64,000 bases of DNA from Victivallis vadensis. GTDB taxonomy: Bacteria; Verrucomicrobiota; Lentisphaeria; Victivallales; Victivallaceae. The position numbers were made by a program, and so were the translations under genes. The stretch is taken from positions 1-64,000 of the forward strand of contig NZ_QEKH01000025.1 in the NCBI RefSeq assembly GCF_003096415.1. Reading direction: 5' to 3'. Position 1 is the first letter of the stretch, and each line of letters opens with the position of its first letter. This document shows positions 1 to 64,000 of this stretch, piece by piece. The notes beneath the pieces are model-generated. The model was not told where the DNA came from. It searched no databases and worked only from the letters and a program-made list of their open reading frames with translations.

Positions 1-95
<95 letters not shown>

Positions 96-647
96 GCTCA
101 CTTCGTTCGCGCAAGACAGTTTTTCAGAGTTCCGAAAAACTGTAGAGGATATCGAGAATGCTGACAATGCAAGATTGATACCGAGATGCGGCATCATAAA
201 TGCTGTCGTTGCAGTTATCATTCTCATGATCAGAATCCTCTAAAATTTAGCGAGCCTGCCGATTCCACAACTTTCTGCTGCGAAATCCAGCCTGCTTGGT
301 AACGTCCAAATAAAAACCGAACGCTCCCAAGCGCGCGATCAAGGCCCCGCCAAGAGCCTGCTACAACTCACAAGAAAGCGCCCGGCAAGATGTGTAGACA
401 CAATCCTACCGGATACATTTCACCTATGTTGTAGCAAATAACTTTTTAAACTTGGCGGGTTTTTGATCGCATTTGCTGAAATATAACGGTTGTCAAAATA
501 GCCACTGTCATAAAACGGAGACAATACTCCACCTTACGTACAATACTCCTAATATACCATAGCAAATTGCAATTACAAGAAGAAAAATAATAATATTTCC
601 GATTTTCTGTGAATTTGTTTTGCTTAAAATAAATGTAGGTAATAAAA
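96..647. other. Left flank, no convincing gene; two hairpins
   Basis: No credible coding sequence is seen. Directly after the TGCT tract is a perfect 7-bp inverted repeat (CTTGCGC at 91-97, GCGCAAG at 109-115). Next is a 10-bp hairpin (ACAGTTTTTC at 116-125, GAAAAACTGT at 134-143). From about 430 to 650 the DNA becomes AT-rich and featureless. The left end of the prophage probably lies here, but no attachment site could be recognised. Confidence 0.5.
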
Positions 648-678
648 ATACAAAAAGGCAGACTTTTTCCGGTCTGCC
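648..678 (-). terminator. Rho-independent terminator of the left accessory cluster
   Basis: A 7-bp stem (GGCAGAC 657-663, GTCTGCC 672-678) on the minus strand is followed by a run of T (652-656 on the complement). It lies 13 bp after the stop codon of the last leftward gene. Confidence 0.85.
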
Positions 679-690
679 AGCGGATAAAAT

Positions 691-1053
691 TTACTGTATT
701 GCGATTACCGCGGCTTGCGGCGGTGGGACATCTTTCGGTTCTACCCACTCCGTCATCATCTGAAAGGATGCGAGGTTCTCCGGCAAAGCCTTGAAGCGTT
801 CTCCACTGCCACCGAGGATGATTGCTGTTCCGGCGATTACCGTTCCCCAGCCAATGAAGGTGAACGCTCCTCGGACATCTTTGCATTTGCCCTCTTCATC
901 CACCACCATGACCATGTCCCGGTCTATCTGCACCAGTTCCACAAGGTCACATCCGATGATTTCATAAAGCTCCTGCAGGGTACTGTTGGGATTTTTCTTG
1001 AGGTTGATTTCCGTGACCGTCCGGCTGACGGGATCGATTTTTACTGCACGCAT
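691..1053 (-). CDS. DUF3846-like protein
   Basis: This 120-aa protein has the features of the DUF3846 family found in phages and conjugative elements of gut bacteria: a short N-terminal strand region, then VDEEGK near residue 50, then an aromatic/glycine-rich stretch (FTFIGWGTVIAGTAIILG). The family has no established function. It is the last gene of a six-gene leftward cluster (2401 to 691) and is followed directly by a terminator. The family match is from memory of the motif, so the name is moderate in certainty and the function unknown. Confidence 0.7.
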   Translation of the reverse strand: MRAVKIDPVSRTVTEINLKKNPNSTLQELYEIIGCDLVELVQIDRDMVMVVDEEGKCKDVRGAFTFIGWGTVIAGTAIILGGSGERFKALPENLASFQMMTEWVEPKDVPPPQAAVIAIQ

Positions 1054-1064
1054 AATTCTGGTCC

Positions 1065-1265
1065 TTATTTTACGATGACATATTCCATTACGCGGCAGAG
1101 AGCTTCTTCATAAGAACTGCTGCTGGTGATGTAATCGGTGAATTCTTTGATGAGGTCGGAACGTCCGTTTTGGCGGAGTGCCGCTCTGACCTTGCCGATG
1201 ATGTTGAAAATATTTCCATCAGTACCGGTAAGCTGCACGGAGATGTTGGTCTTGGTATCTGGCAT
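1065..1265 (-). CDS. Small conserved phage protein, unknown function
   Basis: A 66-aa protein starting MPDTKTNISVQLTGTDGN. The pattern VQLTGTDGNIFNIIGKVRAAL resembles a very common small protein of gut phages and mobile elements that has no assigned function. Its start codon overlaps the end of the upstream zinc-finger gene, which suggests translational coupling. It probably belongs with the neighbouring small genes to an accessory or anti-host cluster; that role is inference from position only. Confidence 0.65.
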   Translation of the reverse strand: MPDTKTNISVQLTGTDGNIFNIIGKVRAALRQNGRSDLIKEFTDYITSSSSYEEALCRVMEYVIVK

Positions 1266-1495
1266 TATTTCACCCTCCCGTTTTTACCGGGCCATCCGAT
1301 ACCCTCAAAGTTACGATTTCCGGAGCGGAGTGCTGCAAGCTCGGCATCCACCGCTTTCTGGTAGTCAGGGTGCTGACGTTCCTCTTCAAGACAGTCATGG
1401 CACAATGCCTGCGTGTTGAACCGGCTCATGCTGAAGCCGTCCGCCAGGGATTTGCCGCACCGATCACAGAATTTTTTGTTGAACCACGGATCCAT
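1265..1495 (-). CDS. Small zinc-finger protein
   Basis: A 76-aa protein with two CxxC pairs (C10-x2-C13 in FCDRCGK and C32-x2-C35 in LCHDCLEE), consistent with a treble-clef or zinc-ribbon knuckle binding one zinc ion. The C-terminal half is charged and has no further motif. It sits between two other small accessory genes in the same leftward transcript. A nucleic-acid or protein-binding role is likely for such a fold, but no target can be read from the sequence. Confidence 0.65.
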   Translation of the reverse strand: MDPWFNKKFCDRCGKSLADGFSMSRFNTQALCHDCLEEERQHPDYQKAVDAELAALRSGNRNFEGIGWPGKNGRVK

Positions 1496-1498
1496 AAT

Positions 1499-1888
1499 TC
1501 AGTCCTCCATATTTTTTGTTACTTCCAGTCCAATCCATTCGGACGTCCTGGCAATTCCGTAGACGTGCCATGCTCCGTCATCGTAGATGTAGAGGTAGTT
1601 GGCATTCATCTGTCCCATACCGCAATACTGGTAGTCCTCCACGCTGGCAAAGGTTCTGGGGAGTCGGTACTGCTCCCCACGGTCGCGGTGGTACGCCACG
1701 CAACTTTCCACCGTTTCATTGATTTCGCTGAGATCGCCGAGGGCGATGAGGGCATTGACCTCTTCAGCTGTTTTGTACCATCCGCCGAGGATTGCTCCTG
1801 CGTGGGCGACATAGCCGTCCCAGTTGAGCCGGATAGCTCTGACCGTGCCGTCCGGCTCTCTGATTCCGATTGCTGCTGATGTTGACAT
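1499..1888 (-). CDS. Conserved small phage/mobile-element protein
   Basis: About 129 aa. The pattern near the N-terminus (IGIREPDGTVRAIRLNWDGY, then ILGGWYKTAEEVNALIALGDLS) is typical of an uncharacterised protein found in many phages, plasmids and conjugative elements. The start at 1888 is chosen over an ATG two codons upstream because AAAGGA then has a 7-base spacing. It ends four bases before the zinc-finger gene. Function unknown. Confidence 0.7.
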   Translation of the reverse strand: MSTSAAIGIREPDGTVRAIRLNWDGYVAHAGAILGGWYKTAEEVNALIALGDLSEINETVESCVAYHRDRGEQYRLPRTFASVEDYQYCGMGQMNANYLYIYDDGAWHVYGIARTSEWIGLEVTKNMED

Positions 1889-1900
1889 CTGCATTTCCTT

Positions 1901-2173
1901 TCAGTTGAATTTTTTGATTATGGCGGCAAGTACCGCCTTGGCTTCGGTGGTGGCGGGGCGCATATCCCATCCCCGGTCATAGTTGATGAACTCGCCGTCT
2001 TCGACGTTGCTCATCCAGAGTTTGCTGATTCTGCCCTGCCGGATGCCGTAGTTGCTCGGCTCTTCGAACCGCACCAGCATGATGCGGAACTCTTTGCCGT
2101 TGGCGGTCGCAGTGGCGAATGTCCACTCGTTGCAGGCCTGTGCCGTGCCGGTGATGTTCAGCTCTACTTTCAT
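1901..2173 (-). CDS. Small hypothetical phage protein
   Basis: A 90-aa protein whose first half looks like a compact beta-structure (KVELNITGTAQACNEWTFATA) and whose C-terminus is an amphipathic helix. No family was recognised. It has four bases of spacing from the gene upstream and twelve from the one downstream, so it is clearly part of the 2401-691 operon. Confidence 0.65.
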   Translation of the reverse strand: MKVELNITGTAQACNEWTFATATANGKEFRIMLVRFEEPSNYGIRQGRISKLWMSNVEDGEFINYDRGWDMRPATTEAKAVLAAIIKKFN

Positions 2174-2176
2174 CGC

Positions 2177-2401
2177 TTATTCCTCCCCGAGGATTTCTTT
2201 GAGGGTGTCGCGGCGGGCGAGGAGTTCCTTGAGCGTATTTTCGCTCTGGGCAAGCATCCGGCTCGGCGTGTGGAAGGTGATGTTATAGGGATTATCTGCT
2301 CCGTTGAGAATCCGCTGGGCGAGGTTCTTGATTTCTGTCAGCTCCAGCTCGATTTTGTGGTTCAGGCGGGCAATCTCTTTTTGCATCTGTTCTTTAGTCA
2401 T
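2177..2401 (-). CDS. Small coiled-coil protein, first gene of accessory cluster
   Basis: A 74-aa, highly charged, helical protein with heptad-like leucines, probably one or two coiled-coil helices. It is the first gene of the leftward accessory cluster: it follows a strong terminator (2510-2551) and a promoter-like sequence (2449-2477). A GGAG ribosome-binding site lies upstream of its ATG. No family recognised. Confidence 0.65.
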   Translation of the reverse strand: MTKEQMQKEIARLNHKIELELTEIKNLAQRILNGADNPYNITFHTPSRMLAQSENTLKELLARRDTLKEILGEE

Positions 2402-2448
2402 TTTTATGTATCTCCTTGTATGTTAAGGCTTTGCTTTGTACTATACAT

Positions 2449-2477
2449 AATTAAGCGTGCTAATGCGTTAATATCCA
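2449..2477 (-). promoter_or_regulatory. Promoter-like site of the accessory cluster, shared with the DUF2924 operon
   Basis: On the minus strand TGGATA (2477-2472) is followed after 17 bp by TTAATT (2454-2449). The same arrangement occurs at 40292-40320. The two regions also share AGCACGCTTAATTATGT without mismatch and a CGCAG box further upstream. An imperfect inverted repeat (ATTAAGCG / GCGTTAAT) overlaps the site. It lies about 50 bp before the first gene of the cluster. Conservation between two separate operons supports a real control site. Confidence 0.6.
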
Positions 2478-2505
2478 ATGACTTAATGATATTTCTGCGA
2501 TAATA

Positions 2506-2551
2506 AACAAAAAAAGCCCATACAGAACCGGGGGAAGTTCCATATGGGCTT
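2506..2551 (-). terminator. Rho-independent terminator after the lipoprotein gene
   Basis: A 9-bp stem (AAGCCCATA 2514-2522, TATGGGCTT 2543-2551) is followed on the minus strand by seven T residues. It lies 20 bp after the stop codon of the lipoprotein gene and separates the tail operon from the left accessory cluster. Confidence 0.9.
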
Positions 2552-2570
2552 GAAATAGATGGAGTGACAG

Positions 2571-2939
2571 TTATTTACCGGACAGAGACTCTACTACTTT
2601 GTCCGGATCTGCCCCGGCTTCAATCAGGTCAACCGTTGCTCCGTTGATTTGCCTGCCTATTTTGATTTTAAGATTTCCATCGGTGGCAACTCCGGTTTTG
2701 CTTTCAGCTCCGGCTGTTCCGTCAGCATTGGCTTTGCCAGTTACCTCGATCTCTACATTGTCCCTGGTCACGGCCGAGAGGATTTTTCCGTAACGCAGAT
2801 TCATGGAAAGAGCGCAGTTTTCCGGATTGATGCCGACATCAAATCCAACTCCGTCACCATACTGGATGGCGTTATGTCCGCATCCGGTCATGGCAAGGGA
2901 AATCACGGTAATTCCGATAAAGAAAAAAATTTTATGCAT
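2571..2939 (-). CDS. Phage-encoded lipoprotein
   Basis: A 122-aa protein with a lipoprotein signal peptide: MHKIFFFIG start, hydrophobic core, lipobox LAMTGC with the acylated cysteine at about residue 20. The mature part is a small, beta-rich, Gly/Asn-containing domain with no recognised family. The ATG overlaps the end of the preceding gene; a longer upstream frame was rejected because it would destroy the signal peptide. It is the last gene of the tail transcript. Phage lipoproteins in this position may serve lysis (spanin-like) or superinfection exclusion. Neither can be shown; the protein is longer than typical Rz1. Confidence 0.7.
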   Translation of the reverse strand: MHKIFFFIGITVISLAMTGCGHNAIQYGDGVGFDVGINPENCALSMNLRYGKILSAVTRDNVEIEVTGKANADGTAGAESKTGVATDGNLKIKIGRQINGATVDLIEAGADPDKVVESLSGK

Positions 2940-3384
2940 TGTTTTTGTTCTCCTGTTTGCTTTTTTTCTTGCATACAGCACACTCGCAGGGACTGGTCCA
3001 TGCCGCCCAGCCGAGAGCCTGACAGATATTGCCAAAGCGTCTTGCCTGGTTCATCACAATGTAACGCCGGGGATCGTACCAGGCGTACTCTGCTTTCGCT
3101 GCGGTATAACCGTTGCGTTTGAACCGGGCATTGGATTCTGCAAAAGCTTCTTTGCTCAAATCGCTTTCATGCCACTCTACATCGTGAATCAGAGCGACTA
3201 CAGCAAGACTGGGGTGCAATGCTGAAATAGCATCACGCAGCCAGTCCGGGAAAGCGTCCGGACCGATGCCGTTATAAATTGAGCAGAGCTGCTGCATATT
3301 GTACTTGCGGAGGATTTCTGCATTTTCAAGTTTAAGGCTCTCCGCTTTTGCCCGTAACTTTTTGATTTCTTTCAATCTGTTCAT
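2932..3384 (-). CDS. Hypothetical phage protein with coiled-coil start and Cys cluster
   Basis: A 150-aa protein. Residues 1-28 form a basic coiled-coil-like helix. A central region around FPDWLRDAISALH and LIHDVEWHES contains conserved-looking His/Asp/Glu residues that could be catalytic or metal-binding. The C-terminus has CECAVCKKK. It overlaps both neighbours (3381 upstream, 2939 downstream) by a few bases, as expected in a tight phage operon. It might belong to lysis or tail accessory functions, but no family was recognised. Confidence 0.6.
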   Translation of the reverse strand: MNRLKEIKKLRAKAESLKLENAEILRKYNMQQLCSIYNGIGPDAFPDWLRDAISALHPSLAVVALIHDVEWHESDLSKEAFAESNARFKRNGYTAAKAEYAWYDPRRYIVMNQARRFGNICQALGWAAWTSPCECAVCKKKSKQENKNNA

Positions 3385-3926
3385 ACACCATTACTTTCTT
3401 TGATTATTTCCGCATAGAGTTCGGCAGATTCTTCAGAGAGTTCACGCATGGTATGGGGTGGTTCTCCAAGCATATCTGCCCGGAACTCTACTGCAGAAAA
3501 ATCTGCGGCACATTCAGCAGTTTCAATTTTTGTCTTTTCAAGGAAATACCTCTGCCAGAAATTGCTCAACCAGACGGTCACAGCAGTCCCCTTGGGTTTC
3601 CGCATAACGGCAAGAGTCGATGCCATTGTGATGTCACTGCTGTTGAGATATTTCTGCTCATACTGCTTGAAAACAGTTTGCAGACGCTCGATCATTTTTT
3701 TCCTGTAATCAATCAGAGCATCTCCGGCATACTCCACATAGGTCTTGCGGATGATGCCATCTGCAAGCTCATAATGGGGACGCATATGTTTTTTCTGCGG
3801 AGCGGACTCCATTGGCAGAAAACCGTACTGCTTCATAATCTCCGGATTCTTGTTGAAATTCCGGATGCCCCAGTATTCCTCCGGAGCGGGGATTACTGTA
3901 AATTCATCAATGAAACGTGCGTACAT
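3381..3926 (-). CDS. Hypothetical phage tail-region protein
   Basis: A 181-aa protein that begins MYARFIDEFTVIPAPEEYWG. Its proline/tryptophan-rich start resembles the N-termini of some tail-fibre assembly proteins, but the match is only suggestive. The rest is helical and charged. It is separated by one base from the lectin-like gene upstream and overlaps the gene downstream by four bases. A tail-fibre chaperone role is possible from position; the function is not known. Confidence 0.55.
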   Translation of the reverse strand: MYARFIDEFTVIPAPEEYWGIRNFNKNPEIMKQYGFLPMESAPQKKHMRPHYELADGIIRKTYVEYAGDALIDYRKKMIERLQTVFKQYEQKYLNSSDITMASTLAVMRKPKGTAVTVWLSNFWQRYFLEKTKIETAECAADFSAVEFRADMLGEPPHTMRELSEESAELYAEIIKESNGV

Positions 3927-3927
3927 T

Positions 3928-4548
3928 TTACCTCCTGTCAGTTTGATAAATATCCCATATTTCTGCTTCTGAAAGGCAGGTTTCGTAGAGTCTCACGTCA
4001 GAGAGCATTCCCCAATGATCCCAGATATAAAAGGTTGCACCGGGGAAGTGAAGCGGACTCCACTCTGTCTGCTCCCACAGCTCACCATTTACATATATAG
4101 TGATAATGTTATTGGAAAGCGTGGCTGCCAAATGGAAAGGATCACCAGTCATAGCCTGGTCAAAATCATGATCATAGGAGCTGTCCCAAGTTTCCAGAAC
4201 CGTTCTTGTCCCCATCCGGTATTGCCAGAAGAAGGCATTATCTTCGCTGTCAATGCCAAACATATTTCCGCGACCGCCACCTGTGAACATTACATTTGCC
4301 ATCAGGGTTATATCTGTGATATTCCCTTTAGGCAATGGAAACTCCAACGTGCCACTTGCCCAGCCATCAGGAGTAAAAATCATTGTATCACCTGTAATGG
4401 CGTGCTTATACGGAGAGATGTCTTTCACAAAATCCCGCAATGGCAGATGCAAAACCGGTTCTTTGGGGAAATATGGAGCCTGCGGAACAATCAGTTTTGC
4501 ATTGGATGAACGCAGTTCCCCCAGTAATGGATCATACCCTATCGGCAC
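3928..4548 (-). CDS. Concanavalin A/LamG-like lectin-domain tail protein
   Basis: About 206 aa. After a short linker, residues ~35-200 read as a jelly-roll lectin fold of the LamG/ConA-like type: repeated beta-strands (GTLEFPLPKG, ITIYVNGELWEQTEWSP, FYIWDHWGMLSDVRLYE) ending in the usual sequence of strand then SEAEIWDIYQTDRR. Such domains bind glycans. Next to the LRR and collagen-like fibre genes, this protein probably helps the virion recognise surface sugars. The start is taken at a GTG (4548) because GGAGGT lies six bases upstream; the longer frame lacks a site and runs through the previous gene. Confidence 0.7.
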   Translation of the reverse strand: MPIGYDPLLGELRSSNAKLIVPQAPYFPKEPVLHLPLRDFVKDISPYKHAITGDTMIFTPDGWASGTLEFPLPKGNITDITLMANVMFTGGGRGNMFGIDSEDNAFFWQYRMGTRTVLETWDSSYDHDFDQAMTGDPFHLAATLSNNIITIYVNGELWEQTEWSPLHFPGATFYIWDHWGMLSDVRLYETCLSEAEIWDIYQTDRR

Positions 4549-4798
4549 GCTGCACCTCCAATGTTTCATTGATGGGACGGTAAATGAGATTTTCAGCGTT
4601 TTCCCATCTGCCGTATGCCCATTCAATAATGGTTTCTGCTGTTTCCGGGATTTGGGTTATCCGGTGAACAGGACGGATTTCAGCATTGGAAAAACAGATG
4701 TAATGAACATCACCGGACTGCTTTATAATATAAGGAAGCAGCTTCCGGCGCTGAAAATGGATACTGGTAGCTTCAAAGCCGTAACAATCAATTTGCAT
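4532..4798 (-). CDS. Small hypothetical tail-region protein
   Basis: About 88 aa, starting MQIDCYGFEATSIHFQRR. No family recognised. The stop codon lies inside the start region of the lectin-like gene, so the two overlap by 17 bases and are likely coupled. The protein has a conserved-looking SNAEIRPVHRI segment and a C-terminal LIYRPINETLEVQRADR strand region. Position suggests a tail fibre accessory or assembly role; this is inference. Confidence 0.5.
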   Translation of the reverse strand: MQIDCYGFEATSIHFQRRKLLPYIIKQSGDVHYICFSNAEIRPVHRITQIPETAETIIEWAYGRWENAENLIYRPINETLEVQRADRV

Positions 4799-4988
4799 TA
4801 ATTTTCTCCGTTTGGTCAATCACGCCATCTGTTTCCAGATAGGTGAACTCTGCTCCTTCGATATCCACCGCATCGTCAAAGATGATGCCGGTTTCAACTT
4901 GCAGGATTTTTCTGTTCTCATCGCTGAAGGTGCGGTAAAGTTTCACTCCGTCAGCATTTTCTCCGAAAAGTTCTTTTTGAATTGCCAT
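4788..4988 (-). CDS. Small acidic hypothetical tail-region protein
   Basis: A 66-aa acidic protein following the LRR gene by one base and overlapping the next gene. The sequence (IFDDAVDIEGAEFTYLETDG) looks beta-rich. No family recognised. It is clearly part of the tail-fibre transcript. Confidence 0.5.
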   Translation of the reverse strand: MAIQKELFGENADGVKLYRTFSDENRKILQVETGIIFDDAVDIEGAEFTYLETDGVIDQTEKINAN

Positions 4989-4989
4989 A

Positions 4990-6516
4990 TTACTCCTCCA
5001 TCTCTTTCATGTAGTTTGCATAATTACTCCAGTTTGAAGCGGTTTTGTACGCCGTCAGAATGGTTCTGTCTGTACTCTTGGGGACCCAGATGATGCAACT
5101 GCCGGGGATGTCATTGAAAACATTGCTGCTGCTCAACGTAGGCGGCGTTTCCCGGTAGCAGTAATAATCTCTCATAGCACGGCAATAACGGAATGCGCCA
5201 CTGCGGATAGTGGTAATATCGGCGTGCAACTTTACTTCTGTCAGGCGGTAACATTCATAGAATGCTTCATCCCCGATATAAGTGATATTTTCCGGGATCT
5301 CAATGGATTCTAAACTGTAGCAACAGTAGCATAACCCATTGGGAATGCTTGTCCAACTTGACGGAATGTTGATGTGCCGCAAATTCCTGCAATGATGAAA
5401 AATGTAGCCATTGACTCTTGTCAGACTTTCAGGCAGATTGACTTTCTCCATTGCATAGCAATCCTGAAATACCCGGTCTTCCAACCATTCCAGACCTTCC
5501 GGCAATCGGACTTCCCGCAAGGCGTAATTTACGCAGAACGCATAACTGCGAATCGATCGCAGAGAACTGGGAAAATTGACATAATTGATGGAGTAGCACC
5601 CATGGAATGCATATGGATGAATTTCCGATATGCCCTCCGGAAATGTTACCCCATCAAGAACATGACAATTGTAACAGACTTGCTCCGGAATGATGGTAAT
5701 GGAATCCGGAAACACGATCCGCGACAATCCATAGCAATACTGCATAGAATATCTGCCGATAGATGTCAGAGAATCCGGAAAAACAATCGCAACCAGTGAA
5801 CGGCATTCATAGAATATCTGCTCACCCATGGATTGCAGAGTTCTGTCCATAGTGATGGTACGCAGACCGTATTTATATTGAAAAGCATAATTGCTCATCT
5901 GCCGGATTCCGGCGATCCTTGCGGCAATCAGGTAATAGTTGCCACTGCTGCCCTGACAGAAATAATCCGGGATGTACCAACTGCCGCCATCGGAGATTTT
6001 CATTTTTATTGTATATGTTCCATAGTCGGCATAGGTGAAACTGACACTCTGTCTCCCGGTGGCAGTAATATCATCTGAACTGCCGTTGCCCCAGTCGATA
6101 TGCAGAGTTCCGCTTTCTATATAAGGATAAAAAGTGACGGTCAGCCCGGTGGGAATCTCCATTCTGACATCAAATTCAGCTGCACCGCTTTCAGTGGTAT
6201 AGATTGCTCCAATGTCCCGGTGACCGGAGATATTGCTGTATTCACAGTTCCATCCCTGGAACACCATTCCCGGATGTTCCGGCGGAGTGGGCGGTTCTGC
6301 TGATTCGCCTTCTGCAATAAACATGGTTTTGAGAACCGTTCCGTCATAATCAATGAATCGGATTCTGTTTCCGAAATCTTCCGGCAACAGGGCATCCACC
6401 GCAGAAGCGTATTCCGAAAGCCGTTCATTGACCAACATACCGCCCTTGGCATTGATGGCACGCTTGAGATCCGCTTTGGCAGCGGAAAGCCGTGTAAGTT
6501 CACTTGCCACACTCAT
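4990..6516 (-). CDS. BspA-type leucine-rich-repeat tail fibre protein
   Basis: A 508-aa protein. Residues ~1-50 form an alpha-helical stretch (LTRLSAAKADLKRAI) like the attachment helices of tail fibres. Residues ~60-200 are beta-rich. Residues ~210-490 consist of about ten BspA-like (LRR_5) repeats of ~23 aa with the pattern IxxxAFxxCxxLxxIxIPxSLTxI, for example SIGRYSMQYCYGLSRIVFPD. Many repeat positions carry Cys and Tyr. LRR_5 repeats are usual in surface and adhesion proteins. In a phage tail gene they suggest a receptor-binding fibre. The start at 6516 is chosen because the longer frame runs through the upstream gene; it overlaps that gene's stop. Confidence 0.85.
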   Translation of the reverse strand: MSVASELTRLSAAKADLKRAINAKGGMLVNERLSEYASAVDALLPEDFGNRIRFIDYDGTVLKTMFIAEGESAEPPTPPEHPGMVFQGWNCEYSNISGHRDIGAIYTTESGAAEFDVRMEIPTGLTVTFYPYIESGTLHIDWGNGSSDDITATGRQSVSFTYADYGTYTIKMKISDGGSWYIPDYFCQGSSGNYYLIAARIAGIRQMSNYAFQYKYGLRTITMDRTLQSMGEQIFYECRSLVAIVFPDSLTSIGRYSMQYCYGLSRIVFPDSITIIPEQVCYNCHVLDGVTFPEGISEIHPYAFHGCYSINYVNFPSSLRSIRSYAFCVNYALREVRLPEGLEWLEDRVFQDCYAMEKVNLPESLTRVNGYIFHHCRNLRHINIPSSWTSIPNGLCYCCYSLESIEIPENITYIGDEAFYECYRLTEVKLHADITTIRSGAFRYCRAMRDYYCYRETPPTLSSSNVFNDIPGSCIIWVPKSTDRTILTAYKTASNWSNYANYMKEMEE

Positions 6517-6517
6517 A

Positions 6518-7564
6518 TCAAATCTCCTTAAGCAAATCTTCCAGACCAACCAGCATACTGCCGATTTCCTGAAAAACAGATTCAACAGTAGTACCGGAGA
6601 AGTAATTCCCCTCATCGGCAACGGCTATATTGGCGGCACTGTCAATGATGAATTTTACCCAGAGACCGGCAAAGTCTTCTGCCGTAACTTCTGCTTTTTC
6701 ACTGGTCAGAAAAGCAATAAACTTGTGGTCAGCGGTCCATTCTGTTCCATCTGTAATAAAGTCCGTGCCGTCTGCGGCAGTGGCAAAAGCAGTATAGGCA
6801 TAAAAGGTTTTGCCATCCGTTCCCGGTTCGCCCTGCGCTCCGGTAAGCAATCCGAAACAATCGCTCCATCCGTAATCAGCAGCATTGCCGCTTTGCCAAA
6901 TGCGGCTGTCTCCTTTGAGCCGCAACCGGAAAAATTTGTCATTTTCTCCTTGCGGGGAATGCCAATCTGCGGCAGTTTCAGAAGCTGTTTCAGAAAAGAT
7001 AAGTTCAAATCCGGCAGAACATAATGCCCGGACTTGAGCTTCATTCAGATATTCGGCTGCGATTTCGGTGGGGTTGCCGGTACTGCTGATACGGTTGCGG
7101 ACGGTGAATCCCTTGACCTGCAGAACAAAGACTTCTGAACCGGATTCATCCAGTCCTACCAGTTCTCCGTTGAGCGTAGCCACCTGTTCCTGCTTGCCCA
7201 GAAGCGTATTCAGCTCTGCGGTATTCATTTCTGAAAGTGGAATAGTGAATTCCGTAAAGGTATATTCCGTTTCATTGATGATCTCTGTTACCGACTGGAC
7301 ATTGATCCCGGCATGATCCGCAACCAGGATATAATTGCTGCCGGAATCAAAATCATCATCCATTACCCACTGCCATGCCGGAATGTTGACCAACTCGTTC
7401 AAAGGATAAGGATCTGCATTTTCACCGCTGGCAAAGATCCGCATTTTAAGACAGGCAGATACTCCCCGCGTCAGAGTCGGGGCAGAAGCATTTCTGGCAT
7501 TGGCGTAATCACGCACCACGCCGAGAGTGCTTTCTGCATTTACATATAATGTAATAGTCTGCAT
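6518..7564 (-). CDS. Tail fibre protein with collagen-like segment
   Basis: A 348-aa protein. The N-terminal ~150 residues are predicted beta-strand with DESGSEVFVLQVKG-like segments. A short GAQGEPGTDGK collagen-like Gly-x-y motif at about residue 245 precedes a FYAYTAFATAADG carbohydrate/fibre-type repeat of the kind seen in many phage fibre and baseplate proteins (YxAYAxxxxG...F). The C-terminus ends in helix. It lies directly upstream of the LRR protein, whose start overlaps its stop. Together they probably form the adhesion device. Confidence 0.7.
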   Translation of the reverse strand: MQTITLYVNAESTLGVVRDYANARNASAPTLTRGVSACLKMRIFASGENADPYPLNELVNIPAWQWVMDDDFDSGSNYILVADHAGINVQSVTEIINETEYTFTEFTIPLSEMNTAELNTLLGKQEQVATLNGELVGLDESGSEVFVLQVKGFTVRNRISSTGNPTEIAAEYLNEAQVRALCSAGFELIFSETASETAADWHSPQGENDKFFRLRLKGDSRIWQSGNAADYGWSDCFGLLTGAQGEPGTDGKTFYAYTAFATAADGTDFITDGTEWTADHKFIAFLTSEKAEVTAEDFAGLWVKFIIDSAANIAVADEGNYFSGTTVESVFQEIGSMLVGLEDLLKEI

Positions 7565-7566
7565 AA

Positions 7567-8277
7567 TTACCTTTCATATTTTGATTTGCCGGGAAACATC
7601 CGGAAAAGTTCTTTTTTCAAGGTGGCAAATCCCTTGTCATTGTATCCGAGCAGAACTTTATCCAAGGCGGGAACTTTTTCACTTTCACAGGTCACTTTGA
7701 AAAGTTTCTGTTCAAAACCTCCGGTGATGCCCAGGAGTCCGTGAAAAAGGGTATTGATCCCATATCCGATATCACTTTGATAGTCTGTATTCCGCATTGC
7801 CCGGAGAAGTTTCCGTCCCGGCAAACGCTGGGGAACATGACTTTCAAAATTATGCTTCAGGTGAAGATTCCGCTTTTCAAAGAACTCAAAAGTTCTGCGG
7901 ATACGCCGTTGCCAAATGCTCCCGTCAACAGGGAAACGCTCCTTGTTCCGGGCGTTATAAATCGGAGGAACTGTGCTGAAATCAAACTCTTGCAGCAAAA
8001 CGCAGTCATCGGAAGACCAGACAAACTCCGGAGTGATGTCCGGAACTGCAGTCAGCGCAAACAGAACTTTGCGGATGATATTGCCGTCCTTGTTATGCTT
8101 GAGGGTATCAGCCATCTGCAAAGTGGTTACATTTTGTAACCAGTTGGGTATTTCACTTGCAACTACAATAATTTTGCGGTAACCGATGCCATTTTTTTCA
8201 ATGGAGCGGAGAAAGATCCGGAGTTCATCATTGTTGTTTTTGCTGCCGGTTCCAAGGGGGATTATGATATCAACCAT
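7567..8277 (-). CDS. Glycosyltransferase-like protein (Stealth/GT-A-like)
   Basis: A 236-aa protein beginning VDIIIPLGTGS, then NNDELRIFLRSIEKN, IVVASEIPNWLQ and VWSSDDCVLLQ. The order is an N-terminal nucleotide-binding strand, an NDELRxxLRSIEK helix, and an acidic SSDD motif, as in GT-A-fold transferases and the conserved region 2 of Stealth-type hexose-1-phosphate transferases. It may modify phage or host glycans. The gene lies in the middle of the tail fibre operon and overlaps the upstream gene by eight bases, so it is phage cargo, not a host gene. The family call is moderate. Confidence 0.6.
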   Translation of the reverse strand: MVDIIIPLGTGSKNNNDELRIFLRSIEKNGIGYRKIIVVASEIPNWLQNVTTLQMADTLKHNKDGNIIRKVLFALTAVPDITPEFVWSSDDCVLLQEFDFSTVPPIYNARNKERFPVDGSIWQRRIRRTFEFFEKRNLHLKHNFESHVPQRLPGRKLLRAMRNTDYQSDIGYGINTLFHGLLGITGGFEQKLFKVTCESEKVPALDKVLLGYNDKGFATLKKELFRMFPGKSKYER

Positions 8278-8638
8278 TTTTCAAAACCTCCAACCGGCGT
8301 TTAGCATCCGGGTGGTCTGCATAGAAGAGTTCCCGGCTCTCGGTACGCAGAGCATCAAGTTCAGCAGCAATACTGCCAAACTCCGCATCTCTGTTTTCCT
8401 CAATCACCATGGCAAGGTCACGGCATTTGAGAGCCGTTTCACGATGCTCATATTTGAGGTGATCTGCTGCATCCCGGAGCTGCGCGGAACAGTAATCCCG
8501 GTTATCTTCTTCATAAGTGAACTCCCCCCATTTGCTCCACGCCGCTTTGATATGTTTTCTTGCACAGGCTGTGCATTGATCGTAGGCAGAAGTCCATCCA
8601 ACAGAAACGCCGTTTTTACCATGACAGTTACAAGCCAT
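8270..8638 (-). CDS. Cysteine-containing hypothetical tail-region protein
   Basis: A 122-aa protein with an N-terminal CNC plus CTAC pattern (residues 3-5 and ~22-25), which may bind a metal. It is otherwise helical and charged, with YEHRETALKCRDLAMVIEENRD in the middle. Its stop overlaps the start of the glycosyltransferase-like gene. No family recognised. It may assist the transferase, but only gene order supports that. Confidence 0.5.
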   Translation of the reverse strand: MACNCHGKNGVSVGWTSAYDQCTACARKHIKAAWSKWGEFTYEEDNRDYCSAQLRDAADHLKYEHRETALKCRDLAMVIEENRDAEFGSIAAELDALRTESRELFYADHPDAKRRLEVLKNG

Positions 8639-9396
8639 TATTCAAACTCCTCTGATACAGATGCTGCTTTGCGGTCATTCTTTTCCACCTTGCAGTCAAT
8701 GAGCAGGATTTCCGGCAGAACTTTGGTACGGACATTTCTGGCTGCAACGATTCTGCGGTCCTCAAAGCCGTTGCCGACTTTCAAGGCATAGAAGTATGTC
8801 CCATTGGCGTATGCCACCTTGTAGGCGGGGAATCCGTCACACTCCAATTCCCAGAGATCATTGGTTTTGTACTGATAGATTCTGCTGAAAATCTTCCCAT
8901 CAACAGTCTGTCCGGAAATGAACAGGCGGTTAGGATTATGGGGATCATAGCTCACCCGGTAGAGGTATTCCGCATCCTTGATTGCAACGGTGTAGGTTTT
9001 TCCGGCATCCTCTATGATAATGGGACCGTGCCGGGTGGCGTGGACAAATTTATTTTTCTGCAGAAATCCCACATCTGCGGGGCAGACCGCAACCGGCAGA
9101 ACACCTTTGTCAAGGTCGGCAATATGGTAAAGCCGGAACATCCGGTTACCCTCTGCACCACCGGCAATGAAAGTAAGATGCCATACGCCAAAGAGATATT
9201 CAGCAGTGGGTGAACACTCGGTGGCATCCTCCGGAAGTCCGGTATTCACTCTCTGCCATTTGCCGTCTTTGTACTGGTGGATTTTCCACTTTCCGTTAAT
9301 CATTATACAGCAGAACTGCCGACCATGCCGCCAGTCCCCCGGGGCATACGCCACAAAAGGCATATGGCTTTTTATATTTTTTTCAAATTCAAACAT
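8638..9396 (-). CDS. Predicted beta-propeller-like tail protein
   Basis: About 252 aa, made largely of repeated short beta-strands with W/Y-rich turns (KWKIHQYKDGKWQRV, GVWHLTFIAGG, RMFRLYHIADLDKG, FSRIYQYKTNDLWELE). This spacing suggests a small beta-propeller or similar all-beta fold. The start is put at the ATG at 9396 because AAGGAG lies five bases upstream; a GTG two codons earlier is less likely. It sits in the tail operon between two hypothetical genes. It is probably a tip or fibre component. Confidence 0.5.
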   Translation of the reverse strand: MFEFEKNIKSHMPFVAYAPGDWRHGRQFCCIMINGKWKIHQYKDGKWQRVNTGLPEDATECSPTAEYLFGVWHLTFIAGGAEGNRMFRLYHIADLDKGVLPVAVCPADVGFLQKNKFVHATRHGPIIIEDAGKTYTVAIKDAEYLYRVSYDPHNPNRLFISGQTVDGKIFSRIYQYKTNDLWELECDGFPAYKVAYANGTYFYALKVGNGFEDRRIVAARNVRTKVLPEILLIDCKVEKNDRKAASVSEEFE

Positions 9397-9405
9397 TTTC
9401 ACTCC

Positions 9406-9807
9406 TTATTCCGGACAGGGCCATTTTATATTTCCCTCTTCATCCGGGCAACCCTGCTGTAATTCCATGTAACCGTCATAACTGTAAGTTGAGCAGTATT
9501 CATCCTGCAGACCTACCAGTTTTCCGCATTCATCAATATTGCCACTGCCGTATTGAGAACCGCCGCAGTCCCGGGGATCTCCGACCTCAATCAGTCGCCA
9601 ATAAAAACCGGGAGTGCCGATTTCATTCCCCTGATACGGAGTAAGATCCCAGCACTTTTCCTCTTCATTTTCCGAAGAACCATTGAGTTTTTTACTGCCG
9701 AGAACAGTCGGTTCGCAGTCACACGGACATTTGGGGTAGAGAAAAACTTCTCCGCCCCGCATAATGACTTTTCCATTTTTCAGCCAGACACTTCCGTTAG
9801 ATGACAT
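9406..9807 (-). CDS. Cysteine-rich small tail protein
   Basis: A 133-aa protein with ten or more cysteines (CPCDCEP, CWDLTP, DCGGSQ, DECGKL, EYCSTY, GCPDEEG, WPCPE). The spacing suggests a disulfide- or metal-stabilised domain. The first 20 residues (SVWLKNGKVIMRGGEVFLY) resemble a strand pair. It overlaps the end of the poly-serine protein gene. No family recognised. Confidence 0.5.
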   Translation of the reverse strand: MSSNGSVWLKNGKVIMRGGEVFLYPKCPCDCEPTVLGSKKLNGSSENEEEKCWDLTPYQGNEIGTPGFYWRLIEVGDPRDCGGSQYGSGNIDECGKLVGLQDEYCSTYSYDGYMELQQGCPDEEGNIKWPCPE

Positions 9808-11248
9808 ATAAATCTCCCAGCATCATGTGATAGTTTTCAGTTACCGGACCATGCTGTTCCTGGATGACAGAGTATGCTCCGTTCCGGTAAATCAGCCGTC
9901 CCAGAAGATGACGGAGTTTCCCATCCGTGGGGTGCGGATAGCTGGACTCAAGTTTTACCGATATCCCGGAACCGCCGCTTTGCAGATAACAGTAAAGCGT
10001 GGTTTTTCGATCCCAGTCGGAAAATGCACAGCGGGGAACATTGATCCGGTTTGTTCCCATATCAATGAATCCGCAACTACCGGCAGAATAATCAGCCCCG
10101 TCCACTACAGCAAGCATCAATTCATCTCCGTCATCATCTCCCGGATCTCCGGAGCTTGAGGAATCATCATCCGATGAACTTGATTCTGAAGAAGATGAAG
10201 AACTTGAAGATGAGGAGCTGCTGGAGCTACTGGAACTGCCAGAACTGCTGCTTCCGCTTGAAGAACTCCCGGAGGAACTTGAACTGCCACTTCCGGAAGA
10301 ACTGCTGTCGGAACTGCTGCTGTCTGATGAAGAACTGCTGTCGGAACTGTCGGAACTTGAAGAATCATCATCCGAGGAATCATCATCGTCTGAAGAGTCA
10401 TCATCATCTCCGTCATCTTTGCAACTGCCGACCGGATACAGAACCAAACGGCCGTTTGATAAACCGAGGATACCGCTGCCACCTGGCAAGTCCGGGCCAT
10501 CGGAACTTGAGGAACTGCTGGAAGAACTACTTGAGGAGCTGCTGCTCCCGCTTGAAGAACTCCCGGAAGAGCTTGAACTGCCACTTCCGGAAGAACTTGA
10601 TCCGCTGCCACTTGATGAGCTGCTCCCGGATGATGACGAAGAAGAACTGCTGCTGGAACTGCTGCTACTGGAGCTGTCAGAACTGCTGGAATCATCCTCA
10701 TCCGGAGCTTTACCGGAGGTCTTCATCAGAACCAGCTTGAAGTATCCGTGATACCCCGGCTCGGTAAAATGTACCATGCCGACTTTTCCATCAGCATAAA
10801 TCAACTTTGCCGGACTTGAGGGTACTGTGACAAAATCTTTGGTAACTTCCCCATCTTTGAAAACCGGGGCAATGCAATCTCCGACTTTCCCTGTACCGGA
10901 CATCTGTATCAGTGAAACACCGCCGATGATACAATCTCCGACTGTTCCGGGCTGTAACGCCGTTGGCAGGATTCCCCAGGTTTGACAACTTCCGTCAAAA
11001 GGGATACATGGGAAAATTCCGGCAGGAGTATCTTCTTCACTTTTCAAGTCTACTGTCACGGCTGAACCGGCAGGAAGTTCCTCATCCGATGCATTCCAGA
11101 CCGGGATGCGGATACTGCTGTTGCCGACACCTTTTGTCACCCTTGCTCCGATGGAGTTATGTCCGTTGACAACATCCCGGACATTGTTCTCCAACAGGGC
11201 ATTAGGCTGAAAGGCATCTCCTTTTTTAACATGAGGAAAAAACGCCAT
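9797..11248 (-). CDS. Structural protein with two poly-Ser/Asp linkers
   Basis: About 483 aa. Three folded parts are joined by two long low-complexity tracts of Ser with Asp and Gly (about residues 190-250 and 280-370). The N-terminal part (residues 1-185: SIRIPVWNASDEELPAGSAVTV) looks like an all-beta phage decoration or tail domain. The short middle part is ILGLSNGRLVLYPVGS. The C-terminal part (~375-483) is again beta-rich. Poly-Ser linkers are often found in secreted adhesins. In the tail region this points to a flexible, multi-domain appendage. The ATG at 11248 is preferred over an upstream TTG. Confidence 0.65.
   Translation of the reverse strand: MAFFPHVKKGDAFQPNALLENNVRDVVNGHNSIGARVTKGVGNSSIRIPVWNASDEELPAGSAVTVDLKSEEDTPAGIFPCIPFDGSCQTWGILPTALQPGTVGDCIIGGVSLIQMSGTGKVGDCIAPVFKDGEVTKDFVTVPSSPAKLIYADGKVGMVHFTEPGYHGYFKLVLMKTSGKAPDEDDSSSSDSSSSSSSSSSSSSSSSGSSSSSGSGSSSSGSGSSSSSGSSSSGSSSSSSSSSSSSSSSDGPDLPGGSGILGLSNGRLVLYPVGSCKDDGDDDDSSDDDDSSDDDSSSSDSSDSSSSSDSSSSDSSSSGSGSSSSSGSSSSGSSSSGSSSSSSSSSSSSSSSSSESSSSDDDSSSSGDPGDDDGDELMLAVVDGADYSAGSCGFIDMGTNRINVPRCAFSDWDRKTTLYCYLQSGGSGISVKLESSYPHPTDGKLRHLLGRLIYRNGAYSVIQEQHGPVTENYHMMLGDLYVI
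10150..10710. repeat. Serine/aspartate low-complexity coding repeat
   Basis: On the minus strand this stretch is built from short, imperfectly repeated AGC/AGT/TCC serine codons mixed with GAT codons, in two blocks (about 10156-10415 and 10500-10697). It encodes the two poly-Ser/Asp linkers. The repeated DNA is a likely site of slippage and length change between strains. Confidence 0.85.
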
Positions 11249-11250
11249 TG

Positions 11251-12114
11251 TCAAATCCCCAATCCGCCGAAACCATCTGTTTCACAGACTACGGCTTTGT
11301 AGATTTTCCGGACTTTTCGTTTCCGTTCTCCATCCCGGACTTCATCATCGGTCAGTGCCCAGAGGTACTCAAAACCTTTTTTGCTGCCGATATTCTGACC
11401 GGCAACAGTGGCTTTGCTTTCATTCAGCCGTATAGCAAAATGAAAACTGACAGAAACTTTTTTACTACCTTTTGACGGAGCGGAGTAGGAACATCCGAGG
11501 AACATCACTTCTCCGGCATTCCATCCTTTGAAACTGCCGGAATTTACTTTTCCGACAAGTTCCGCAACTTTCCGTTTCCAGCTTGTACCGGTGACTTTAC
11601 TTTTGCTCATAGTCTTGGTATAAGTTTCACGGAGTTCACCGATGGAAACATCCACCCCGGCAGCTTCGGATTCTGAACCATCTTTGCCGTTCCAACCGAT
11701 AGGAACTGCAGATGCTTCATCGGAACTGTCTTTTGATTCGCCGCTTCCGGCATAAACGCAGGTCTGTTCTATTGCCTGCGTCATATGCTTTGTGCCTGCT
11801 GAACAATCAAAATTCATCGTGGCTTCATCATCTTCTGACCCGCTTTCTCCGGATGATGATTTACTTTCAGAACCATAGTTTACTTCTATCTTCCAGGCAT
11901 TTTCTGTAAGGCGTTCTGCAACAGAAGCGGACTTTTTCGGTATCTCTGAAAATTCATCGGGAGCAAACTCATAGGCACTGGTGCAGGCGGTAATATCATC
12001 TTCCGTCCCCTCAACGATATAAGTAACTGTTGCAGTGCTGTTTGAGTTGCTCCCGGAACCCTGTTCCAGAGATAAGTCCACGCCTGTCCACGCCTGTTTT
12101 ACAGTAATTGACAT
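11251..12114 (-). CDS. Hypothetical phage structural protein downstream of tape measure
   Basis: A 287-aa protein rich in Ser, Thr, Glu and Asp in its first half (SESKSSSGESGSEDDEA), with a strand-rich second half (KKVSVSFHFAIRLNES) and a basic KRKVRKIYKAVV end. It follows the tape measure gene by nine bases and overlaps the start of the poly-Ser protein. In this order it is probably a distal tail or tail-tip protein. No family recognised. Confidence 0.55.
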   Translation of the reverse strand: MSITVKQAWTGVDLSLEQGSGSNSNSTATVTYIVEGTEDDITACTSAYEFAPDEFSEIPKKSASVAERLTENAWKIEVNYGSESKSSSGESGSEDDEATMNFDCSAGTKHMTQAIEQTCVYAGSGESKDSSDEASAVPIGWNGKDGSESEAAGVDVSIGELRETYTKTMSKSKVTGTSWKRKVAELVGKVNSGSFKGWNAGEVMFLGCSYSAPSKGSKKVSVSFHFAIRLNESKATVAGQNIGSKKGFEYLWALTDDEVRDGERKRKVRKIYKAVVCETDGFGGLGI

Positions 12115-12123
12115 AACTTCTCC

Positions 12124-14820
12124 TTATCCGTAGGTCAAGGCGGCAGTTGAACCGCCTTGCAGTTTTTTGATTTGCCGGTTTGTTTCCCGGGTATTTGAAA
12201 CGATCTGTTCCGATGCTCTTGCTGTTCTCTCCTGGGCGTTATTTGCTCCACCGAGCATAGCATCAAGAGCTTCTGCACTCCACGCACCGACTGCTTTGCC
12301 ACCGCCGAAGGAGGAATTGAAGCGGGTTTCAGCATTTCTGGTATTTTCTGTTGCAGCTTCAGATTTTTCCTTGGCTTCATCGATTTGTGCAGCTTTTTCA
12401 GCCGCACGCTGTTTCACCTCGTCCATTGCAGACTGCCATTCTGATTTTGCGGCATTGATTTCTGCTGCAGCTCCGGAAAGAGCCTGACTGTATTCCCGCT
12501 GATTTTCAGCAATTTCCTGATTCATAGCATCTTCTGCACCTTTGATGGTAGCATCCCATTCAGAGGTATCTATCGGAGCATTGGCTTCAGCAAGACCGGC
12601 ATCCGCACGCCGTTTACTTTCGTTGAGTCTGGCATACATAGCGTTATCAAGACCGGTATTGGCACTGCTCCATTCATTTTTCAGAGAAGCAAGTTCCCGG
12701 TCAGATTGCCGTTCTGCATCAGCAGAGCGTTGCCGTCTGGCACTCTGACGCTGATTGTACTGCCGTTCAACAACAGCAATTTCGGCATTGACTTCTTCTT
12801 CGGAATCAAAGAGTCCTTTGGTGCGGATCCACGCTTTCTGGATTTCCAGAACGGTTTTCTCAAAAGCACTGACAATGCCGTCCCAGATATAATTCCACGC
12901 TTTTTGCATAGCATTTCCGATATATTTCAATCCCACCAGGAGACCGTACCAGAGATCGTTGCCGAGCTTCAGAATGGCAGTTGATGTCACTGTCCAGGAG
13001 TCCTCAAGGAAATTTACCAGAGGATACCATACCTTGAGAATGCATTTCCAAAGATACTGAAAACCATAAAGAAGTCCGTACCAGAGATGATATCCACCTT
13101 TCAGAATAGAGTAAATCACTATTGTCCAGGCATCGGCAAGAAAGTTTTTCAGTTCGAGCCATGCTTTTTTCAAAGGGAACACCCCTTGCAGCCAGACAAC
13201 TTTCAGAGCTGCAAGTCCAACCTTGGCAGCACCGGCAAGATCTCCGGATGCCAATGCGATTTTGATAACTTCCCAAGTCTTACCGACAACATCTTTTATT
13301 GCGGCAAACGCAGTTCTGAAATCACCTGCAAGACCACCCACTGCATCGGCGCAGATTTTCCAAGCTCCGGTAAGTTTCCAGACAACTCCGACCAGAACGG
13401 CCAATGCCGCTCCGACCAGAAATGCCGGGGATGCGATCGCCGTCCACATTGCCAATGCCACTACCTTGGTGGTGATCATTACTGTCTTCAGCAATGCAAA
13501 CGCCGCCATCAGAGCTTTTATAGCAATAATCGGAGCGAGGATCACTGTCTTGAGAACAGTAAATGCCGTAGAAAGAACTCCGACAGCCATCGCCACGCCC
13601 TTGAATAGAAGTCCAAGCGTTATCAATGCAACTCCGGCAGCAAGAAATCCTGCAATAACCTTTACTGCAATGATAACTACTTCCTTGTGAGCTGCAATCC
13701 ACTCTGCAACCCCAGTCAATACGGTGGACAACTTTTTCATATACGGAGTAAGAGCTTCTCCGATGATTCTGCCGATAGCGATTTGGCATCCCTCAACGGC
13801 TGACATGAAGATTCGGAAAGCTCCACCGATGCCAGCATCCATCTCCTGGGCGGTACTTGCGGCAGTCCCCTGTACGGTTTTAAGTTTCTGAATAAACTCT
13901 TCCAACTGGGTGATATTGCCGCCTAACTGCAAACCGGCAAGAGAGCCGCGCAGGTCAAAAATCTCTTCCGCGAAAGCAATTCTTGAAGCGGTCGGCAGGC
14001 TGTTCATATGTCTTGCGATATCTGCCATAATGTCCGGCATTGCTCTCAAATTGCCATTGGCATCAGTAGTGGCAATACCCACGGCTTTGAGTTTGGATTG
14101 GATTTTGGTATTGGCAAACTGACTGTATGCCTTACGCAGTGCTGTACCAGCAAGCGATCCGCGAATACCCATATTTGCCAAAACGCCCAATGCCCCGGAT
14201 ACATTGGTGATGCTGTCTTTGGCTGCCGCCGCCTGCGGTCCAGCCATTTTCAATCCCTCGGCAAGGTCTGTCAGCGTCTGTGCAGAGCCGTTGGCAGTTG
14301 CTGTAAGGATGTCTGCAACCTCTGTCATCCGGGAAGATTCAATGCCGAATACGCGCATATTATTTGCGGCGATTTCAGCAGCTTCTCCCAGATCAGTCCC
14401 GGTAGCACGGGAGAGGTTCAATACCGCAGGAATTGCATTTTCAATTTCCTTGGGTTTGAACCCCATTCGTCCCAGAGCCGTCATTGCTTCGGCAACCTGT
14501 CTGGCGGTGAAGGAAGTTTCCCGTCCGAGTTTTTCCGCAACTGCGGTCAGAGATTTAAACTCCTTTTCCGTTGCTCCGGTAACACCTTTGACCAGACGCA
14601 TCTCATCATCAAAACCGGCAAAAGTTTTTGTTGCATAAGCAAATGGAGCTGCGGCAAGAGTTGCCACAGTTACCATACTTTTTCCGGCAGAGGTGAGAGA
14701 ATTTCCGAAATTTCTTATTTTAGCCTGTGCCGATTTCAAGCCACGCTCAAGTTTGCTCTGGTCAAGCATAAGCTCTACAAAGGCTTTACCGGCTCTTACA
14801 TTACCACTTGCCCCTGCCAT
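12124..14820 (-). CDS. Phage tail tape measure protein
   Basis: An 898-aa protein. Residues ~20-360 match the typical phage tape measure domain (TIGR01760/PF10145-like): TFAGFDDEMRLVKGVTGATEKEF, AEAMTALGRMGFKPKEI, DLAEGLKMAGPQAAAAK and LANMGIRGSLAGTALRKAY are characteristic. Residues ~380-560 contain several hydrophobic segments as expected for membrane-interacting parts. The C-terminal ~270 residues are a long coiled coil rich in Glu, Gln and Ala. The protein sets tail length and helps DNA entry. It overlaps the preceding chaperone frame by 20 bases. Confidence 0.92.
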   Translation of the reverse strand: MAGASGNVRAGKAFVELMLDQSKLERGLKSAQAKIRNFGNSLTSAGKSMVTVATLAAAPFAYATKTFAGFDDEMRLVKGVTGATEKEFKSLTAVAEKLGRETSFTARQVAEAMTALGRMGFKPKEIENAIPAVLNLSRATGTDLGEAAEIAANNMRVFGIESSRMTEVADILTATANGSAQTLTDLAEGLKMAGPQAAAAKDSITNVSGALGVLANMGIRGSLAGTALRKAYSQFANTKIQSKLKAVGIATTDANGNLRAMPDIMADIARHMNSLPTASRIAFAEEIFDLRGSLAGLQLGGNITQLEEFIQKLKTVQGTAASTAQEMDAGIGGAFRIFMSAVEGCQIAIGRIIGEALTPYMKKLSTVLTGVAEWIAAHKEVVIIAVKVIAGFLAAGVALITLGLLFKGVAMAVGVLSTAFTVLKTVILAPIIAIKALMAAFALLKTVMITTKVVALAMWTAIASPAFLVGAALAVLVGVVWKLTGAWKICADAVGGLAGDFRTAFAAIKDVVGKTWEVIKIALASGDLAGAAKVGLAALKVVWLQGVFPLKKAWLELKNFLADAWTIVIYSILKGGYHLWYGLLYGFQYLWKCILKVWYPLVNFLEDSWTVTSTAILKLGNDLWYGLLVGLKYIGNAMQKAWNYIWDGIVSAFEKTVLEIQKAWIRTKGLFDSEEEVNAEIAVVERQYNQRQSARRQRSADAERQSDRELASLKNEWSSANTGLDNAMYARLNESKRRADAGLAEANAPIDTSEWDATIKGAEDAMNQEIAENQREYSQALSGAAAEINAAKSEWQSAMDEVKQRAAEKAAQIDEAKEKSEAATENTRNAETRFNSSFGGGKAVGAWSAEALDAMLGGANNAQERTARASEQIVSNTRETNRQIKKLQGGSTAALTYG

Positions 14821-15034
14821 GGGTCACCATCCTTTCCGGTTCTGTCAGCATTTGTTTCATTTCAGCAACGGATATCCGTATTTTCGGTTTTTCCCTGCCG
14901 GAATGCTGCTGATATGGATTGAAATCTGCGGGTTTTACTGATTTTCCCTTTTTACGGTCACGGAAGATGTTGACCAGAAGTGCCATAAGAGAGCTTGTTC
15001 TGTTCCACTCAAATCTTCCGCGCCCCTCTGCCAT
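14801..15034 (-). CDS. Tail assembly chaperone, second frame
   Basis: A short frame (77 aa from the first ATG, MAEGRGRFEWN) directly before the tape measure gene. The same frame stays open upstream and reads CGINPDPFTLRELLVMAEGR, which looks like coding sequence of the known second tail-chaperone domain (FTLRELxxMAEGR). That sequence precedes any good start and overlaps the end of the 15070-15561 gene in the -1 frame. So it is likely made as a frameshift extension of that gene, like lambda G-GT, or from an unseen alternative start. No canonical slippery heptamer was found. Confidence 0.65.
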   Translation of the reverse strand: MAEGRGRFEWNRTSSLMALLVNIFRDRKKGKSVKPADFNPYQQHSGREKPKIRISVAEMKQMLTEPERMVTHGRGKW

Positions 15035-15069
15035 AACCAGCAATTCCCGCAGAGTGAACGGATCAGGAT

Positions 15070-15561
15070 TTATTCCGCAGATCCCGGCACATTCGCAGAC
15101 AAGCCGGTCAACTGTTCCAGTTTTGAGACCAGTTCTTCCTCGAACCTGCCGTCGCTGATCAGGCTTTCCAGTTTCTCCCGGGCAATCTTTTCGAAGCGTC
15201 GGGTGGCAGAGAGGATCTTCTGAAACGCCTGACGCTTCGCTTCCGGGAAAAAATTTACGATCTCATCCAGAAGAGCAGCAGTGGCATGATCGATAACATC
15301 TCCTGCCATAGCTCTGCCGAAATCCTCATCGGTGATGCCCTGGGCATCTGCTTCATTTTTGCAGACTGCATAGAGAACATCAACGAGCAGAACCGGATCG
15401 GTGGAGAGTTTTTCCAGAAGTTTGGTGCTGGGATTGTTTTTCTCATCCATTTCCACAATGGCATTCAAATCCACATCACAGATCGCACGGACACGTTTAA
15501 TGGCAGCAACATTTACTGCCACGGTCCAGATACGTCCGGCATTATCGGTAAAACTTTTCAT
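15070..15561 (-). CDS. Tail assembly chaperone, first frame
   Basis: A 163-aa helical protein between the tail tube and tape measure genes, the usual place for the tail assembly chaperone. It begins MKSFTDNAGRIWTVAVNVAAIKRV, which matches a group of phage proteins in this position (a short strand pair followed by helices). The C-terminus (LEQLTGLSANVPGSAE) overlaps the conserved second frame in -1. The product likely coats the tape measure during tail assembly. Confidence 0.7.
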   Translation of the reverse strand: MKSFTDNAGRIWTVAVNVAAIKRVRAICDVDLNAIVEMDEKNNPSTKLLEKLSTDPVLLVDVLYAVCKNEADAQGITDEDFGRAMAGDVIDHATAALLDEIVNFFPEAKRQAFQKILSATRRFEKIAREKLESLISDGRFEEELVSKLEQLTGLSANVPGSAE

Positions 15562-15589
15562 TGGGCATACTCCTTATATAAATATGTTT

Positions 15590-16000
15590 TTATACCCACG
15601 CAGGGGCACGGGTGGATGCAGTCGGTTTTGCAGTGACGCTTACAGTCAATGCTTCTTCCAAAGGCTGCTCAACGGAAAATCCGGTGATGGACCAGTCGGC
15701 ATCCAATCCGCTGCCATTCCCGTCAGTTACAAAAAGAGCAAGAGGGGTATTGCCGAAGTAGGCATCACGGAATGCAGTAAAATCTGCGTCTTCCGTATCA
15801 TACAGAATTCCGAATTCCAGAGATGCTTCTTTGAGAGTAGCGATAGATGCTTTCCAACCGCTGGTGGCCCGGGTGGTCACATCTGCTTCTCCGGATTCCA
15901 TAGAAAGGGTGAGATCCTTTACATTTTTGACTTCAGTGGCAGCGGTCTGACCGGCAGTGCCACGCATCAGAATTGCATCAAGACCAAGAACAACAGCCAT
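15590..16000 (-). CDS. Major tail tube protein
   Basis: A 136-aa protein starting MAVVLGLDAILMRGTAGQTA. The pattern 'VTxxVKNVKDLTLSMESGEADVTTRAT..GWKASIATLKEAS' is typical of siphovirus tail tube proteins. It forms the tube through which DNA passes. The start at 16000 replaces a longer frame that would run into the neighbouring gene. Position before the chaperones and tape measure agrees. Confidence 0.85.
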   Translation of the reverse strand: MAVVLGLDAILMRGTAGQTAATEVKNVKDLTLSMESGEADVTTRATSGWKASIATLKEASLEFGILYDTEDADFTAFRDAYFGNTPLALFVTDGNGSGLDADWSITGFSVEQPLEEALTVSVTAKPTASTRAPAWV

Positions 16001-16017
16001 AAATAAAACTCCTGTTT

Positions 16018-16416
16018 TTAAGGTTTGAGAGTGTCTTCCCACAGTTTTGGCAACTGGGGAGCGACTTTTACAAGTGTAGGTCCCATAAGCGGACGCTTTG
16101 GGTATTTTCTTTTGCGGTACATACCGCCGAACTCATGAGCCGTCATTGAGATACCGATAAAAGATTCAGCCGGACCGATGACAACAGTCATCCGTTCCTT
16201 TTCTACGCCAAAGAGGATTGAGCGTTTGAGTAATCCGCGTCTGGTATGCGGAGGTTTTCCCGGTGCGGAGGAATGTTTTGACCTCGACACAGTATTCCGG
16301 GCTGATTTCCGGATGTATGCTCCGGCACGGGTAAGTGGTTTTGTGCCGCTTTTCTGAATCGTTCTTTTCAGTTCGTGAGTATCAAATTCAACTCTTACAT
16401 CTGCACCTTTTATCAT
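16018..16416 (-). CDS. HK97 gp10-like tail completion protein
   Basis: A 132-aa basic protein: VRVEFDTHELKRTIQKSG at the start, then AGAYIRKSARNTVSRSKHSSAPGKPPHTRRGLLKRSI, then AHEFGG and YPKRPLMGPTL. The last motif (RPLMGPT after a HEFGG segment) is typical of gp10/minor tail completion proteins. It joins tail to head. The ATG overlaps the stop of the preceding gene (ATGA). Confidence 0.8.
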   Translation of the reverse strand: MIKGADVRVEFDTHELKRTIQKSGTKPLTRAGAYIRKSARNTVSRSKHSSAPGKPPHTRRGLLKRSILFGVEKERMTVVIGPAESFIGISMTAHEFGGMYRKRKYPKRPLMGPTLVKVAPQLPKLWEDTLKP

Positions 16417-16808
16417 CAGCGTATCTGCTTGAAGGTGAGTTCCATGACGGAAGTGAACTGCCGTCTTTCCCGCAGATGTTCGGGACTGTAGATGGGGTTG
16501 TACCCAACGCCGATGCAAATTGCTCCGGCAAGTTTTTTGTTGAGAAATCCCAGGCCGATACGCTCCACAGTGTGAAGCAGTTCCGGAAGTTCATCCTCAA
16601 TTCCCCGTTTCATAAATCCGATTTGAACTTTCAGAAGTTCTTCATGGGATGCACGGGAAAGGGTTTTGTATTCTGTGGCAACAGGTACTACTGCCACTTT
16701 CATGGTTTCCAAATCCCGGAGTTCAAATTCCGGGTAAAACAGCAATTCAGCATTGTATTCTGCAAGTTCTGCAGTTACAGCTTCTGCGAGTTTCAAGACT
16801 TCGCTCAT
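16416..16808 (-). CDS. Putative head-tail connector or tail terminator protein
   Basis: A 130-aa protein with an N-terminal helix (LKLAEAVTAELAEYNAEL) and a mixed alpha/beta rest (KVAVVPVATEYKTL). This pattern and its position directly before the gp10-like gene fit a tail terminator or head-closure protein. No family is firmly recognised. It overlaps both neighbours by a few bases. Confidence 0.6.
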   Translation of the reverse strand: MSEVLKLAEAVTAELAEYNAELLFYPEFELRDLETMKVAVVPVATEYKTLSRASHEELLKVQIGFMKRGIEDELPELLHTVERIGLGFLNKKLAGAICIGVGYNPIYSPEHLRERRQFTSVMELTFKQIR

Positions 16809-17050
16809 GCTCCTCCTTTCAGGAACGCTACAACAATATTGCCGATTGCCGCAAGCAGAGCCAGCAAAGCAGCTCCCAACGCAGAAAGCATTGTTTTCTG
16901 CATATCGGATGCCGGTTTACAGGGCGGATAATGATGCTGTCCTGCTTCAAAGTGCATTTTTATCATACCCTTTAACTCCGCAAGCTCAAGCCGGGACTGA
17001 TTGACCGCGTCCCAAAGATCCCGATGGTCGGGAATATCTCCGTTTGCCAT
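16805..17050 (-). CDS. Small phage membrane protein
   Basis: An 81-aa protein starting MANGDIPDHRDLWDAVNQS. Residues 1-50 form a soluble helical part. Residues ~52-76 are one hydrophobic segment (MLSALGAALLALLAAIGNIV), followed by AFLKGGA. It overlaps both neighbouring genes. This layout (helix plus one C-terminal membrane span) is like the haemolysin XhlA-type or holin-accessory proteins of some phages, but a tail role is equally possible in this position. Confidence 0.6.
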   Translation of the reverse strand: MANGDIPDHRDLWDAVNQSRLELAELKGMIKMHFEAGQHHYPPCKPASDMQKTMLSALGAALLALLAAIGNIVVAFLKGGA

Positions 17051-17400
17051 TATATTATTCCTATCTCTTTGGTATGGATCCTGCGGACAAGATGCTGTGA
17101 ACCGGACCATCTCCAGACCGGTTCTCCGTTGGGAGCAAGGACTTCATACTTGCGTCCATCATACTGAATTGTATCTCCCTGTACCGGATCGACCGGCAAA
17201 TCTGCTGCGGAAACAATAAAGTCCCGCGATTCTGTCCGGATCGTCATACCGTATTCATTTTCGGCTCTGAACAGCGTTCTTCCCAGAGTGGCACAGATGT
17301 TAAAACTCTCTCCGCCCCGGCAGATATAAACCGCCGGAACAGAGAGGGTATTGCGCCGTTGGGAATCAAGCCATTGAGCAGCCTGTTCCATGATATTCAT
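17050..17400 (-). CDS. Putative head-tail joining protein
   Basis: A 116-aa protein between the decoration-type gene and the membrane protein gene. Its beta-rich second half (RDFIVSAADLPVDPVQGDTIQYDGRKYEVL followed by GEPVWRW) is characteristic of small phage head-tail joining proteins. The ATG at 17400 overlaps the upstream stop (TGATG). Confidence 0.65.
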   Translation of the reverse strand: MNIMEQAAQWLDSQRRNTLSVPAVYICRGGESFNICATLGRTLFRAENEYGMTIRTESRDFIVSAADLPVDPVQGDTIQYDGRKYEVLAPNGEPVWRWSGSQHLVRRIHTKEIGII

Positions 17401-17747
17401 CACGCAGTGACTGCTGCCACATAGGGAGCATTAAGCAGGAGATGAACGGTTGCATCCGCAGATGCGGCACTGGCAACTGCTTTACCAATGTAGATGTTAC
17501 CGGCAGCAGCAGTGGTGACATTTTTGTTCTTGGCATCCCAGTAAAGGGGAACGCCTGCGGAAATTTCTCCGGATGCCTTTGCAACTTCAAAAACACCGGT
17601 CACCGCAAGAGAACCCAGAGTATCAGAAGCGATATCCAGTCTGGCAATGCCGACAAGAGATTCCAGAACAATGACTTCTCCGGCAGCAACAGCTTCGGAC
17701 GGACGGTAATCAAGGGACTTGCCCTCATGAACATAACGTGCAATCAT
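17400..17747 (-). CDS. Capsid decoration protein, DUF2190-like
   Basis: A 115-aa protein of about the length of the DUF2190 family: MIARYVHEGKSLDYRPSEAVAAGEVIVLESLVGIA, ending in GNIYIGKAVASAASADATVHLLLN. The family contains phage head stabilisation or decoration proteins that sit on the capsid surface. Position directly after the capsid gene supports this. Confidence 0.8.
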   Translation of the reverse strand: MIARYVHEGKSLDYRPSEAVAAGEVIVLESLVGIARLDIASDTLGSLAVTGVFEVAKASGEISAGVPLYWDAKNKNVTTAAAGNIYIGKAVASAASADATVHLLLNAPYVAAVTA

Positions 17748-17782
17748 AAAGTTTTCTCCAAATTTTGAATATTTCTGTCAGA

Positions 17783-19750
17783 TCAGGCAGCACCATTGGC
17801 TTTCACCATACCGCGGAAGTCCTGCTCACGGACGCCGATATCAAAGTAAACGCGGAACCACATACCCAGCGTATTGAAATCAGTTTCGCCACGCTCAATG
17901 GTAGGAGTGCGTTTGCCCTTGAGGAATCCGAGTTCAAAAGTATCCACAGTACGCGGATCACCGAAGAGATACCAGGCAGTCTGGCTGCTACCGTCATAGG
18001 CCGCGTTGCCGAGGTAAGGACTGGATACCACCTGCAGATTTTCATCGGCAAGGACATTGATTGCCGGTCTGACAGTGTTTTCAGTACCGCCGCTCATCAC
18101 CAGAGTAGCTCCGCGGGTGAGTTCAATGGCAAGATGTTTCAATGCAGTCGGCACAAGCAGATACCGGGGTTCAACGGAGATCGGCTGTCCGTCCGCATCC
18201 ACCTGATCCAGATAGAGCTGAACCGCTTTTTTGAGAGAGTCGGCAGACAATGCACTGGATGCACCGGTCAGAATGTTGCGGTGGCTGTTATGGAACAGAG
18301 CCTTACCATCATTCTGGGCGGGATTCTGAAGCAGACGGGAGAAAAAGAGCTGATCGATCAATCTTGCCGCTCTGTTACCCATGGCAACCGGAACTTTCAT
18401 AAAGGCGTTCAAATCATCGTTGATGATCATTTTTCTGGTCAGGCAGAATTTTTTGCCGTAAGTTTCCAAACGGTTGGTCGCAGCTTCTTCCAACAGACCA
18501 CCGTCCTTGATTTCACCGTCAGCGGCAACCGGGAGCAGATCACCGACATCCGTCAAGCGGAATCTTTCCGTTTCTTTGAAATCATTGAGATCCCCGGTGG
18601 AACAGAGTTTGGTAGCGATGACCGGCTGGGCTTCGTAGCTCTGAAGCAGTTTTTTGTTTGCCACATTGGAAAGAATACCCGGCAGGGAAACAGAACTGAA
18701 AGCGGCACGGATAGTTTCATTGTCAAAGCCACGACTGTAAGGAATACCGTCAAGTTTCATGCACTCCACCATCAGTTGTTTGAGGGGCATATCCATTTCA
18801 CGCATCCCCGCTTCAACAGTCTGCGCTCCATAGGATTTTTCCAGAGCATCGGCAGAAACTCCGACACGCAGACTCATTGCTGCTTCAAGGGTTTTACGCA
18901 TTTCACCGCCTTCCGGTTTACTGTGGATGGCAATATTGACGCTGGCGGCAGGACGTTCGGCACGGAGAGTTTCAAGGACTTTTTTGGTAACCACTTCAGG
19001 AGACCAACCGGCAGAAACAGCCTGCTTTTCAATTTCAGGAAATTCACCGGCGCAGATTGCCTGGATTTCACTCACGCGTTCACGCTCTGCTTTGACAGCA
19101 GCCACAGCGGCATCTTTTGCAGTCGCAGCAAGGTCCACTTCAGCTTTTGCTTTGACTTCCTCCGGCTGTGCCTTGCGCTCATCTTTTTCCAGTTCCGCAT
19201 TTTCTGCACCCGTCGCTTTCAGATTTTTGTTTTCGTCAGTCATGACTTCTCCTTTGTTATTGATAAGATTGAATTGGGCGGTAACACGCATTTTTGTAGA
19301 AGCATCCGCGCCGACCGCCACCACGGAAACTTCTCTTAATACCGATTTCTGAATATGATAAAAGGGACCGTCAATGGTTTGGCCGTTGACTTCGCGGGAG
19401 CCTTTCACCAATTCACACTCTCTGACATCCGCACCGATGGAGAGCTGCCAGTCAGCTCCTGCCTTGGACTGGGCCACGATGTCATGGGCGTCCTTACTGT
19501 CAGAAACGATTTCTCCGGTGATTTCCAGAGCATTGTTTTTGACGCTGGCTGAAATCATTCCGACACGGCTGTCAGTTTTGTTTTCATGGTTTGTCAGCAA
19601 AGGAACGGTATCAGGGATCTCCATTCCCGCCAGATCGACCACTACCGGGAATTTCCATCCCGGCAAATTCATCTTTCCACCGCCGTAGGCAAGTCCAGCA
19701 ACTTTCGGCTTGCCACCATTGGCAGCTTCAATGAGCGTAAATTCACTCAT
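17783..19750 (-). CDS. Prohead protease / major capsid protein fusion
   Basis: About 655 aa. Residues 1-160 form a prohead protease domain: VPLLTNHENKTDSRVGMI, LSIGADVREC, LREVSVVAVGADASTK, with the catalytic His in NHE and Ser in the LSIG segment likely. A Lys/Glu/Ala-rich delta-domain-like linker follows (~170-270). Residues ~280-655 resemble the Mu gpT-like major head subunit (NRAARLIDQLFFSRLLQNPAQNDGKALF). Protease and capsid in one chain are known in several phages. The ATG at 19750 is chosen because AGGAG has suitable spacing; an ATG three codons upstream is too close. Confidence 0.88.
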   Translation of the reverse strand: MSEFTLIEAANGGKPKVAGLAYGGGKMNLPGWKFPVVVDLAGMEIPDTVPLLTNHENKTDSRVGMISASVKNNALEITGEIVSDSKDAHDIVAQSKAGADWQLSIGADVRECELVKGSREVNGQTIDGPFYHIQKSVLREVSVVAVGADASTKMRVTAQFNLINNKGEVMTDENKNLKATGAENAELEKDERKAQPEEVKAKAEVDLAATAKDAAVAAVKAERERVSEIQAICAGEFPEIEKQAVSAGWSPEVVTKKVLETLRAERPAASVNIAIHSKPEGGEMRKTLEAAMSLRVGVSADALEKSYGAQTVEAGMREMDMPLKQLMVECMKLDGIPYSRGFDNETIRAAFSSVSLPGILSNVANKKLLQSYEAQPVIATKLCSTGDLNDFKETERFRLTDVGDLLPVAADGEIKDGGLLEEAATNRLETYGKKFCLTRKMIINDDLNAFMKVPVAMGNRAARLIDQLFFSRLLQNPAQNDGKALFHNSHRNILTGASSALSADSLKKAVQLYLDQVDADGQPISVEPRYLLVPTALKHLAIELTRGATLVMSGGTENTVRPAINVLADENLQVVSSPYLGNAAYDGSSQTAWYLFGDPRTVDTFELGFLKGKRTPTIERGETDFNTLGMWFRVYFDIGVREQDFRGMVKANGAA

Positions 19751-21179
19751 CTTTTTCATTCTCCTGTTGTTGGGAATCTTCTTCTGATTCCGTGGGTTGT
19801 GATGCCGGTTGCTCTCCCGGAACAGGGATGCCGTACTCCCGCATCAGTTTGATTTCTTTTGCTCTCTGCCGCAGTACCGACATATAATCACGGCCGTCTT
19901 TGGCGCATTCGGCAGCCAGAGTAGTGGTATGATTTGCAAGTCTTATCTGCTGGGCGTTTGCTTCTTTTGTCGGATCAACATGGACAAATCCGTCCCAGAA
20001 CCATGTGTGACGCGGCGTCCGGAACTCTCCGGTGGGATTGACCAGGGAATATTCTCTGAACCACATTGCAAAAATCTGATTCAGCACTTCTGATTCCCAA
20101 AAGGCTCTGTCTACCAGCACACTTTTATGGTAAAGTTGATTATCAAGTCTGCCGCTGGCGTAATTGTGACCACTGAAATCACCAGATACCGAACCGTATG
20201 TAGATACAGCACACCGGGCGATTTCCGACAGAATGATTTTGACAAATTCTGCATGATTGGCAGTCGGCTGTTTTGCATCCAACTGTGCCATCTTCCATCC
20301 GGCAGGAACGGTGAGCATCATATTCCGTTCCAACTCCAACGCATCCATTGGCGGAACTCTTTCTGCTTCTCCGTCCGGGGGAGCATCCGTGTAAAGAATT
20401 GCCGCAAAGTCTGCAGCAGCTTCAGCGGCAGACAGTACCGCCAAGTTGTATCTTCGCAGTTGAGCAAAAAGCGGAAGTGCGGCTGTCAGTTCCGGTATCC
20501 CCCGGTGCAATCCGGGTCTGTCTGCCCGGAAAATATGGAGCATATACTCTGCCGGAATATGGAACGCTTCCCACACAGTAGAGAACTTTTCATCTCCCGG
20601 ATGGTATTTCAGAACCCGGTAACTTACCGGATTTCCCCAGTCATCGTAGGTGATGCCATCAACGCTATTGTCATCGTTCTTCCATTGCAATTCACCGGCA
20701 ATCCTGTCTGCTTCAAGCAGTTGAATATCCATTTTGACCGGGTGATTTACCTTGGGATTTGTGACCATTGCGGCAAAAGATTCACCGTCCTGACACCGGG
20801 CAACTCTCATCATCCGCAGTTTTTGCGGTAGACGGATCGCTTCAGCCCACGCCATAAACTCCCGTTCGATCTCATCGTTGTAATGCTCATTTTCCGTCAG
20901 CAACTGAATCCGCGGACCAGTACCGATGGTGTCATTGGCAAGCATTTGCACCAATCCCTTTGCATAGGAATTATTGGCAACTTCATACCGGGAGCGCATA
21001 CGGAGAGTTTTGCGGATCTCCGGATTTGCCTCCTGGTCTGCAGAGAGATAATCGGCCATTGCCCAGTGCCGGATGTTGTCCCGGGTAGTTTGTGCCGCAT
21101 CAAATCTGCCGATTACCCTGACCGGGTTTTCCGCAGGAGGGGTTCTGCTGCGGAACATTGATTTCAGTTTTTTCAGCAT
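19743..21179 (-). CDS. Portal protein, lambda gpB family
   Basis: A 478-aa protein. Typical segments are NPEIRKTLRMRSRYEVANNSYAKGLV, ANDTIGTGPRIQL, IFRADRPGLHRGIPELTAALP, SGDFSGHNYASGR and the C-terminal FWDGFVHVDPTKEANAQ. They match lambda-type portal proteins. Twelve copies form the DNA channel of the head. The last residues are acidic/Gln-rich. The ATG overlaps the stop of the gpW-like gene (TAATG), and its end overlaps the start region of the protease-capsid gene. Confidence 0.92.
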   Translation of the reverse strand: MLKKLKSMFRSRTPPAENPVRVIGRFDAAQTTRDNIRHWAMADYLSADQEANPEIRKTLRMRSRYEVANNSYAKGLVQMLANDTIGTGPRIQLLTENEHYNDEIEREFMAWAEAIRLPQKLRMMRVARCQDGESFAAMVTNPKVNHPVKMDIQLLEADRIAGELQWKNDDNSVDGITYDDWGNPVSYRVLKYHPGDEKFSTVWEAFHIPAEYMLHIFRADRPGLHRGIPELTAALPLFAQLRRYNLAVLSAAEAAADFAAILYTDAPPDGEAERVPPMDALELERNMMLTVPAGWKMAQLDAKQPTANHAEFVKIILSEIARCAVSTYGSVSGDFSGHNYASGRLDNQLYHKSVLVDRAFWESEVLNQIFAMWFREYSLVNPTGEFRTPRHTWFWDGFVHVDPTKEANAQQIRLANHTTTLAAECAKDGRDYMSVLRQRAKEIKLMREYGIPVPGEQPASQPTESEEDSQQQENEKDE

Positions 21180-21382
21180 TATACTGCTCCTGAATGGTTG
21201 AGTTTGGTAATTTTCAGACCGCTACCTCTGCGCAGAGCTTTCTTTTTGGCAAGATATTCATCTGCAGCGATCTGGTCTGCAATGGAATGCTGTTCTACTT
21301 TCTGACCGTCAATATCCACGGATTTAGGACCAGTGGCATTTTGACGGATTTTTTCCTCAAGATTCTCTTGGTTTTCTGACAT
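21179..21382 (-). CDS. gpW-like small head-tail protein
   Basis: A 67-aa protein with the segment VEQHSIADQIAADEYLAKKKALRR and a C-terminal GLKITKLNHSGAV. Small proteins with this signature are regularly encoded directly upstream of lambda-type portal genes. AAGGAG lies before the ATG. The leader of this gene overlaps the promoter of the opposite-strand peptide gene at 21391. Confidence 0.75.
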   Translation of the reverse strand: MSENQENLEEKIRQNATGPKSVDIDGQKVEQHSIADQIAADEYLAKKKALRRGSGLKITKLNHSGAV

Positions 21383-21390
21383 AAAACTCC

Positions 21391-21419
21391 TTGACTTTTA
21401 CGGTGTTATGGATTATATT
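21391..21419 (+). promoter_or_regulatory. Near-consensus sigma-70 promoter, rightward
   Basis: TTGACT (21391-21396), 17-bp spacer, TATATT (21414-21419). It points opposite to the surrounding head genes, overlaps the ribosome-binding region of the gpW-like gene, and lies 34 bp before the ATG of a 37-aa ORF. It is the best canonical promoter inside the prophage structural region. Confidence 0.8.
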
Positions 21420-21452
21420 ACTGCGTGATTTTTTTATCGAAAGGGATTTTTT

Positions 21453-21566
21453 ATGGCAACAGAATTGCAGCAGAATAAGGATATGGCAAAGACCGAAAAA
21501 GTCCGTAAGTCCATACTCAAATTCGGCAAACGCTATGCCAAATCCTTTGAAAAACTGGCAAAGTGA
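21453..21566 (+). CDS. 37-aa basic amphipathic peptide, opposite strand
   Basis: ATG at 21453, preceded by GAAAGGG (21440-21446) and a near-consensus promoter. The 37 residues begin MATELQQNKDMAKTEKVRKS and continue ILKFGKRYAKSFEKLAK. The second half would form a basic amphipathic helix. The stop TGA (21564-21566) directly abuts the stop of the oppositely oriented methyltransferase gene (21567), with no base in between. It is the only rightward gene in the whole packaging-tail region. The function is unknown. Possible roles are a small regulator, a DNA-binding or membrane-active peptide, or a spacer for an antisense transcript into the methyltransferase gene. Confidence 0.6.
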   Translation: MATELQQNKDMAKTEKVRKSILKFGKRYAKSFEKLAK

Positions 21567-23537
21567 TTATTCCGCTTTACCGGCAGTCATCTTTGCCTTG
21601 ATGTAGTTTTCCACTCTCTGAATCCGCAGACCGATCCATTCCATAACATTGACGCACATACTGTTTCCGCAGGCCTTGTAGCGTGGAGCATCCGGACATT
21701 CCTCTTCCGGTTTTCCTTTCCAGGGAATCCTGGTGTGATTGTCAGGAAATCCCATAAGACGCTCACATTCAACCGGGAGCAGTCTGCGGACAGTTGCTCT
21801 GCTCATTACCTTGGGACCGGAAGTATTCGGTTCTCCGCTGGCAGAAGTAAGTGTTCCTGCAACATCCCCGGTGATCTGCTGATTGTAGACATCAACTCCT
21901 TGCGGTGATTGATATGCTACGGCGTGAACATCTTTTGCCGTCTGGGTATACATCACTCCGTCTTCGCTGATGCCAAGTCCGGACCCCCCCTTGCGCTCTG
22001 CCTTTGCCATTTTGTCACCATCAAGTGCAATTACTTCACTTTCAATGACAACAGTTTCTGTTCCCGGGCCGTTGGCGGTAACGGTTTTGCCTGCTTCAGC
22101 TTTGGTCACATACAGACCGCCATTGGGACGGTCGGCACGTGTTCCGTTGGCATCGCAGGGAGAGATATTAAAACACTCTTTGACCGCTACTGCCGGGATC
22201 ACCTGACTTCTGACCGTGGGGAAAACCTCTTCCCAGTATCCCTCCTGATTGCCACCGGCATCATTTTTGATAAATCCGAGAACATCCTGCACCAGCGGAA
22301 GATTATTTCCGCCTGTGCCGCATCTTCCGGTGATTGTCGGAGAAACTCCATCAGTTTCTGTGACTCGGCTGTCATTGGCATGATTTTCATAACAAATGAC
22401 TTCCGGTTCTTCGTACACAGCTTTTCCACCTTTGTAATCGGTGGCAATCAGGGTCGGAGAAACTTCTTCTTCCTGGACATCGACTTGCCGCATATCAATT
22501 ACGCATTGCAGTTTTTTCTTATCCGGCATCAGCTGATTATTGCTGGTACAAGTCAGAGTGTCGGCTTTTTCACTGCCGTCCCACCACTGCACCAGCGTCT
22601 GGTCATTGGCAGTTGCCAAAGTAAGAGAGCGTTCCGTACTGATCAGCGGTCCTTTCCCGCCACCGGAGCAACCCTCACGCATCCGCACGGTATGACTTAC
22701 TCTGTGCAAGCCGCCTGTCTCTGCAGAGCCATCAACAGAAGAGATGGCAGAGTCTTGCCGCGTCTTTCGGCTCGGCGGATTATCCCGGTCGCGCATTTCG
22801 CCGTCAAGAAGTACCGCTGCGGGATACTGCCAGTCAAAAGGATTTCCGATAGGCTGGCTACGGTATCCGACCACGAAGAGTCTTCTTCGCCGTTGGGGAA
22901 TAGCTCGCGGGAACGAGGGAACTCTTGTATATTGGCTGTCGCAAATTCGCCATGCCAAGCTGAAACATCCTGGGGCGGAAGTGACAATTCCTGATTTTCC
23001 CCATCCTTTTTCAGGGACTGGGACTTCCCATCCGCAGAGGAGCGATAAGAAGCTGGCAAAATCGCGTCCGCCTCCGCTCGATAGTACGCCCGGTACATTT
23101 TCCCAGACTGTCCACCGGACATCTGTGCGGTAAGCCAGCCTGACAAATTCAAGGGCCAAATTGCCCCTGGGATCGGAGAGTCCTTTCCGCAATCCGGCAA
23201 GGCTGTAGGACTGGCAGGGGGTCCCACCGACAAGCAATTCAATTTTTCCTTCATAATCATCCTTTGTTATTTTTGTGAAATCTCCCAGATTCGGAACAGT
23301 TCCACTGGAAGGAAACTCGGCAATCTGTTTTTGCCAGGTCACACGGAGTTTCCGTTCCTTTTCGCTTTCTGCCGAATCAGGATCAAGTGTACGGAGCGGT
23401 TTTGTCGCTCCAAAACGGTGCATCAGTACCGCAGAGGGAAATGGCTCAACTTCAGCAAAAAACTTTGCCTTCCATCCGAGCTTTTTCCAGGCAAGTCCGG
23501 CAGCTTCAACACCGCTGCAAATACTTCCATAATCCAT
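21567..23537 (-). CDS. C5-cytosine DNA methyltransferase
   Basis: A 656-aa protein. Motif I is near the start (DYGSICSGVEAAGLAWKKLG). Motif IV is GGTPCQSYSLAG with the catalytic Cys. Motif VI is ENVPGVLSS, motif VIII IPQRRRRLFVVGY, and motifs IX-X are at the C-terminus (RRLLPVECERLMGFPD, ACGNSMCVNVMEWIG). A very long region of ~300 residues between VIII and IX is the target recognition part; it carries repeated SPTI/TLT-type segments, as in large phage and multispecific enzymes. It methylates cytosine in DNA, probably against host restriction. The start at 23537 has AAAGGA 8 bases upstream, and a conserved phage promoter-like element lies just before it. No restriction gene is adjacent. Confidence 0.92.
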   Translation of the reverse strand: MDYGSICSGVEAAGLAWKKLGWKAKFFAEVEPFPSAVLMHRFGATKPLRTLDPDSAESEKERKLRVTWQKQIAEFPSSGTVPNLGDFTKITKDDYEGKIELLVGGTPCQSYSLAGLRKGLSDPRGNLALEFVRLAYRTDVRWTVWENVPGVLSSGGGRDFASFLSLLCGWEVPVPEKGWGKSGIVTSAPGCFSLAWRICDSQYTRVPSFPRAIPQRRRRLFVVGYRSQPIGNPFDWQYPAAVLLDGEMRDRDNPPSRKTRQDSAISSVDGSAETGGLHRVSHTVRMREGCSGGGKGPLISTERSLTLATANDQTLVQWWDGSEKADTLTCTSNNQLMPDKKKLQCVIDMRQVDVQEEEVSPTLIATDYKGGKAVYEEPEVICYENHANDSRVTETDGVSPTITGRCGTGGNNLPLVQDVLGFIKNDAGGNQEGYWEEVFPTVRSQVIPAVAVKECFNISPCDANGTRADRPNGGLYVTKAEAGKTVTANGPGTETVVIESEVIALDGDKMAKAERKGGSGLGISEDGVMYTQTAKDVHAVAYQSPQGVDVYNQQITGDVAGTLTSASGEPNTSGPKVMSRATVRRLLPVECERLMGFPDNHTRIPWKGKPEEECPDAPRYKACGNSMCVNVMEWIGLRIQRVENYIKAKMTAGKAE

Positions 23538-23568
23538 ATTGAAAATCCTTTGTTTTTGTTCTACCCAG

Positions 23569-23600
23569 TTTCTCTCCCGGATATGCCGATTTTGTCTCAC
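23569..23600 (-). promoter_or_regulatory. Phage promoter-like element, copy A
   Basis: On the minus strand GTGAGACAAA (23600-23591), 12 bp, GGGAGAGAAA (23578-23569). The 22-bp distance between the two boxes is like that of -35 and -10 elements. It lies 32 bp before the methyltransferase ATG and is flanked upstream by an A-rich stretch. Matching elements are at 37323-37354 and 40442-40473. Confidence 0.7.
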
Positions 23601-23626
23601 TGTTTTTGAAAAAAATTCAATTTTTT

Positions 23627-25981
23627 TCATTTTTTTCTGTTTTTCTGGATTTCAGAGAGTTTCAGACCTTGTGTTGAAAGTGCCGGAGATGCTGGTAAAT
23701 CTCCAGTTTTCATTCTGCGGATATCCGAAAGACGCATTGCCGGACCGGACACGGCTTTACGGGTAGTCGCAATTCCGAACTCCGGCATAGTTGCTCCGAG
23801 CATAGAACCGCATACCGCACAACCGGCAAGGCAGTCCAGCCAATGGTTGTCACTGCGTTCCGGACGGAGTTTCCATTCATCAACAGTTCTGCCACGCCCG
23901 GTGGTTTTTACCCTGTATTCTGCAGTCAGGTGTTCTGCAATAAGTTGATGAAGCGCAGGGTGGCGTCCATAAAATGACAAACATCCCCGGTCACCCATAG
24001 GAACTGCAAGGCGGGCATGGATAAATGATTTCCAGAAGTTTGTATCAAATATCACGTGCCGTATAGCTCTTTTGCCGACAACATTCGGCATCATCCAGTT
24101 AAATCCCAGACGGTCTCCCGGCTGCTTTCTGTATTCAGTCATCGGTTTGCTGCTTGCCCCGACATAGCGTCCGTGTGCAGGAAAAAGAATGCCTGCCCAT
24201 TGACTCTGTCGGCAGAATTGGTAGACCACATCCGTACTTTGTCCCCAGTTGGCATCGATCATGGCTCTTTCTATTTTCAGCAATGCTCCATCTTCACGCT
24301 CCCATTCCCGGGAAAGCAGATCATCTGTCAATTCGGATAATGCTCCGTAAAGACACCCTTCCAATCCGGCATTGGGGAACTTTGCCTGTATTGTCGGATT
24401 GGCAGAAGCAAGAGAAAAAATACGGTTGTGCTGATCGGGCCACGCTCCATACTCAATAACCGCACCGCTGAAATTTTCCGACCAGGCGGTGACTGCATAA
24501 AACAGAAGAGATTTCTGAATATCAATAAATGCCGTTACCCGGTCACACTCCAATGGGATGCGTCCCTGTTTCAATCCGTTGACTTTACTGGCGATCTCAT
24601 CAACAGAGAGCATGACATCATCGCCCATATCTTCCGGCAGAGGCTCATTCTGATACTCGCTCATAAATGCCGCTTCATCCTGGAACTTCAGATTCATAGC
24701 GTGCTGCAGAGCAGAGATCTCATCATCATTGAACCGAGCCTCCCACTCAACAACTGCTCCTTCATCCATTTCTTTCCGGTGTTCTGCATAAAATTCTGTT
24801 GCTGCCTGGAAATTTCCATCGGTCCGCAGCGACTCTGCCCGGATGTCAGCATACTGTTCCCAGAGCTTCATGTTTTTGGGCATTGTATAAAGCATCTTTG
24901 TTTTTTCACCGTTCCAGTCAGGATGAGTCTGCCGGTTGAGAATCGTATCTGCCATATCCCCGGGCCGGATAATGGTACATGGCATAATGCCTGATATTTT
25001 CTGACCGGGGCCAGCGAGACCGAGAATATCTCCGGCAAGAACGCGGACTCTTTTTCTGGTCTGTTCAAGACTGCCTGCAGATTCGGAAGTCTGCGGGTCA
25101 TCAATGATTACAAGACTGGGGCGGACATTTCTGCCGTCACTGCGCTTGTATTTCATTCCACGGATACGGCCGGTAATACCGGCTACCCGGACGATGATGC
25201 CGGATGCAGGACTTTCAGCAATAGTTGGCAAAACGATTTCATTGCTGGTCCAGGTGATCCGGGTTCTCTCTCCTTTGTAGAGCTGTCCGGCACAGCGGTT
25301 GGCAATGCCGTCAAGGGCAGATATGGGAAAACAGACTTCCGGAAAATCCGCAACAAGATTGTCATTGATTTCCAATTCTGTTTTAATGCTTTCCAGCATT
25401 TCAAGTGCTGCAGCTTCTGTTGCTCCGACAAGGACTACAAATTCTCTGTGACCATAGAGCATAGACCATAATGCGGCACACTCGGTCAAGGTTGATTTCC
25501 CGGAGCCACGGGGCATTGCCAGTGCAAAAAGTCCGCCACGCAAAACTGCGGTTTCAATGCGGTTGATGACTTTCAGATGGTCATCACTCCAGGCAAGTGT
25601 AAAGTTGCCGGGAAAATAAGATTCGCAGAAGAGTTTGAAATCATTTCTGCACATTTCCTTGAGTTCCGGGTTCTCCACTTCCGGCAAATCACCGATGTCC
25701 CGCCCCGCCAATGCCAAAGCAATATTCCGGTTGCGGACAGCATTTTTCTTTTCCTCATAGGTCTGCACAGGAGTATTCTGTTTTATAAATAACTGTTCAC
25801 GCAACCAGGCGGCATATTTGAACAGATTTATACTCTGACCGTTATCATCGGAAATCCGGAATCCTGCTCTTTCTCTGTGACGGCGTAACTGCCGGTCATT
25901 CAGAACATCATGCAGTGGGGTGGAGTTGATAAGCCGAACCGCTTCACTCGGCCGCAGTTTGGCCGGATTCATTGTCGCCAT
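23627..25981 (-). CDS. Terminase large subunit
   Basis: A 784-aa protein. After an N-terminal ~65-residue domain, the ATPase has Walker A LAMPRGSGKST (about residue 155) and Walker B SLVIIDDPQTSESA, with the coupling segment GIRGMKYKRSDG between them. The C-terminal half holds the nuclease with Asp residues (TAFIDIQKSLLFYAV, AMIDANWGQSTD, DNHWLDCLAGC). It cuts and packages phage DNA. It is longer than common terminases owing to the extra N-terminal domain, which resembles the 75-aa protein encoded just upstream (see 25944-26171). Confidence 0.93.
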   Translation of the reverse strand: MATMNPAKLRPSEAVRLINSTPLHDVLNDRQLRRHRERAGFRISDDNGQSINLFKYAAWLREQLFIKQNTPVQTYEEKKNAVRNRNIALALAGRDIGDLPEVENPELKEMCRNDFKLFCESYFPGNFTLAWSDDHLKVINRIETAVLRGGLFALAMPRGSGKSTLTECAALWSMLYGHREFVVLVGATEAAALEMLESIKTELEINDNLVADFPEVCFPISALDGIANRCAGQLYKGERTRITWTSNEIVLPTIAESPASGIIVRVAGITGRIRGMKYKRSDGRNVRPSLVIIDDPQTSESAGSLEQTRKRVRVLAGDILGLAGPGQKISGIMPCTIIRPGDMADTILNRQTHPDWNGEKTKMLYTMPKNMKLWEQYADIRAESLRTDGNFQAATEFYAEHRKEMDEGAVVEWEARFNDDEISALQHAMNLKFQDEAAFMSEYQNEPLPEDMGDDVMLSVDEIASKVNGLKQGRIPLECDRVTAFIDIQKSLLFYAVTAWSENFSGAVIEYGAWPDQHNRIFSLASANPTIQAKFPNAGLEGCLYGALSELTDDLLSREWEREDGALLKIERAMIDANWGQSTDVVYQFCRQSQWAGILFPAHGRYVGASSKPMTEYRKQPGDRLGFNWMMPNVVGKRAIRHVIFDTNFWKSFIHARLAVPMGDRGCLSFYGRHPALHQLIAEHLTAEYRVKTTGRGRTVDEWKLRPERSDNHWLDCLAGCAVCGSMLGATMPEFGIATTRKAVSGPAMRLSDIRRMKTGDLPASPALSTQGLKLSEIQKNRKK

Positions 25982-26171
25982 TACTGTGAACCTCCCTGAT
26001 TATCCACGCCATATATTTCACAAGGCTGATAGTGCCGTCAGCGTTTACCGGCACTCCGCCGTCAATATCCTCCTGCAACATTTCTGCTGTCATATCCCGG
26101 AATCCGGCCTTTTTGAGAAGCGTTACAAGATTTTCCCGGGACAAGGCAAGAGGATTAAGTTGTTTATCCAT
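25944..26171 (-). CDS. Putative small terminase-like protein
   Basis: A 75-aa protein overlapping the terminase gene start by 38 bases. It has a helix-turn-helix-like layout (LSRENLVTLLKKAGFRDMTAEML) followed by ISLVKYMAWIIRE. The terminase N-terminus carries a matching INLFKYAAWLREQ. The shared module suggests a DNA-recognition domain of Nu1 type, which would make this the small subunit. The match is by eye, short, and needs a profile search. Confidence 0.5.
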   Translation of the reverse strand: MDKQLNPLALSRENLVTLLKKAGFRDMTAEMLQEDIDGGVPVNADGTISLVKYMAWIIREVHSNGDNESGQTAAE

Positions 26172-26190
26172 ATAACATCCTCATAGTAAA

Positions 26191-26265
26191 GAATTAAGCG
26201 TTTAATATCAAAACTCCGCTGGCTATCTCCGGAATGTACGCTTTATTAACAGTAGAGCAGGATAA
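26191..26265. promoter_or_regulatory. Divergent control region between terminase and HARE-HTH genes
   Basis: On the minus strand TTGATA is followed after 17 bp by TACTAT, a good promoter for the small terminase gene. The spacer contains AAACGCTTAATT, a relative of the ACGCTTAATTAT box at 2449 and 40292. On the plus strand ACGCTTTATTAAC (about 26238-26250) resembles the same box and lies before TAATAT and the HARE-HTH gene. A regulator could control both directions from here. Confidence 0.5.
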
Positions 26266-26299
26266 TATGCTCATAGTCAACAATATAAGGAGATAGAAA

Positions 26300-26782
26300 A
26301 TGAACGGAACATCTGAAATCAAAGTCGGCAGCAAAGTGATCCTCAAGGTCGGACGCAATGCGGTAGAAGTGGAAATCCTCAAAGCTATGGCGGATGGCGA
26401 TGCCTACTGGGTAAAAAGCATCGCATCCGGCAAAGAGTTTATGATGCCAAGTGCACGCATCAAAGTGCCGACCGTCAGCATCGAGCCTGTCGAAGAACAG
26501 GAAGAAGCTCCGAACCCTGCGCCGGAATGCACCACCGCACCCAAGAAAGAGAAAAAGCTCTCCCTCATGGATGCGGCAGTGGAAGTTCTCAAGCAAAGCG
26601 GAGAACCAATGAACACCCGGGAAATGGTCAAAGCCGCCACCGACTCCGGGCTGTGGATCCCCACGGACTGCAAAACTCCGGAGCAAACTCTCTACGGCAG
26701 CATCTTCCGCGAAATGAAAATCAAGGAAAATCCCCGCTTCGTCAAGAGTTCGGTCAAAGGCAAATTTGAATATGCCGGATAA
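26300..26782 (+). CDS. HARE-HTH (winged-helix) protein
   Basis: A 160-aa protein. Residues 1-60 form a small KOW/SH3-like beta-domain (VGSKVILKVGRNAVEVEIL, then EFMMPSARIKVP). A Pro/Glu-rich linker follows. Residues ~85-158 form a HARE-HTH domain: LSLMDAAVEVLKQSGEPMNTREMVKAATDSGLW, CKTPEQTLYGSIFREMK, PRFVKSSVKGKFEY. HARE-HTH domains are thought to link DNA modification or restriction with chromatin or transcription. In this phage with two DNA methyltransferases it could read modified DNA. It is one of few rightward genes and has AGGAG before its ATG. Confidence 0.85.
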   Translation: MNGTSEIKVGSKVILKVGRNAVEVEILKAMADGDAYWVKSIASGKEFMMPSARIKVPTVSIEPVEEQEEAPNPAPECTTAPKKEKKLSLMDAAVEVLKQSGEPMNTREMVKAATDSGLWIPTDCKTPEQTLYGSIFREMKIKENPRFVKSSVKGKFEYAG

Positions 26783-26856
26783 CCGGACAAGCTCACCGGA
26801 CAAGTAGCGGACAAGCTGACCCTACAAGTTCACCCTACAAGTAGCCGACAAGTACC
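26783..26856. repeat. Degenerate tandem repeat GGACAAGnnnACC
   Basis: Directly after the HARE-HTH stop codon, six units of 11-13 bp with the core (G/T)ACAAG follow each other (ACAAG at 26787, 26800, 26811, 26824, 26837, 26849). The sequence alternates CTCACC- and TAGC-type ends. It runs straight into the terminator. It may be a binding array or a relic of slippage. Confidence 0.7.
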
Positions 26857-26880
26857 CCTCAAGTTGAGGGGACTTTCTTT
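26855..26880 (+). terminator. Terminator of the HARE-HTH gene
   Basis: Perfect 8-bp stem CCCCTCAA (26855-26862) and TTGAGGGG (26864-26871), then ACTTTCTTTTT. The opposite-strand gene ends inside it, so the two genes are convergent and share this sequence. Confidence 0.8.
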
Positions 26881-27086
26881 TTCCACGCAAAAATGCCCCA
26901 CACGGCAAAGGCAAGCTGAACTACATCAAGTGCAGCTCTGCTGTATGTTCCCAGCCACAGGTCATACAGCAACCATGCCGTATTGCCGACAGCCCACAGC
27001 CAGAAGCAGAGACTGTTCTTTTTTACGTTGAGAATCGTTCCGGTCAGGCTCAATGCTGTAATGCACCAGGTAAATGCCGCAATCAT
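26859..27086 (-). CDS. Small PnuC-like membrane protein
   Basis: A 75-aa protein with three hydrophobic segments (MIAAFTWCITALSLTGTIL; SLCFWLWAVGNTAWLLYDL; AALDVVQLAFAVWGIFAWK). The WLWAVGNTAWLLYDLW pattern resembles one half of PnuC-type vitamin transporters and the small single-unit relatives found in phages. Its ATG overlaps the stop of the SAM synthetase gene (ATGA), so it is translationally coupled to it. It might transport a cofactor precursor, or be a small membrane protein of unknown role. Confidence 0.65.
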   Translation of the reverse strand: MIAAFTWCITALSLTGTILNVKKNSLCFWLWAVGNTAWLLYDLWLGTYSRAALDVVQLAFAVWGIFAWKKKVPST

Positions 27087-28099
27087 GAAAACAATCCGTT
27101 TCTGCACATATCAGCAAAACGCGGTTCACGCAGACGGAACTCTTTGATAACTTCTGCCGGAGTAATCGTTTCACGGTAAGAGAGCAATTCATTTCCGGAT
27201 TTGTCGGTAAAGACAACAAGGATTTCAGGAGAACCGATGCGGCAGGAGATGGCGCAGTGAACTTCCGGGCAGTCCGGATGTTCTTTGATGTAGGATACTG
27301 CTCGCGCTCTGGCAAGCAGATTCAGACTCAAATCCGCCTTCGTGCCATCCTTTGTCCACGGACTGCCTCCGCCAATTACGCAGTTACCGCCATAGAAATC
27401 CACCGCCAATTTTCTGCCGGTAGTTCCGCAATCTCCGATTGGACCGTGCTTCACAAATCTGCCCGTACCGTTGACAATGAGTTTGTAATCGCGGTTTCCG
27501 CCACAGCACCACTGTACCGCATTGGCAATATCCTGCGTACTGTGTTTCATCTGCATCGGAATGGCAACAACGATTTCCTCCGGCTTGCTGTCACGCAAGG
27601 TCACCTGCGTTTTGATGTCAAGTCCGGCATAGCGGATGTCATACAGATGCTTGCCGATTTTCTTTGCCAGATACCAGTCTTCCGGCATATAATCCGTAGC
27701 CGGGGAGTTGACCGCCATACCGTGAAAGATGCCTTGGTCTCCATATCCGTCAGCATCTACCCCCTGGGCAATGTCAGGAGATTGCTGACCGATGTGTTGT
27801 GTAACGATAAGGTCATCACCGCAGATGGTATTTTCTTTTCCCCAGCGTTTCTGATATTCAGGGGTATAGCCAATCTGATTTACCGCAGCTCGGACAAAGG
27901 CGGCAATATCCTCCGGGGAGTAGTTGGCTTTGCTGGTAACTTCTCCGCCGAGAGTGACATGGTTATCTTTGATCTGTACTTCCACCGCAAATCGGGTATA
28001 GGGATCACGGTCAAGGTGGCGGTCCAAGAGATAGCAGGAAATATAATCGGCGATTTTGTCAGGGTGGCCGAGAGAAACCCATTCAGAAGTTTTAAGCAT
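27083..28099 (-). CDS. metK: Phage-encoded S-adenosylmethionine synthetase
   Basis: A 338-aa protein; cellular MetK is about 380 aa. Motifs: VSLGHPDKIADYIS near the start (GHPDK), VTLGGEVTSKAN, GDQGIFHGMAV (methionine loop), VDFYGGNCVIGGGSPWTKDGTKADLS (the ATP/metal-binding GGGSPWxKDxTK, related to GGGAFSGKDPTK). It forms SAM from methionine and ATP. It sits in one transcript with the ParB-methylase and close to the cytosine methyltransferase, so it could supply methyl donor during infection. The stretch between domains is shorter than in bacterial MetK, as in several phage forms. Confidence 0.9.
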   Translation of the reverse strand: MLKTSEWVSLGHPDKIADYISCYLLDRHLDRDPYTRFAVEVQIKDNHVTLGGEVTSKANYSPEDIAAFVRAAVNQIGYTPEYQKRWGKENTICGDDLIVTQHIGQQSPDIAQGVDADGYGDQGIFHGMAVNSPATDYMPEDWYLAKKIGKHLYDIRYAGLDIKTQVTLRDSKPEEIVVAIPMQMKHSTQDIANAVQWCCGGNRDYKLIVNGTGRFVKHGPIGDCGTTGRKLAVDFYGGNCVIGGGSPWTKDGTKADLSLNLLARARAVSYIKEHPDCPEVHCAISCRIGSPEILVVFTDKSGNELLSYRETITPAEVIKEFRLREPRFADMCRNGLFS

Positions 28100-29321
28100 T
28101 GATATTTTCCTTTTTATTGATTGCCGGAGTCAGAGATTCCCAGTCACAGCCTTCACCGTGAGTGAACTCTGCCCAGCGTTTGCGGATGACATCCACATAT
28201 TTTTCATCCAGCTCGATCATACGGCATTTGCGTCCGGTCTGCTCACAGGCAATGAGCGTAGAGCCACTGCCACCGAAGTTATCCAAAACCAATTCTCCAC
28301 GCTTTGAAGAGTTCTGAATCAGATAGACCAGCATATCCACCGGCTTCATTGAGGGGTGGACATCGTTATGCTTGGGTTTGTCAAAATTCAGAATATTGGT
28401 CTGACAGCGGTCGGAATACCATCTGTGAGCCGCACCGGGTTTCCATCCATACAAGCAACTCTCTGATTGGTAGTGGTAATCAAATCTCCCCAGGACAAAA
28501 GCGTTTTTGACCCAGTAGAGCGTCTGATGCACTTCCAAGTCCGTATCTCCTGACGCCAGACGGAAATTGCAGGATTCGGAATCCGAGTGGAAGATATAGA
28601 ATGCACTGCCGGGTTTCAGAACATCCGCAGCACAGGAAAATGCCTTGGTAAGAAATTCCCGGAATTTGCTGTCGGACATATTGTCATTTTGAATGGTCAG
28701 ACCATTTGAACCTTCCAGAGCAACATTGTAAGGGGGATCGACCAGATAGAGATCTGCCTGCTCATCACCCATGAGTTTGGCAATATCATCCGGTACGGTA
28801 CTGTCTCCGCAAAGCAGAATATGGTCGCCGAGCTGATATTTTTCCCCACGCTTGCTCTTGGGGATTTCCGGGACTTCCGGGACAGCATCTGCTTCTGTTT
28901 CCCCCTCGGTCACGGTATTATCATCAGAGCCGTTGAGCATACGGTCAAGTTCTTCCGTATCAAAACCCAGGAGCGAAAGATCAAATTCAGACTCCTGCAG
29001 TTCCCGGAGTTCCAGAGGAAGCAATTCATAGTTCCACTCTGCAATCTCTCCAGTTTTGTTATCTGCAATGCGGTATGCCTGAATCTGCTCCGGAGAAAGA
29101 TCCGATGCGATATGTACCGGCACTTCTTCCAGACCGAGCTTTTTTGCCGCTTTGAGCCGCGTGTGACCGCAGATGATGACCATATCCTTATCAACAACGA
29201 TTGGCGCACGCCAGCCGAATTCACGGATGGAATTGGCAACAGCCTCTACTGCATCATCGTTGAACCGGGGATTTTTTTCATACGGACGGACATCCGTAAT
29301 TTTCATATTGACAATTTGCAT
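28092..29321 (-). CDS. ParB-domain / N4- or N6-type DNA methyltransferase
   Basis: About 409 aa. Residues 1-120 form a ParB/Srx-like domain (KITDVRPYEKNPRFNDDAVEAV, ICGHTRLKAAKKLGLEEVPVH, IADNKTGEIAEWN). Residues ~170-400 form a beta-class methyltransferase with DPPY (YLVDPPYNVALEG) first and the SAM-binding motif FGGSGSTLIACEQTGR at the C-terminus. It transfers methyl to adenine N6 or cytosine N4. The fusion is typical of phages and mobile elements. The start at 29321 has AAAGGC before it; the longer frame has no support. It overlaps the SAM synthetase start by eight bases. Confidence 0.92.
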   Translation of the reverse strand: MQIVNMKITDVRPYEKNPRFNDDAVEAVANSIREFGWRAPIVVDKDMVIICGHTRLKAAKKLGLEEVPVHIASDLSPEQIQAYRIADNKTGEIAEWNYELLPLELRELQESEFDLSLLGFDTEELDRMLNGSDDNTVTEGETEADAVPEVPEIPKSKRGEKYQLGDHILLCGDSTVPDDIAKLMGDEQADLYLVDPPYNVALEGSNGLTIQNDNMSDSKFREFLTKAFSCAADVLKPGSAFYIFHSDSESCNFRLASGDTDLEVHQTLYWVKNAFVLGRFDYHYQSESCLYGWKPGAAHRWYSDRCQTNILNFDKPKHNDVHPSMKPVDMLVYLIQNSSKRGELVLDNFGGSGSTLIACEQTGRKCRMIELDEKYVDVIRKRWAEFTHGEGCDWESLTPAINKKENINA

Positions 29322-29644
29322 AAAATGCCTTTCATAAATTAAATTTGAGTTCAAAATACAAGGACTTGAGTTTTCCACGGACGTTTGCGGAAACTCTGCT
29401 GGGGTCCGGGAGTCCTTCCGCCGCCCTCTACAGGGTTTTCCATAGGGGGGAACCGTGGCCCCGGGGGTGTTTCCAGGGCCGATTTTTGGGGTACGTGCTA
29501 TTTTGCTCCGAATTTGGGCTGCGAAATAGGCATATATTAACGCCCAGAACGCCCCCAGGAACGCGCGCTGTCGCAGATGATCCGCAATACCATGACAGAC
29601 TCTGCGTTGAGCGTAAAACGCGGTAAACGCCCCAAACTTTGCGT
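29322..29644. other. Non-coding gap upstream of the methyltransferase, GC-richer
   Basis: About 320 bp without a convincing gene. A minus-strand frame across it has no ribosome-binding site and no recognisable sequence. It contains C/G runs near 29456-29466 and GCG-rich short repeats near 29540-29630 (GCGTT, AACGC in both orientations). It may hold a structured RNA or control sequence for the methylation genes; nothing specific is recognised. Confidence 0.4.
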
Positions 29645-29851
29645 TTATTGGATTTTGCTTGCTGCACGGTTCTTTGCTACCGCTTCACGCTCTGAAATGT
29701 AACGCAAAGTGAGATTGCGCCCGGAGCATACGGCACACTGGAACCATGATTCTGCCTGTTTGCCACGCTCATGTTTCGGCAACCATTTCATAGGAGTCCA
29801 TTTCCTGCAGTGGGCGCACCAGGCAAGCGGTTCATTATTAGAGTTCTGCAT
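29645..29851 (-). CDS. Small zinc-ribbon protein
   Basis: A 68-aa protein with CAHC (residues 12-15) and CAVC (about 39-42), a classic four-cysteine zinc ribbon, then a basic C-terminal helix. Such small ribbons in phages may bind DNA, RNA or a host polymerase. It lies in the leftward early region between the NUMOD4-like gene and the methylase. Confidence 0.65.
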   Translation of the reverse strand: MQNSNNEPLAWCAHCRKWTPMKWLPKHERGKQAESWFQCAVCSGRNLTLRYISEREAVAKNRAASKIQ

Positions 29852-29877
29852 ATCAGTTGTTCCTTATGTGTTGAGTG

Positions 29878-30231
29878 TCATACTGTTTGCAGGGCGTTCT
29901 GCCTTGTGGCAAGTTCCGGACGATAGGTGCTGTTATATAATTCTTTTGCCTGCTCCTCATCTGCCGGATTTATTTCCGTTGGGACTGTATAAAAGAATTT
30001 CAACATTTCATCTCTCGGCCAAAAGTGCTTTTCCCCATCAAAATAGACGTGCCATCCAAGCTCTCCCGTGCGGTAGTCCAATAGCAACGGAATAAGCGTA
30101 TCTGTGTGAAGTGTTCTGGTTGTTTTCCCCAGGCGGACTTTTTTTGCTATCTGCCGGAGACGGCCTTTATTGCTGATTTGATATCTCCCGGCAGTTGCGG
30201 GGACATCAATCCAGACTTCTTGGTATTTCAT
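29878..30231 (-). CDS. NUMOD4-motif protein without HNH
   Basis: A 117-aa protein starting MKYQEVWIDVPATAGRYQIS. The pattern EVWxDV..xxGRYQISNKGRLRQI is the NUMOD4 motif of homing HNH endonucleases. No HNH motif follows, so it is either a DNA-binding-only relative or the remains of a homing endonuclease. A NUMOD4-only protein may still bind DNA. Confidence 0.7.
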   Translation of the reverse strand: MKYQEVWIDVPATAGRYQISNKGRLRQIAKKVRLGKTTRTLHTDTLIPLLLDYRTGELGWHVYFDGEKHFWPRDEMLKFFYTVPTEINPADEEQAKELYNSTYRPELATRQNALQTV

Positions 30232-30341
30232 ATTTTCTGCTCCATTCTTTGCGTTTTGCCAAATTTGCTTTTTTTCAGTCTCTTTTTTGCTTTTTCCGCT
30301 TTCAAAAATCCCCCGGCGTCACGGAAGCTCTGCCGCTTTGT

Positions 30342-30368
30342 AAAAAACCCTATAAAAGGGGGTTTTTT
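30342..30368. terminator. Terminator between primase/helicase and NUMOD4 genes
   Basis: AAAAAACCC (30342-30350) pairs with GGGTTTTTT (30360-30368); the hairpin is A/T-flanked on both sides and could act in both directions. It lies about 60 bp after the stop of the primase/helicase gene on the minus strand. Confidence 0.7.
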
Positions 30369-30425
30369 AACAAAGGACGGCAAAGCATCCTCCGAGGGAC
30401 GCATCCGGACTTTTTTTGCAAGGAC

Positions 30426-32417
30426 TTAATTGGGAGAAATGAGTTTCAGATTCCGCTTGGGGTTCTGGGGATCGTTCTCATAAGATTCCCGCACCAGTTC
30501 CAGAACTTTTGCACAGTCAAGAATATCTCTGGCGTGATTCCTTGATGTATCCATTTTTGTTTGGATCAGTGCAATGAATTCTGTTTTTGGCATGGGCGTG
30601 GCAAGAAGAGCTGCTGCTTCTTCTGCTTCATCAGTGATATCTTTTTTCTCTGCCCGGGGGAGAACTTCCTCCAGTTTTCCATCAAGTGCATCGGTATCCA
30701 GGGACATATCATAGTTCCACAGCGGATAGTTCCAACGCAGACCGATAGGCATGACCGGAGGAAAGCTTCTTACCACGGCGTCCATCACTACGGCGTCTTC
30801 CTCTGTATGACGGCGCAAGATGATATGGGCGTCAGCGGCACGGGATTGAGAGCCAGCGCCAGCTCCGACATCGGTGACACTTTTATTTGCCTGATTTCCT
30901 TTGCTTGTATGATGGATCAGGACAAATGCGCAATTGAGTTCAGCAGCATAACTGTCAAGACGGTTATAGATTTCTGCCATCTTTGCATTGTCATTCTCCT
31001 CCATCCCGGCTGGCATTGCCCGGTAGAATGCGTCAATGATAATGAGTTTGAACCCATGCTCTTTGATTTCTGCCAAGCGTGATTTCAGGTCATAAATGCT
31101 CCGCAAGAATCCCCGCTGATTTTCCACGAACAGATTTCTCTGCACGATGCTCATGGGGTAGTTCCGGGCATTGATTACCTTTGGAATACGGTTTGCCGAT
31201 GTTTCCGGATGCAGCTCATTGTCAATAATCAGGACTTTGCCCTGTTCACACGGATAGCCAAACCACGGTGATCCGGTCGCAACTGCTGCGGCAAGATCTG
31301 TTACCAGCCAACTCTTTCCTGTTTTCGGCGGAGCGATAATATTCATCGTTTCACCGATACGGAGCAGACCGTGGATCAGAACCGGTTTCATTTCCGGGAA
31401 TTCTGTCATCAGTTTATCCAATGAACGGATAGAGCTTTGCAGGGGGGGCAAAGGTGCGGCAGAGCAGACTTGCGACAGGAATGGGGATAAGTTTACCAAC
31501 GGAGTTTCCCTTGCCTTGCCGTAGCCGTATTGCAACAGTGTATTGGCGGCGGCGGTATAGTCTCCGTTATGTTCCAGGAGAGTATAGACATTGAATGGAG
31601 AATATGCCTTGTTCGGTTCAAAAGGATAAGCGTTTGAAGTAAAGACATAAAACACTCTGTCCTTGAGACTTGCCGACCAGCCTGTACCGCTTTTGTTCGG
31701 ACGCCTGAAATACTCGTTGCCGTCATCCACCCGGACGGGAGTCCAGCCGTGGCAAATCAACAGGTCACGGATATCTCCGCGTTCATTAAAGTCATCCCCC
31801 GGTCGCTCTTCAAAGAGATCGCTGTCGGTGATGTCAGGCGGTTCTTTTGCTTCGCCCTGCGTTTTCTCATTCAGAGAGTATGCTGCATCAAAAAGCTGCT
31901 TGCGTTCATCAGATGATAAAATCTGTAAACTTGTAAACGCCGCCTGTTTAAGCGTATATCCCTCTGTCGGATAACAGAGAAAAAGACCGCCATTGCCACG
32001 GGTTTCAATGAGAGTGACAAGCTTGCCGTCACGCTCTCCCTGGGCAAGTTTCAGATTACCGCATATCTCATCGCTGCAACGATATGCTGCATGGAAACCG
32101 CCGGAGGGAGTCTGCTCGATGACCAGTTTTTCATAGAGTTCCTGTGGTATCAACTCTTTCCATTTCGGAAACAGTTCACCGTGATTATCAAAGTCCAGGA
32201 TTTCAAGATTACCGGAAATCTTACCGCAGATAAGGCAGATGGCATCGTGTCTGTTGGCAAACCAGGCACGGATCTCAACATCCGTAGGAAGACGCTCTTG
32301 CCAAACTTTCCATTTTCCGACTGCCGGACATTTCTTTTCCCTGACAGCCGGGAGAACGGAAAGTTTTGCGGCAAGGTATTCTTCCGCAATTCCGGTTTCA
32401 ATACTCACTTGCAGCAT
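30426..32417 (-). CDS. Prim-Pol / RepA-type helicase replication protein
   Basis: A 663-aa protein. Residues 1-180 form a bifunctional primase-polymerase-like domain with the acidic motif LEILDFDNHGELFPKW (about 72-87) and the TPSGGFHAAYR motif (about 104-114). Residues ~350-560 form a RecA-like AAA ATPase: Walker A APPKTGKSW, Walker B FKLIIIDAFYRAMP, then VLIHHTSKGNQANKS. This is the replicative primase/helicase of many phages and plasmids. It is the main replication gene of the element. It overlaps the Bro-N gene by 13 bases. Confidence 0.88.
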   Translation of the reverse strand: MLQVSIETGIAEEYLAAKLSVLPAVREKKCPAVGKWKVWQERLPTDVEIRAWFANRHDAICLICGKISGNLEILDFDNHGELFPKWKELIPQELYEKLVIEQTPSGGFHAAYRCSDEICGNLKLAQGERDGKLVTLIETRGNGGLFLCYPTEGYTLKQAAFTSLQILSSDERKQLFDAAYSLNEKTQGEAKEPPDITDSDLFEERPGDDFNERGDIRDLLICHGWTPVRVDDGNEYFRRPNKSGTGWSASLKDRVFYVFTSNAYPFEPNKAYSPFNVYTLLEHNGDYTAAANTLLQYGYGKARETPLVNLSPFLSQVCSAAPLPPLQSSIRSLDKLMTEFPEMKPVLIHGLLRIGETMNIIAPPKTGKSWLVTDLAAAVATGSPWFGYPCEQGKVLIIDNELHPETSANRIPKVINARNYPMSIVQRNLFVENQRGFLRSIYDLKSRLAEIKEHGFKLIIIDAFYRAMPAGMEENDNAKMAEIYNRLDSYAAELNCAFVLIHHTSKGNQANKSVTDVGAGAGSQSRAADAHIILRRHTEEDAVVMDAVVRSFPPVMPIGLRWNYPLWNYDMSLDTDALDGKLEEVLPRAEKKDITDEAEEAAALLATPMPKTEFIALIQTKMDTSRNHARDILDCAKVLELVRESYENDPQNPKRNLKLISPN

Positions 32418-32737
32418 CTCCTGTTGAACATTTTAGAAAGGGGACTCAAGGTATCAAAGTACCAGTCGGCAAAGGCAGGAGTCGCTCTGGTCCTGGCGTT
32501 ACAGAGCAGTTTGCAGACTTCATCATCGGTGACCAGTCGGACATTCTGAATGCCGCCATCAGTTTTCAGTTTTGCATATTCCCGGCGCGTATTGCCGAGA
32601 CGGTTCAGAATCCGGTTGGGATTGTTGTATCCGAGAATATCGCAGACATCGCGGATAATGAATCTCAGTCCGTCATCATCAAGAACCATTCTGACTGCCT
32701 TATCACCATACATTGCTTTGAACATTATTTTTTCCAT
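32405..32737 (-). CDS. Bro-N domain protein
   Basis: A 110-aa protein that contains mostly a Bro-N domain (RFIIRDVCDILGYNNPNRILNRLG followed by VRLVTDDEVCKLLCNARTRATPAFADWYFDTL). Bro-N proteins in phages bind DNA and often act as antirepressors together with a second domain. Here the second domain is missing, so it is a single-domain version. It lies between helicase and primase genes, which is unusual for an antirepressor and may point to a replication-linked role. Confidence 0.85.
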   Translation of the reverse strand: MEKIMFKAMYGDKAVRMVLDDDGLRFIIRDVCDILGYNNPNRILNRLGNTRREYAKLKTDGGIQNVRLVTDDEVCKLLCNARTRATPAFADWYFDTLSPLSKMFNRRCCK

Positions 32738-32761
32738 TGTATTATTCTCCTTGAAATCATT

Positions 32762-34414
32762 TTAGAAAGGGATCTCATCCAAGCTTGGCAGATCCTGCTG
32801 TTTTTCCGGATACCGGTATCCGATTATCTTCGGGTATTTTTCCCCTGAAACTGTTCTGACCGTTATGTGAGTCGGCCACTCCAACGCACCCTCTGTGGCA
32901 AGCCATACAGCATCTTGTGCATCGTGCGGCAGGTCACATCCGGGAGCGTGTTTTCTCCACCAGCGGATAAATTTCAGTTTGACATATCCGCCATGCTCCG
33001 GGCATATCCATTCTGAAAAACTTTGAAGCATATTGATCCGGTATTCAATCTTCATCGTTCTGGGAGCGCCCGGTTCTGCATTCCGTTTCTCATGCACGGA
33101 ATATCTGACAGACTGAACTGCATATTCCGTATCAGTGATTTCTCCGGAAAGAATCGCCACTTTGGCAGGAGCTGCGTCATGACCGATTTCCCGTTCTTCC
33201 GATTCTGCTTTTTCCTTAATAAAGGAGTGACCGCATACATGGCAGAGCATTGCTGCTGTCGGAACTACTTCCCGGCACTTGGGACAGGTTTTTCCCAAAG
33301 GCTCTTCTCGATCTGCTTTGGGTTCGACCTGTATTGAGTCCACTGGGCCGTGCCGTTCTATGTTGCCGCCGAAATCAAGGACAAGGCAATCCTTTTTATC
33401 CGGGTGCAAACGGAAACCTCTTCCTACCATCTGATAGTAGAGACCGGGAGATGCTGTCGGCCGCAGCAATACCACGCAGTCAATATTCGGAGCATCAAAT
33501 CCGGTAGTCAGAACTCCGACATTTACCAGGAATTTGATTTTCCCTGCTTTGAACCGTTCCAGTATTTCTGCTCTGAACGATGGCAGGGTATCTCCAAAGA
33601 CTGCTTCTGCAGTGCTGTCATGTTTACGGATGTGAGCCAGAACATTCTGTGCATGATCTATTGAGCAGCAGAAAATGATTACTGCTTTTCTTTCCCTGGC
33701 ATAAGAAATAATCTCTGAACAGGCTTGAGCAACCAGATCTCCGGTATTCATAAGTTTATCAACTTCCGACTCAATAAACTCTCCGGCACGGACATGAAGT
33801 CCGGAGGCATCGATTTCCTGGCGTGAAGCCTTACTCCGCAAGGGGCATAAAAATCCTTGCTGAAGCAGTTCCTTTACGCCGACCTCAAAGCAGATTTTAT
33901 TGAGAATATTATCCGGGGCGCATATCGGACCGCTGGTCAGGCGGTATGGGGTTGCAGTCAACCCAATGACGCGGAGTTCAGGATTGTGATCTTTCATCCG
34001 TCGCAGAAAGTTGCGGTACATCCCATCTCCCTTTTCCGGGATAAGGTGCGCTTCATCCACGATGATGAGATCAAAATTTCCAAAACCATCCGTATTTCGG
34101 TATGCGGACTGAATTCCGGCGACAATGCATTTATTGTCGGTGTCCCATCTTTTCAGTCCGGTGGAATAAATTCCGATATCGCACTCCGGATAGACCGTAT
34201 GGATCTTATCCACAGCCTGTTCCAGAAGTTCTTTCACATGGGAAAGAATCATTACTCTGCCATCCCATTGCTGTATGGCATCTTTTACAATCGTCGCCAG
34301 AATCGGTGTTTTACCTCCGGCTGTCGGAATCACCACGCATGGATTATCATCATAACGCCGGAGATATTTATATACGGCATCAACTGCCTGTTGCTGATAC
34401 TGGCGTAATTGCAT
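32762..34414 (-). CDS. DEAD/DEAH-box (SF2) helicase
   Basis: About 550 aa. Motif I PTAGGKTPILATIV, motif II LIIVDEAHLIPE, motif III GLTATPYRLTSG, motif VI QMVGRGFRLHPDKKD. A zinc ribbon follows (CPKCREVVPTAAMLCHVCGHSF, about 395-415), then a C-terminal phage-specific domain. It is a superfamily-2 helicase typical of phage replication and recombination modules. A GTG nine bases upstream (34423) is an alternative start. It overlaps the small HTH gene if the GTG is used. Confidence 0.9.
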   Translation of the reverse strand: MQLRQYQQQAVDAVYKYLRRYDDNPCVVIPTAGGKTPILATIVKDAIQQWDGRVMILSHVKELLEQAVDKIHTVYPECDIGIYSTGLKRWDTDNKCIVAGIQSAYRNTDGFGNFDLIIVDEAHLIPEKGDGMYRNFLRRMKDHNPELRVIGLTATPYRLTSGPICAPDNILNKICFEVGVKELLQQGFLCPLRSKASRQEIDASGLHVRAGEFIESEVDKLMNTGDLVAQACSEIISYARERKAVIIFCCSIDHAQNVLAHIRKHDSTAEAVFGDTLPSFRAEILERFKAGKIKFLVNVGVLTTGFDAPNIDCVVLLRPTASPGLYYQMVGRGFRLHPDKKDCLVLDFGGNIERHGPVDSIQVEPKADREEPLGKTCPKCREVVPTAAMLCHVCGHSFIKEKAESEEREIGHDAAPAKVAILSGEITDTEYAVQSVRYSVHEKRNAEPGAPRTMKIEYRINMLQSFSEWICPEHGGYVKLKFIRWWRKHAPGCDLPHDAQDAVWLATEGALEWPTHITVRTVSGEKYPKIIGYRYPEKQQDLPSLDEIPF

Positions 34415-34419
34415 GATCT

Positions 34420-34641
34420 TCACTCGCTCCGCAAGATGATTCCGGCGTCCAGAAGCCCCTGGGCGATTTCAGCACGGATAGCTCTGAATTTCGGACGGCT
34501 CAAATGGAGCTGCCTGCGGATTTGCCAGTCTGTATATCCTTGGGTAAACATATAGCAGACCAGGCGGAGAGTATCATCATCCAGGCGGTCAAGGTAATCC
34601 CGGACAATCCGGCAACGGGTGGATTTGGTTTGGAAAAACAT
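34420..34641 (-). CDS. Small HTH protein, sigma region-4-like
   Basis: A 73-aa protein. Residues ~20-65 read as a helix-turn-helix of the sigma region-4 type (DDDTLRLVCYMFTQGYTDWQIRRQLHLSRPKFRAIRAEI). It overlaps RusA. It might be a transcription factor for phage promoters or a small DNA-binding accessory protein. Confidence 0.65.
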   Translation of the reverse strand: MFFQTKSTRCRIVRDYLDRLDDDTLRLVCYMFTQGYTDWQIRRQLHLSRPKFRAIRAEIAQGLLDAGIILRSE

Positions 34642-34987
34642 AGTCTTTGATCCTTACATATGCCCGCCCATCAGGACGGTGCGGTTCTTTTTTAACAATG
34701 TCAAGATGAACAATTTGAGAGTCATCGCGGAATAATCCGGCGTGCTGAAGAGTGTCCTGGAGACCTTTGAGCAAATTATCAAGGTCTCTTTTCCGCTTGT
34801 CCGGGGGATAAAACTCCGCATAGAGTTCTATCTCCCCGGTGAATTCCGGCAGAACACGGTCTTTCAGCATCCCCAGGACTGCTTTCCGGTAGGCGTGAGC
34901 TTTCCGGCTCAACAAAGTCCGGTGTCCGACATGGCGGTAATAAGTATTGTTACTTGGCGGCCATGGGAGATACAGTTCGCATTCCAT
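34589..34987 (-). CDS. rusA: RusA-type Holliday junction resolvase
   Basis: A 132-aa protein, standard length. The pattern LYLPWPPSNNTYYRH at the start, VEIELYAEFYPPDKRKRDLDNLLKGLQDTL with the RusA acidic residues (RDLDN) and QIVHLDIVKKEPHRPDGRAYVRI at the end are diagnostic. It cuts Holliday junctions by a metal-dependent reaction. Its ATG overlaps the stop of the DUF669 gene. Confidence 0.9.
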   Translation of the reverse strand: MECELYLPWPPSNNTYYRHVGHRTLLSRKAHAYRKAVLGMLKDRVLPEFTGEIELYAEFYPPDKRKRDLDNLLKGLQDTLQHAGLFRDDSQIVHLDIVKKEPHRPDGRAYVRIKDYVFPNQIHPLPDCPGLP

Positions 34988-35457
34988 CAGCGTTTCCACG
35001 GCGCAGTATTATTGCTTGCAACAGGCGGAGGAGCTGCTTGAGCTTTGCGGACCGGGGTGGCAGTCTGCGGAGCGGCATAGCCCTTGATTTCATTTGACAT
35101 CTCATCAGTGTCCGGATTTTTGACGCAGCGGACAGTGATGGTCATGGGCAGATCATGGAGCTGTTCAGACTGGAACAATTCCAATACGCCGACTGCATGG
35201 CAGATGGCAGAAAGTTCACTCTGGGCAACGGCAACAGCTTTCTGACTGGGGTTCTCAATGTTCAAGCGGGACCAGAGTTTACGGCCTTTGTATTCACCAT
35301 CGATAATATCAAAGGTGAGTTCAAGGTAACTGCCCGCTCCATTCCGGGTAGCTTTGATGCTGGACTGCGAAATCACAGCCTGATATTTTCCGGCAGGGAT
35401 GGCATCAAATCCGGTGGACGGGGCGACATTGTTGGCATTGAAAGTAAGTGCAGGCAT
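34987..35457 (-). CDS. DUF669 ssDNA-binding-like phage protein
   Basis: A 156-aa protein matching the DUF669 family: FDAIPAGKYQAVISQSSIKATRNGAGSYLELTFDIIDGEYKGRKLWSRLNIENPS. The family is found next to recombination ATPases in phages and is thought to bind single-stranded DNA. The C-terminus is Pro/Ala-rich. It lies between RusA and the zinc-finger gene. Confidence 0.88.
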   Translation of the reverse strand: MPALTFNANNVAPSTGFDAIPAGKYQAVISQSSIKATRNGAGSYLELTFDIIDGEYKGRKLWSRLNIENPSQKAVAVAQSELSAICHAVGVLELFQSEQLHDLPMTITVRCVKNPDTDEMSNEIKGYAAPQTATPVRKAQAAPPPVASNNTAPWKR

Positions 35458-35474
35458 AGTTTTTTCTCCTTATT

Positions 35475-35681
35475 TTATGCGTATGCGATGACTTTTGTAT
35501 TGACGGGGGACTGGGGGCGGCACTTTCTGTTGGCACAGGCTGTTGGGCAGTGCAGATGACAGAAGTAGGCATTACCAGTCCGTGGATTCATTGAAACGGA
35601 GCATTTTTCTCCGGCTCGGATAGGATGATGGCAGCGGTCACACTCCACTTGGAAGTCCAGGGTAATAATCTGATTTTTCAT
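35475..35681 (-). CDS. Small zinc-binding phage protein
   Basis: A 68-aa protein with CDRC, then CSV, CHLHC and CANRKC. These could bind one or two zinc ions. It sits between the ATPase and DUF669 genes in the recombination block. No family recognised. Confidence 0.6.
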   Translation of the reverse strand: MKNQIITLDFQVECDRCHHPIRAGEKCSVSMNPRTGNAYFCHLHCPTACANRKCRPQSPVNTKVIAYA

Positions 35682-35683
35682 AA

Positions 35684-36451
35684 TTACTCCTGCACTCCGT
35701 TACGATAGGCGTCCAGAAATGCCTGCCAGGAAAGCGGCAGTTCTCCGGGAAGACCAAATCTGTTTTTTGCTGTGCAAGCCGGACCGCCAATAGTTTTGAT
35801 ATAGCGTTCTCCACCTTCCGCACCGATGGCAGATGCAATCCCGCGTTCTGTGTTGAATCCGGAAGATTCTTTGGTCACGCGCAGTTTTTTGCTGGCAAAG
35901 AATACCCCATCACACCACTCCACAATGAGAGCTGCGGCATTGGCAAGCAGCCTTGGAGTATAGCGGTCATAAGATGTATTTTCCGGATCACGGAAAGTTT
36001 CCACCTTGGCATGAGCGACCAGAATCGGCATAATACCACGGGTATCACGGAGTTCCTGAAGCAGGTCAAGAACCTCTCCCCAGCGTGCTGTAACATAGGT
36101 GTTGCCGGTTCCAAATTTTCCGGGAACACGGTCAATGGTCTTGACGCAGTATTCACGGCAGATGTCTTCACAGATCAATTTTTCAAGCCAGTCTGCCGAG
36201 TCAATGACAACGGTCTGAAAATCGTGCGGTTCATCACGGAGAGCTGTGAGTTCCGCCATGACCTCATCATAGGTTTTAGCAAGCGGGAACTTTTTGCAGT
36301 TGATCTCGCCCAGACCATCTTCGGTCTGAATAAAGATTGGATTGGGGGCGGCAGCAGCGAAAGTTGATTTTCCGATTCCCTCCTGACCGTAAATCATCAG
36401 ACGGGGCGGTTTGCTTTCTTTGCCGGACTGGATAGTCTCAAGAATAGACAT
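35684..36451 (-). CDS. Phage RecA-like P-loop ATPase (Sak4/AAA_24-like)
   Basis: A 255-aa protein. Walker A RLMIYGQEGIGKSTFAAAAP (about residues 18-37), Walker B FQTVVIDSADWLEKL, then PILVAHAKVETFRDPENTSYDRYTPRL. This is the phage nucleotide-binding ATPase class often paired with a RecE-like nuclease and ssDNA-binding protein; it likely acts in single-strand annealing recombination. The order nuclease-ATPase-SSB here fits that role. Confidence 0.85.
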   Translation of the reverse strand: MSILETIQSGKESKPPRLMIYGQEGIGKSTFAAAAPNPIFIQTEDGLGEINCKKFPLAKTYDEVMAELTALRDEPHDFQTVVIDSADWLEKLICEDICREYCVKTIDRVPGKFGTGNTYVTARWGEVLDLLQELRDTRGIMPILVAHAKVETFRDPENTSYDRYTPRLLANAAALIVEWCDGVFFASKKLRVTKESSGFNTERGIASAIGAEGGERYIKTIGGPACTAKNRFGLPGELPLSWQAFLDAYRNGVQE

Positions 36452-36475
36452 ATTTTTTCCTTTATATTATATAGG

Positions 36476-37285
36476 TTAAATGGAGTCGATAACACGGATC
36501 TCTTCATAGCCGGTGGGCCAGACAGAGTTTTTACGGCACTCATGCAGCCGTTCAATGGCGGCAATGTTTTCCACTTCTGCAAAGTCCAGAGCTTCGGCTG
36601 AAATCTTCCAAACGCCGCAACGATAGGGTTCGCGTTTTTCCACGGCGATGACATGACAGGGAACATTTTTGCCAAGGCGTACCCGGAGGATTGCCCGGTA
36701 GAATGCCAGTTGATAACCGTAGCCATAGCGTTTGAAGTCGGATTCAAACCATTTCAGATCATCGCAGGTCTTCAGGTCGATGATGCCATAGCGGTCATTG
36801 TAGAAGTCCATTCTGATCTGGCACGGCTCTTTTGCATATTCAGCTCTGACCGTACCTTCGGCAAATCCGGAGGAGAGCAGTTCTGCTGCGAAGGGATGAC
36901 TCAAAACTGATTTTTGCAGTTTGGAGATGAATCCGAAATCATCGCCGGAGATGACATCACGGTCAAGACCGCTTGCCCATTCCGCATACGCCTTGGTGCT
37001 GCGCCCATAGGCATTGCCGGTTTTCGGATTTACCGGACCTTCGGAAACCATGAACTCACGGTCAAATTCCTGCTTGCCTTGCAGAATCAGAGCGTGAGCA
37101 GCTCTGCCGATGGTGAATGCCGAAGATTCGGACTCTTTGACTTCCCCCTGCATCTTTTTGAAGTAGAGCTGGGGACAGGAGCGGAAATCGCCAAGCAGAT
37201 GACTGCTGAGAAATCTCCCGGCCTTTGACGCGGCGTGATATTCATTTGCCGGAACGTCGAGAATGATGTTTTTGATGTTTTCCAT
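36476..37285 (-). CDS. RecE-like PD-(D/E)XK exonuclease
   Basis: A 269-aa protein. The N-terminus has YHAASKAGRFLSSHLLGDFRSCPQLYFKKMQG, the FTIGRAAHALILQG motif, and the PD-(D/E)XK core IRMDFYNDRYGIIDLKTCDDLKWF (Asp, then DLK). It matches phage exonuclease VIII/DUF3799-type nucleases, which resect DNA ends for recombination. The start at 37285 has AAGAGG before it; the longer frame translates the promoter-like element and is rejected. Confidence 0.87.
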   Translation of the reverse strand: MENIKNIILDVPANEYHAASKAGRFLSSHLLGDFRSCPQLYFKKMQGEVKESESSAFTIGRAAHALILQGKQEFDREFMVSEGPVNPKTGNAYGRSTKAYAEWASGLDRDVISGDDFGFISKLQKSVLSHPFAAELLSSGFAEGTVRAEYAKEPCQIRMDFYNDRYGIIDLKTCDDLKWFESDFKRYGYGYQLAFYRAILRVRLGKNVPCHVIAVEKREPYRCGVWKISAEALDFAEVENIAAIERLHECRKNSVWPTGYEEIRVIDSI

Positions 37286-37322
37286 TGTGTACCTCTTAAG
37301 GTTCAAATTTGTCTCTGCCCAG

Positions 37323-37354
37323 TTTCTCTCCCGGAAGGGCTCATTTTGTCTCAC
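37323..37354 (-). promoter_or_regulatory. Phage promoter-like element, copy B
   Basis: Minus strand: GTGAGACAAA (37354-37345), 12 bp, GGGAGAGAAA (37332-37323), 38 bp before the exonuclease ATG. It overlaps the last codons of the sigma-like gene. It shares with copy A an AACTGGG extension and the A-rich upstream run. Confidence 0.7.
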
Positions 37355-37928
37355 TGTTTTTTGAAAAAAATGGATTTTTTTTGAATTTTGTTTGGATTTG
37401 GGCAAAGTACCGGTAGTAGGTGGGTCTTGAAATATTGAGTTTCTCCAGAATTTCGTACAGGTCATACCCATCCATGATCAGAATGCAGATCTGGCGCTGT
37501 TTTTCGGAAAGGGTGGAGACAATCTTCCGGACTTCAGCAAGGACTTCTTCCCGGCGTTCTTCGGCTTCAGAAAGCTGATTGCAATACACATCAAAAACGG
37601 TAATGTCTCCGCTCTCATCGCTCTTCACCTTCTCATCCAGGAAAATGGCAGGGACATCCATTCCATGCCGCATCCGATAGCGGAAAATTCGGCTGCGGAA
37701 TTGCTTTACCACAGCTTGAGCAAAAGTGTAATAGCTGCATTTTTCAGGATTATAGTTGGGGGCCGCTTTCACTACCTCCATAGAGATTTCCTGGCAGATA
37801 TCCTGAAAATCATCTTGGGTCAGGTTGCTATGTCCAATCATAGCCCTGGCGGTGGCTTCAATGTGCTTGCGGACTTCTTCCGGGATCGGATCAGCGATGA
37901 CGGAAACAACTTTTTGTTTTTCTTGCAT
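37341..37928 (-). CDS. Phage-encoded sigma-70-family-like factor
   Basis: A 195-aa protein. Region-2-like part: NLTQDDFQDICQEISMEVVKAAPNYNPEKCSYYTFAQAVVKQFRSRIFRYR (about residues 27-80). Region-4-like part at the C-terminus: LSEKQRQICILIMDGYDLYEILEKLNISRPTYYRYFAQI. The two parts are joined by an acidic linker, the layout of an ECF-type sigma factor. It probably redirects host RNA polymerase to phage promoters. AGGAG lies before its ATG. One conserved element overlaps its 3' end. Confidence 0.8.
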   Translation of the reverse strand: MQEKQKVVSVIADPIPEEVRKHIEATARAMIGHSNLTQDDFQDICQEISMEVVKAAPNYNPEKCSYYTFAQAVVKQFRSRIFRYRMRHGMDVPAIFLDEKVKSDESGDITVFDVYCNQLSEAEERREEVLAEVRKIVSTLSEKQRQICILIMDGYDLYEILEKLNISRPTYYRYFAQIQTKFKKNPFFSKNSETK

Positions 37929-38129
37929 AGGACAACTCCTGGTTCGTGTTTCCCGGAACCTCGCACCGTGCGCTGTTCCGGCACAAACCGGCAGTTGTTT
38001 CCACAAATCAGCAGAAGAATATTAAAAAAAGTTGTATCTCATTGAATATCAGTGTTAAAAATTTTTATGTTTCCTTTTGTTTCGTTTCCGTTTTCCGGCA
38101 GAATGGAAACTTGCCCCGGAAACAAGGGC
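37929..38129. other. Upstream region of the sigma-like gene
   Basis: About 200 bp without a gene. It includes an AT-rich block near 38020-38095, which may hold the promoter of the sigma-like gene. Copies of the GTGAGACAAA element are not present here. Nothing more specific is seen. Confidence 0.4.
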
Positions 38130-38161
38130 AAAAAAAATCCCCCGGGTGGCGAGCCCGGGGG
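38130..38161 (-). terminator. Strong terminator after the recombinase operon
   Basis: CCCCCGGG (38139-38146) pairs with CCCGGGGG (38154-38161); on the minus strand it is followed by eight T residues. It lies 21 bp after the stop of the HTH gene and ends the 40409-38182 operon. Confidence 0.93.
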
Positions 38162-38181
38162 CAAGGAAAAAGGACTGTTTG

Positions 38182-38568
38182 TCAGACCATTTGGTAACCA
38201 AACATTTTTTCCTGCTCTTCCCATGATGCGGGGAGCGGTTGAATCAGTTTTGTCAGAGACAGCCCGGATGGTGCAGTGCCGTTGATAAAACTCCGCACGA
38301 TGCGGGGGGAGACATTATTGAGCCGGATAGTTCTGGCGATATAGGAACTATCCATCCCGAGGTGTTTTGCCAACTCCAGGGTGCTGGAAAATCTTCCTTC
38401 ATCGATCCATTGTTGCCACCGCCGTGCCTTGGCGAATGCGGCAACCGTCCGGATATCTATTTTTTTCTCCTGGGCATCAAAGATTCTGGTTCGCCCGGAC
38501 TGCCGTGTCAATTTTACTTTCAGCGTAATTTTGATATTACCGTTCTTCATCAGGCTGTACTTGCTCAT
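38182..38568 (-). CDS. HTH protein of the recombinase operon
   Basis: A 128-aa basic protein. The N-terminal half is beta-rich (IKITLKVKLTRQSGRTRIF). The second half has ParB/HTH-like LELAKHLGMDSSYIARTIRLNNVSPRIVRSFINGTAP, ending in a short LPASWEEQEKMFG tail. Proteins of this kind accompany recombinase/DUF2924 pairs in other prophages. It may bind att DNA or regulate excision. The chosen start has GAGGAA upstream and overlaps the recombinase gene by 32 bases. Confidence 0.7.
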   Translation of the reverse strand: MSKYSLMKNGNIKITLKVKLTRQSGRTRIFDAQEKKIDIRTVAAFAKARRWQQWIDEGRFSSTLELAKHLGMDSSYIARTIRLNNVSPRIVRSFINGTAPSGLSLTKLIQPLPASWEEQEKMFGYQMV

Positions 38569-39835
38569 TTTCAATTTCCTCATATATTGATTGGATTCCG
38601 GCGGTCTTGACTTCTATATCAAGGCTCTCGCCGTACACTGTTACCTTATCGATCATAAGATGGAGCAGCTTCTGCCGCTCGGCTGGATACAACCCATCCC
38701 AGAAATTCCCCATATCAGAAAACTGCTCATCAAGCATTCCGGCGGTAATGCCTTGCTGGCGGATAAGCTGTCTGAATGTTTCTGACCGGAAAATCTTGCC
38801 AAGCTCATCCATCACAAGGTTTTCTATGTCAGAGCCGGGGATGCGGTGAACGGGGCAGTCTGCTTTGCCGCGTTTGGAATCTTTTTGACATATATAATAG
38901 TAGTATTTCCGCCCATCGCTTTTTCTGGCATAATGCGGCATCATTGCACAACCGCAGTGTCCGCAACGCAGTATTCCCTTCAGCGGAGCATTTACCGATT
39001 CGCGGGTCTTGCCCCCCTTGGGGGTGGCGGCATTGATTTTCAGCAACCGCTGAACCTCATTCCATGTTTCCAGCGGTATTATGGCTTCATGCTCCCCGTC
39101 ATAAATCTGCCCTTTATATTCTACCTTGCCGATGCAGGCATAGGAGTTTAACTGGCGGTAGATGTGGGAAGTGTTCCACTCGCGCCCGGTTCTTATTCGT
39201 AACCCGTTGCTGTTCAATTCCATAGCAATCTGCTTGGGGGACTGTATTTCAAGGTAACGCTGGAATATGCGTTTCAGTACCTCTGCTTCATCCTGGCGGA
39301 CAACCATTTTCTTGTTTTCTGATTTGTAACCGTATGGTAATGTGCCACCTGCGAATTTCCCCTGCTTCCGTGTCGCAGCCATTTTGTCGCGGATACGATC
39401 TGCGATGATCTCCCGTTCATATTGTGCGAAGGTCATCAGAATATTGAGCATCATTCTGCCGGTGGAGCCGCTTGTATCAATTTGCTGGGTGACGCTGACA
39501 AAGCTCACTCCATGTTTTTCAAATCTGCTTTGCAGTTCGGCAAAATCCACCAGGGAGCGTGACAGACGGTCAATTTTGTATATGACCACCACATCAACAT
39601 TTCCTGCTTCAATGTCAGCCAGCAGCTCCTTGAGTGCCGGACGTTCCAGCGTACCGCCGGAGAACCCTCCGTCATCATACCGCTTGGGCATCAGCTCCCA
39701 GCCATTGAACTGCTGACTTTGTATGTAACTTTCACAAGCCTGACGCTGGGCATCCAAGCTGTTAAACGCCTGGTCCAAACCCTCTTCGTGGCTTTTGCGG
39801 GTGTACACTATGCACCGTTTTTTCTGTTGTTCCAT
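38537..39835 (-). CDS. Large serine recombinase (integrase)
   Basis: A 432-aa protein. Residues 1-150 form the resolvase domain with the catalytic serine in CIVYTRKSHEEG (Ser15), then KRYDDGGFSGGTLERPALKELL and VVIYKIDRLSRSLVDF. The recombinase domain follows (KQIAMELNSNGLRIRTGREWNTSHIYRQL). A zinc ribbon sits at about 293-345 (LRCGHCGCAMMPHYARKS, then YICQKDSKRGKADCPV). A C-terminal coiled-coil-like region completes it. It likely integrates and excises this element. It follows the DUF2924 gene after three bases. Confidence 0.93.
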   Translation of the reverse strand: MEQQKKRCIVYTRKSHEEGLDQAFNSLDAQRQACESYIQSQQFNGWELMPKRYDDGGFSGGTLERPALKELLADIEAGNVDVVVIYKIDRLSRSLVDFAELQSRFEKHGVSFVSVTQQIDTSGSTGRMMLNILMTFAQYEREIIADRIRDKMAATRKQGKFAGGTLPYGYKSENKKMVVRQDEAEVLKRIFQRYLEIQSPKQIAMELNSNGLRIRTGREWNTSHIYRQLNSYACIGKVEYKGQIYDGEHEAIIPLETWNEVQRLLKINAATPKGGKTRESVNAPLKGILRCGHCGCAMMPHYARKSDGRKYYYYICQKDSKRGKADCPVHRIPGSDIENLVMDELGKIFRSETFRQLIRQQGITAGMLDEQFSDMGNFWDGLYPAERQKLLHLMIDKVTVYGESLDIEVKTAGIQSIYEEIENEQVQPDEER

Positions 39836-39838
39836 AAA

Positions 39839-40264
39839 TTATACTCCGAAAAATCTTTTACCGTTCCAGTGGGTTCCTGTTATTTTTTCCGCTATGGCAG
39901 AGAGGGAACTGTAGGTCTCTCCGCCATAGATAAAAGTTCCGGCTTCACCAACCGTGACTTCATAATTCTGCCCTTTGTATTGCCGGACGAGCCGTGTCCC
40001 CGGCAGAAATGTTTTCAGCGTTTTACCGCTTTTGCGGTCACGGCATTCCTCTTCATCAGCAATCCGGTCAAGGGTGGCAAGTTCAGCATCCGTAAGTCCA
40101 CCGCAGATATTTTCCTGCACCCTGTACTGCAGTCTCCGTTTGATGGTCTCTGCATTGCTGATTTGGATATCAAACCCGAACTCCTGCCGGAACATCTCCT
40201 TGAGTTCCGAGATGTCTGCGGCATCAATCAGTGCCAATTCTGCCTGAATATTAGTTTTTTTCAT
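39839..40264 (-). CDS. DUF2924 protein
   Basis: A 141-aa protein. The C-terminus (GTRLVRQYKGQNYEVTVGEAGTFIYGGETYSSLSAIAEKITGTHWNGKRFFGV) is the diagnostic DUF2924 signature. The family is commonly encoded beside large serine recombinases and has no assigned function; a role in recombination directionality or DNA binding has to be considered. AAGGAG lies before the ATG. Confidence 0.92.
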   Translation of the reverse strand: MKKTNIQAELALIDAADISELKEMFRQEFGFDIQISNAETIKRRLQYRVQENICGGLTDAELATLDRIADEEECRDRKSGKTLKTFLPGTRLVRQYKGQNYEVTVGEAGTFIYGGETYSSLSAIAEKITGTHWNGKRFFGV

Positions 40265-40409
40265 ACAAATAGTCTCCTTCGCTGTCCACATAATTAAGCG
40301 TGCTTTCGTCCTGATATCCAGTCTGTTTTCCGCTATTACGCCTTATAACTGCGATAATTAAACGCACCGCCAAAGTGATGTTTTCCGGGATGTCTCTTTT
40401 ATGGGGCAT
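40251..40409 (-). CDS. Small 52-aa ORF leading the recombinase operon
   Basis: Starts ATGCCCCATAAAAGAGAC after AGGAG (about 6 bp spacing) and ends TAA overlapping the start of DUF2924 by 14 bases. The product begins MPHKRDIPENITLAVRLIIA and continues VIRRNSGKQTGYQDESTL. It is the first frame after promoter-like copy C. But the middle of the ORF contains the second promoter-like element (40292-40320), which is conserved with non-coding DNA at 2449, so it may be a leader rather than a true gene. Confidence 0.5.
   Translation of the reverse strand: MPHKRDIPENITLAVRLIIAVIRRNSGKQTGYQDESTLNYVDSEGDYLYEKN
40292..40320 (-). promoter_or_regulatory. Second promoter-like site of the DUF2924 operon
   Basis: TGGATA (40320-40315), 17 bp, TTAATT (40297-40292) on the minus strand, within AGCACGCTTAATTATGT, identical to the site at 2449-2477. 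Another ACGC/TTAATTA-like box (GCGTTTAATTATCG) lies about 45 bp upstream. It lies 28 bp before DUF2924. Confidence 0.6.
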
Positions 40410-40441
40410 AACTTTTCTCCTGTGTTGATGTCTCTAACAAG

Positions 40442-40473
40442 TTTCTCTCCCGGAGAGCGTGAATTTGTCTCAC
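40442..40473 (-). promoter_or_regulatory. Phage promoter-like element, copy C
   Basis: Minus strand: GTGAGACAAA (40473-40464), 12 bp, GGGAGAGAAA (40451-40442), 33 bp before the 52-aa ORF. It lies in the divergent region next to the XRE gene promoter, so a repressor bound here could affect both directions. Confidence 0.7.
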
Positions 40474-40490
40474 TATTTTTATTTTTTTTC

Positions 40491-40518
40491 TTGATTTTTT
40501 CAAAATGTGTAGTATTTT
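40491..40518 (+). promoter_or_regulatory. Promoter of the XRE gene
   Basis: TTGATT (40491-40496), 16 bp, TATTTT (40513-40518), about 58 bp before the XRE start. It is embedded in AT-rich DNA, directly right of copy C. Confidence 0.6.
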
Positions 40519-40575
40519 ATCAATATTACAGCAATAAAATGCATACAGACACAGAATTAAACAAAGGATAGATAT

Positions 40576-40974
40576 ATGGCAGGTGGCAGCAAAGCATTGG
40601 GCGATAGAATTCGCACCTTGAGAGAAGAGAAGCGGGCAACAGATCCCGGCAATTTCTCTGGGCGGCAGTTTGCCATTGCCTTGGGAATCAGCCCTACCTA
40701 TCTTTCCAAAATAGAAACCGGGGAACTCCCGGCAAGTGCCGAACTGCTCAAATCAATGGCTCTGAAATTGGGGACCAATGTTGATGAATTACTTGCTCTC
40801 GGAAATAAAATCGATCCGGAGCTGGATACCATCATCAAGGAGAAACCGCAAATAATGGCGGATTTTCTCCGTACTGCAAGCGGTCTCTCCAAGGAGCAAC
40901 TTGATAAAGTGCGGACATTTATGAATTTTGTTCAGGCTGAAAATGCACCGGCAGAAAAGAAAGGCGATGAGTGA
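40576..40974 (+). CDS. XRE-family repressor-like regulator
   Basis: A 132-aa protein. Residues ~8-75 form an XRE/Cro-C1 helix-turn-helix (LGDRIRTLREEKRATDPGNFSGRQFAIALGISPTYLSKIETGELPASAELLKSMALKLGTNVDELL). The C-terminus is short (about 50 residues), too short for a LexA-type self-cleaving domain. With the ImmA/IrrE gene following after three bases, it fits the phage repressor cut or relieved by an IrrE-like protease. It probably represses leftward transcription from the region 40.25-40.5 kb. Confidence 0.87.
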   Translation: MAGGSKALGDRIRTLREEKRATDPGNFSGRQFAIALGISPTYLSKIETGELPASAELLKSMALKLGTNVDELLALGNKIDPELDTIIKEKPQIMADFLRTASGLSKEQLDKVRTFMNFVQAENAPAEKKGDE

Positions 40975-40977
40975 CGC

Positions 40978-41688
40978 ATGGCCTATATTGCCGATAATAT
41001 CATAGAAGAAGACACTCTTTCTCTTTTGGCGGAGTTCACGGAAAAATACGGAAAACCGTTGACCGCACCCGTGCCGATTGAGGATTTGTTGGAGTTTGTC
41101 TACGGCATCTGTCCAGAAACGGCAGAGTTCCCGGATGATGACATCCTTGCTCATTCTTCAGTGGATAAAAATGGAAAAATCACGATGCGGGTCAATCCTT
41201 GCATCTATCCGTATCCACCGTACAATAACCACAAGCAAGCGGGGCGTTTCCATTTCTCCCTTGCTCACGAGGTCGGACATATACGGCTTCATCTGCCGGA
41301 AATCCTTGCTGCTTACAAGATGGATGATTTGTTTGATGGTGATGCTCCCAAAGAGTATTCTGTTTACCGAAAAAGCGAAGAGCATCCGAAAAAACGCAAA
41401 GAGCAGAAAGAAATCCAGGCGGATATTTATGCCAAACTTCTCCTTATGCCGCAGTCACTTATATTGCAGGAGTGGGAGAAGATGTTCGGACCGGACAGCG
41501 GACCGCAGAACGTTTTCAAGGAGATGGAAGAGTTGCGCCAGAACTCCCTTTACCCGGACAGCGTCCGCCCCAAAGTCGCCAAAGACCTGGCAGCGATTTT
41601 CGAGGTTTCAGCAGAGGCAATGCAGTATCGTTTGGAAAAATTGCACCTCATTGAGACCGAAGAGCAATTGCAGGGATCCCTTTTTTAA
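40978..41688 (+). CDS. ImmA/IrrE-type metallopeptidase
   Basis: A 236-aa protein. The zinc protease motif is HEVGH in RFHFSLAHEVGHIRLHL (about residue 97). The third ligand is a Glu in EIQADIYAKLLLMP (about residue 145). The N-terminus has the typical VPIEDLLEFVYG segment. ImmA/IrrE enzymes cleave XRE repressors and thereby derepress genes. The pair with the XRE gene is the expected module. The C-terminal KDLAAIFEVSAEAMQYRLEKL is also usual. Confidence 0.9.
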   Translation: MAYIADNIIEEDTLSLLAEFTEKYGKPLTAPVPIEDLLEFVYGICPETAEFPDDDILAHSSVDKNGKITMRVNPCIYPYPPYNNHKQAGRFHFSLAHEVGHIRLHLPEILAAYKMDDLFDGDAPKEYSVYRKSEEHPKKRKEQKEIQADIYAKLLLMPQSLILQEWEKMFGPDSGPQNVFKEMEELRQNSLYPDSVRPKVAKDLAAIFEVSAEAMQYRLEKLHLIETEEQLQGSLF

Positions 41689-41761
41689 GAGGAATACCCA
41701 CTCTTTTTTTTGAGTTGGGTATTGATGTTTATATCAATATCAATACAGGAGAACAGAAGAA
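41689..41761 (+). promoter_or_regulatory. Intergenic region with two inverted repeats
   Basis: An imperfect inverted repeat AATACCCACTC / GAGTTGGGTATT (about 41693-41724) with a T-run loop is followed by TATTGAT / ATCAATA (about 41720-41744). AGGAG lies before the next ATG. It could weaken transcription between the ImmA/IrrE gene and the next gene, or hold a separate operator. Confidence 0.45.
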
Positions 41762-42988
41762 ATGGCTGAATTTGACATCCAGAAAGTGTTCAGGCAAGTC
41801 GACAATGAGTTGAAGAAAGCGTATTTTCAGTCCCGCGTTCCGGATATGAAGATCGATTGGAAAACCGTAGGCAAAAATAATATCAACCCATTGTTCGAAG
41901 CATTCAAAAACCTGCCTACGGAGCAGAGGGAAAAAGTGAGCCAGGAGATGAACGATGTTTTTGACATCTCCATAAACAAGGCAAGCGGTCCGGTAATCCA
42001 TAATCTTGTAAAGCTCTTTGAGCTGCAGACCCCGGCAGATTTTGAAGATTGGACCTTGCCCAACAAGAGTATGTGGATACTGATCAATGGCAGTGATGAA
42101 GTGAAGAAGCGTATTTTCCGCTATACGGAAGTAGACTCTATTTCCGAACGGTTCTGGCTGAAGGTGTCATTGCAGGGGGAGTGCAGCGGAAAAATTACTT
42201 ATACCGGAGAGCAGATGTCGGCATTGCGGGAAACGATAAGTGCATTTGTTTTCCGGCATACCGGACATGGCAAACAGTGCATCATTGACCATGTCGTGCG
42301 GGACGATATGGGGGAAGAATGTTTCTTTGTGTATTATGACAAACCCCATCGTATCATACCCCAATGGAATGAAAACGGCTTTTCCTGGGATGTCGATCAT
42401 GCCAGTTCAGAAATGGTTTTTGTTTTTGACTATGTCCGTAATGAGCTGCGTATCCGGGCAAAAGCGTTTGACCGAGCCAAAAGAACTCTGCTTTGCCAGA
42501 CCTGGGCAGATATTATGCGTGGCGTATCTTTGGATCAGTCCAGTTTCCGGAGCAAGCTTTACGATATAGATGATTTCATATACAGGGAAAAATCGCACTT
42601 GCCGTTGGAGCTGGTCAATATTTTTTCCACTTTTGAAGTATCATTTATTGATGTCGATTTGGATGGCAGTGGCAAGGAACGGCTCACCTATAACCATAAA
42701 GACGGCGATGTCTATGACCGGCTTGATACGCTTTACAGTAACCAGGCGTTGGTCAGGGGACTGGCAGAAGTTCGCAAAATTAAATTCCGTGTCAGGCTGA
42801 ATCCCCGGTTCAAATTCAACCGTGATATGGTCATCTATTTTTCCGGAGACCATACCGATCTCTATTCCAAGAATGAAGCGGTCCGGCAGACTTTGGCTGA
42901 TGCTTTTGAAACGCTTGGTGTTATACAGTCTCCGGTAATGGATGTAATCAATGGTGCTGCCGATGAGCGAAATAAAGTTGCTGTCTGA
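41762..42988 (+). CDS. Unrecognised 408-aa protein of the XRE/ImmA module
   Basis: A soluble 408-aa protein beginning MAEFDIQKVFRQVDNELKKA. No membrane segments and no P-loop, HTH, nuclease or protease motif were recognised. Residues 1-120 are helical; residues ~120-220 are beta-rich with several Trp and His (FRHTGHGKQCIIDHVVRDD); residues ~250-400 are mixed, ending FSGDHTDLYSKNEAVRQTL. The 3' end overlaps the next gene, so the two are translated together. It could be a lysogenic-conversion or defence protein encoded beside the repressor; nothing but position supports that. Confidence 0.75.
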   Translation: MAEFDIQKVFRQVDNELKKAYFQSRVPDMKIDWKTVGKNNINPLFEAFKNLPTEQREKVSQEMNDVFDISINKASGPVIHNLVKLFELQTPADFEDWTLPNKSMWILINGSDEVKKRIFRYTEVDSISERFWLKVSLQGECSGKITYTGEQMSALRETISAFVFRHTGHGKQCIIDHVVRDDMGEECFFVYYDKPHRIIPQWNENGFSWDVDHASSEMVFVFDYVRNELRIRAKAFDRAKRTLLCQTWADIMRGVSLDQSSFRSKLYDIDDFIYREKSHLPLELVNIFSTFEVSFIDVDLDGSGKERLTYNHKDGDVYDRLDTLYSNQALVRGLAEVRKIKFRVRLNPRFKFNRDMVIYFSGDHTDLYSKNEAVRQTLADAFETLGVIQSPVMDVINGAADERNKVAV

Positions 42989-43922
42989 ATGGCTGAATCA
43001 TGATCGCCCGGAAATCCCCTGGCAGACCATTGATAAACTCTCGGCATACTGGCAGCAAAAGAGGATGGTATATCCGGTAGGCAGGGAACGGACAACCGCC
43101 CGCTGTCATTGTGATATGGATCATGAGGAAGAAGTTTTTTATCCGCAAGGAAAACCGGTAATTCTCTGTTCCTACACCGGATGTACCCGGGAAGTTTCTA
43201 CAACAGAGTTGCGGGACTGGCATTTTGACAGTTCTGTATTTGTCCGGCATCTTGGTGAACTGTTCCAATGCAAAGGGACTCCGGAAGAAATCATCGGCGG
43301 CAACCTGTGGTCACTGGGAATGACTGCTCACCGCATTGGCGGTATTCCACGTGATGTTTACTTTGCTCTGAATCTCGGCAAAGACAGTTTTAACATATAT
43401 GAGCGTTTACCCAAAGATGGAACGCAGGCGATACTGATTTCCGGATCTTCACAGATGCAGTATTCAGATCATTTCAAAGCAGACCATGTATTCAGCATCA
43501 GTGACATCCTGTCATTTGCCGGAGACCGCCTGGAGCTGAATATTGATGCGATGAACGCACGGCTGGGTCTGCCGGTAGAGAAAAAGAAAAAGCCGAAGAA
43601 TACCACCGGGAGCAGAGCCAATAATGTAAAAAAGATGCTTGCGGAAATAATCAAAGAAATAAGCGGAGCATATAGCCATTACTGCAATCAGAATTACCGG
43701 GATAACGGGTCGCAGGAACTTTACCCACGGCTGACTTTTGAGCAGTTGGGAGAGCGTGTCGGAATCTCCAAAGGTACGGTTTCAAAAATATTCAGCGAAG
43801 AAGATGAGAACGGAGATCCGGCATACAAAGAGCTTCATATTATGTGGGAAATTCTTGGCTCAAAAGCGCAGATACTCAAATATGGTATGACGCATCTGCA
43901 AAATAAGCAAAAAGGCAGATAA
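42963..43922 (+). CDS. Unrecognised 319-aa protein with C-terminal HTH
   Basis: The N-terminal ~100 residues contain Cys/His (ARCHCDMDHEEE, then LCSYTGC), perhaps a zinc site. The middle ~100-190 is mixed alpha/beta (YFALNLGKDSFNIYERLPKDG, AILISGSSQMQYSDHF). A Lys-rich linker follows. The C-terminal ~60 residues hold a helix-turn-helix (RLTFEQLGERVGISKGTVSKIFS). The ATG at 42963 lies inside the 408-aa gene, overlap 26 bases, without a clear Shine-Dalgarno, which suggests coupling. A DNA-binding effector or regulator is likely. Confidence 0.75.
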   Translation: MSEIKLLSEWLNHDRPEIPWQTIDKLSAYWQQKRMVYPVGRERTTARCHCDMDHEEEVFYPQGKPVILCSYTGCTREVSTTELRDWHFDSSVFVRHLGELFQCKGTPEEIIGGNLWSLGMTAHRIGGIPRDVYFALNLGKDSFNIYERLPKDGTQAILISGSSQMQYSDHFKADHVFSISDILSFAGDRLELNIDAMNARLGLPVEKKKKPKNTTGSRANNVKKMLAEIIKEISGAYSHYCNQNYRDNGSQELYPRLTFEQLGERVGISKGTVSKIFSEEDENGDPAYKELHIMWEILGSKAQILKYGMTHLQNKQKGR

Positions 43923-43929
43923 AACAGAG

Positions 43930-43957
43930 AGCGGCAAGAGCAATCCTGCCGCTTTTT
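43930..43957 (+). terminator. Terminator of the XRE/ImmA module
   Basis: AGCGGCA (43930-43936) pairs with TGCCGCT (43947-43953), followed by TTTT. It directly follows the 319-aa gene and marks the right side of the phage genes. Confidence 0.9.
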
Positions 43958-44224
43958 ACATTCCTTTTTGCATCACTTTTTCAAAGCGGAAGAAACCGGA
44001 AGTATTTATGTCTTTGAATTCTTCCGTCAGGTCATGTTCTTCCCGATGGGATTCGTTGAAAAATTCCACGATTTTGAAACCACATTTATTTACATAAAAA
44101 TGGATGTTGCGCCGCTCAAAATAGGGAGTATGAGTTTCCCAAATCCTTGCATCCGGATAAGTTGACTCAATGAGCTGCCATGCTTTGAATCCGATCCGCT
44201 TATTGATGAACTCTTTAAATATAA
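43956..44224 (-). pseudogene. 5'-truncated GNAT acetyltransferase
   Basis: The minus strand reads GIGFKAWQLIESTYPDAR-like sequence (here IGFKAWQLIESTYPDAR), then IWETHTPYFERRNIHFYVNKCGFKIVEFF, ending QKGM and TAA at 43956. This is the C-terminal half of a GNAT acetyltransferase. The N-terminal half is absent: at 44224/44225 it is cut by sequence that begins like an insertion-element end. So the gene was split by an insertion and the rest lost. Confidence 0.75.
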
Positions 44225-44820
44225 GGCTATGTCACAACAAACAGTTGATAAATAGCCATTTTTATAGGGGAGTATCAGAACTCCCCTGCAAACTGTTATT
44301 TGCAGTTATCTATACTCATTTGGAATTTCGATATGAAATGTCTCACACAATAACTTCACATCATGTGCATCATTTTCATCAAACTCGTATCCCAGATGGA
44401 ACATTACTTGACTATATGGTTCAATACAGGAAACCTCTATTTCCTCAATTCTTCCTTTACCCGAAAAAGTTTCTACCGGAAAACAATCCCCATCATAAAG
44501 AATTTCACCTTCGTCCGTATATTCAAAACAATGCAAATCAATAATTCTGTTTTTCAAATCTTCCCATACAGTATGGTTCAATGTTGTATATTCCATCTTA
44601 ATCTCATAAAAGCCATTAGCTTTCATTATTTCTATAAAGTTCTGATAATCGTTCTTTTCTACAAAAATGTCAATATCATTATGGGCTCTTGACTGATATC
44701 CAAGAAGAGCATCTACACCCCAGCCACCATCAAGAAAGACTTTAATCTCCGCATCTATTGCAAATTGAAGAATCTGTTTTACATCTGTTATATTGACCAT
44801 CTTATCATCTCCACAAATTT
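44225..44820. mobile_element. Remnant of an lnu(C)-carrying mobile element
   Basis: The left end begins GGCTATGTCACAACAAACAG at 44225, a terminal sequence of the kind seen in IS1595-type elements, and contains an inverted repeat GGCTAT / ATAGCC. It abruptly truncates the GNAT gene. lnu(C) follows in AT-rich DNA. lnu(C) is known on a small mobilisable transposon (MTnSag1) with an IS1595-type transposase. Here no transposase and no matching right end are visible, so the element is partial; the right limit given is approximate. Confidence 0.55.
44306..44800 (-). CDS. lnu(C): Lincosamide nucleotidyltransferase, Lnu(C)-like
   Basis: A 164-aa protein, the length of Lnu(C). The nucleotidyltransferase core is FLDGGWGVDALLGYQSRAHNDIDIFVEK, with GGWGVDALLG and the two Asp of DIDI as metal ligands. 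Further segments (EMDYTTLNH-like, LKNRIIDLHCFEYTDEGEIL) fit this family, which adenylates lincomycin and clindamycin. GTGGAG lies 8 bases before the ATG. The gene is far more AT-rich than the chromosome nearby, so it is recently acquired. Name recognised from memory of the sequence; an alignment would settle identity. Confidence 0.88.
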   Translation of the reverse strand: MVNITDVKQILQFAIDAEIKVFLDGGWGVDALLGYQSRAHNDIDIFVEKNDYQNFIEIMKANGFYEIKMEYTTLNHTVWEDLKNRIIDLHCFEYTDEGEILYDGDCFPVETFSGKGRIEEIEVSCIEPYSQVMFHLGYEFDENDAHDVKLLCETFHIEIPNEYR

Positions 44821-44823
44821 TAA

Positions 44824-45024
44824 TTAGGCGACCAGAGGAACTGCTGGTCTGTTTGATAAATCTCTGCATTTAGCAGTTTTCAATGTTGCCAAAACGAAAG
44901 TTAAGAAGATGTTCCTTTTCTCCATATCGCTTTCTTTGGCGTAATTTACAAGGTTATTCCACACAAGATAGTTGTTCTGGAAAAATTCGATTTCCTGCAG
45001 CTTTATTTTTTTCAGTTCAAGATT
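44824..45024 (-). CDS. Small AT-rich hypothetical protein upstream of lnu(C)
   Basis: A 66-aa frame starting MNLELKKIKLQEIEFFQNNY. It is helical and charged. It lies in the same orientation as lnu(C) and 23 bp before it. It could be a broken protein, a leader, or a small gene of the vanished element. No family recognised; coding status uncertain. Confidence 0.35.
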   Translation of the reverse strand, partial: NLELKKIKLQEIEFFQNNYLVWNNLVNYAKESDMEKRNIFLTFVLATLKTAKCRDLSNRPAVPLVA

Positions 45025-45402
45025 CATATTTGTCTCCAACGCAATATCATTTTGGTAATATACCATTTTTCGCAGGCATTTACAAATGGGAACGATGATT
45101 TTTTACCAAATGCCAGAACAAGGACTTACCTTTGGCAAAATGAAAGACAGAGCAGAAGTGGCAGAAAACCAACTTTTGCACCGTCTATTTCTTACATCAA
45201 GTCCTTGCATTGCCATTTTTTATAAATCGTTGATAATAAACAATAATGCTCCAAGGACTTGCGTCCTTGCGTTTCAGAGACTTTTGCCGTAAAAGTGGTG
45301 CAAAATGCCATTGCTGGTATGGTTCAGCATTGAGAATGACAGTCTCTTGATTGCCCCGCAAAAGCCGCAAGTGCCTGCAACTGTAAGGGGTATAAAAAGA
45401 AA
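45025..45402. other. AT-rich non-coding stretch with AAGGACTT repeats
   Basis: No gene is supported. The octamer AAGGACTT or its complement occurs several times (about 45119, 45198, 45252 and within the terminator at 45411-45429). One copy forms a 7-bp hairpin (CAAGGAC TTGC GTCCTTG, about 45251-45268). This is probably insertion-scar or boundary sequence between the element and the chromosome. Confidence 0.45.
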
Positions 45403-45437
45403 ATTGCCAGGGACTTTATTTGTAAGTCCTTGGCAAT
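45403..45437 (-). terminator. Terminator of tRNA-Ala
   Basis: A 14-bp stem with one G-T pair: ATTGCCAGGGACTT (45403-45416) against AAGTCCTTGGCAAT (45424-45437), followed on the minus strand by TTTCTTTTT. It begins 11 bp after the tRNA 3' end. Confidence 0.85.
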
Positions 45438-45447
45438 CAATAAGTTC

Positions 45448-45524
45448 TGGTGGAGCTGGTGGGAGTCGAACCCATGACCTATACGATGCGAACGTATCGC
45501 TCTAGCCAACTGAGCTACAGCCCC
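45448..45524 (-). tRNA. tRNA-Ala (anticodon CGC)
   Basis: 77 bases on the minus strand including an encoded CCA end. The acceptor stem GGGGCTG pairs with CAGCTCC and contains the G3-U70 pair that identifies alanine tRNAs. The anticodon stem ATACG/CGTAT carries the loop TTCGCAT, so the anticodon is CGC (codon GCG). The D arm (GCTC/GAGC) and GTTCGACTC T-loop are normal. The T stem has one mismatch at its base. Confidence 0.95.
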
Positions 45525-45568
45525 ATTTTTTATTGCCGACCTTCGCTTTGCTTTGGTCAACGTTTCTT

Positions 45569-45596
45569 AAAATAGCGATTCTTTTGAAAAATACAA
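45569..45596 (-). promoter_or_regulatory. Promoter of tRNA-Ala
   Basis: Minus strand TTGTAT (45596-45591), 16 bp, TATTTT (45574-45569). The start would lie about 35-40 bases before the mature tRNA 5' end. Confidence 0.55.
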
Positions 45597-45678
45597 GCTC
45601 AAAGACGAAAAAAAGTAAAGAAAATACAACTTGTTTCAGGAAGTATCGATTTTTCTTGGCTTTGAAGGGGGGAAAACT

Positions 45679-45706
45679 TTGCTTTTTTCCGATTCACCAT
45701 TATAAT
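45679..45706 (+). promoter_or_regulatory. Promoter of the sigma factor gene
   Basis: TTGCTT (45679-45684), 16 bp, TATAAT (45701-45706). It lies about 78 bp before the ATG of the sigma factor gene. Confidence 0.6.
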
Positions 45707-45783
45707 AATAGTAGAGGTCTGAAAATTTAGGTTGGATGGCCGCCGGAACAATACCGGTTCCGCGGTAAAAGCATGAAACGGTT

Positions 45784-47205
45784 ATGGGAAACAATACTTC
45801 TACAGAAGCGCAATCGAATGCAGAAAACCCCGAGATCAATCTGCGAGCTACGGCTGACAGTGTCGGAGGCAACGATTTCGCCGATTCCCTGGCAAGCTAC
45901 CTCCAGCAGATCGGCAAAATGCCGCCGCTTCCTCCCGAACAGCAACAGCAGCTCGGCGATGATATCGACGCCGTCACCCGCAAACTGCGGCATCAGATCC
46001 ACGCATTCGGCTTTGTGACGCAGGAACATCTCCGGCTGTTGAATGAATGTATCAGCACCAATTCCGACCCGGCCGATTATTTCCAGCCCTCTTCTCTGAA
46101 AAAAGAAGATATTTCCGCCGGTGAACTGCTGAAGCTCCTGATGGAATGGAAAGGGGAGCTGCATGCGAAGCATACCGCCCTGGCCGCCGCATTCCGCGCC
46201 CGTCACGGGTATGCCGAACGGCGAGCCGAACTGGTCGAATCGCTTTCCAAATTCGACATATCCGGCGATATGCTCGGCGAATTTTTCCAGATCGTGCTCG
46301 ATTACGCCCGGCTGATCCAGCCCAGCATCGGCTATTCCCAGAAATTCACCTTCGATCCCGGCCCGGTCGACCGGCAACGGCGCAAGCTGCTTGAGGACCG
46401 CTTCCTGATGACCTATGAAGAGCTGACCGGTGAAATCCGGAAGCTGCTCGAAATCCACGAGGAACTGCAGAACCTGCGTCAGAAGATGATCGAAGCGAAC
46501 CTGCGGCTTGTGATCAGCATCGCCCAGAAGTACCGCAACCGCGGGCTGCCCTTCAACGACCTGATTCAGGAGGGAAACCTCGGCCTGCTACGCGCGTTGG
46601 AGAAATTCGATTTCCGGCTCGGCAACAAATTCTCCACCTACGCAAGCTGGTGGATCAAGCACAATATCTCACGCTCCATCGCGGAACAGTCGCGCGTGAT
46701 CCGGATTCCGGCCCATATGGTTCATGCGATCAATTCGATGACCTGGGCGGAACAGCGCTTCATCCAATCCCACGGCCGCGAGCCGGAAATCGATGAATTG
46801 GCCGCCGTGCTGGAAATGCCGGTCGCCCGGATCAGCGCGATCCGCAAAATGTCCTGTCAGACGATTTCGCTGCAGGCTCCGGTATCGAGCAGCGAGGACG
46901 GAGCGATGCTTGAAGACCTGATCGCCGACGACAGCACCGCCAATCCGGTGCGCGACTTCGCCCGCAAAATTCTGTACGACAAGCTCTACGAAATGCTGCG
47001 GACCTTGCCGGAGCGCGATCAGCAGATCATCATTCTGCGCTTCGGCCTGTTCGGACAGCCCTGCCTGCCGCTGGTGGACATCAGCCGCCGGTTCAACCTG
47101 ACCCGCGAACGCATCCGGCAGCTGGAGGCGAAGATCATTGAAAACCTCCGCTCCCCGGCCAAGCTCAAATATCTCGACGGCTGCGCACAGGGCACGGAAG
47201 AATAA
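45784..47205 (+). CDS. rpoD: Sigma-70 family RNA polymerase sigma factor (RpoD/SigA type)
   Basis: A 473-aa protein. Region 1.2-like segment [25 protein letters not shown] is at about 32-60. Region 2 is [67 protein letters not shown] (2.1-2.4, with the -10-binding YASWWI). Region 3 follows ([14 protein letters not shown]). Region 4 has [15 protein letters not shown] and the [28 protein letters not shown]. It has all parts of a group 1/2 sigma factor, but an unusually long and divergent segment (~60-220) before region 2, so it may be an alternative group-2 factor instead of the housekeeping one. Confidence 0.88.
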
Positions 47206-47227
47206 GAGCTTATCCCTAAATAAGCTC
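47206..47227. terminator. Hairpin after the sigma factor gene
   Basis: GAGCTTAT (47206-47213) pairs perfectly with ATAAGCTC (47220-47227) directly after the stop codon. No T-run follows, so termination ability is uncertain; it may protect the 3' end of the mRNA. Confidence 0.5.
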
Positions 47228-47319
47228 CAAGCCTCCCCTGAACCGGTAGTTCAGAGTGTCACACTCCGCGTCGCCGCTGCGGAACGGGTAATACGAAAGC
47301 GGATCAATGACGACCGGAA

Positions 47320-47924
47320 TCACCGGACTCGGCGCAACGTGCCGAACTCCCGGGGAAAAAGATAACAAAAGTGGCTGAGATCGTTGAAACCGGATTTCAG
47401 GGCGACTTCGACGACGGGGAGCGCCGGAGCCGCGGCCAACAGCCGGCACGCTTCATGCAGCCGGCGGCGGAATTTCCGGCGAAGGGCGCAGACGATTCCA
47501 CGGAGGCCGCGATCGGTATCGGTCACATAGAGGTCGGAGAAGGCCGGCTCCTCCGGGTGAAAGATCGAGAAGAAGCCGAAGCTGTTTTCCATTTTTTTCA
47601 GTTCGTCATCGATCAGCTCCGGCAGGAAGAGGATGTTGTAAAGCCCGAGTTCCCCGGAAAGGGTGCGGCAGGTAGTCCGGAAGCGGGGATGGCTCACGAC
47701 CATCGAACCGTCCCGGATCGGATAACGGCGGTCGTTGAGCAGATATTCGCCGTTCCCGGAGAAATAGCAGGTGATCTTCCCGAAATCGCGGCGGTGGAAC
47801 ACCGATTCGCTGACCGCCTCCGAATTGTGGAAACACCGGCCGATGAAAAAGGCCCTCCCTCCGTAAAATAGCGGCGCCTCGGATAAAAAATTTCCGGCGT
47901 CCGCCGTATTTCGTCCGATTTCAT
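47320..47924 (-). pseudogene. Degenerate AraC-family regulator
   Basis: The minus strand reads an AraC-type sensor domain (GGRAFFIGRCFHNSEAVSES, then ITCYFSGNGEYLLNDRRYPI, DGSMVVSHPRFRTTCRTL). It then jumps from ALRRKFRR directly to RLHEACRLLAAAPALPVVEVALKSGFNDLSHFCYLF, the second HTH. The first HTH of the usual pair is missing. The most plausible start (ATG at 47924) lies in another frame, so a frameshift is also needed. Both defects suggest that the gene is not functional. A good promoter remains upstream. Confidence 0.65.
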
Positions 47925-47984
47925 GATTACCGCCGCTCCTCTCCCGGTATCCGGCCGTATTGGAAGCCGCCCGTCCATTCTTAT

Positions 47985-48012
47985 AGTATACAGTCGTGCC
48001 ACGGTTTTGCAA
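47985..48012 (-). promoter_or_regulatory. Promoter of the degenerate AraC gene
   Basis: Minus strand TTGCAA (48012-48007), 16 bp, TATACT (47990-47985), about 60 bp before the likely original ATG. Confidence 0.6.
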
Positions 48013-48173
48013 GCAGCGAACCGCGCGAAGGGAAAATTCCGCACCGCCTCCCCTTCGTCGGGCTCCCGATCCGGGAAACGGCGGCAAAAGCGCCGGAATC
48101 CTGACGAAATTACTGGAAATTCCACCGTTCACTGGCTATATTGATAGAAAATCATACAGATTGGAAATGAGAA

Positions 48174-49220
<1,047 letters not shown>

Positions 49221-49227
49221 ACCGGCC

Positions 49228-50823
49228 ATGACCAGAAAAGTGCTGATTGCGGCGTTGCCGATCCTGATCCTGCTGGCGATCCCTTTCCTGCTGCGTCCCC
49301 GGGGGACGGAGGCGGACCCCGCTTCCGGCGAGGCGGATAAGCTCGTGATGATCACCGCCCACAACGAATCGATCCGCTACGAGTACGAACAGGCGTTCCG
49401 CAAATACTACCGCAAGCGGTTCGGGCGGGACGTCACGATCGACTTCCGTTCGCCGGGCGGCACCAGCGACATCGTGCGCTATATCGCGGACCGGTTCGAA
49501 GCGGAGTTCCGGCGCGAATTTGAAGCGACCCCGGCCAACGGCGAATGGACCGCCGAAACCGCCGAAGCATTCGCCAACCCGGCGGTGGACCGCGATCCCG
49601 CCGCCTCGCCCGCCGCGAAACGGGCGAGGAAGCTTTTCCTCAAGTCGGATACCGGCATCGGCATCGACCTGATGGCGGGCGGCGGCACCTTCGATATGGC
49701 GCGCAACGCGGCGCGCGGCTTCGCGGTGGACGGCGGACTCCGGCAGCGCCACCCGGAGTACTTCGACCCGGCGGTGATCCCGCAGAGCTTCGGCGGCGAC
49801 GAGCTGTACGACAAGCAGGGGCGGTATTACGGGGTGGTGCTTTCGACTTTCGGCATCTGCTACAACTCCGACCGGGTTCGGGAGCTGGGGGACGGCGCGC
49901 CGCCGAAGCGATGGACGGATCTCGGCGAACCGCGCTTCTACAACACGCTTTCGCTGGCCGACCCGTCAAAATCCGGCTCGGTGAACAAGTGCTTTGAAAT
50001 CCTGATCCAACAGTGCATGGCCGATGCGAACGATCCGGTTGCAGGCTGGGAAAACGGCCTCAACCTGACCAAGCGTATCTTCGCGAACGCCCGCAACCTG
50101 ACCGACGCAGCGGGAAAGATTCCGCACGACGTCGCAACCGGCAACGCCGCCGCCGGAGTCGCGATCGACACCTACGGCTTCACCGAGCAGGAGTGGAATG
50201 AATTGCAGTTCGACGGCAAGCCGCACTTCTTCTATGTGCCTCCGGAGGGGGGCACCGCGATTTCGGCGGACCCGATCCAGCTGCTGCGCGGCGCGCCGAA
50301 CCGCAAAGTGGCGGAGGCGTTCCTCGACTTCGTATTGAGCAAGGAGGGGCAGCTGCTCCACTCGCTGAAACCGGGCGCGCCGGACGGCCCCCTGAAGCAC
50401 GCGCTGCGCCGCCCGACCATCCGCCGCGACCTCTACGGGGCGGAGTACCGCGAACACCGGACCGATCCCGGCTACAATCCGTATGAGTCCGGCGCGAACT
50501 TCGTATACCGCGCGCAGTGGACCGGTCCCTATTACAGTCTGCTGCGCATCCTGATCAAGTGCATCGCGCTGGAGCCGCAGGCGGAGCTGCAGCGGGCGTG
50601 GCGGGCGATCCTCGATGCGGGCGGCCCCGAAAAGGTGCCGGAGGCGATGGCGGCGTTCAACCGCCTGCCGTTCTCCTATCGCGACATCGACGAAGCCAAC
50701 CGGCTGATCCGCAAGGGCAAGGACCGCACCGCGGTCGATGTGGCGGCGACCTGCCGCGCGTGGAGCGAAGGGGCGCGGGCCAATTACCTCGAAGCCGAAC
50801 GGCTCGCGAAACAGGGGAGATAG
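49228..50823 (+). CDS. Extracellular solute-binding protein
   Basis: A 531-aa protein. An N-terminal signal or anchor segment (VLIAALPILILLAIPFLL, residues 5-22) is not followed by a lipobox. The mature part is a two-lobed type-2 binding protein: LVMITAHNESIRYEYEQAF, then GIGIDLMAGGGTFDMARNA, VVLSTFGICYNSDRV, GAPPKRWTDLGEPRF. The last segments match the Fe(III)/2-aminoethylphosphonate binding-protein group. It captures the substrate outside for the permease. It is longer than usual (about 340 aa) because of insertions around residues 95-135 and a long C-terminus. Confidence 0.87.
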   Translation: MTRKVLIAALPILILLAIPFLLRPRGTEADPASGEADKLVMITAHNESIRYEYEQAFRKYYRKRFGRDVTIDFRSPGGTSDIVRYIADRFEAEFRREFEATPANGEWTAETAEAFANPAVDRDPAASPAAKRARKLFLKSDTGIGIDLMAGGGTFDMARNAARGFAVDGGLRQRHPEYFDPAVIPQSFGGDELYDKQGRYYGVVLSTFGICYNSDRVRELGDGAPPKRWTDLGEPRFYNTLSLADPSKSGSVNKCFEILIQQCMADANDPVAGWENGLNLTKRIFANARNLTDAAGKIPHDVATGNAAAGVAIDTYGFTEQEWNELQFDGKPHFFYVPPEGGTAISADPIQLLRGAPNRKVAEAFLDFVLSKEGQLLHSLKPGAPDGPLKHALRRPTIRRDLYGAEYREHRTDPGYNPYESGANFVYRAQWTGPYYSLLRILIKCIALEPQAELQRAWRAILDAGGPEKVPEAMAAFNRLPFSYRDIDEANRLIRKGKDRTAVDVAATCRAWSEGARANYLEAERLAKQGR

Positions 50824-50827
50824 GAAC

Positions 50828-52495
50828 ATGCGTCAGTTTTACCGTTATATGCTGCTTTTTCTGGTGATCGCGTTCCTGGCGGTGTTCCTGATCGGCCCGG
50901 TGTACACGGTGGTCGAAGTGGGGCTGGACTGGCGGCTGCTCGGCGAGGTGTTCAGCAACTACATCTACGTCGAGGGACTGCTGAACAGCTTCTGCATCGC
51001 GGCGGTCACGACGCTGATGGTGTTTGCGATTTCGCTGCCGCTGGCGCTGCTGTACGACCGCTATGAATTTCCCGGCAAGAACTGGTGCAACCTGCTGATG
51101 ATGCTGCCGATGATCCTGCCGCCTTTCGTCGGCGCGCTCGGCTTCCAGCAGATTCTCGGCCACTACGGGGTGGTCAACACGCTGCTGGCTTCCTGCGGTT
51201 TCGAGCCGGTGGATTTCCTCGGCGGGCGGGGGCGGTTCTGGTCGGTCTGCTTCATCGAGGCGCTGCATCTGTACCCGATCCTGTATTTGAATCTGGTCAC
51301 GGCGCTCGGCAACCTCGATCCGCAGCTCAATGAGGCGGCGCGCAACCTCGGCGCGTCGTGGTGGACGCGTTTCCGGCGGATCACGCTGCCGCTGATGAAG
51401 CCGGGCATCTTCGCGGGCGGCAGCATCGTGCTGGTATGGAGTTTCACCGAACTGGGCACGCCGCTGATGTTCGGCTTCAACCGGGTCACGGCGGTGCAGA
51501 TTTTCAACGGGATCATGGAGCTGGAAACCAACCCGGTGCCGTATGCGCTGGTGGTGGTGATGCTGTTTTTCGCGGCGGTGATGTATCTGGCCGGGAAATT
51601 CGTGCTGGGGCGCAACGCGGCCAATTCGACGGTCAAGGGAAATGCCGGAAGCGCCGCCCGGCCGCCGGCCGGCTGGCGCCGGTTCCTGCCGACGGGAGTG
51701 TTCGCGCTGGTCACGCTGCTGGCGGCGCTGCCGCATATCGCGCTGATCTTCACCGCCTTCAGCCTGCGCTGGTACGGCACGGTGTGGCCGGAACACTTCA
51801 CGCTGCTGAACTTTGAAAACGCGCTCTCCAACAAGATTGTGATTCCGAGCATCGTGAACAGCCTGCGTTATTCGGTGCTGGCGATGCTGGTCGCGGTGGC
51901 GGCGGGAGTGCTGATTTCGCTGGCGGCGGTGCGCTGGAAGCTCAGGGGGAGCAGTTTCGCGGACCTGCTCGCGATGCTGCCGCTGGCGGTGCCGGGGATC
52001 GTGGTCGCGTTCGGCTTCCTCGGGATGTCGGTGAAATACGACTGGGCGGCGGAGTGGTTCAACCCGGTGGAGAATCCGCTGTGGCTGCTGGCGGTGGCCT
52101 ATGCGGTGCGGCGGCTGCCCTATGTGGTGCGTTCGGTCAGCGCCGGGCTGGAACAGACGCCGGAGGAGCTGGAAAACGCGGCGCGCAACTACGGGGCGGG
52201 GCCGTGGCGGGTGCTGCGGAAGATCACGCTGCCCCTGATTCTGGCGAATGTGATCGTCGGAGGGCTGTTTGCTTTCAGCTTCTCGATGCTGGAGGTTTCG
52301 GATTCGCTGATTCTGGCGCAGAAGGCGGAATTCTACCCGATCACGCGGGCGATCTACGAACTGTCGCAGATTCTGGGTTCCGGGCCGTTTATCGCGTGTG
52401 CGTTCGGGGTATGGGCGATGCTGTTCCTGGCGGCGACGCTGGCGGCGGCGGGAGCGATTCTGGGGCGCAAAATAGGCTCGATCTTTAAACTTTAA
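50828..52495 (+). CDS. Fused ABC permease, Fe3+ type
   Basis: A 555-aa protein with about twelve membrane segments in two homologous halves. Each half has an EAA loop: NEAARNLGASWWTRFRRITLPLMKPG (about 155-180) and ENAARNYGAGPWRVLRKITLPLILAN (about 448-473). This two-in-one structure is known for FbpB-type Fe(III) transporters. It forms the whole channel with the ATPase dimer. The start at 50828 has GGAAC before it and follows the binding-protein gene after four bases. Confidence 0.92.
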   Translation: MRQFYRYMLLFLVIAFLAVFLIGPVYTVVEVGLDWRLLGEVFSNYIYVEGLLNSFCIAAVTTLMVFAISLPLALLYDRYEFPGKNWCNLLMMLPMILPPFVGALGFQQILGHYGVVNTLLASCGFEPVDFLGGRGRFWSVCFIEALHLYPILYLNLVTALGNLDPQLNEAARNLGASWWTRFRRITLPLMKPGIFAGGSIVLVWSFTELGTPLMFGFNRVTAVQIFNGIMELETNPVPYALVVVMLFFAAVMYLAGKFVLGRNAANSTVKGNAGSAARPPAGWRRFLPTGVFALVTLLAALPHIALIFTAFSLRWYGTVWPEHFTLLNFENALSNKIVIPSIVNSLRYSVLAMLVAVAAGVLISLAAVRWKLRGSSFADLLAMLPLAVPGIVVAFGFLGMSVKYDWAAEWFNPVENPLWLLAVAYAVRRLPYVVRSVSAGLEQTPEELENAARNYGAGPWRVLRKITLPLILANVIVGGLFAFSFSMLEVSDSLILAQKAEFYPITRAIYELSQILGSGPFIACAFGVWAMLFLAATLAAAGAILGRKIGSIFKL

Positions 52496-52867
52496 TAAAA
52501 CAATAAAGATAAAGGCGGCAAAGCCGCCGGCCCGCACCGGCACGTTGCCGGTCGCAGTCCAGCGCGCGAACTGCGCTGGTCGCTTCGCGCAGGACCGCGC
52601 AGGCGCGGGCCGGAGCGGAGCGAAATGTAAGGTCTGCGAATGCGGACCGCAACCGGAACAGTACCTCACGGCGGAGCGCGCGTTCCTCAAAAAGCGCGAA
52701 GCAATTTTTTGAGGAACGGTTCAGAGCGCGCAGCCGCCGCGAGGGGCGGCGACAATGCCGAAGCATGACGGGAGCGGCCCGGACAGGTGCACTCCAAAGT
52801 GTGTTGCGGCCTGCGAAGACGATATGAAATTTAACATATTGATTGATATAAAACAGGAAAAACGAAT
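52496..52867. repeat. Intergenic hairpin mosaic, type with GCGAA loops
   Basis: 372 bp without a gene but with a chain of inverted repeats: GGCGGC AAA GCCGCC (52514-52528); CCGGCA CGT TGCCGG (52537-52551); CCAGCGC GCGAACT GCGCTGG (52559-52579); GTTCCTCAAAAA / TTTTTGAGGAAC (52682-52717) with GCGAAGC in the loop. The order 'CCGGCA hairpin, TCGnnnT linker, CCA..TGG hairpin, TCGCT' recurs at 57.3-58.0 and 63.8-64.0 kb with different stems. The last ~60 bp hold the leader of the hydrolase gene. Confidence 0.75.
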
Positions 52868-55800
52868 ATGGCACAGACTTTGAATCTTGCAAATCCGCCG
52901 GCGAAATACCGCCCGGTCCCTTTCTGGAGCTGGAATGAAAAACTTGATCCGGAGGTGCTGCGCGAGCAGGTCCGGCAGATGCACGAGGCCGGGCTGGGCG
53001 GCTTTTTCATGCATGCCCGCGGAGGATTGCAGACCGCCTACCTCTCGGAGGAGTGGATGGAGTGCGTGAACGCCTGCCTCGATGAGGCGGGCAAGCTCGG
53101 CATGGATGCGTGGCTGTACGACGAAAACGGCTGGCCCTCCGGCTTCGGCGGCGGGCTGGTCAACGGGCTTGGCGTGAAGTACCAGCAGAAATACCTGCGG
53201 CATGAGATCATCGACGCGGCGGAGGCGTGCAAGGACGATACGACCATCGCCTTTTACACCACCGACGGCGCGCTGATCGGGCGGACGCTGCCGGAGGGCA
53301 GCACGGGGCCGGTGCTGCGCTGCTACTACGAAATCAACCCGTTCTACGTGGACAACCTCGACGCGGAGGTGGTCGCGGAGTTCATCCGGGTCACCCATGA
53401 ATTCTACTACCGGACGATCCCGGAGGAGCTGCTCAAGCACCTGAAAGGCATTTTCTCCGACGAGCCGCAGCTGTCGCGCAAGGGACTTCTCTGGTCGTTC
53501 ACGCTGGAGGAGGCGTACTGGCAGGCGTACCACCGCGAACTGCTGCCGGAGCTGCCGATGCTGTTCCTCGGGATGGAGGGGAGCGACGGGATGCGCATCC
53601 GCTTCTGGAAGCTGGCGGCGCGGCTGTTCAGCGTGAATTTCATGAAGCAGATCCACGACTGGTGCGAAGAACACGGCTGGATGCTGACCGGACACCATGT
53701 GCTTGAGGAGAGCTGCCAGAGCCAGCTTTCGAGCAACGGCGCGATCATGCCGCAGTACCAGTACTACCATATTCCGGGCATGGACCACCTGTGCCGCACC
53801 GAACCCTCTCCGGTTGCGATGACCCAGCTGATGTCGGCGGCAATGCAGGCGGGGCGCAAACAGGTGCTGACCGAGAGCTTCGCGCTGTCGGGCTGGAACT
53901 TCAACTTCTCCGGGATGAAATGGATGTACCAGCAGCAGCTGGCGCACGGTGTGAACCTGCTCTGCCCGCACCTGCAGGGGTATTCGCTGCGCGGGCTGCG
54001 CAAGCGCGACTATCCGGCGTCGCTTTTCGTGCACCAGCCGTGGTGGGGCGACTATGCGAAGCTGAACGGTTATTTCGGGCGGGCCGGCATGCTGCTGGCC
54101 GAGGGCGAAGCGTCGACTCCGGTGCTGGTGATCCATCCGCTGTCATCGGCGTGGAAGCACTATACCGGCGACGACCATGAGCCGAAGCTCGACTTCTACA
54201 CGCAGACTTTGCTCAACACCACCCGTGCGCTCGACGCGCTGCAGATTCCGCACCACTATGCGGACGAGCAGCTGGCCGAGGATTACGGCTGTGTCGAAAA
54301 CGGCGAAATCCGGATCGGCGAAGTCGCCTATGAGCTGGTGATCGTGCCGCAGCTGACCAATTTCTCAAAGAAAACCGCGGAGCTGCTGCGGCAGTTCGCG
54401 GCGGCGGGCGGCACGGTGCTGACCGTCCGCAACCGGCTGGAACCGGACACGCTGACCATCGACGGCGAAGCCGCTCCGCAGGAGTTCCGCGACTGGTTCG
54501 CCCAGCTTCCGGCCTGCGATTCGGAAGCCGCCGCCGCCGAAATCGCCGCCGAACAGCTGCCCGGCCGGGTGATGATCACCGAACACGGCGTTCCGGCGCG
54601 GCGGCTGGTCGGCACTTATCGCGACTTCCGGGAGCTGGACGGACGCTCCGGCCGGTTCCACTTCATCGCGAATCTGCAGTACAACCAGCCCTGCAACGTC
54701 ACGATCGCGCTGCCGCGCACCGGGCGGCAGGTGGAGGTGATCGACCCCGTGACCGGCGAATTTTCGCTGCTGTCGGGGGTGCGGCGCAGCGGGAACCATC
54801 TGGTGTTCGACTATCCCTTTGCGGCGGGGGACGCCGCGATGTTCTTCGTGGCCGGGCACCCGGCGAAACACGCGCCGAAACTGCACGTTGAAGACGCGTT
54901 CGCGCTGCCGCCGGTGAAACGGCTGGACAACGGCTTCACCATCCGGGAGGATTCCGGCAACCTGCTGACGCTGGACCGCTGCCGCTACCGCGTGGACGGC
55001 GGCGAGTGGATCGCCGACGACGTCAGCGTGATCCACGGGCGGTTGCTGAACCTGAAGCACGACTGCGACCTCGAACTGGAATTCAGCTTCGAGCTGGCGC
55101 CGGATTTCGATTTCAACGCGCCGCTGACGCTGGTGGCGGAGACGCCGGAACGGTACCGCTTCAACTTCAACGGCCACGACTTCGACGCGGAGGACGGCGG
55201 GCCGCTGTTCGACCGGGCGTTCCGCAGGATCGCGCTGCCCGCCGCGCTGCGCCCCGGCCGCAACGTGCTGACCATGAAAACCCGCTACCACCAGCCCGAA
55301 GAGGTCTATGCGAAGTTGGAACGGGCGAAACAGTTCGAGACCGAGTACAATATGCTGACCTTCGACTCCGAAGTCGAGAGCGTCTATCTGTACGGCGACT
55401 TCTCGGTCCGCCATTCGGGGCGCACGGAGGAGCTGATCCGCGACGCGGAACGCTTCCACGGCGGCTTCGAGCTGGGCGCGCCGCTGGCGGGCAGCCGGGT
55501 CGACGCCTCCGATCTGGTGTGCGCCGGAATGCCGTTCTTCGCCGGCAAGGTCACCTTGTACAAGGAGTTCGAGCTGACCGCCGACGAAGCCGAGGCGATC
55601 CGTTACCTGCGCTTTGCGCCGCACGGCGCGAACTCTTTCGCCGTGAAGATCAACGGCGAAAACGCCGGAACCTGCTTCTGGGGGCCGTATGCGCTGCGGG
55701 CGGACGAGTTCCTGCGCGCCGGAGTCAACAAGCTCGAAATCGAGCTGACCACTTCGCTGCGCAACCTGCTCGGTCCGCACCACCTCGAAGAAGGCGAAAG

Positions 55801-55921
55801 CTACAGCGTCCACACGCTGAGCTTCAACCGCGAGGCGAATGCGGTCGGCTGGCCCGCCCCCGCCTACAATCCGGGGTACTGCTTCGTGAAGCTCGGCCTC
55901 ACGGAGCTGGTGCTGGCGTAA
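52868..55921 (+). CDS. GH106-like glycoside hydrolase (alpha-L-rhamnosidase-related)
   Basis: A 1017-aa protein. The start PPAKYRPVPFWSWNEKLDPEVLREQVRQMHEAGLGGFFMHARGGLQTAYLSEEW, then AWLYDENGWPSGFGGG, is typical of the GH106-like (Glyco_hydro_106) catalytic barrel. SDEPQLSRKGLLWSFT and GHHVLEESCQSQLSSNGAIMPQYQYYHIPGMDHL supply likely acidic catalytic residues. The C-terminal ~350 aa are beta-sandwich domains. No signal peptide is seen, so it probably acts in the cytoplasm on imported sugars. It starts an operon with an AraC regulator and a NUDIX enzyme. Confidence 0.85.
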   Translation: MAQTLNLANPPAKYRPVPFWSWNEKLDPEVLREQVRQMHEAGLGGFFMHARGGLQTAYLSEEWMECVNACLDEAGKLGMDAWLYDENGWPSGFGGGLVNGLGVKYQQKYLRHEIIDAAEACKDDTTIAFYTTDGALIGRTLPEGSTGPVLRCYYEINPFYVDNLDAEVVAEFIRVTHEFYYRTIPEELLKHLKGIFSDEPQLSRKGLLWSFTLEEAYWQAYHRELLPELPMLFLGMEGSDGMRIRFWKLAARLFSVNFMKQIHDWCEEHGWMLTGHHVLEESCQSQLSSNGAIMPQYQYYHIPGMDHLCRTEPSPVAMTQLMSAAMQAGRKQVLTESFALSGWNFNFSGMKWMYQQQLAHGVNLLCPHLQGYSLRGLRKRDYPASLFVHQPWWGDYAKLNGYFGRAGMLLAEGEASTPVLVIHPLSSAWKHYTGDDHEPKLDFYTQTLLNTTRALDALQIPHHYADEQLAEDYGCVENGEIRIGEVAYELVIVPQLTNFSKKTAELLRQFAAAGGTVLTVRNRLEPDTLTIDGEAAPQEFRDWFAQLPACDSEAAAAEIAAEQLPGRVMITEHGVPARRLVGTYRDFRELDGRSGRFHFIANLQYNQPCNVTIALPRTGRQVEVIDPVTGEFSLLSGVRRSGNHLVFDYPFAAGDAAMFFVAGHPAKHAPKLHVEDAFALPPVKRLDNGFTIREDSGNLLTLDRCRYRVDGGEWIADDVSVIHGRLLNLKHDCDLELEFSFELAPDFDFNAPLTLVAETPERYRFNFNGHDFDAEDGGPLFDRAFRRIALPAALRPGRNVLTMKTRYHQPEEVYAKLERAKQFETEYNMLTFDSEVESVYLYGDFSVRHSGRTEELIRDAERFHGGFELGAPLAGSRVDASDLVCAGMPFFAGKVTLYKEFELTADEAEAIRYLRFAPHGANSFAVKINGENAGTCFWGPYALRADEFLRAGVNKLEIELTTSLRNLLGPHHLEEGESYSVHTLSFNREANAVGWPAPAYNPGYCFVKLGLTELVLA

Positions 55922-55925
55922 CGCG

Positions 55926-56747
55926 ATGACGGCGCGGTTCGACCAGCTGGAACGGAGCTTCCGGGCGGCGGAGACGCTGCTCGGGCTTCGCATCACGGTG
56001 ATCGACAACGCGCATGTGTTCGCGACGCCGCGCGGCGCGGCGGTGTTTTCGGCGGAGCGGCGGTCGCACCGCAAGAATCCGGCCTGCGAAGCCGGTTTCG
56101 GCGACGGTTGCATCCGCCATTGCCGTTATGCGATGAACCGGCGGGCACTGACCGAAACGGAGCCGTTCTGCTGCGGCTGCTGGAAGGGGCTGACCCAGCT
56201 GGTGGTGCCGCTGCACTTCTGCGGCGTCCCCTACGGGATGCTTTACGCAGGTTTGTGGCGCAGCGCGGAACCGCCCGCCGGGCTGCCGCCTGAATTTCTG
56301 GAGGCGAGGCGCAATCTCCCCGCATTCGATCCCGAAGCCGCCGTCCGGCTCGGCGAGATGATGAAGCTGTACGCCGCCGGAGTGATGCAGTTGCTGCAGG
56401 AGCTGCACGTGCTGGAGCTTCCCGACGAACGTAGCGCGAAGATCCGCAGCTATTTGCGCGAAACCGCCGCCGGCAACGCGAACCTCCCCGAACTGGCGCG
56501 CCGCCTCGGACTGTCGCGGTCGCGCGCGAGCTTCGTGGTGCGTGAGTTGTTCGGCCGGAGTTTTACCGAACTGCTGCGGCAGGAACGCGTGGAGCGCGCC
56601 CGGCAGCTGATCGGCTGCACCGACCTGACTTTGAAGGAGATCGTCCCCTACTGCGGCTTCAGCGACGAATTTCACCTGAGCCGGGTGTTCAAACAGCATA
56701 CCGGAATGACGCCGACGGAGTTCCGAAGCAAGGAAAAATCATCATGA
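55926..56747 (+). CDS. AraC regulator with PocR-like sensor
   Basis: A 273-aa protein. Residues 1-160 form a PocR-like, cysteine-containing sensory domain (FGDGCIRHCRYAMNRRA, PFCCGCWKGLTQLVVPL, VPYGMLYAGLWR). Residues ~175-270 form the double HTH of AraC (LPELARRLGLSRSRASFVVRELFGRSFTELLRQERVERARQL, then LKEIVPYCGFSDEFHLSRVFKQHTGMTPTEFR). It is 4 bp after the GH106-like gene and overlaps the NUDIX gene. It probably senses a sugar or metabolite and controls this operon. Confidence 0.92.
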   Translation: MTARFDQLERSFRAAETLLGLRITVIDNAHVFATPRGAAVFSAERRSHRKNPACEAGFGDGCIRHCRYAMNRRALTETEPFCCGCWKGLTQLVVPLHFCGVPYGMLYAGLWRSAEPPAGLPPEFLEARRNLPAFDPEAAVRLGEMMKLYAAGVMQLLQELHVLELPDERSAKIRSYLRETAAGNANLPELARRLGLSRSRASFVVRELFGRSFTELLRQERVERARQLIGCTDLTLKEIVPYCGFSDEFHLSRVFKQHTGMTPTEFRSKEKSS

Positions 56748-57298
56748 CCGAAAACAGACCTCAGAAGTGGCAGGTGCTTTCCAGTGAATATCTGAGCCGC
56801 AAGCCGTGGTTCACGGTGCGGCGCGAATCGCTGGAACTACCCAACGGCAACCGCATCCCTGATTATTACGTGCTGGAGTATCCCGACTGGGTCAATGTGA
56901 TCGCGGTCACGAAAGCGGGCAAGCTCCTGTTCGTGCGCCAGTACCGGCACGGATTGGGCGAAGTCGGCGTCGAACTCTGCGCCGGAGTGCGGGAGAAATC
57001 CGACCCGTCGCCGGAGGCCGCCGCCCGCCGCGAACTGCTCGAAGAAACCGGCTACGGCGGCGGCAAGTGGCGGCAGTTCATGGTGCTTTCCCCGAATCCG
57101 GCCACCCACACCAACCTGACCTACACCTTTCTGGCGCAGGGCGTGGAACCGGTCGCCGCGCCGAATCCCGAGGCCACCGAGGACCTCTCCTGCGAGCTGC
57201 TGACTCCCGGCGAGGTGAAAGAACTGCTGCGGCGCGACGGCGTCCGGCAGGCGCTGATGGCCGCCGCACTCTGGAAGTATCTGGCCATAAATAATTAA
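56744..57298 (+). CDS. NUDIX hydrolase (ADP-ribose pyrophosphatase type)
   Basis: A 184-aa protein. The NUDIX helix is in AGVREKSDPSPEAAARRELLEETGY (about residues 80-104), with REL.EETGY intact. The first half of the box has one extra residue and lacks the usual first Glu, a small deviation. The N-terminus (VNVIAVTKAGKLLFVRQYRHGLG) is typical of ADP-ribose/nucleotide-sugar pyrophosphatases. It cleaves nucleotide-diphosphate compounds. ATGA overlap with the AraC gene. Confidence 0.88.
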   Translation: MTENRPQKWQVLSSEYLSRKPWFTVRRESLELPNGNRIPDYYVLEYPDWVNVIAVTKAGKLLFVRQYRHGLGEVGVELCAGVREKSDPSPEAAARRELLEETGYGGGKWRQFMVLSPNPATHTNLTYTFLAQGVEPVAAPNPEATEDLSCELLTPGEVKELLRRDGVRQALMAAALWKYLAINN

Positions 57299-57311
57299 AC
57301 AGCATGGCCCC

Positions 57312-58025
57312 GGGATTTCACTCCTTTCGGAGTGACCAAGGTGCTTCGCCCTTGGAACCCGACCGGCAAGGTGCCGGCGCCGGATACTTGAGAGCCGGGA
57401 AAGGCGGCACGCCTTTCCCTCCAAGAGGGGGAGGCTCCGGTAGAGACAGGCATGGTTGTACAGGAGCGGCACACCGCTCCGGTCGGCGCAAAGCCTGCTT
57501 TTTTGCAGGCTTCAGGCACTCCCTGCGCCTGCTGCCGCCGGAGGTCACGCGCGGAACCTCCAGATGCTGACCGGGTAGTAGACAGATACCCTGATGGAGG
57601 CTGATAAGAGTTTATCTGCCGATATATGCAAAGCGAGGTCAGGCAACAATACAATTGCCATATCACAGGCAAGCATATCTTTGAATGCGAGCCTTATTAA
57701 ACCTTGCCTGTATGAAAAGGCAGGGGAGAGTTCAGCCTCCATCAGAGTAACTTCACATCAGATGGTCAGCATCTGGAGGTTCCGCGCGTGACCTCCGGCG
57801 GCAGCAGGCGCAGGGAGTGCTCGGCGTCGGCAAAAAAGCCGACGCGGTCGCCGACCGGAGCGGTGTGCCGCTCCTGTACAACCTTGCCTGTCTCTATCAG
57901 AGCTCCCCCACCCGGAGGGAAAGGCGGCACGCCTTTCCCGGATCTCAAGTATTCGGCGCCGGCACCTTGCCGGTCGGGTTCCAAGGGCGAAGCGCCTTGG
58001 TCGCTCCGAGAGGAGCGAAATCCCA
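57312..58025. repeat. 714-bp nested palindrome (MITE-like)
   Basis: Two arms, 57312-57572 and 57774-58025, are inverted copies with about 201 bp between them. The inner ends are nearly identical over about 40 bp (GGTCAGCATCTGGAGGTTCC type); the outer parts differ at many places but keep their stems. Each arm is itself made of small hairpins: CACTCC/GGAGTG, CCAAGG..CCTTGG with a GCTTCGCC loop, GGCAAGGTGCC, GAGCGG..CCGCTC and GCCTGC..GCAGGC. In the spacer CTGATGGAGGCTGA is repeated inverted (57591 and 57732), and CAGGCAAG/CTTGCCTG again. No transposase gene is present. The frames on both strands are by-products of the symmetry. Confidence 0.85.
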
Positions 58026-58134
58026 TTAAAATCCTGAAACAGGACGATTCTTCATGATAATGCGCTGATTCTCCATTCCAAAATCCCGGTTTGCGGGTAT
58101 GTTATATGGTGTTCACTTCAGAAAGGGCAACATC

Positions 58135-60285
58135 ATGGACAACATCAGTGCTTCCAGCTATCTCGAACTCCTGAAACCGTGGCTCGCCAAGCTGCCGTCG
58201 TTCCTGCGCAAATCGGCATTCAACCCCGCGCTGACCTGTTACGGGACCGGGGAGAGCGCGCACTGGCCGACCCAGAGCAACTGCAACGTCTTCGCGGCGC
58301 TGGCGGTGCTCGGTACCGCGCCGGACCTGGACGACGACGCGCTGCCGATGAAGCGCGACGAGATTCTGGCGACCTCCATCGAACTGCTGCGCTACGCGAT
58401 GGCGACCCACCTGACCGGCCATGATCTCGCCTCCGACGGCAGACAGTGGGGACACCACTGGATCAGCGTGCTGGGGCTGGAACGCATGGCCCACGGCGTG
58501 AATGCGATCCGCGACCTCCTCACGGAGCAGGACCGCGACAACCTGAAGCGGATGATGATTTCGGAATCCGACTGGCTGCTGGAGTTCTATCCGGTCGAGG
58601 CCGGTCTGATCGGCAGCTCCGGCAAAAACAAGCCCGAATCGAACATCTGGAACGGCGGCATGCTGCTGCGCACCGCGCTGGATTACCCCGATGCGCCGAA
58701 CCGCGACCGCTATCTCGAAAAGGCGACCGCCTTTTTCCTGAACGGCCTGTCGCACCCGCTGGACGCCGCCTGCGAAACGAAGTTCCGCGACAAACCGGTG
58801 CGCGAATGGCACGCCGGCTTCAATTTCACTCCGAACTGGTCGCTCGACCACCACGCCTATTTGAACGTCGGCTACATCGTGGTCAGCCTGTCGAACCTCG
58901 CGATGATCCACTTCTACTGCAAGGAGCGCGGCTACGAAGCGCCGCCGGAACTCTACTGGCATCTGGAGGAGGTCTGGCAGATCACGAAGCGGTTCACCTT
59001 CCCGGACGGGCGGCTGCTGCGCATCGGCGGCGACACCCGCGCCCGCTACACCTACTGCCAGAACTACGCGATCCCGGTGTGGCTGATGGCGGCGGACCTG
59101 TTCGGCGACCGCGACGCGGCGCAGTTCGAGCGCGGCTTCCTCGCGCAGATGAAGTGCGAGCAGGAGTATTCCGGCGACGGCGGCTTCTACACGAAACGGC
59201 TCGACAACATCCGCCGGATCAACTATTACTACTACGCGCGGCTGGAAAGCGACGCGCCGCTCTGCCTCTCCTATGGCGCCTACTGGCGGCGCAAGTTCCA
59301 ACTGGCGCAGTGCCCGGAACAGCCCGCCGCGAATCCGCCGTGCGCGTGGCAGGACGAATACCACGGCGCGACGCTGAACCGTTCCCGGGGTGCAATCCGT
59401 TCGTGGGTGTGGCACGGCGCGCAGGGGCCGACCGGACTGTGCGTCCCGGCCTCCCGCAGCGACATGGCGGAGTGGCAGGGCAACCTGCACGGCTCGCTGC
59501 TCTCCACCCAGACGCCCGAAGCGACGCAGGGCGACAGCGTCCACTGCGAATTTGACGGCGGCTTCCTGAACTACGGCGAATGTTTCTGGCGCGAAACCGC
59601 TCCGCTCGGCGAAGGCGAACAGGTCTACGACTACGCCCGCCACCGGATCGTCTGCGCCGCACTGCCGGACGCGAAAACGATGCTGGTGCTGGAACGGGCC
59701 GTGATCCAAAAAGAGATCACCCTCGATTCGGTGCGCGGCATCGGCGTGAAGATTCCGAACGACCTTTTCAACGGCAGCCGCCGCCGCTACCGCGCCGCCG
59801 GTTTCGATGAAGTGCTGCCGGGCAATCCGGGCAAAGAGGACAGCCGCGCCGTCCCCTCCAACCACCTGCTGGTGGACGACGCGCTGGCGGTCACCGCATT
59901 GTACGGCACGGACAAATTGACTGTTTACCGTCCGGCAATTCCCCCGATCGTCATCCGCAAGGCGCACGGGCCGTGGCTGCACAGCCTCTACGCCGATGAA
60001 ATCTGCGGGCATTGCAGTACGGAAAACCAGCGGCTGATGCCCGGCGCCGTCGCTTTCGACGACGGCTTCGCGGTGACGGCGGCGAAACTGGCGGAACCGG
60101 CGAAGTTCCGGGCCGAAACCGCCGGGGCGCTGCGCCGGGTGGAATACGAAAGCGACGACGCGGCCTATTTGCTGATCGCGAACTTCGGCGATGAAACCTC
60201 GACGCCGCCGCTGCCCGCCGGAGCGAAGCTGCTGACCGGTTCGCCGGAGCTGGAACCGGGGGCCGCGCTGCTCTGCACGTTCTGA
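58135..60285 (+). CDS. Putative alpha/alpha-toroid carbohydrate-active protein
   Basis: A 716-aa protein. The N-terminal ~400 residues are helical with repeated W/H/Y motifs: GQWGHHWISVLGLERMAHGVNAIRDLL, NIWNGGMLLRTALDYPDAPNRDRYLEKA, NWSLDHHAYLNVGYIVVSLSNLAMIH, DGRLLRIGGDTRARYTYC. The C-terminal ~300 residues are beta-sheet. This two-part layout is that of heparinase/chondroitinase-type lyases and related glycan-active proteins, but I cannot name a family with certainty. No signal peptide. The start at 58135 has AAAGGG before it. It stands alone after the palindrome and could use a breakdown product of the GH106 pathway. Confidence 0.7.
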   Translation: MDNISASSYLELLKPWLAKLPSFLRKSAFNPALTCYGTGESAHWPTQSNCNVFAALAVLGTAPDLDDDALPMKRDEILATSIELLRYAMATHLTGHDLASDGRQWGHHWISVLGLERMAHGVNAIRDLLTEQDRDNLKRMMISESDWLLEFYPVEAGLIGSSGKNKPESNIWNGGMLLRTALDYPDAPNRDRYLEKATAFFLNGLSHPLDAACETKFRDKPVREWHAGFNFTPNWSLDHHAYLNVGYIVVSLSNLAMIHFYCKERGYEAPPELYWHLEEVWQITKRFTFPDGRLLRIGGDTRARYTYCQNYAIPVWLMAADLFGDRDAAQFERGFLAQMKCEQEYSGDGGFYTKRLDNIRRINYYYYARLESDAPLCLSYGAYWRRKFQLAQCPEQPAANPPCAWQDEYHGATLNRSRGAIRSWVWHGAQGPTGLCVPASRSDMAEWQGNLHGSLLSTQTPEATQGDSVHCEFDGGFLNYGECFWRETAPLGEGEQVYDYARHRIVCAALPDAKTMLVLERAVIQKEITLDSVRGIGVKIPNDLFNGSRRRYRAAGFDEVLPGNPGKEDSRAVPSNHLLVDDALAVTALYGTDKLTVYRPAIPPIVIRKAHGPWLHSLYADEICGHCSTENQRLMPGAVAFDDGFAVTAAKLAEPAKFRAETAGALRRVEYESDDAAYLLIANFGDETSTPPLPAGAKLLTGSPELEPGAALLCTF

Positions 60286-60360
60286 TTCCGGTGAAAAAGC
60301 CGTTTTTGCAGTTGTAAAAAGGCAGCCTCCGTGCCATATTGGGTACGGAGGTTTCTTTGT

Positions 60361-60768
60361 ATGCTGCGCAACTCTTTATCCTGGTTTGAACTGCTCTGGA
60401 GCTGGGGGCCGCTCGCGGCGGCGATGCTGCTGAACGCGCTCCCCGCCCTCCGTAAATCCCGGAACCCGCAGCTGGCGGTCGCCCGGAAAGCAAGCGCCGG
60501 CTGTGCGCTGTGGCTGCTGCTGGCGGGAGCCGGCTTGATCGGTACGATGGTTCTGACCGGCAGAATTATGCTGCTCACCGGCCCGGCGGCCGGTGTGATT
60601 GCCATTGCAGCCGCTGTCCGCTCCATCCGGAACTGGCAGCGGAAACAGTTCCCGGAAGAAAAACCCCGTCCCCTGATAGTCGCAACGATTCTGGCGATGC
60701 TGGTCGCCGCGCTCGCATGGACGGCAGGATGGATCGCATACCGGATATGGTTCGGCAGAACATATTGA
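60361..60768 (+). CDS. Small membrane protein, unknown function
   Basis: A 135-aa protein with four predicted membrane segments (LLWSWGPLAAAMLLNALP; GCALWLLLAGAGLIGTMVL; IMLLTGPAAGVIAIAAAV; PLIVATILAMLVAALAWTAGWIAY). Short loops are basic. GGAGG lies upstream of its ATG. No family recognised. It is convergent with priA. Confidence 0.65.
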   Translation: MLRNSLSWFELLWSWGPLAAAMLLNALPALRKSRNPQLAVARKASAGCALWLLLAGAGLIGTMVLTGRIMLLTGPAAGVIAIAAAVRSIRNWQRKQFPEEKPRPLIVATILAMLVAALAWTAGWIAYRIWFGRTY

Positions 60769-60831
60769 ATCAGGGATGCGGCAGAATAACGCCGTATATA
60801 AGTTTCTTGGACCGGGATTTTCCAAGGAGAT

Positions 60832-63063
60832 TTACAACAGTGATTGGGCGTCGACATCGACATAGACTTCGACGCCTTTCGGGGGCTGGCGGTGCAGTGC
60901 GAGCACCCGGAGCGCCTGCCGCAGCAACTTGAGCCTGCTGCCGCGGATGACCAGCATATAACGGAATTTACCCTTGATCCGTTCAATCGGAGCCGGAGAG
61001 GGACCGGCGAAGCGGATTCCTTCATGGCCGTAACGCTGCAGTTCAGCGGTGAAACCGTTGGCGAACTCCACGACCATGCTTTCGTCCTCGCCGCGGAAAT
61101 GCACGATGATCAGATGCGTGTAAGGCGGGTATGCGAGCAACTGGCGGAATTCGAGGTCGAATTTGGAAAAGCCGTCGAAGTCCTGTTGGGCGGCGTACTG
61201 GATGGTTTCGTTTTCCGGGTTGTGAGTCTGGATGATCACTTCGCCCCGGATGTCGCCGCGACCGGCGCGGCCGGCGACCTGCGTGATCAACTGGAAGGTG
61301 CGTTCGGGCGCACGGAAATCCGGCATGGAAAGGCCGAGGTCCGCATTCACGATGCCGACCAGCGTCACGTTCGGGAAATGCAGTCCCTTTGCGATCATCT
61401 GCGTGCCGATCAGAATGTCCAGTTCGCCGCGCCGGAACCGTTCCAACACCGCCTCATAGTCGTCCGCCCCGCGCATTGTGTCGGAATCCATCCGAGCGAT
61501 CCGGGCGGGTTTGAACACCGCTCCGGCGAGGCTTTCGATCTTCTCGGTGCCGACTCCGGCGTAACGGATCTTCGGGGACAGGCACTGCGGGCAAAGCTCG
61601 TAAGCCGGAATCACCCCGCCGCACAGGTGGCAGGTCAGGGTTTCGCGCTGTCTGGAGTAGGTATAGGCAACCGAACAATCCGGGCAGCGCGCCTCGAAGC
61701 CGCACTCCTCGCAGATCATCACGCGCGCGTAGCCCCGCCGGTTCAGGAAGATGATGCTCTGCTCGCCGCGCCTCATCCGGTCGAATACCGCCGTGATCAG
61801 CGCTTTGGAGAAAAAGTTGCTCTTGCCCGGCTCCGGCGGCCCCGCCAGCCGCTGGTCCACGATGGTCACGCGCGGAGCGAGTTTGTTGTCCACCTGCGCC
61901 GCCATCCGCGCCAGCAGGAATTTGCCGGTTGAGGCGTTGTAGCTGGTTTCGGCGGAGGGAGTTGCGGAGCCGAGGATCACCACCGCCCCCTCGAGCTTGC
62001 CGCGCATCACCGCGACGTCGCGGGCGGAATAGCGGGGAGCTTCGGACTGTTTGTAACTGGACTCGTGCTCCTCGTCCACGATGATCAGCCCGAGGTTGCG
62101 GAACGGCGCGAACAGCGCGGAGCGCGCCCCGACCGCGATCTGCACCTCGCCGTTGTTGATCCGGTTCCATTCATCGAACCGCTCTCCGTCGGAAAGGCGG
62201 CTGTGCAGCACGCTCAGCTGATCCCCGAAGCGGGCGCGGAAGCGGCGCACCGTCTGCGGTGTCAGCGAAATCTCCGGCACCAGCACGATCGCCGACTTCC
62301 CCATCTCCCTTGCCTTGGCAATTGCCTGCAGATAAACCTCGGTTTTGCCGGAATTCGTGACTCCATGCAGCAGCAGCACGTGGCTGGAAGTCTCGCCGAG
62401 CAGCATTTTCCCGATCAGTTCGAGCGCTTTTTTCTGGTCCGCCGACGGCGGCAGCGGCTTGCTCGGCAGCACGTGCGAGTCCCCGAACACATCGCGCCGC
62501 ACGATCTCCTCGACGGTTTCGACGATCTTATTGCGGATCAGGGTATTCAGGCCGGACTGACTGAATGCCGGAACCAGTGATTTCAGACTGTCCGCCGGCT
62601 GCGCCCCATGCGCCAGCAGCGCCTTTACCAAGTCCACCCGGAGCGCCGCCGACGGTTTTGTGCCGTTGCACGCGACGAAACTTTCGGCGGCGGCGACATC
62701 GGCGATCCGGTAGAGGCGGCGGATTCTGGGTTTGATTTTGCCGCTGCGCACCGCGGCGGGCAGCAAAGTCCGGATCGACTGCTCCTGGCTGCAGCAGTAG
62801 TAATCCGCCATCCACCGGCCGAGAGTCACGAGGTGTTCGGGAATATTGGCGCGGGTTTCGCAAAGTCCGGTGATCGGCTTGAGCCTGCCGCCGGTGTAGT
62901 CGCTGCTGTCGGCCAGACTGAGCACATAGCCTTCGCGGGTCGAGTGGCCGAAGGGAACGCGGACCATCACGCCGACCTTGATCTGCGGCAGCAACGTTTC
63001 CGGGATCAGGTAGTCGAACTCCTTATCCAGCGAAACATCGATGATGACTTTTGCGATTGCCAT
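60832..63063 (-). CDS. priA: Primosomal helicase PriA
   Basis: A 743-aa protein. The N-terminal DNA-binding domain (FDYLIPETLLPQIKVGVMVRVPFGHSTREGYVLSL) and cysteines YCCS are typical. Helicase motifs: VTNSGKTEVYLQAI (Walker A), IVDEEHESSYKQ (DEEH), LGSATPSAET, and the zinc-binding stretch CEECGFEARCPDCSVAYTYSRQRETLTCHLCGG...CPQC. C-terminal motifs GTQMIAKGLHFPNVTLVGIVNAD and QVAGRAGRGD complete it. PriA restarts stalled replication forks. The gene is complete and of normal length. Confidence 0.96.
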   Translation of the reverse strand: MAIAKVIIDVSLDKEFDYLIPETLLPQIKVGVMVRVPFGHSTREGYVLSLADSSDYTGGRLKPITGLCETRANIPEHLVTLGRWMADYYCCSQEQSIRTLLPAAVRSGKIKPRIRRLYRIADVAAAESFVACNGTKPSAALRVDLVKALLAHGAQPADSLKSLVPAFSQSGLNTLIRNKIVETVEEIVRRDVFGDSHVLPSKPLPPSADQKKALELIGKMLLGETSSHVLLLHGVTNSGKTEVYLQAIAKAREMGKSAIVLVPEISLTPQTVRRFRARFGDQLSVLHSRLSDGERFDEWNRINNGEVQIAVGARSALFAPFRNLGLIIVDEEHESSYKQSEAPRYSARDVAVMRGKLEGAVVILGSATPSAETSYNASTGKFLLARMAAQVDNKLAPRVTIVDQRLAGPPEPGKSNFFSKALITAVFDRMRRGEQSIIFLNRRGYARVMICEECGFEARCPDCSVAYTYSRQRETLTCHLCGGVIPAYELCPQCLSPKIRYAGVGTEKIESLAGAVFKPARIARMDSDTMRGADDYEAVLERFRRGELDILIGTQMIAKGLHFPNVTLVGIVNADLGLSMPDFRAPERTFQLITQVAGRAGRGDIRGEVIIQTHNPENETIQYAAQQDFDGFSKFDLEFRQLLAYPPYTHLIIVHFRGEDESMVVEFANGFTAELQRYGHEGIRFAGPSPAPIERIKGKFRYMLVIRGSRLKLLRQALRVLALHRQPPKGVEVYVDVDAQSLL

Positions 63064-63630
63064 GTTGCAGAATTTCTTTTTCCGTTATGAATGCGAATGG
63101 ATAATATACCGGGTGGAACCGTGAATTTCAATACCGGTCAACACAGATTGCGAAACCGTAAAAAAAGCGGCCTGGAGCGGAAAGGGGGAACATATCTATT
63201 GCTCGATCGCACTTTATCGTTGCGAAAGGGGGGACAGAATATCTATGACTTTCCGGCTTCAAGCCGCCAAAAGTGGGGAAAAGAGGCGGCTTGAAGCCGG
63301 TGAGGAGTCCATGCACATTGAAACCGGGCGCAGCCCGGGAGGAGAAGAGAATGCACATGGTTTGCCCGACTTCAAGTCGCCAACCCGTGAAAAAAGCGGC
63401 ACCTATCAAAGGTACAGCTAGTAGGCCTACCACAGCCCGTCACGAATACACAGTAATAGATGCCGCAAAAAGCGACAAAAATACTGCGGTACGTGACAAA
63501 GAAAGTGGTAGTTTACTAGCAGTCCGCTTCAATTTTCAATCAACTGCTCAAAATTACACCTCTTTAATGGAAAAGTCAAATTGTTTTTCGCGGAAAAACT
63601 ATTTATCATCAAAAAACAAGATAGATTTCT
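63064..63630. other. Upstream of priA: long hairpin, direct repeats, no gene
   Basis: No gene is supported. A perfect 16-bp hairpin CCGGCTTCAAGCCGCC (63253-63268) / GGCGGCTTGAAGCCGG (63285-63300) is present. Two direct copies of GAAAGGGGG(G)ACA..ATATCTAT (about 63179 and 63224) lie just before it. From about 63410 to 63640 the DNA is AT-rich and looks like a foreign or degenerate segment. The priA promoter is expected near 63064-63120 but no clear hexamers stand out. Confidence 0.55.
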
Positions 63631-63654
63631 TACTGCCGGAGGCGAGTTGCGATG

Positions 63655-63968
63655 GGGAAGCCTGCCGTTTTGAAGGCAGGCGGGTCTGCCCGCCCTGTCG
63701 TGCGGCAGACCTTGTGCGCTACGCGGCCTGATTTGCAATCAGGCTCCGGTAGCTGGGCGCAGTAGCGCACAAATTACCTCCGGTGGGCAAGGCGCTTCGC
63801 CCTTGCAACCCGACCGGGTAGCACCCGGCGGCGAGTACCGCCGATAGAGCCAATAAACTGATAGATAATACCCCCGGTTTTGAGATTTTTGCGCAGCAAA
63901 AATCTCGAAACCGTACCCGGCGCCGGCACCTTGCCGGTCGGGGGGACCGGGGGGCGAAGCGCCCCCGG
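63655..63968. repeat. Chained hairpin mosaic at the right end
   Basis: Consecutive inverted repeats fill this stretch: GCCTGCC/GGCAGGC, GGTCTGCC/GGCAGACC, GCCTGAT/ATCAGGC, GTGCGCTAC/GTAGCGCAC, GCAAGG CGCTTCGC CCTTGC (63787-63806), CCGGGT AGC ACCCGG (63814-63828), GAGATTTTT/AAAAATCTC (63882-63906), CCGGCA CCT TGCCGG (63923-63937) and CCGGGGG GCGAAGCG CCCCCGG (63947-63968). Two units with the same two-hairpin architecture face each other. The unit is related to those at 52.5 and 57.3-58.0 kb. Confidence 0.85.
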
Positions 63969-64000
63969 CCGCCGGAGGCACCGATTACCGCGAAAAGCGG

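Follow-up and report, generated by a model that had tools for sequence, protein, structure and literature searches.

Five hairpin-bearing units in the gaps between genes of a Victivallis vadensis contig raise the question of whether template switching on DNA can produce compensating changes, a pattern commonly taken to prove that selection acts on RNA. An earlier note on the window (the whole 64,000-nucleotide stretch analysed here) had placed these units at 52.5, 57.3, 58.0, 63.8 and 63.95 kb, and all of them were recovered, three by a covariance model that lacked them. The note described them as lying alone or in inverted pairs. This holds for the single unit at 52.5 kb and the inverted pair at 63.8/63.95 kb, but one palindrome spans 57.3 to 58.0 kb and carries the remaining two units as its ends. 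The proposed order of H1, linker and H2 followed by TCGCTCC-type sequence also stands, except that each unit comprises three hairpins (H1, H2 and H0) rather than two, the TCGCTCC-type part being the 5' half of H0. The units are as follows.

52536-52598, + strand: lone unit, diverging more than the others, with CCAGCGC/GCGCTGG as its H2 stem
57312-57378, - strand: unit at the left end of the 713-bp palindrome, H0-H2-H1 on the - strand; model R1, E 2.9e-13
57958-58024, + strand: unit at the right end of the 713-bp palindrome; model R1, E 3.1e-14
63768-63829, - strand: member of an inverted pair; model R1, E 1.7e-10; absent from the model
63922-63989, + strand: inverted-pair partner of 63768-63829; model R1, E 1.5e-8; absent from the model

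Model R1 is a 62-position covariance model built from 14 units, namely the two 57.3/58.0 kb ends, further copies and units taken from two more genomes; the 52.5, 63.8 and 63.95 kb units were left out. Scanning the window with it returned both palindrome ends and all three left-out units (E 1.7e-10 to 1e-5). With filters off, the 52.5 kb unit scored E 9.6e-6 across 52536-52629; for 52536-52598 the value was E 2.8e-4. The same scan of the window gave no sixth convincing unit, the next match having an E of 0.14. The 63.8 kb pair forms part of a larger run of hairpins at window positions 63590-63989 (GGTCTGC..GCAGACC, GTGCGCTACGCGG..GCAGTAGCGCAC and CGGTTTTGAGATTTTTGCGCAGCAAAAATCTCGAAACCG), and this run is found again as a block at other places in the genome (L231-L238).

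Extending the covariance scan beyond the five units, as the earlier note had proposed, revealed abundant further copies, and the existence of a family is directly supported. The genome holds at least 150 units. Some of these belong to about 36 large copies of the palindrome: a set of 34, of which one is truncated by the end of its contig, a further copy in L124 and a rearranged one in L242. The remaining units are single, form inverted pairs (the 63.8 kb pair being one example) or repeat every 332 bp in arrays. A systematic 800-kb sample contained 13 units and no large copies. Among relatives, we found 27 matches in G005, 20 in G011, 18 in G014, 5 in G026, 3 in G018 and one in each of four more genomes, while six of eight same-genus genomes had no unit matches and a draw across the phylum under stricter filters gave matches in 3 of 145 genomes. 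The units are thus patchy across related genera and absent from most of the phylum. In G005 they form arrays with spacings of roughly 133, 268 or 287 bp and with further hairpins (L093-L103). The nearest named relatives of one window protein come from Lentisphaerae MAGs, at about 60% identity. A search of viral contigs for the repeat gave no match, and the papers searched included no work on repeats of Victivallis or Lentisphaerae.

The two units at 57.3 and 58.0 kb close a palindrome with the following parts; H1, H2 and H0 of the right end unit, both H3 hairpins and both H5 hairpins were read from the sequence.

57312..58024: nested palindrome of 713 bp with ends GGGATTT...AAATCCC and inverted repeats I1-I3; one of the approximately 36 large copies
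57397..57419: left-arm H3 hairpin, GGGAAAGGCG-GCA-CGCCTTTCCC
57490..57512: left-arm H5 hairpin with a T6 loop, its stem having four alleles across the copies
57572..57764: asymmetric centre; conserved from copy to copy, with part of it duplicated in some
57824..57845: H5 hairpin of the right arm, with an A6 loop on the + strand; alleles among copies
57917..57939: H3 hairpin of the right arm; also a self-match
57958-57974: H1 of the right end unit
57981-58000: H2 of the right end unit
58001-58018: H0 of the right end unit

The 713-bp palindrome gives a near-complete fold with an energy of -618 kcal/mol and a z of -50, and every large copy consists of two multi-hairpin arms around an asymmetric centre. 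Two + strand neighbours enclose the window palindrome, one a gene with a NUDIX domain, the other a 728-codon ORF that matches nothing in Pfam. Six copies have about 93 bp of the centre duplicated in tandem, and in C49 the duplication reaches about 196 bp (L045, L046, L050, L054, L058, L059, L036). Two copies, C6d and C25b (L062 and L047), share a hairpin-rich stretch of about 125 bp in place of the inner half of one H5, which is a further palindromic sequence within the palindrome.

A structure-blind MAFFT alignment showed pairing in 94.3% of cells, with 29 cells changing on both sides compared to 8.5 ± 2.2 after shuffling, and much lower values in slid controls. In an alignment of 82 distinct units, which was fitted to the model and is biased towards it, unlike the MAFFT alignment, 194 cells changed on both sides versus 50.3 ± 5.1 expected, and sliding the partners by one base cut pairing from 93% to 45% or less. 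The persistence of the hairpins as their stems change, which the earlier note had described, is thus directly supported, with pairing changes far above both shuffled and slid controls. To call this the mark of selection on structure goes too far, since template switching in quasi-palindromes is a source of multi-base compensating changes without selection (PMC8794818) and inverted loops are present. Template switching also inverts spacers, in yeast only where the arms exceed 9 bp (PMC8604942). The 10-bp H3 stem fits this rule, and the hairpin occurs with both orientations of every common loop: GCA/TGC 5:3, GAA/TTC 10:21, GTA/TAC 1:7 and AAA/TTT 4:11. The H1 and H2 loops show no inversions (67/67 and 66/66 in one orientation), which could be explained by their shorter stems or by selection; together with the linkers, these invariant loops suggest some constraint.

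G-U wobble accounts for 1.1% of pairs in the unit stems (first pair left out) compared to 4.4% in the acceptor and anticodon stems of tRNAs from the same sample, a comparison that involves few tRNAs with stems less GC-rich than those of the units. Between the two arms of a copy, the H2 and H0 alleles agree above chance (p = 0.001 and 0.02, respectively), and the H3 and H5 alleles show no agreement beyond chance. Since the latter vary independently, what is always kept is the set of small hairpins and not the giant stem. The scarcity of G-U pairs, the loops in both orientations and the matching outer hairpins suggest DNA template switching, and we favour a DNA-level process for the stem pairing; selection on DNA hairpins may be compatible with the same facts. 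The stems would stay paired largely through template switching and conversion, in which one arm of a hairpin is rewritten to match its partner. Multi-base compensating changes, homogenisation of arms and spacer inversion are shared with template-switch mutation in hairpins as reported elsewhere (PMC8794818, PMC8604942). Unlike those cases, ours involves many copies of one family in one genome, with events read from allele patterns and undated on a tree. With about 36 copies, two arms each and several hairpins per arm, the family offers a natural test set for the origin of compensating stem changes.

The same observations bear on the structured RNA that the earlier note had offered as an option. 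A functional RNA, either a large non-coding RNA or a processed transcript under selection on RNA pairing, would be in keeping with three hairpins that covary across genera, a very stable fold and a conserved centre. It is nevertheless very improbable, given the rarity of wobble pairs relative to tRNA stems, the near-symmetry of the two strands, the independence of H3 and H5 alleles between arms, and a unit number that ranges within one genus from at least 150 to none. Rfam at both thresholds yielded only a tRNA elsewhere in the window and nothing near threshold for the palindrome. The central region was also considered separately as a structured RNA and ruled out by its little covariation.

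Both neighbouring genes were called for 31 large copies. Convergent genes flank 22 of these, compared to a background of 12.0% (p = 3.5e-14), the background being the junctions in the 800-kb sample with genes called by a simple hexamer score, and divergent genes flank 2. Most of the convergent large copies are within about 30 nt of stop codons. For other units the count is 10 of 24 convergent (p = 2e-4) and 1 divergent. That copies adjoin gene 3' ends, mostly of convergent genes, is thus directly supported, and REPs of other bacteria show the same preference for gene 3' ends (PMC3733652). Location alone makes a putative function at transcript ends likely. We consider it doubtful that the element primarily terminates transcription in both directions or stabilises 3' ends and was selected for this where convergent genes end, with mobility secondary: although the convergent excess is marked, the distance is often 30 nt or less from both stop codons and the element is symmetric on both strands, purging of insertions elsewhere predicts the same location, which REPs in general show (PMC3733652), and the end hairpins have no T-tract behind them. 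Terminator-like patterns in the region number 17 versus 14.3 ± 3.8 in shuffles, which is no excess. In the reading we favour, copies would persist where they are least harmful, and may there end or stabilise transcripts from both sides.

Comparing the family with REP, BIME and REPIN elements of the GTAG and CGTC superfamilies reveals a close likeness (PMC3733652). Both are short, GC-rich, high-copy hairpins that occur singly, in inverted pairs or in arrays; both adjoin the 3' ends of mostly convergent or co-directional genes, have stem alleles with compensating changes and are patchy among close relatives. The many extragenic palindromes typical of REP/BIME families are matched here by the at least 150 units with their inverted pairs and 332-bp-period arrays, and both large copies and other units lie at gene 3' ends and rarely between divergent genes. 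High copy number, arrangement, location and spread across genera therefore bear out the REP-like mobile hairpin family that the earlier note had suggested. Unlike REPs, the family builds each unit from three hairpins, keeps the H1 and H2 loops invariant and includes a nested palindrome of 713 bp; a consistent GTAG or CGTC tag and a RAYT were not found. When 93 units were examined together with 12 nt on either side, GTAG (GTRG), the tetranucleotide that marks the hairpin foot in its superfamily, was inconsistent, occurring in 6 (+) and 16 (-), and CGTC, the tag at one hairpin end in the other superfamily, was not constant either, at 24 (+) and 30 (-). The search for a RAYT-like transposase, a check named in the earlier note, detected no Y1/RAYT gene (PF01797) in this genome and no unit (E <= 0.01) beside any of 20 Y1 loci of relatives. 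Because these tags and, for GTAG, the RAYT are wanting, we keep the family out of both superfamilies. It is best read as a previously undescribed variant of the REP/BIME-like type, some copies of which were mobilised as IS982 MITEs. That it was amplified in Lentisphaerota with no RAYT detectable is relevant to the question of how REP-like repeats spread.

Some copies have the outer flank ACGCCGTGTGCAAGTTT, and this links them to IS982, since an IS982-family insertion sequence has it as its terminal repeat. G018 holds this insertion sequence in full (1038 bp), with a transposase that matches NF033520 (E 5e-66); the transposase was read from this relative, the IS body in the V. vadensis genome being unrecoverable from the assembly. 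That genome shows seven left and eight right IS ends, almost all at contig ends, and 6 of the 7 left ends pair with a right end carrying an identical 6-mer, versus 0.016 expected. Seven palindromes carry IS982 repeats on both sides; four of them (74 to 854 bp) have a perfect 6-bp target duplication and three do not. Among 65 large-copy ends, 15 carry the repeat, which is also found on small palindromes, and 50 stop sharply at GGGATTT without it. Terminal repeats and exact 6-bp duplications point to a few copies having moved as IS982 MITEs by the resident transposase. In these two features the copies resemble IS982-family MITEs, whereas most large copies have neither, are palindromic almost throughout and measure 700–900 bp, compared to a usual MITE size under 500 bp (PMC10969869). 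It is improbable that all large copies are ordinary IS982-family MITEs, some of which have lost their terminal repeats. The resident IS, the four palindromes with exact duplications and the 15 repeat-bearing ends favour this, but random loss would not leave 50 ends stopping at the same base, target duplications of 3–9 bp are absent from the 22 large copies lacking the repeat on both sides, and repeat-free genomes and arrays also hold units.

The majority that end at GGGATTT without duplication would have spread by another route, such as insertion at hairpin apices, a single-strand route or recombination between copies. The position of C17b, exactly at the tip of a 27-bp inverted repeat, is a hint of insertion into hairpins; there is published precedent for REP dimers within palindromes (PMC3733652). 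Inverted repeats in the flanks do not hold up as a target rule for the copies in general, being strong for C17b and C11 alone (overall p = 0.053). These two copies hint that the large core, GGGATTT...AAATCCC, could be a new mobile nested palindrome that inserts at the apices of hairpins or at terminators where convergent genes end, with neither a target duplication nor a Y1 transposase, its small hairpins continually rewritten by template switching, a reading we regard as unlikely. We are probably dealing with a non-autonomous REP/BIME-like interspersed repeat family, partly moved by IS982, with stems rewritten by template switching. Its core would be the three-hairpin unit H1-linker-H2-H0, deployed singly, as an inverted pair, in tandem arrays or at both ends of a 700–900-bp nested palindrome. 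In an empty-site comparison at the window palindrome, the two neighbouring genes did not lie together in same-genus genomes and were only about 70% identical. As an autonomous element, a gene between two units was sought, and the sole candidate (L208) reads as a glycosyltransferase.

The 6-bp duplications allow contigs to be joined across collapsed IS copies (L134-L148), giving the pairs C60/C18, C38/C14, C35/C41, C30/C24, C13/C27 and C49/C6. In G014, IS982-like remnants of 820, 512 and 304 bp carry a variant terminal repeat, GCCATGTGCAAGTTT (L180-L182), and the two shorter ones look internally deleted.
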